This document shows positions 1 through 11,794 of a stretch of DNA of 11,794 nucleotides, piece after piece. Origin of the DNA: Chlorobiota bacterium (lineage in GTDB: Bacteria; Bacteroidota; Ignavibacteria; Ignavibacteriales; Ignavibacteriaceae); contig RHKR01000029.1 of NCBI GenBank assembly GCA_008363265.1, forward strand, positions 1 through 11,794, given 5' to 3'. Numbering within the stretch: the stretch's first letter is position 1; every line of letters starts with the position of its first letter. Under the pieces are notes generated by a model. It had not been told where the DNA came from. It saw only the letters and a list, made by a program, of their open reading frames with translations, and did no database searches. Position numbers and translations under genes: made by a program.

Positions 1-1163
1 TGGCACGGGAGATGGGTAAACCGCTTCCTCAGGGAGTGGCCGAGATCGAAAAGTCGGCATGGGTTTGTGAATACTATGCTGAAAATGGTGAGAATTTCCT
101 GCAGCCGGAACATGTGATAACCGATGCCGCCAAAAGCTTCATCGCATATCAACCCCTTGGTACAATCCTGGCCATCATGCCTTGGAATTTTCCATTTTGG
201 CAGGTTTTCCGTTTTGCTGCTCCGGCACTGATGGCGGGGAATTGCGGCATTCTGAAGCATTCACCAAACGTGACAGGATGTGCTCTTGAGATAGAAAAAC
301 TAATTTTGGAGGCCGGTTTTCCGGCAAATGTTTTCAGCACTGTGATCGTGGAAGTTACGGATGTGGAGGCGATGATCAGGAATGAGAGGATAGCCGCAGT
401 TACTCTTACGGGCAGCACAAGGGCAGGGAGGTCCGTGGCTACAATCGCAGGGAGTGAAATTAAAAAGTGCGTTCTCGAACTCGGCGGAAGCGATCCTTAC
501 ATAGTTACAGATACCGCTGATATCGAATCAGCCGCAAAAGCATGCATCACAGGAAGGTTCCTGAACGCGGGACAGAGTTGCATTGCAGCTAAAAGACTGC
601 TCGTTTTTGAGAAAGTATACGAAGAGTTCAAGGCGGAGTTTCTTAAACTTGCATATGATCTGAAAGTGGGGGATCCACTGGAAGAAGGGACGTTCATTGG
701 TCCCATGGCAAGGGAAGATCTTAGGGAAGCACTTCACACCCAGGTTAATGATTCAGTCGCTCAGGGGGCTAAACCGCTGATCGGAGGATACATTCCTGAT
801 GGCCCGGGATTCTTCTATCCTGTCACCGTGATCGAAGAGTCTGATGAAACGTCTCCGGTGTGTACCGAGGAAATATTTGGCCCAGTTGCGGTTCTGGTAA
901 AAGTCCGCGACATGCAACACGCGCTGGAGATAGCAAACTCTACCCGATATGGACTTGGCGCCGCGGTGTTTACGGGCGACAGTTCTTATGGCGAGAGTGT
1001 GGCACTGAATGAACTTGAGGCCGGTTCATGCTTTGTAAACACATTCGTTAAAAGTGATCCTCGCCTTCCCTTCGGAGGAATAAAAACCTCCGGTTTCGGC
1101 AGGGAATTATCGCTGCAGGGAATCAGAGAGTTTGTTAATGTTAAAACCATTTATGTGGCCTGA
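1..1163 (+). CDS. NAD(P)-dependent aldehyde dehydrogenase, succinate-semialdehyde type (5' end outside window)
   Basis: This enzyme oxidises an aldehyde to a carboxylate with NAD(P)+ through a cysteine thioester. The reading frame is already open at base 3 (Ala-Arg-Glu before the Met at 12). That Met belongs to the conserved E-M-G-K-P motif, so it is internal, and roughly 70 N-terminal residues lie upstream of the window. Counting from that Met, the signatures are PWNFP (57-61), the cofactor-site Lys in LKHSPN (82), the general-base Glu in LELGGSDP (156), the catalytic Cys in NAGQSC (190, bases 579-581), EEIFGP (286-291) and LPFGGIKTSGFGRE (352-365). The GGSDP and SDPRLPFGG strings are typical of the Sad/GabD1 branch, which favours succinate semialdehyde. 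The exact substrate is inferred; glutarate semialdehyde is an alternative given the glutaryl-CoA dehydrogenase gene downstream. The frame is complete at its 3' end and followed by a hairpin. Confidence 0.9.
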   Translation, partial: AREMGKPLPQGVAEIEKSAWVCEYYAENGENFLQPEHVITDAAKSFIAYQPLGTILAIMPWNFPFWQVFRFAAPALMAGNCGILKHSPNVTGCALEIEKLILEAGFPANVFSTVIVEVTDVEAMIRNERIAAVTLTGSTRAGRSVATIAGSEIKKCVLELGGSDPYIVTDTADIESAAKACITGRFLNAGQSCIAAKRLLVFEKVYEEFKAEFLKLAYDLKVGDPLEEGTFIGPMAREDLREALHTQVNDSVAQGAKPLIGGYIPDGPGFFYPVTVIEESDETSPVCTEEIFGPVAVLVKVRDMQHALEIANSTRYGLGAAVFTGDSSYGESVALNELEAGSCFVNTFVKSDPRLPFGGIKTSGFGRELSLQGIREFVNVKTIYVA

Positions 1164-1182
1164 TTCTCAATAAGATCAGGCC
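1157..1182 (+). terminator. Hairpin terminator overlapping the aldehyde dehydrogenase stop codon
   Basis: GGCCTGAT (1157-1164) pairs perfectly with ATCAGGCC (1175-1182) around a 10-nt loop. The left arm contains the TGA stop at 1161-1163. The right arm is followed by TCTTCGATCC, which is only weakly T-rich, so termination may be partial. The same GGCCTCTT junction occurs after the much stronger hairpin at 9040-9070. Confidence 0.55.
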
Positions 1183-1246
1183 TCTTCGATCCCTCATAAC
1201 TGCCACCAAAAAACCGCTTGTAATCTCCCGGAATCATTAGATTCCA

Positions 1247-1278
1247 TTTGCCCACCTCTCATTAAAACCTTAACTTTA
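1247..1278 (+). promoter_or_regulatory. Possible Bacteroidota-type promoter for the glutaryl-CoA dehydrogenase operon
   Basis: TTTG at 1247-1250 is followed after 20 bases by TAACTTTA at 1271-1278. This is one mismatch from the TAnnTTTG -7 element used with a TTTG -33 element in Bacteroides. The position, about 50-80 bases before the likely start codon, is suitable. The match is short and assumes this type of sigma factor, so it is tentative. It overlaps the palindrome at 1271-1284. Confidence 0.3.
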
Positions 1279-1284
1279 AAGTTA
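1271..1284. promoter_or_regulatory. Perfect 14-bp palindrome upstream of the operon (candidate operator)
   Basis: TAACTTTAAAGTTA is its own reverse complement. It lies 41 bases before the ATG at 1326 and overlaps the proposed -7 element, where a repressor could block initiation. It is AT-rich, so chance occurrence is possible; no regulator gene is visible nearby. Confidence 0.3.
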
Positions 1285-1315
1285 TTATTTTCAAAAAAAT
1301 GCATATCAATTATAC

Positions 1316-1320
1316 AGGAG
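1316..1320 (+). promoter_or_regulatory. Ribosome binding site that fixes the glutaryl-CoA dehydrogenase start
   Basis: AGGAG at 1316-1320 sits 5 bases before the ATG at 1326. The upstream in-frame ATG at 1299 has only an A-rich run before it, and its nine extra codons would contain this Shine-Dalgarno sequence. The start at 1326 is therefore preferred. Confidence 0.75.
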
Positions 1321-1325
1321 ATCAA

Positions 1326-2495
1326 ATGTCCGGTTATAGCGGTGTCGACTATTTTAACATAGACTTGTTATTATCAGATGAAGAGAAGATGGTTAGGGAA
1401 ATGGTACGGGATTTTGTTGAAGATAACATCATTCCGGTGATAGAAAAGCATTACAGGGAGGGTACCTTTCCAATGGATCTGATCCCCAAAATGGGTGAGA
1501 TCGGTCTGTTCGGTGCAAACCTTCCATCTGAGTACGGCGGAGCCGACATGAACAACGTTGCTTACGGTCTTGTTATGCAGGAACTTGAGAGAGGCGACAG
1601 TGGTGTACGAAGTTTCGTATCAGTACAGAGCGCCCTTGTAATGTACCCGATCTACACATTTGGAAGCGAGGAACAGAGAAGGAAATGGCTGCCAAAACTC
1701 GCGAAAGGTGAACTGATCGGCTGCTTTGGTTTAACAGAGCCCGATTTTGGTTCCAACCCCGGCGGTATGGTAACTAAAGCCGAAAGAACCGAAGGGGGTT
1801 ACATTCTGAATGGTGCCAAGATGTGGATCACCAATGGTACACTTGCAGATGTCGCTGTTGTCTGGGCGAAACTAGACGGCAAAGTGGCAGGCTTCCTTGT
1901 TGAAAAAGGAATGAAAGGTTTTACCGCCCCTGAAATGAAGGGCAAACACTCACTCAGAGCATCAGTAACTTCTGAACTGGTATTCGATTCCGTCTTCATC
2001 CCTGAAGAGAACAGACTTCCTAAAGCAGAAGGATTAAAAGCACCATTAATGTGCCTCAATCAGGCAAGATACGGAATCGCCTGGGGTGTCGTTGGATCGG
2101 CAATGTCATGCTATGATTCATCATTGAAATATGCCCTTTCAAGGGTTCAGTTCTCGAAGCCGATTGCGGGTTATCAGATGACCCAGGAAAAACTGGTACA
2201 TATGGTCACCGAGATCACAAAAGCCCAGCTAATGAACCTGCAACTTGGAAGACTTAAAGATTCCGGCGATCTGAGATTCCAGCAGGTCTCAATGGCAAAG
2301 CGAAACAACTGTGACATGGCTCTAAACATCGCCAGAATGGCCAGAGGTATTCATGGTGCAAATGGTATACTTGACGAATATCCGGTTATGCGTCATGCGA
2401 ATAATCTTGAGTCGGTAATAACCTATGAAGGAACGCACGAGATGCACACCCTGATCATTGGTGAAGACATCACCGGCATTGCTGCTTTTAATTAA
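1326..2495 (+). CDS. gcdH: Glutaryl-CoA dehydrogenase (acyl-CoA dehydrogenase family)
   Basis: This FAD flavoprotein of 389 residues oxidises and decarboxylates glutaryl-CoA to crotonyl-CoA plus CO2, passing electrons to ETF, in lysine/tryptophan/glutarate breakdown. It is collinear with human GCDH over its whole length. Shared blocks include [11 protein letters not shown] (86-96), [12 protein letters not shown] (134-145), ARYGIAWGV (247-255), QLGRLKD (306-312), KRNNCDMAL (325-333) and ITYEGTHE (365-372). Glu88, Arg95 and Ser96 correspond to human Glu87, Arg94 and Ser95 around the distal carboxylate. Tyr367-Glu368 match Tyr369 and catalytic base Glu370. These residues separate it from ordinary fatty acyl-CoA dehydrogenases and suggest the decarboxylating type. 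The start at 1326 is chosen for its AGGAG. It is the first gene of a tight cluster, with guaB beginning 11 bases after its stop. Confidence 0.92.
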
Positions 2496-2506
2496 GAAGA
2501 AACATA

Positions 2507-3976
2507 ATGAACAACGATAAGTTTGCCTACGAAGGCATTACATTTGATGATGTCCTGATACTGCCTGCGAAGTCATCGGTACTTCCCAAACAGGTCGATA
2601 TCAGCGCGAAACTCACCAGGGGAATATCCCTGAACATCCCGTTTCTCTCTGCGGCGATGGATACTGTAACCGAGAGCAAACTCGCCGTCGCGATCGCAAG
2701 AGAAGGCGGGATCGGCATTCTCCACAAAAATATGTCGATCGATCAGCAGGCAGATGAAGCGGATAAAGTGAAACGCTCTGAAAGCGGCATGATCCAGGAC
2801 CCCGTGACCCTTACGGCCGATAAAAAGGCGGGTGACGCTTTCGAAATGATGCGTAAATACTCTGTTTCAGGCATTCCAATTATCGACGGAGCGGGCAAAC
2901 TTATCGGAATTCTTACCAACCGCGATCTCCGTTTCGTGAAAGATCTTACACTTGGAGTAAACGAACTGATGACCTCGGAAAACCTTGTAACAGCGGAAGT
3001 TGGTACAACTCTCGAGCATGCTGAAGAACTTCTTCATCAGCACAGGATAGAGAAGCTTCCCGTGGTTGACAAAGACGGTTATCTGAAAGGTCTGATCACA
3101 TTTAAAGACATTCAGAAGAAGAAGCATCATCCACACGCCTGCAAGGATGAGAAGGGCCGCCTCAGGGTGGGTGCGGCAGTTGGAGTCAGCGCTGATACTT
3201 TCGAGAGGATCGACAGACTTGTGAAAGCCGGTGTGGATGTGATCGTGATCGACACGGCTCATGGCCACTCAATGGGAGTCATAGGAACCATTAAAGAGGT
3301 TCGTGCCAAATATCCCTCGATACAAATAATCGCAGGAAATATTGCCACTTACGAAGCAGCTCTTGAGCTCTACAACGCCGGGGTCGACGCCGTTAAAGTG
3401 GGAATTGGTCCGGGATCGATCTGTACCACCAGGGTGATCGCGGGCATCGGTGTCCCTCAGATCAGTGCCATTATGGAGGTTTACAGGGCATTAAAGGATA
3501 AAGGTATCCCCATTATTGCTGATGGCGGAATAAAATACTCCGGTGATGTGGCCAAAGCCATCGCTGCCGGAGCAGATACAGTAATGATCGGAGGTCTCTT
3601 TGCCGGAACGGATGAAAGTCCAGGTGAAAAGGTGCTTTATGACGGAAGAAGTTTCAAAGTTTACCGCGGAATGGGTTCGCTTGATGCAATGAAGAAGGGA
3701 AGTGGTGACCGCTACTTCCAGGATCCTGAAACTGAAGTAAATAAACTCGTTCCGGAGGGTGTCGAAGGGATGGTACCGTACAAGGGACCGCTCGCTGATA
3801 CCATCTTTCAGCTGACCGGCGGTCTTCGTGCGTCCATGGGATATGCGGGTGCCGCCACAATCGAAGAATTAAAGACCAAATCAAGATTCGTTAAGATCAC
3901 TGCTGCATCTCTAAAAGAGAGTCATCCTCACGATATCATCGTGACAAAGGAAGCTCCAAATTACCAGAAACTATGA
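2507..3976 (+). CDS. guaB: Inosine-5'-monophosphate dehydrogenase
   Basis: This enzyme converts IMP to XMP with NAD+ and is the committed step of GTP synthesis in the cytosol. The protein has 489 residues, the usual bacterial length. The N-terminal barrel begins with [11 protein letters not shown] (10-20). Two CBS domains are inserted at about residues 95-205 (VSGIPIID near 120; [11 protein letters not shown] at 181-191) and may bind adenine or guanine nucleotides to regulate activity. The barrel resumes at [10 protein letters not shown] (217-226). GPGSICTTR (301-309) contains catalytic Cys306, and the mobile flap Arg402-Tyr403 lies in [17 protein letters not shown] (438-448) is the conserved C-terminal block. 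The Shine-Dalgarno is weak (AAGAAGAA), and coupling to the preceding gene 11 bases away is likely. Its stop codon overlaps the next gene's ATG. Confidence 0.98.
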
Positions 3977-5022
3977 TCCACAAATATCTGAGTTCCCGCT
4001 TCAGATTTCTTTTTGATCTTCTGCACCAAAATGATCTGGAACTGATCGTTATCGCTGACAAAGAGATGATCAGATTTTTCACTGATCTCGTTTCTTCCAA
4101 TGCCTGGCTGGCGGTTTTCCGTAAACATATTTACCTGGTTACTGATCCCCGGTACTTTGGTGATGTCTGGGCTACCGATCACCGGTTGGTTCGGAAAGTG
4201 GTTAAACATCCGGCGGATCTGATCCGTAAACAAATTGAAAGAGCCAAGCAAAGAATCGGTCTGGATGCCGCAACCCTGAATTCGTCTATCGGACTTGATA
4301 CTGTCAGGGCGCGAATTAAAGCAGAAGACATCACGGCTGATCTGGAGAATTTCATCTCAGTTTCCGATAAAGAGACCATGAAACGGTTCAACCGGGCTGC
4401 GGCTATTACAACCAAAATTGAAAACCGGATTGAAAAATTATTGAGGAACGGGATAAGAGAATATACTCTCAGAGCGGAGATCAGTTATTTGATTCATGCT
4501 GCGGGATGTGAGGAAGCGTTTACTCCCATAGTAAGTTTTGGTGAGAATACAGCCCGCATCCATACAGAGCCCACCCGGAAGAAACTGAAGTCTGAAATGC
4601 CTGTGTTGATCGATTTTGGTGTTAATTACATGGGTGTTTCCACTGATATAACCCGTTCATTCTGGTATGGTGAAAATCCAACTGAAGAGTATCAGAATGT
4701 CCGTAAGGCCGTAAAGAAGGCTCTAAAGGCGGCTGAAAACTCAATAAAACCCTCCGTTGAATGTTCTGTCCCGGCTGATATTGCAATGCAGGTTTTAACT
4801 GCCAGTCATCCTGAATCATCCGATTGTCTGCCTCATGCCCTTGGACATGGTATCGGCTACAAGGTGCATCAGGTACCAAGAATATCCGGATATTCAGATG
4901 CAGTTTTTAAGCAAGGACAGATCATTACCCTCGAACCTGGCATCTATATCCCTGACAAATTCGGTGTAAGGATCGAACACGATTATACTGTGACCGATAC
5001 CGGTGTCACCAAACTGATATGA
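3973..5022 (+). CDS. M24-family metallopeptidase (Xaa-Pro aminopeptidase/dipeptidase type)
   Basis: This is a probable cytosolic two-metal peptidase that removes residues next to proline. Its 349 residues match the short, roughly 350-residue PepQ/YpdF-like form. The N-terminal creatinase-type domain (about 1-125) retains an IRFFTDL...LVTDPRY pattern comparable to the family's YLTGF...TDGRY. The pita-bread catalytic domain carries all five metal ligands: Asp214 (LIDFGV), Asp225 (STDITRSF), His292 (LGHGIGY), Glu321 (TLEPGIY) and Glu335 (VRIEHDY). His197 (ARIHTEP) and His299 (KVHQ) fit the usual active-site histidines. No signal peptide is evident. The ATG overlaps the guaB stop as ATGA, indicating translational coupling. 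Aminopeptidase versus dipeptidase activity cannot be told from sequence, so no gene symbol is given. Confidence 0.9.
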
Positions 5023-5030
5023 AATAAGTT

Positions 5031-6314
5031 ATGTATAAAGCCCTGATTTTTGCTTACTATTTTCCTCCCAAGGGTTTGAGTGGTGTACAAAGAACCACAA
5101 AATTTGTAAAATACCTTCCTGACTTTAACTGGAGCCCAACCGTTATCACCACCGGTGACATTGCGTATTTCGCGCATGATCACTCACTGCTCGAGGATCT
5201 GAAAAATGAAAATATCCGCGTGGTCAGAGTAAGTGGCAAAGAGATCAACTCGATCCTTAAGAAAAAGGGAACGATCAAAATGCCGCGTGAGATATTCAGG
5301 AAGTTGTTTGCTTATGTGAGTGCGTGGTTAAACATTACTGATAACAAAAGGTCATGGGCGAGACAGGCCTACAAAGAGGCAAAAAGGCTCTGTTCCGAAG
5401 AGAAATTCGATGTGATTTTCGTTTCGGGACCTCCGTTCAGTTCATTTGAAGCCGCGATCAGGATCAGTGAGGAATTCAAACTTCCTGTTTTCGTCGATTA
5501 TCGTGACCTCTGGTATGGAAACCAGTTCGCAATTTATCCTACACCCTGGCACAGGATCAGCACAAAAAAAGAAGAGGATGCCGCACTACGCAAGGTTGAT
5601 AAAATTGTTGTGACCAACAGGCGCGTTAAAGAGCGGATGATGAAGAATTATCCTTTCCTTACGCATAAAAAGATGCTGATAATTCCTCACGGATACGATG
5701 CTCAGGATGTGGCGGCTGCAGCCCCCGGCGCAAAGAAACTCACAAAAAAGATGGTGATCACTTATTCAGGCATCTTCTATGAGTTCATTACTCCCAAATA
5801 CTTCCTTAAGGCATTCAAACAGATACTGAAAGAGAATCCCGAAGTGGCGGTGAATATCGAGCTCCATTTCATTGGCTTCCTCAGGATAGAGAACAGGCGA
5901 CTGATCAGACGTTACAATCTGCAGAATTTCGTTGTGGAACACAACTATATGGAACATCTGGAAGCTTTGAAGAAAGTGATGGCAAGCGATCTTCTATGGT
6001 TCATGGTCGGTAAGGGACGAAACGCCGATACAATCTCCAGCAGTAAAATGTATGAATATTTTGGAACACTGAAACCGGTACTGGCGTGCCTACCTGACGG
6101 TGCCTTACGGAGCCATCTTGAAGACTACGGGGCATCCTATATTTCCGACCCGTATGATGTAAAAACCATAAAATCAAATATTCTAAAGGCTTACGAGGAT
6201 TACGCAAGCGGCAGGCAACCGGTTCCCGATGAGGAATTTGTTCAAAAATTCGACCGCAGGTTACTCACCGGTCAACTCGCCACAGAATTTCAGTTCTTTC
6301 TAAAGGTGCATTAA
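5031..6314 (+). CDS. GT4-family glycosyltransferase
   Basis: This is a putative GT-B-fold glycosyltransferase of 427 residues that probably adds a sugar from a nucleotide-sugar donor to a surface glycan or glycolipid. The N-terminus, LIFAYYFPPKGLSGVQR (5-21), followed by FVKYLPDFNWSPTVIT (25-40), is a typical acceptor-domain start for GT4 enzymes of this group and supports the Met at 5031. VFVDYRDLW (153-161) and IIPHGYD (217-223) mark the end of the first Rossmann domain. The C-terminal donor domain runs from about 240 and carries SSSKMYEYFGTLKPVLA (336-352), the usual nucleotide-sugar-binding helix-loop. No transmembrane helix is obvious. The gene begins 8 bases after the peptidase stop, with no strong Shine-Dalgarno, and overlaps purD by one base. 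Donor and acceptor are unknown. Confidence 0.85.
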   Translation: MYKALIFAYYFPPKGLSGVQRTTKFVKYLPDFNWSPTVITTGDIAYFAHDHSLLEDLKNENIRVVRVSGKEINSILKKKGTIKMPREIFRKLFAYVSAWLNITDNKRSWARQAYKEAKRLCSEEKFDVIFVSGPPFSSFEAAIRISEEFKLPVFVDYRDLWYGNQFAIYPTPWHRISTKKEEDAALRKVDKIVVTNRRVKERMMKNYPFLTHKKMLIIPHGYDAQDVAAAAPGAKKLTKKMVITYSGIFYEFITPKYFLKAFKQILKENPEVAVNIELHFIGFLRIENRRLIRRYNLQNFVVEHNYMEHLEALKKVMASDLLWFMVGKGRNADTISSSKMYEYFGTLKPVLACLPDGALRSHLEDYGASYISDPYDVKTIKSNILKAYEDYASGRQPVPDEEFVQKFDRRLLTGQLATEFQFFLKVH

Positions 6315-7594
6315 TGAGAGTCGCGATAATAGGAAGTGGTGGCAGGGAACACGCTCTGGGATACTCGATCGCAGGGTCGGAACTTTGCGAAAAAATCTGG
6401 TTTCTGCCCGGTAACGGTGGAACTTCTTCAATTGGCACCAACGTGTTGATAGATGTAAGAGATCATGCTGCGGTCACTGATTTTATGAAGGAGAACTCGA
6501 TCGACCTGGTGATCATCGGACCTGAGATACCGATCGTTGAGGGACTGGGCGATCATCTCGTAGCTCATGGGTTAAAGGTTTTTGCCCCATCAAAAGAGGC
6601 AGCACGGGTTGAATCAGAGAAATCGTACGCGAAATCATTGATGGTGAAGTACGGGATTCCGACTGCCTCCTTCCGCGAGTTCAGTGCCGTGCAGCACGAC
6701 CAGGCGGTTGAACACCTTAATGCGGTAAATTTTCCTGTTGTGATCAAGGCTGATGGTCTGGCTGCCGGTAAAGGTGTGGTGATCGCGCAAGATATTGACG
6801 AAGCCGTATCAGCAGTGAAAGAGATGATGATCGACCGTGTATTCGGTGGTTCGGGAGACCGGATCATTATTGAAGAATTTATGCAGGGAGAGGAAGCTTC
6901 GATCTTTGCTATTACTGACGGTATGGATTTTATCTGTCTTCCCGCGGCGCAGGACCACAAGAGAATTGGGGATGGGGACACCGGCCCGAACACCGGTGGC
7001 ATGGGAGCCTATTGCCCGGCTCCTCTGATAACGCCTGATCTACAGAGCGAGATAGATAAAACAATCATAAAACCTTTTCTGGATGCTTTGCGGAAAGAGG
7101 GAAACCCATTCACGGGATGCCTTTACGCGGGATTGATGATCACTAAGGAAGGCCCAAAAGTAGTGGAGTTCAACTGCAGGTTCGGCGACCCCGAAACCCA
7201 GGCGGTACTTCCGGTGGTCGAAGGTGACATGTTGAAACTGCTCTATTCAGTAGCTGAAGGAAAACTTGACAGATCGGCTTTCACCGGAACAAAGGGTGCA
7301 GCTGTCTGCGTTGTTGCAGCATCAGGAGGTTATCCGGGTCAGTTTCAGAAAGGATTTCAAGTTGAGGGATTGGAGCAGGCGTCAGAGATAAGTATCGTTT
7401 TTCACGCCGGTACGGAAGTAAAAGATGGTATTGTTTTAACAACGGGGGGACGGGTGCTCGGGATAACCGCCATAAGTGAAGCAGGCGAGATCGGGGAAGC
7501 TGTTGACCTTGCCTACTCTTCAATTGAGAAGATAAATTTCACGGGAATTCACTTCCGGAAAGACATAGGTCACAGGGCGACCCGGAATCAGTAA
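6314..7594 (+). CDS. purD: Phosphoribosylamine--glycine ligase (GAR synthetase)
   Basis: This enzyme joins glycine to 5-phosphoribosylamine with ATP to give GAR, the second step of de novo purine synthesis. The ATP-grasp protein of 426 residues has full family length. Recognised blocks are VAIIGSGGREHALG (3-16), LPGNGGTSS (31-39), the ATP-binding KADGLAAGKGVV (145-156), IIEEFMQGEEAS (185-196), AAQDHKRIGDGDTGPNTGGM (211-230), VVEFNCRFGDPETQ (283-296) with metal-binding Glu and Asn, and the terminal FRKDIGHRA (414-422). TAATG overlaps the glycosyltransferase stop by one base, and AAAGG at 6302-6306 provides a Shine-Dalgarno 7 bases upstream. It appears to be the last gene of the five-gene cluster and shares the purine theme with guaB. 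Confidence 0.98.
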   Translation: MRVAIIGSGGREHALGYSIAGSELCEKIWFLPGNGGTSSIGTNVLIDVRDHAAVTDFMKENSIDLVIIGPEIPIVEGLGDHLVAHGLKVFAPSKEAARVESEKSYAKSLMVKYGIPTASFREFSAVQHDQAVEHLNAVNFPVVIKADGLAAGKGVVIAQDIDEAVSAVKEMMIDRVFGGSGDRIIIEEFMQGEEASIFAITDGMDFICLPAAQDHKRIGDGDTGPNTGGMGAYCPAPLITPDLQSEIDKTIIKPFLDALRKEGNPFTGCLYAGLMITKEGPKVVEFNCRFGDPETQAVLPVVEGDMLKLLYSVAEGKLDRSAFTGTKGAAVCVVAASGGYPGQFQKGFQVEGLEQASEISIVFHAGTEVKDGIVLTTGGRVLGITAISEAGEIGEAVDLAYSSIEKINFTGIHFRKDIGHRATRNQ

Positions 7595-7601
7595 AAATGT
7601 G

Positions 7602-7622
7602 AAATATTTTATTAGAATATTT
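7602..7622 (+). terminator. Weak AT-only hairpin after purD
   Basis: AAATATT (7602-7608) pairs with AATATTT (7616-7622) around a 7-nt loop, 7 bases after the purD stop, followed by GCCTTTTG. The stem has no G-C pair, so it is unlikely to terminate efficiently. It is listed because nothing stronger marks the operon end. Confidence 0.2.
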
Positions 7623-7678
7623 GCCTTTTGTTACAATCTTATGTAGTTTAATATCTCAAATAATTATTTTTTTATGAA

Positions 7679-7693
7679 AAATGATTATCATTT
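7679..7693. promoter_or_regulatory. Perfect 7-1-7 palindrome upstream of glutamate dehydrogenase (candidate operator)
   Basis: AAATGAT-T-ATCATTT lies 35 bases before the gdhA start codon, within the 134-bp AT-rich gap. The 7-1-7 layout and ATGATTATCAT core resemble Fur-family operators, but metal control of this gene is not otherwise suggested. The rest of the gap (7595-7728) is AT-rich. A weak TTTG (7620-7623) N20 TAGTTTAA (7644-7651) pair is the only promoter-like arrangement seen. Confidence 0.3.
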
Positions 7694-7716
7694 GGATACA
7701 TACTCAAATATGACAA

Positions 7717-7722
7717 CGGAGG
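7717..7722 (+). promoter_or_regulatory. Strong Shine-Dalgarno for glutamate dehydrogenase
   Basis: CGGAGG ends 6 bases before the ATG at 7729. It is the best ribosome binding site in the window, fixes the start and fits a highly expressed gene. Confidence 0.8.
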
Positions 7723-7728
7723 CATATA

Positions 7729-9015
7729 ATGGCTGATGCAGGCTTCAACGCCTTTGCGATGGCTCAGGCTCAATTCGATAAAGTGGCAGATCTTCTCGAA
7801 CTCGATGAAGCGACGAGAGATCTGTTAAGAAACCCCCTCAGAGAATATCATTTCAGTATATCAGTAAAGATGGATGACGGTAGCCAGAAGGTTTTCCGTG
7901 GATTCAGGTGTCAGCATAATGACGCAAGAGGCCCGGCAAAAGGCGGTATCCGTTTCCACCCACAGGAGACAGTAGATACAGTTCGAGCCCTTTCGATGTG
8001 GATGACATGGAAGTGCGCGGTTGTTGACATTCCGCTCGGTGGCGGCAAGGGCGGTGTTATCTGTAACCCGCACAACCTCAGCATGAGAGAGCAGGAAGCG
8101 ATCTGCCGCGGTTGGGTAAGACAGATCGCCAGAAATGTCGGTCCGATCCAGGACGTACCCGCTCCCGACGTAATGACCAACCCGCAGCACATGCTTTGGA
8201 TGCTCGATGAATATGAAGCTATTCACGGCGGTAAATATCCCGGCTTTATCACCGGTAAACCTGTTGGAATGGGCGGCTCACTCGGAAGAACTGAAGCCAC
8301 CGGTTACGGTGTGATCTTCACCCTCCGCGAAGCTCTCAAACTTAAAGGCGTTGATCCCAAGGATACCACTGCCAGTGTTCAGGGCTTCGGAAACGTTTCT
8401 CAGTACGCGATCAAACTCTACACCCAGCTTGGTGGAAAAGTAATCTCAGTTTCCAGCTGGGATGAAGAAGATCAGGCTTCATACACATTCAGAAGACTTT
8501 CCGGCATCGACCTTCAGGAACTGCTTGGAATCACCAACAAGTTCGGTGGAATCAACAAAGACAAAGCGAAACAACTCGGATACGAAGTACTCCCCGGTGA
8601 TCAGTGGATCGAACAGGATGTAGACATCCTCATTCCTGCCGCCCTTGAGAACCAGATCAGGGAAGACAATGTTGTGAAGATCAGTCCGAGAGTCAAATTT
8701 GTCGCTGAAGGTGCCAATGGCCCAACCACACCGGCAGCTGACAAATACTTTGAGCAGAAAGGTATTTTTGTTATACCTGACTTCCTCGCAAACGCGGGTG
8801 GTGTTACCTGTAGCTACTTCGAGCAGGTTCAGGGTAACATGAACTACTTCTGGGACAAGGAAGAAGTGCTCTCGAAACTTGACTCGAAAATGACATCAGC
8901 GTTCCATGCTGTGTATGACACTTCTGCAAAGAAGAAGATATACATGAGGGATGCAGCTTATGTTATTGCTATAAGCCGCGTGGCTCAGGCTTGCCACGAC
9001 AGAGGCTGGTGCTGA
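7729..9015 (+). CDS. gdhA: Glutamate dehydrogenase (Glu/Leu/Phe/Val dehydrogenase family)
   Basis: This enzyme reversibly interconverts glutamate with 2-oxoglutarate plus ammonia using NAD(P)(H), probably as a cytosolic hexamer. The protein has 428 residues, typical of the short bacterial and archaeal form. The N-terminal domain has GPAKGGIRFHP (68-78) with Lys71, MTWKCA (92-97) with Lys95, PLGGGKGG (102-109) with catalytic Lys107, and VPAPDV (143-148) with Asp147. The Rossmann domain starts at QGFGNVSQYA (218-227). IPAALENQI (302-310), VAEGANGPTTP (325-335) and PDFLANAGGV (350-359) are family blocks. The segment after the second Rossmann strand reads VSSWDEEDQ (241-249), without the usual D-S-K-G, so cofactor preference cannot be assigned. 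Many codons end in C (AAC, TTC, ATC, CTC), which fits high expression. The gene has its own leader and terminator and looks monocistronic. Confidence 0.96.
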   Translation: MADAGFNAFAMAQAQFDKVADLLELDEATRDLLRNPLREYHFSISVKMDDGSQKVFRGFRCQHNDARGPAKGGIRFHPQETVDTVRALSMWMTWKCAVVDIPLGGGKGGVICNPHNLSMREQEAICRGWVRQIARNVGPIQDVPAPDVMTNPQHMLWMLDEYEAIHGGKYPGFITGKPVGMGGSLGRTEATGYGVIFTLREALKLKGVDPKDTTASVQGFGNVSQYAIKLYTQLGGKVISVSSWDEEDQASYTFRRLSGIDLQELLGITNKFGGINKDKAKQLGYEVLPGDQWIEQDVDILIPAALENQIREDNVVKISPRVKFVAEGANGPTTPAADKYFEQKGIFVIPDFLANAGGVTCSYFEQVQGNMNYFWDKEEVLSKLDSKMTSAFHAVYDTSAKKKIYMRDAAYVIAISRVAQACHDRGWC

Positions 9016-9039
9016 TAAATTAACAGCAAATTATTGAGC

Positions 9040-9070
9040 GGCCGCCCTGATTAGTCTAATTGGGGCGGCC
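9040..9070 (+). terminator. Strong intrinsic terminator after glutamate dehydrogenase
   Basis: GGCCGCCCTGATTA (9040-9053) pairs over all 14 positions with 9057-9070, leaving a GTC loop. Eight of the pairs at the base are G-C and two in the middle are G-T wobbles. The stem is followed by TCTTTAATTTT. It begins 25 bases after the stop codon at 9013-9015. Confidence 0.92.
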
Positions 9071-9083
9071 TCTTTAATTTTAA

Positions 9084-9095
9084 ATAATCGATTAT
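9084..9095. promoter_or_regulatory. 12-bp palindrome between terminator and the sensor/PEP-binding gene
   Basis: ATAATCGATTAT is perfectly self-complementary and lies 15 bases before the ATG at 9111, in the 40-bp space after the terminator. Palindromes this short are expected a few times by chance in a window of this size, so an operator role is only a possibility. Confidence 0.15.
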
Positions 9096-9102
9096 CAAAA
9101 TT

Positions 9103-9106
9103 AGGA
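9103..9106 (+). promoter_or_regulatory. Shine-Dalgarno for the sensor/PEP-binding fusion gene
   Basis: AGGA ends 4 bases before the ATG at 9111. An in-frame TAG at 9102-9104 rules out any longer N-terminus, so 9111 is the earliest possible start. The ATG at 9106 is in another frame and closes within about 16 codons. Confidence 0.6.
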
Positions 9107-9110
9107 TGAC

Positions 9111-11794
9111 ATGTCATTTTCCGATCAGTCTTCAAAAATCACCAGCGCTTTAGAAGAGAGAATTAAAGAGATCAACTTCCTGCACGATCTCGAAGACCTC
9201 CTGCACGATCAAACCCTCGTTAAAGAGGATATTTTTCTGATCGTTATCAAGCGGATGAGGTCTGCTTGGCAGTTCCCTGAGCTATGTGAGGTCCGCCTCC
9301 GCTACAGGGATAAAACCTTCGAGACGGGCGGTTATATTGAAGATATGCCGGTGCTCAGTGAAGATCTGGTGGCAGGCGAAAAAATAGTGGGTGACATTCA
9401 GGTTACTTACACGAAAGAAGCACCCATTGCTGAGATCGGACCCTTTCTGAAACAGGAAAAACGGCTGCTTGAAACGATCGCTTTCAGGTTGGGTGATTTC
9501 ATTTTCAACCACCGGCTGAAAAAGAAACTTGACCGCAAGCGTGTGGAAGAAGCTGTGGTCGAAAAAACCGAGTGGCGGATCGTTATCGATATGATCAGAA
9601 AAACAGATCCGGCCCTCTTTATGCGTCTTCTGAGAAAAATGCTCCACCAGCTTAACTGGAAGGGGATCGAGGAAGCAGAAGTGCTGCTTAAAGAGATGAG
9701 CATAGATCTTAAAGGGGAAGAGGAACGGGGTACCGAAGATGAGAACAGGCCTCTTCAGAAAAGGATAATCACTGATTATGATGACTACATTTCATCTATC
9801 CTGAAACTTACCAGCGAAAACTTCACCGAGGAGGAGATACTCTGGAGGGTCCAGAAGTGGATACAGAACGACAACACAAGTTCCCTTATAAAGGTGCTTG
9901 AATCGCAGGACTCATCGCTGGCCGACATTTCGGATGCCATAAGGAGGTTCTACCACATGGCCCCCGAGAAGATCGAACTTTCACCTGCGACGGTGAAGGG
10001 CCTCAGGGTTTCTCTCCTCAGGCGCTTCCTTACCGATGATCTTGATTTTATCCAGATCGCGAAAGATTACGTCAAACTGACCGACTTTCACAAACTTATC
10101 GATAAAATGATCTTCCTGCCGGGAAGTCATGGTAAACTCGGCGGAAAAAGCTCAGGTGTTTTCCTCGCTCACAACATCCTGAAGGCCAGTGTCAGCAGTG
10201 CGGAACTTCCGTTCGAAGTTAAGATACCCAAGACATGGTATCTTACCTCTGACTGTATCATGCAGTTCATTCAGTACAATAATCTGGAAGAGGTTTATGA
10301 ACACAAGTACCGCGATATTGAGGAGATAAGGGTTGAGTACCCTCAGGTTTTACAGTTGTTCAAAGACAGTCAGTTCCCGCCTGATATTCTTAAGGGACTT
10401 TCTGTTGCTCTCGATGATTTTGGTGACAGTCCGATCATCGTGCGAAGCTCCAGCTTGCTCGAGGATCAGGTCGGCTCGGCTTTCTCGGGTAAGTATAAAA
10501 GCCTCTTCCTTGCGAACCAAGGATCGAAGGCTGAGCGTCTCAGCGCTTTAATGGACGCGATTGCCGAGGTCTACGCGTCCACTTTCGGACCTGACCCCAT
10601 AGAATACCGTACCGAGAGGGGACTTATCGATTTCCATGAAGAGATGGGCATCATGATAATGGAAGTTGTAGGCACCCGCGTTGGTGACTACTGGTTTCCC
10701 GCATTTGCCGGTGTGGCTTTCAGCAACAACGAATTCAGGTGGTCGCCAAGGATCAACCGTGAGGATGGACTTGTAAGGCTTGTTCCCGGTCTCGGTACGC
10801 GCGCGGTCGACAGGGTAAGTGATGATTATCCGATCCTGATCGCTCCCGGTCAGCCTAATTTGCGTGTTAACGTGACACTTCAGGAATCGCTTCGGTATTC
10901 TCCTAAAAAGATCGATCTGATCAATCTTAAGACGAACCAGTTCCAGACCATCGATCTTGACACACTTCTGAGCGAAGTGGGCGCTGATTATCCACAGATC
11001 AATAATATTGTATCCGTTGTCTCAAACGGTATGCTGCGCCCTCCGAATCCGCTTCAGGTTGACTATCAGGAAGATGAACTGGTTGTGACATTTGAGGGAA
11101 TGCTGAACAGGTCGCAGTTTCTCCCGAAAATGCACACAATGCTCCAGATACTGCAGAACAAGTTCAAGGTGCCTGTTGACGTGGAATTCGCGAGCGACGG
11201 GAAGGATTTCTATCTGCTGCAATGCCGTCCGCAGAGCTATACCAAGCAAAACACGGCAGATGCCATACCCAAGAACATTCCTGCCGACAGGGTTGTGTTC
11301 TCTGCCTCCAAGCATATCTCAAACGGCAGGGTACCGCCTCTGCGGTTCGTTGTCTATGTTGATCCTGAGGGATACGATTCGCTCGGCTCCAAGGAGGAGA
11401 TGCTTGAAGTTGCCTCCGTTATCGGGAAGTTGAATAAACTTCTCCCGCGCCGGAAATTCATCCTTATGGGCCCAGGGCGATGGGGCAGCAGGGGGGATAT
11501 CAAACTTGGCGTCAGCGTGACATATTCTCAGATCAATAACTGCTCGATGCTGATCGAGATTTCAAAAAAGAAGGGGAATTACAAACCCGATCTGAGTTTC
11601 GGAACGCACTTCTTTCAGGACCTGGTGGAGGCGTCGATAAGGTATCTGCCGCTATTCCTCGACGAGGAACACTCATCGTTCAATGAATCCTTTATAAAGG
11701 ATTCGAGCAATCTTCTTCTGGATATGCTGCCTGAGTACGCGCATCTCCGTAATGTTGTTTATGTGACCGATATCTGGGATGAGTTTGAGGGCGG
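9111..11794 (+). CDS. Sensor-domain/PEP-pyruvate-binding (PPDK_N-type ATP-grasp) fusion protein, 3' end outside window
   Basis: The frame stays open for 894 codons to the window edge. Residues 1-140 resemble a GAF-like sensor module of histidine kinases (ERIKEINFLHDLEDL near 16; AWQFPE 52-57; IGPFLKQEKRLLE 109-121). Residues 141-335 are helical and unassigned (TEWRIVID, LLRKMLHQLNWKGIEEAE). Residues 336-706 are a PPDK/PEP-synthase N-terminal ATP-grasp domain: LGGKSSG with Lys346, IVRSSSLLEDQVGSAFSG with Arg445, LVPGLGTRAVDRVSDDYP (557-574), VDVEFASDG with Glu692, and LLQCRPQ with Gln704 and Arg706. The Glu-12-Gln-2-Arg spacing equals Glu323/Gln335/Arg337 of Clostridium symbiosum PPDK. Residues 707-894 carry GPGRWGS (787-793) and FGTHFFQDL (830-838). 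No PPDK-style TSHAA phosphohistidine motif or PEP-binding barrel is visible in this part. Nucleotide binding is well supported; the reaction and target are unknown. Confidence 0.88.
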   Translation, partial: MSFSDQSSKITSALEERIKEINFLHDLEDLLHDQTLVKEDIFLIVIKRMRSAWQFPELCEVRLRYRDKTFETGGYIEDMPVLSEDLVAGEKIVGDIQVTYTKEAPIAEIGPFLKQEKRLLETIAFRLGDFIFNHRLKKKLDRKRVEEAVVEKTEWRIVIDMIRKTDPALFMRLLRKMLHQLNWKGIEEAEVLLKEMSIDLKGEEERGTEDENRPLQKRIITDYDDYISSILKLTSENFTEEEILWRVQKWIQNDNTSSLIKVLESQDSSLADISDAIRRFYHMAPEKIELSPATVKGLRVSLLRRFLTDDLDFIQIAKDYVKLTDFHKLIDKMIFLPGSHGKLGGKSSGVFLAHNILKASVSSAELPFEVKIPKTWYLTSDCIMQFIQYNNLEEVYEHKYRDIEEIRVEYPQVLQLFKDSQFPPDILKGLSVALDDFGDSPIIVRSSSLLEDQVGSAFSGKYKSLFLANQGSKAERLSALMDAIAEVYASTFGPDPIEYRTERGLIDFHEEMGIMIMEVVGTRVGDYWFPAFAGVAFSNNEFRWSPRINREDGLVRLVPGLGTRAVDRVSDDYPILIAPGQPNLRVNVTLQESLRYSPKKIDLINLKTNQFQTIDLDTLLSEVGADYPQINNIVSVVSNGMLRPPNPLQVDYQEDELVVTFEGMLNRSQFLPKMHTMLQILQNKFKVPVDVEFASDGKDFYLLQCRPQSYTKQNTADAIPKNIPADRVVFSASKHISNGRVPPLRFVVYVDPEGYDSLGSKEEMLEVASVIGKLNKLLPRRKFILMGPGRWGSRGDIKLGVSVTYSQINNCSMLIEISKKKGNYKPDLSFGTHFFQDLVEASIRYLPLFLDEEHSSFNESFIKDSSNLLLDMLPEYAHLRNVVYVTDIWDEFEG

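Follow-up and report, generated by a model that had tools for sequence, protein, structure and literature searches.

What does a bacterial protein do that joins a sensor-like module to the ATP-grasp domain of pyruvate phosphate dikinase (PPDK), and on what does it act? The question is raised by a gene at the 3′ end of the window, by which we mean the whole stretch of 11,794 nucleotides analysed here. The first-pass annotation had considered it plausible that its product is a signal-gated phosphotransfer or nucleotide-sensing protein with an acceptor still to be found. A signal-gated, ATP-using or nucleotide-sensing protein is still the best reading, and the product is not an extended phosphoenolpyruvate (PEP) synthase; the annotation had, however, overlooked the adjacent gene for glutamate dehydrogenase (GDH), a His-bearing domain in the C-terminal part and the nucleotidyltransferase motif of relatives. 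The neighbouring GDH is a strong candidate for the missing acceptor.

Domain organisation of the sensor–PPDK_N protein

The reading frame called at positions 9111–11792 of the forward strand starts with ATG, comprises 894 codons and is open to the window edge. Because the window spans the entire contig (C61 of assembly G000, 11794 bases), beyond which the assembly holds no 3′ sequence, the gene is truncated at its 3′ end. A full-length relative, P0001, has 1061 residues and is 99% identical to the window protein over all of its 894 residues. The features of the region are as follows.

7729..9015, + strand: glutamate dehydrogenase (GDH), ELFV family, 428 residues, PF00208 and PF02812; the linked partner gene
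9040..9070, + strand: terminator-like hairpin with a T-rich tail in the gap between the GDH and sensor–PPDK_N genes, found by folding
9111..11792, + strand: sensor–PPDK_N gene of 894 codons, truncated where the contig stops; the full-length relative P0001 has 1061 residues
9111..9590, + strand: residues 1–160, sensor domain common to histidine kinases
9591..10136, + strand: residues 161–342, no known family (no Pfam match above cut-off), helical by eye only
10137..11279, + strand: residues 343–723, PPDK_N ATP-grasp domain with K346, R445, E692, Q704 and R706
11292..11792, + strand: residues 728–894, unnamed C-terminal domain, which extends to about residue 930 in P0001
11469..11489, + strand: residues 787–793, GPGRWGS motif
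11595..11615, + strand: residues 829–835, SFGTHFF, with His833 (codon 11607–11609) invariant by conservation

The PPDK_N model (PF01326) matched residues 343–723 (window 10137–11279) with an E value of 4.7e-58 and a score of 197.5 bits (cut-off 27), well above anything expected by chance. The annotation had named Lys346, Arg445, Glu692, Gln704 and Arg706 as the residues of an intact domain, and all five are there; in an alignment of 132 proteins (A2) the first four are invariant and Arg706 is conserved in at least 90%. It had also seen neither the His motif nor the PEP barrel of PPDK behind that domain, which holds for the full-length relative as well: neither PF00391 nor PF02896 matched at E≤1 in the 894 window residues or in the 1061-residue P0001, whose full tail contains neither. 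Two PF00391 matches occur in G000, on contigs C502 (in a 937-codon frame that also carries PF01326) and C179 (590 codons), and none on C61; among 31 genomes, PF00391 had no match where window-type genes are listed. With the NCBIfam equivalog model for PEP synthase, P0001 scored 58 bits against a cut-off of 739.75. The alternative of a PEP synthase with an N-terminal extension, truncated where the window stops, could draw on the PPDK_N match and on names given by the sources (pyruvate, water dikinase, for example); P0001 together with the PF00391 search rules it out and leaves it practically no probability.

The sources label members of this family as pyruvate, phosphate dikinase, phosphoenolpyruvate synthase or pyruvate, water dikinase. 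Because of the first two names, they may be miscounted as gluconeogenic enzymes. Unnamed PEP/pyruvate-binding proteins of Bacteroidota, which the annotation had mentioned, do exist under such a name, P0014 being one example.

The N-terminal domain had been called histidine-kinase-style, and the label is right because the same domain fronts proteins with HisKA and HATPase_c. Residues 1–160 recur in proteins carrying HisKA, HisKA_2 or HATPase_c, as judged from four such carriers scanned (from loci L088, L090, L091 and L008) of seven found. The histidine kinases of L088, L090 and L008 share the sensor domain with the window protein, whose output is PPDK_N instead; neither HisKA nor HATPase_c was found in P0001 at E≤1. 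No Pfam match to GAF or PAS was obtained at E≤1 in residues 1–342 of the window protein or P0001, and the best hit of the sensor alignment against the PDB had an E value of 0.055, which is not credible as a relative.

Three sister architectures share the core with the sensor type. The receiver type is named after PF00072, which matched in L033 at 35.7 bits, above the cut-off, and weakly in L085. The KaiC-like label is a reading of the N-terminus by eye, where Pfam gave nothing, and the short members form the third. Some Acidobacteriota copies lack the sensor, their matches starting near residue 150.

Behind the ATP-grasp domain, from residue 728, lies a domain with no family name that carries the motifs GxGRWG[ST] and G[ST]HFF. 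Its His833 (G831-T-H833-F-F) stands about 127 residues past Arg706, within the window, and is invariant in the 132 proteins of A2. The ATP-grasp residues and His833 are preserved across the four architectures: His833 is kept in 90 of 91 proteins (sensor 33/33, receiver 30/30, KaiC-like 7/7, short 20/21), where types were set by length, so that a few sensor-type proteins fall in other classes. PPDK_N, the two motifs behind it and an adjoining GDH gene are the traits by which we propose to define a GDH-linked PPDK_N family, and the window gene has them all.

That the C-terminal part conceals a His domain of the PPDK type was considered and rejected. Compared with nine PPDK His-domain sequences, the C-terminal domain gave an hhalign probability of 0.1%, a weak negative because the nine lie close to each other; compared with 19 enzyme-I-sized proteins, it gave 0.7%. 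Both values are comparable to the 0.3% and 0.1% obtained with two negative controls; the positive control reached 97.5%. The best PDB hit of the C-terminal alignment (E 0.093) is not credible as a relative.

Past the point where the window stops, relatives carry a nucleotidyltransferase domain (PF01909, PF18765). The tail of P0001 is a decayed version that has lost the GS...DxD motif. Among the matches listed, which comprise at least 240 relatives, one sequence was too short for a call; of the other 239, 228 have the motif and 11 lack it, namely P0001–P0009, P0016 and the frameshifted-looking P0176. In a tree of 35 proteins over residues 1–915, the nine motif-less sequences included form one clade with support of 100/99. 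In 61 loci with both genes, taken with no distance condition between GDH and gene, the tail is intact in 39, decayed in 7, cut short in 13 and off the contig in 2, the 59 present having been classed by end and motif. Because decay or loss is not confined to a single lineage, the nucleotidyltransferase is an accessory part. At the thresholds used, no GDH residue was found that changes along with its decay or loss.

Association with glutamate dehydrogenase

Among 59 related genomes, with 11 rows of sensor-only or weak matches left out of the tally, 20 carry a window-type gene at ≥1000 bits and 20 carry a GDH at ≥75% identity to that of the window. The two sets are identical (p 4e-16). In 18 of these 20 genomes the GDH precedes the gene on the same strand at a distance of no more than 2.1 kb. 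In G043 about 6.9 kb separate the upstream GDH from the gene, an interval that contains a second GDH and two paralogues, one of the receiver type and one short; in G045 the gene and the GDH are on separate contigs, and the contig of the gene stops just beyond a short paralogue. Receiver-type paralogues in the same 59 genomes have a GDH within 3 kb in 49 of 65 cases, on the same strand in 49 of 49, and 16 are without; for short paralogues the figure is 8 of 10 and for fragments 1 of 2. As an internal control we used 12 GDH-family genes of 40–45% identity, one of which lies near a receiver-type gene and none near a window-type gene.

The association extends beyond close relatives. We examined 120 loci from three phyla, a chosen, non-random part of five match tables taken mostly from their top rows. 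They include 20 of the 23 places in one table (L006 is one more and two were left out), 40 places in Acidobacteriota (32 of the window's type and 8 of the receiver type) and 20 of the 27 places in a further table (four more were already in the set and three were left out). In these loci, 59 of 71 window-type genes are preceded, on their own strand and within 3 kb, by a window-type GDH, and the link is seen in the window's phylum, in Acidobacteriota and in Bacillota. The window's own group is Bacteroidota in the wide sense throughout. For 58 of the 71, the window-type GDH is also the nearest GDH on the same strand; in the 59th, L148, another GDH-like match is nearer, yet the window-type GDH is found 500 bases upstream. 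Of the remaining 12 genes, L145 and L177 begin at contig ends, and L043, L131 and L132 have a short paralogue followed by a contig end. In L033, L151, L152 and L153 the GDH is farther off within the same cluster, and L087, L124 and L149 are plain exceptions. The genomes of L124 and L149 have another copy near a GDH.

Asking whether architecture and GDH class go together, we compared the nearest same-strand GDH of each type. Sensor-type genes are nearest to a window-type GDH in 58 cases and to a GDH2-type in none, whereas receiver types show 3 and 30. The 46 receiver-type genes in the 120 loci divide into 30 with GDH2, 4 with GDH3, 3 with the window-type GDH and 9 with none. GDH2 is found for 3 of the 11 KaiC-like genes and the window-type GDH for 14 of the 27 short members; because the other 8 KaiC-like and 13 short genes lack any GDH on their own strand within 3 kb, the tie between ATP-grasp core and GDH is not universal.

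In Acidobacteriota, a window-class GDH was detected in 37 of 199 genomes and the gene, at a cut of ≥640 bits chosen by hand, in 37, with an overlap of 34 (Fisher p 2e-31). The three genomes with the GDH and no gene above the cut are G369, where the match to the gene is split between two contigs, and G449 plus G482, where the 3′ end of the GDH is less than 0.9 kb from a contig end. In the three with the gene and no GDH (G556, G491 and G165), the gene is near a contig end. Weaker members of 420–584 bits occur with no window-class GDH in G367, G483, G508, G488 and G377. Of 395 Bacteroidota genomes searched in addition, 55 carry members of the receiver or the short type. In 20 further loci with 22 receiver-type genes, 14 lie within 3 kb of a GDH on their own strand; for 5 the only GDH nearby, at up to 1.8 kb, is on the opposite strand, so that proximity is kept despite orientation; and 3 (L197, L198 and L202) have none. 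Taken together, a partnership between gene and GDH is strongly supported.

The two genes need not share one transcript, because a terminator-like hairpin parts them in 9 of the 12 regions folded (the window and eight loci of its phylum, L029, L030, L031, L038 and L044–L047; folds and T-rich tails were read by eye). The hairpin of the window is a strong one, but the number of such sites, two against a shuffle mean of 1.5, is not above chance. The Bacillota loci L048 and L049, with gaps of 19 and 47 bases, have no such hairpin, and L006 shows a long fold with no evident T tract. GDH may thus be produced in excess of the second protein, which would fit an enzyme and its regulator.

Proposed action on GDH and alternative explanations

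GDH is a meeting point of carbon and nitrogen metabolism, and in B. fragilis it is reversibly inactivated in vivo. To our knowledge, the switching of GDH activity is unexplained in many anaerobes. The window protein is probably an unrecognised regulator of bacterial nitrogen handling. Judged from sequence, there is about an even chance that it is a dedicated, signal-gated, ATP-using regulator of the GDH encoded just upstream. In favour stand the co-occurrence and linkage with one GDH class, the matching of architectures to GDH classes, the lead of GDH over every other neighbour family, the sensor shared with histidine kinases, and the ATP-grasp residues and His833 kept in four architectures. 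The plain exceptions to the linkage, the receiver-type, KaiC-like and short genes with no GDH nearby, the hairpin between the genes and the failure to find a GDH residue that varies with the nucleotidyltransferase count against it. We infer action on GDH and gating by the N-terminus; the splitting of ATP, passage through His833, a covalent change in GDH and the nature of the signal are guesses.

In the scheme that we propose, the N-terminal domain would sense a signal and gate the output, and PPDK_N is predicted to bind and probably to split ATP. The C-terminal domain, with GxGRWG[ST] and His833, would help to carry out the transfer or to make contact with GDH. Of the possible outcomes, a reversible covalent switching of GDH would be the likeliest, with phosphorylation passing through a phospho-His; where relatives keep an intact nucleotidyltransferase, GDH might perhaps be nucleotidylylated. 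The logic would be like that of GlnE acting on glutamine synthetase. The scheme might apply to a widespread class in which a PPDK-type ATP-grasp and its own His-bearing domain switch GDH reversibly and covalently, with sensor, receiver and KaiC-like versions each serving their own GDH class; this broader proposal is tentative and falls somewhat short of an even chance.

The same linkage data would fit a non-covalent regulator: its ATP-grasp domain would serve only as a sensor of ATP, ADP or AMP, and binding of the protein to GDH would depend on signal and energy state. The missing PPDK His domain and PEP barrel speak for this possibility, as does a nucleotidyltransferase that proved dispensable in the 61 loci. 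However, the strict keeping of the ATP-grasp residues and His833 seems beyond what nucleotide sensing would need, and we consider a purely non-covalent partner rather unlikely.

The linkage could also be explained by a shared pathway. The window protein would then be a metabolic enzyme, an ATP-dependent ligase or phosphotransferase acting on glutamate, 2-oxoglutarate or ammonia. Small molecules are the substrates of other PPDK_N proteins, and P0001 has a weak NCBIfam likeness to PEP synthase, the prodigiosin ligase PigC and the rifamycin phosphotransferase Rph. The likeness to Rph and PigC lies in the ATP-grasp part, with 30 and 40 bits respectively, limited to residues ~369–523 and far under the cut-offs of 999 and 1300 bits. 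Sensor and receiver N-termini and the matching of GDH classes point to control instead, which makes a metabolic enzyme improbable.

Could the two genes adjoin by inheritance only? Much of the gene order is common to loci of the same genus, and the distances of GDH and gene over 55 pairs are correlated (r 0.69; maximum of 2000 permutations, 0.20), a relation that vertical descent alone can explain and would lead one to expect. However, in a control set of L029–L087 and L006 (78 core genes, 429 neighbours), 41 of the 60 loci contain a member of the GDH family, and the next two families reach 11 loci each. Together with the persistence of the link in Acidobacteriota and Bacillota, and the five loci where a receiver-type gene and a GDH lie on opposite strands yet no more than 1.8 kb apart, this makes passive synteny very improbable. 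By reading, the two runner-up neighbour families belong to histidine biosynthesis.

Comparison with known systems

We return to the proposed regulatory partner of GDH and ask what it resembles. PEP synthase and PPDK have the PPDK_N ATP-grasp with its catalytic residues in common with the window protein, which differs in lacking PF00391 and PF02896, in its own G[ST]HFF domain, in the sensor in front and in a gene adjacent to GDH. GlnE is the adenylyltransferase of glutamine synthetase. The idea of a nucleotidyltransferase-bearing regulator of a nitrogen enzyme would be the same, whereas in the window's clade the nucleotidyltransferase has decayed and the main domain is PPDK_N.

In the open-access literature (titles and abstracts; most subscription journals fall outside this scope), no description of the GDH link was found. 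The article PMC4539542 cites Yamamoto 1987, Abrahams and Abratt 1998 and Baggio and Morrison 1996, and the title of the last, as cited there, refers to trans-acting gene(s) downstream of B. thetaiotaomicron gdhA that bear on GDH activity. As far as a title can tell, the likeness is that of a downstream gene affecting GDH activity, and at best such a gene would be a receiver-type paralogue, unlike the window protein. Should the partnership prove regulatory, a candidate switch for GDH would be at hand in many bacteria, and the trans-acting gene(s) named in the 1996 title would gain a candidate class.

The nucleotidyltransferase tail of relatives is like the minimal nucleotidyltransferases of the MntA type (NF047752), for which P0136 scored 26.7 bits against a cut-off of 60; the tail of P0001 differs in lacking GS...DxD. 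A role in anti-phage defence was rejected for P0001, which had no PADLOC match at E≤0.1. P0014 matched five PDC-S09 models of PADLOC, solely within its nucleotidyltransferase part.

Neighbours of the sensor-type gene

In six of the related loci (L033, L034, L035, L036, L037 and L043), a short paralogue of ~580 aa, consisting only of PPDK_N and the C-terminal domain, lies immediately upstream of the sensor-type gene, and the two open frames share 4–7 bases. The short paralogue, the sensor-type gene and the glutamate dehydrogenase (GDH) gene may form a three-gene unit. Two further loci carry a gene of 416 aa, cyclase-like by eye, between GDH and the sensor-type gene:

L005, 6634–7884: 416-aa gene, cyclase-like by eye
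L032, 5159–6409: 416-aa gene, cyclase-like by eye

The window also holds metabolic genes of an ordinary kind:

Window, 3–7594: aldehyde dehydrogenase (cut), acyl-CoA dehydrogenase, IMP dehydrogenase, M24 peptidase, glycosyltransferase and PurD

Paralogues of other architecture

GDH genes alternate in arrays with receiver-type PPDK_N genes, which have a receiver N-terminus, in L074, L075, L077 and L082; a single cluster contains up to three GDH genes from two classes, together with two paralogues.

Bacillota PPDK_N proteins of 861–899 aa, with an N-terminus judged KaiC/RAD55-like by eye, are adjoined by a gene of the GDH2 class (L053, L054 and L055). A same-strand GDH within 3 kb was missing for 8 of the 11 genes that combine a KaiC/RAD55-like N-terminus with PPDK_N. 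No GDH was found near the Bacillota short proteins, composed of PPDK_N and the C-terminal domain, in loci L057–L065; these proteins must have a different function or act from a distance.

Acidobacteriota copies

Acidobacteriota copies without the sensor and without the nucleotidyltransferase still have GDH of the window's own class in their loci (L143, L151–L155).
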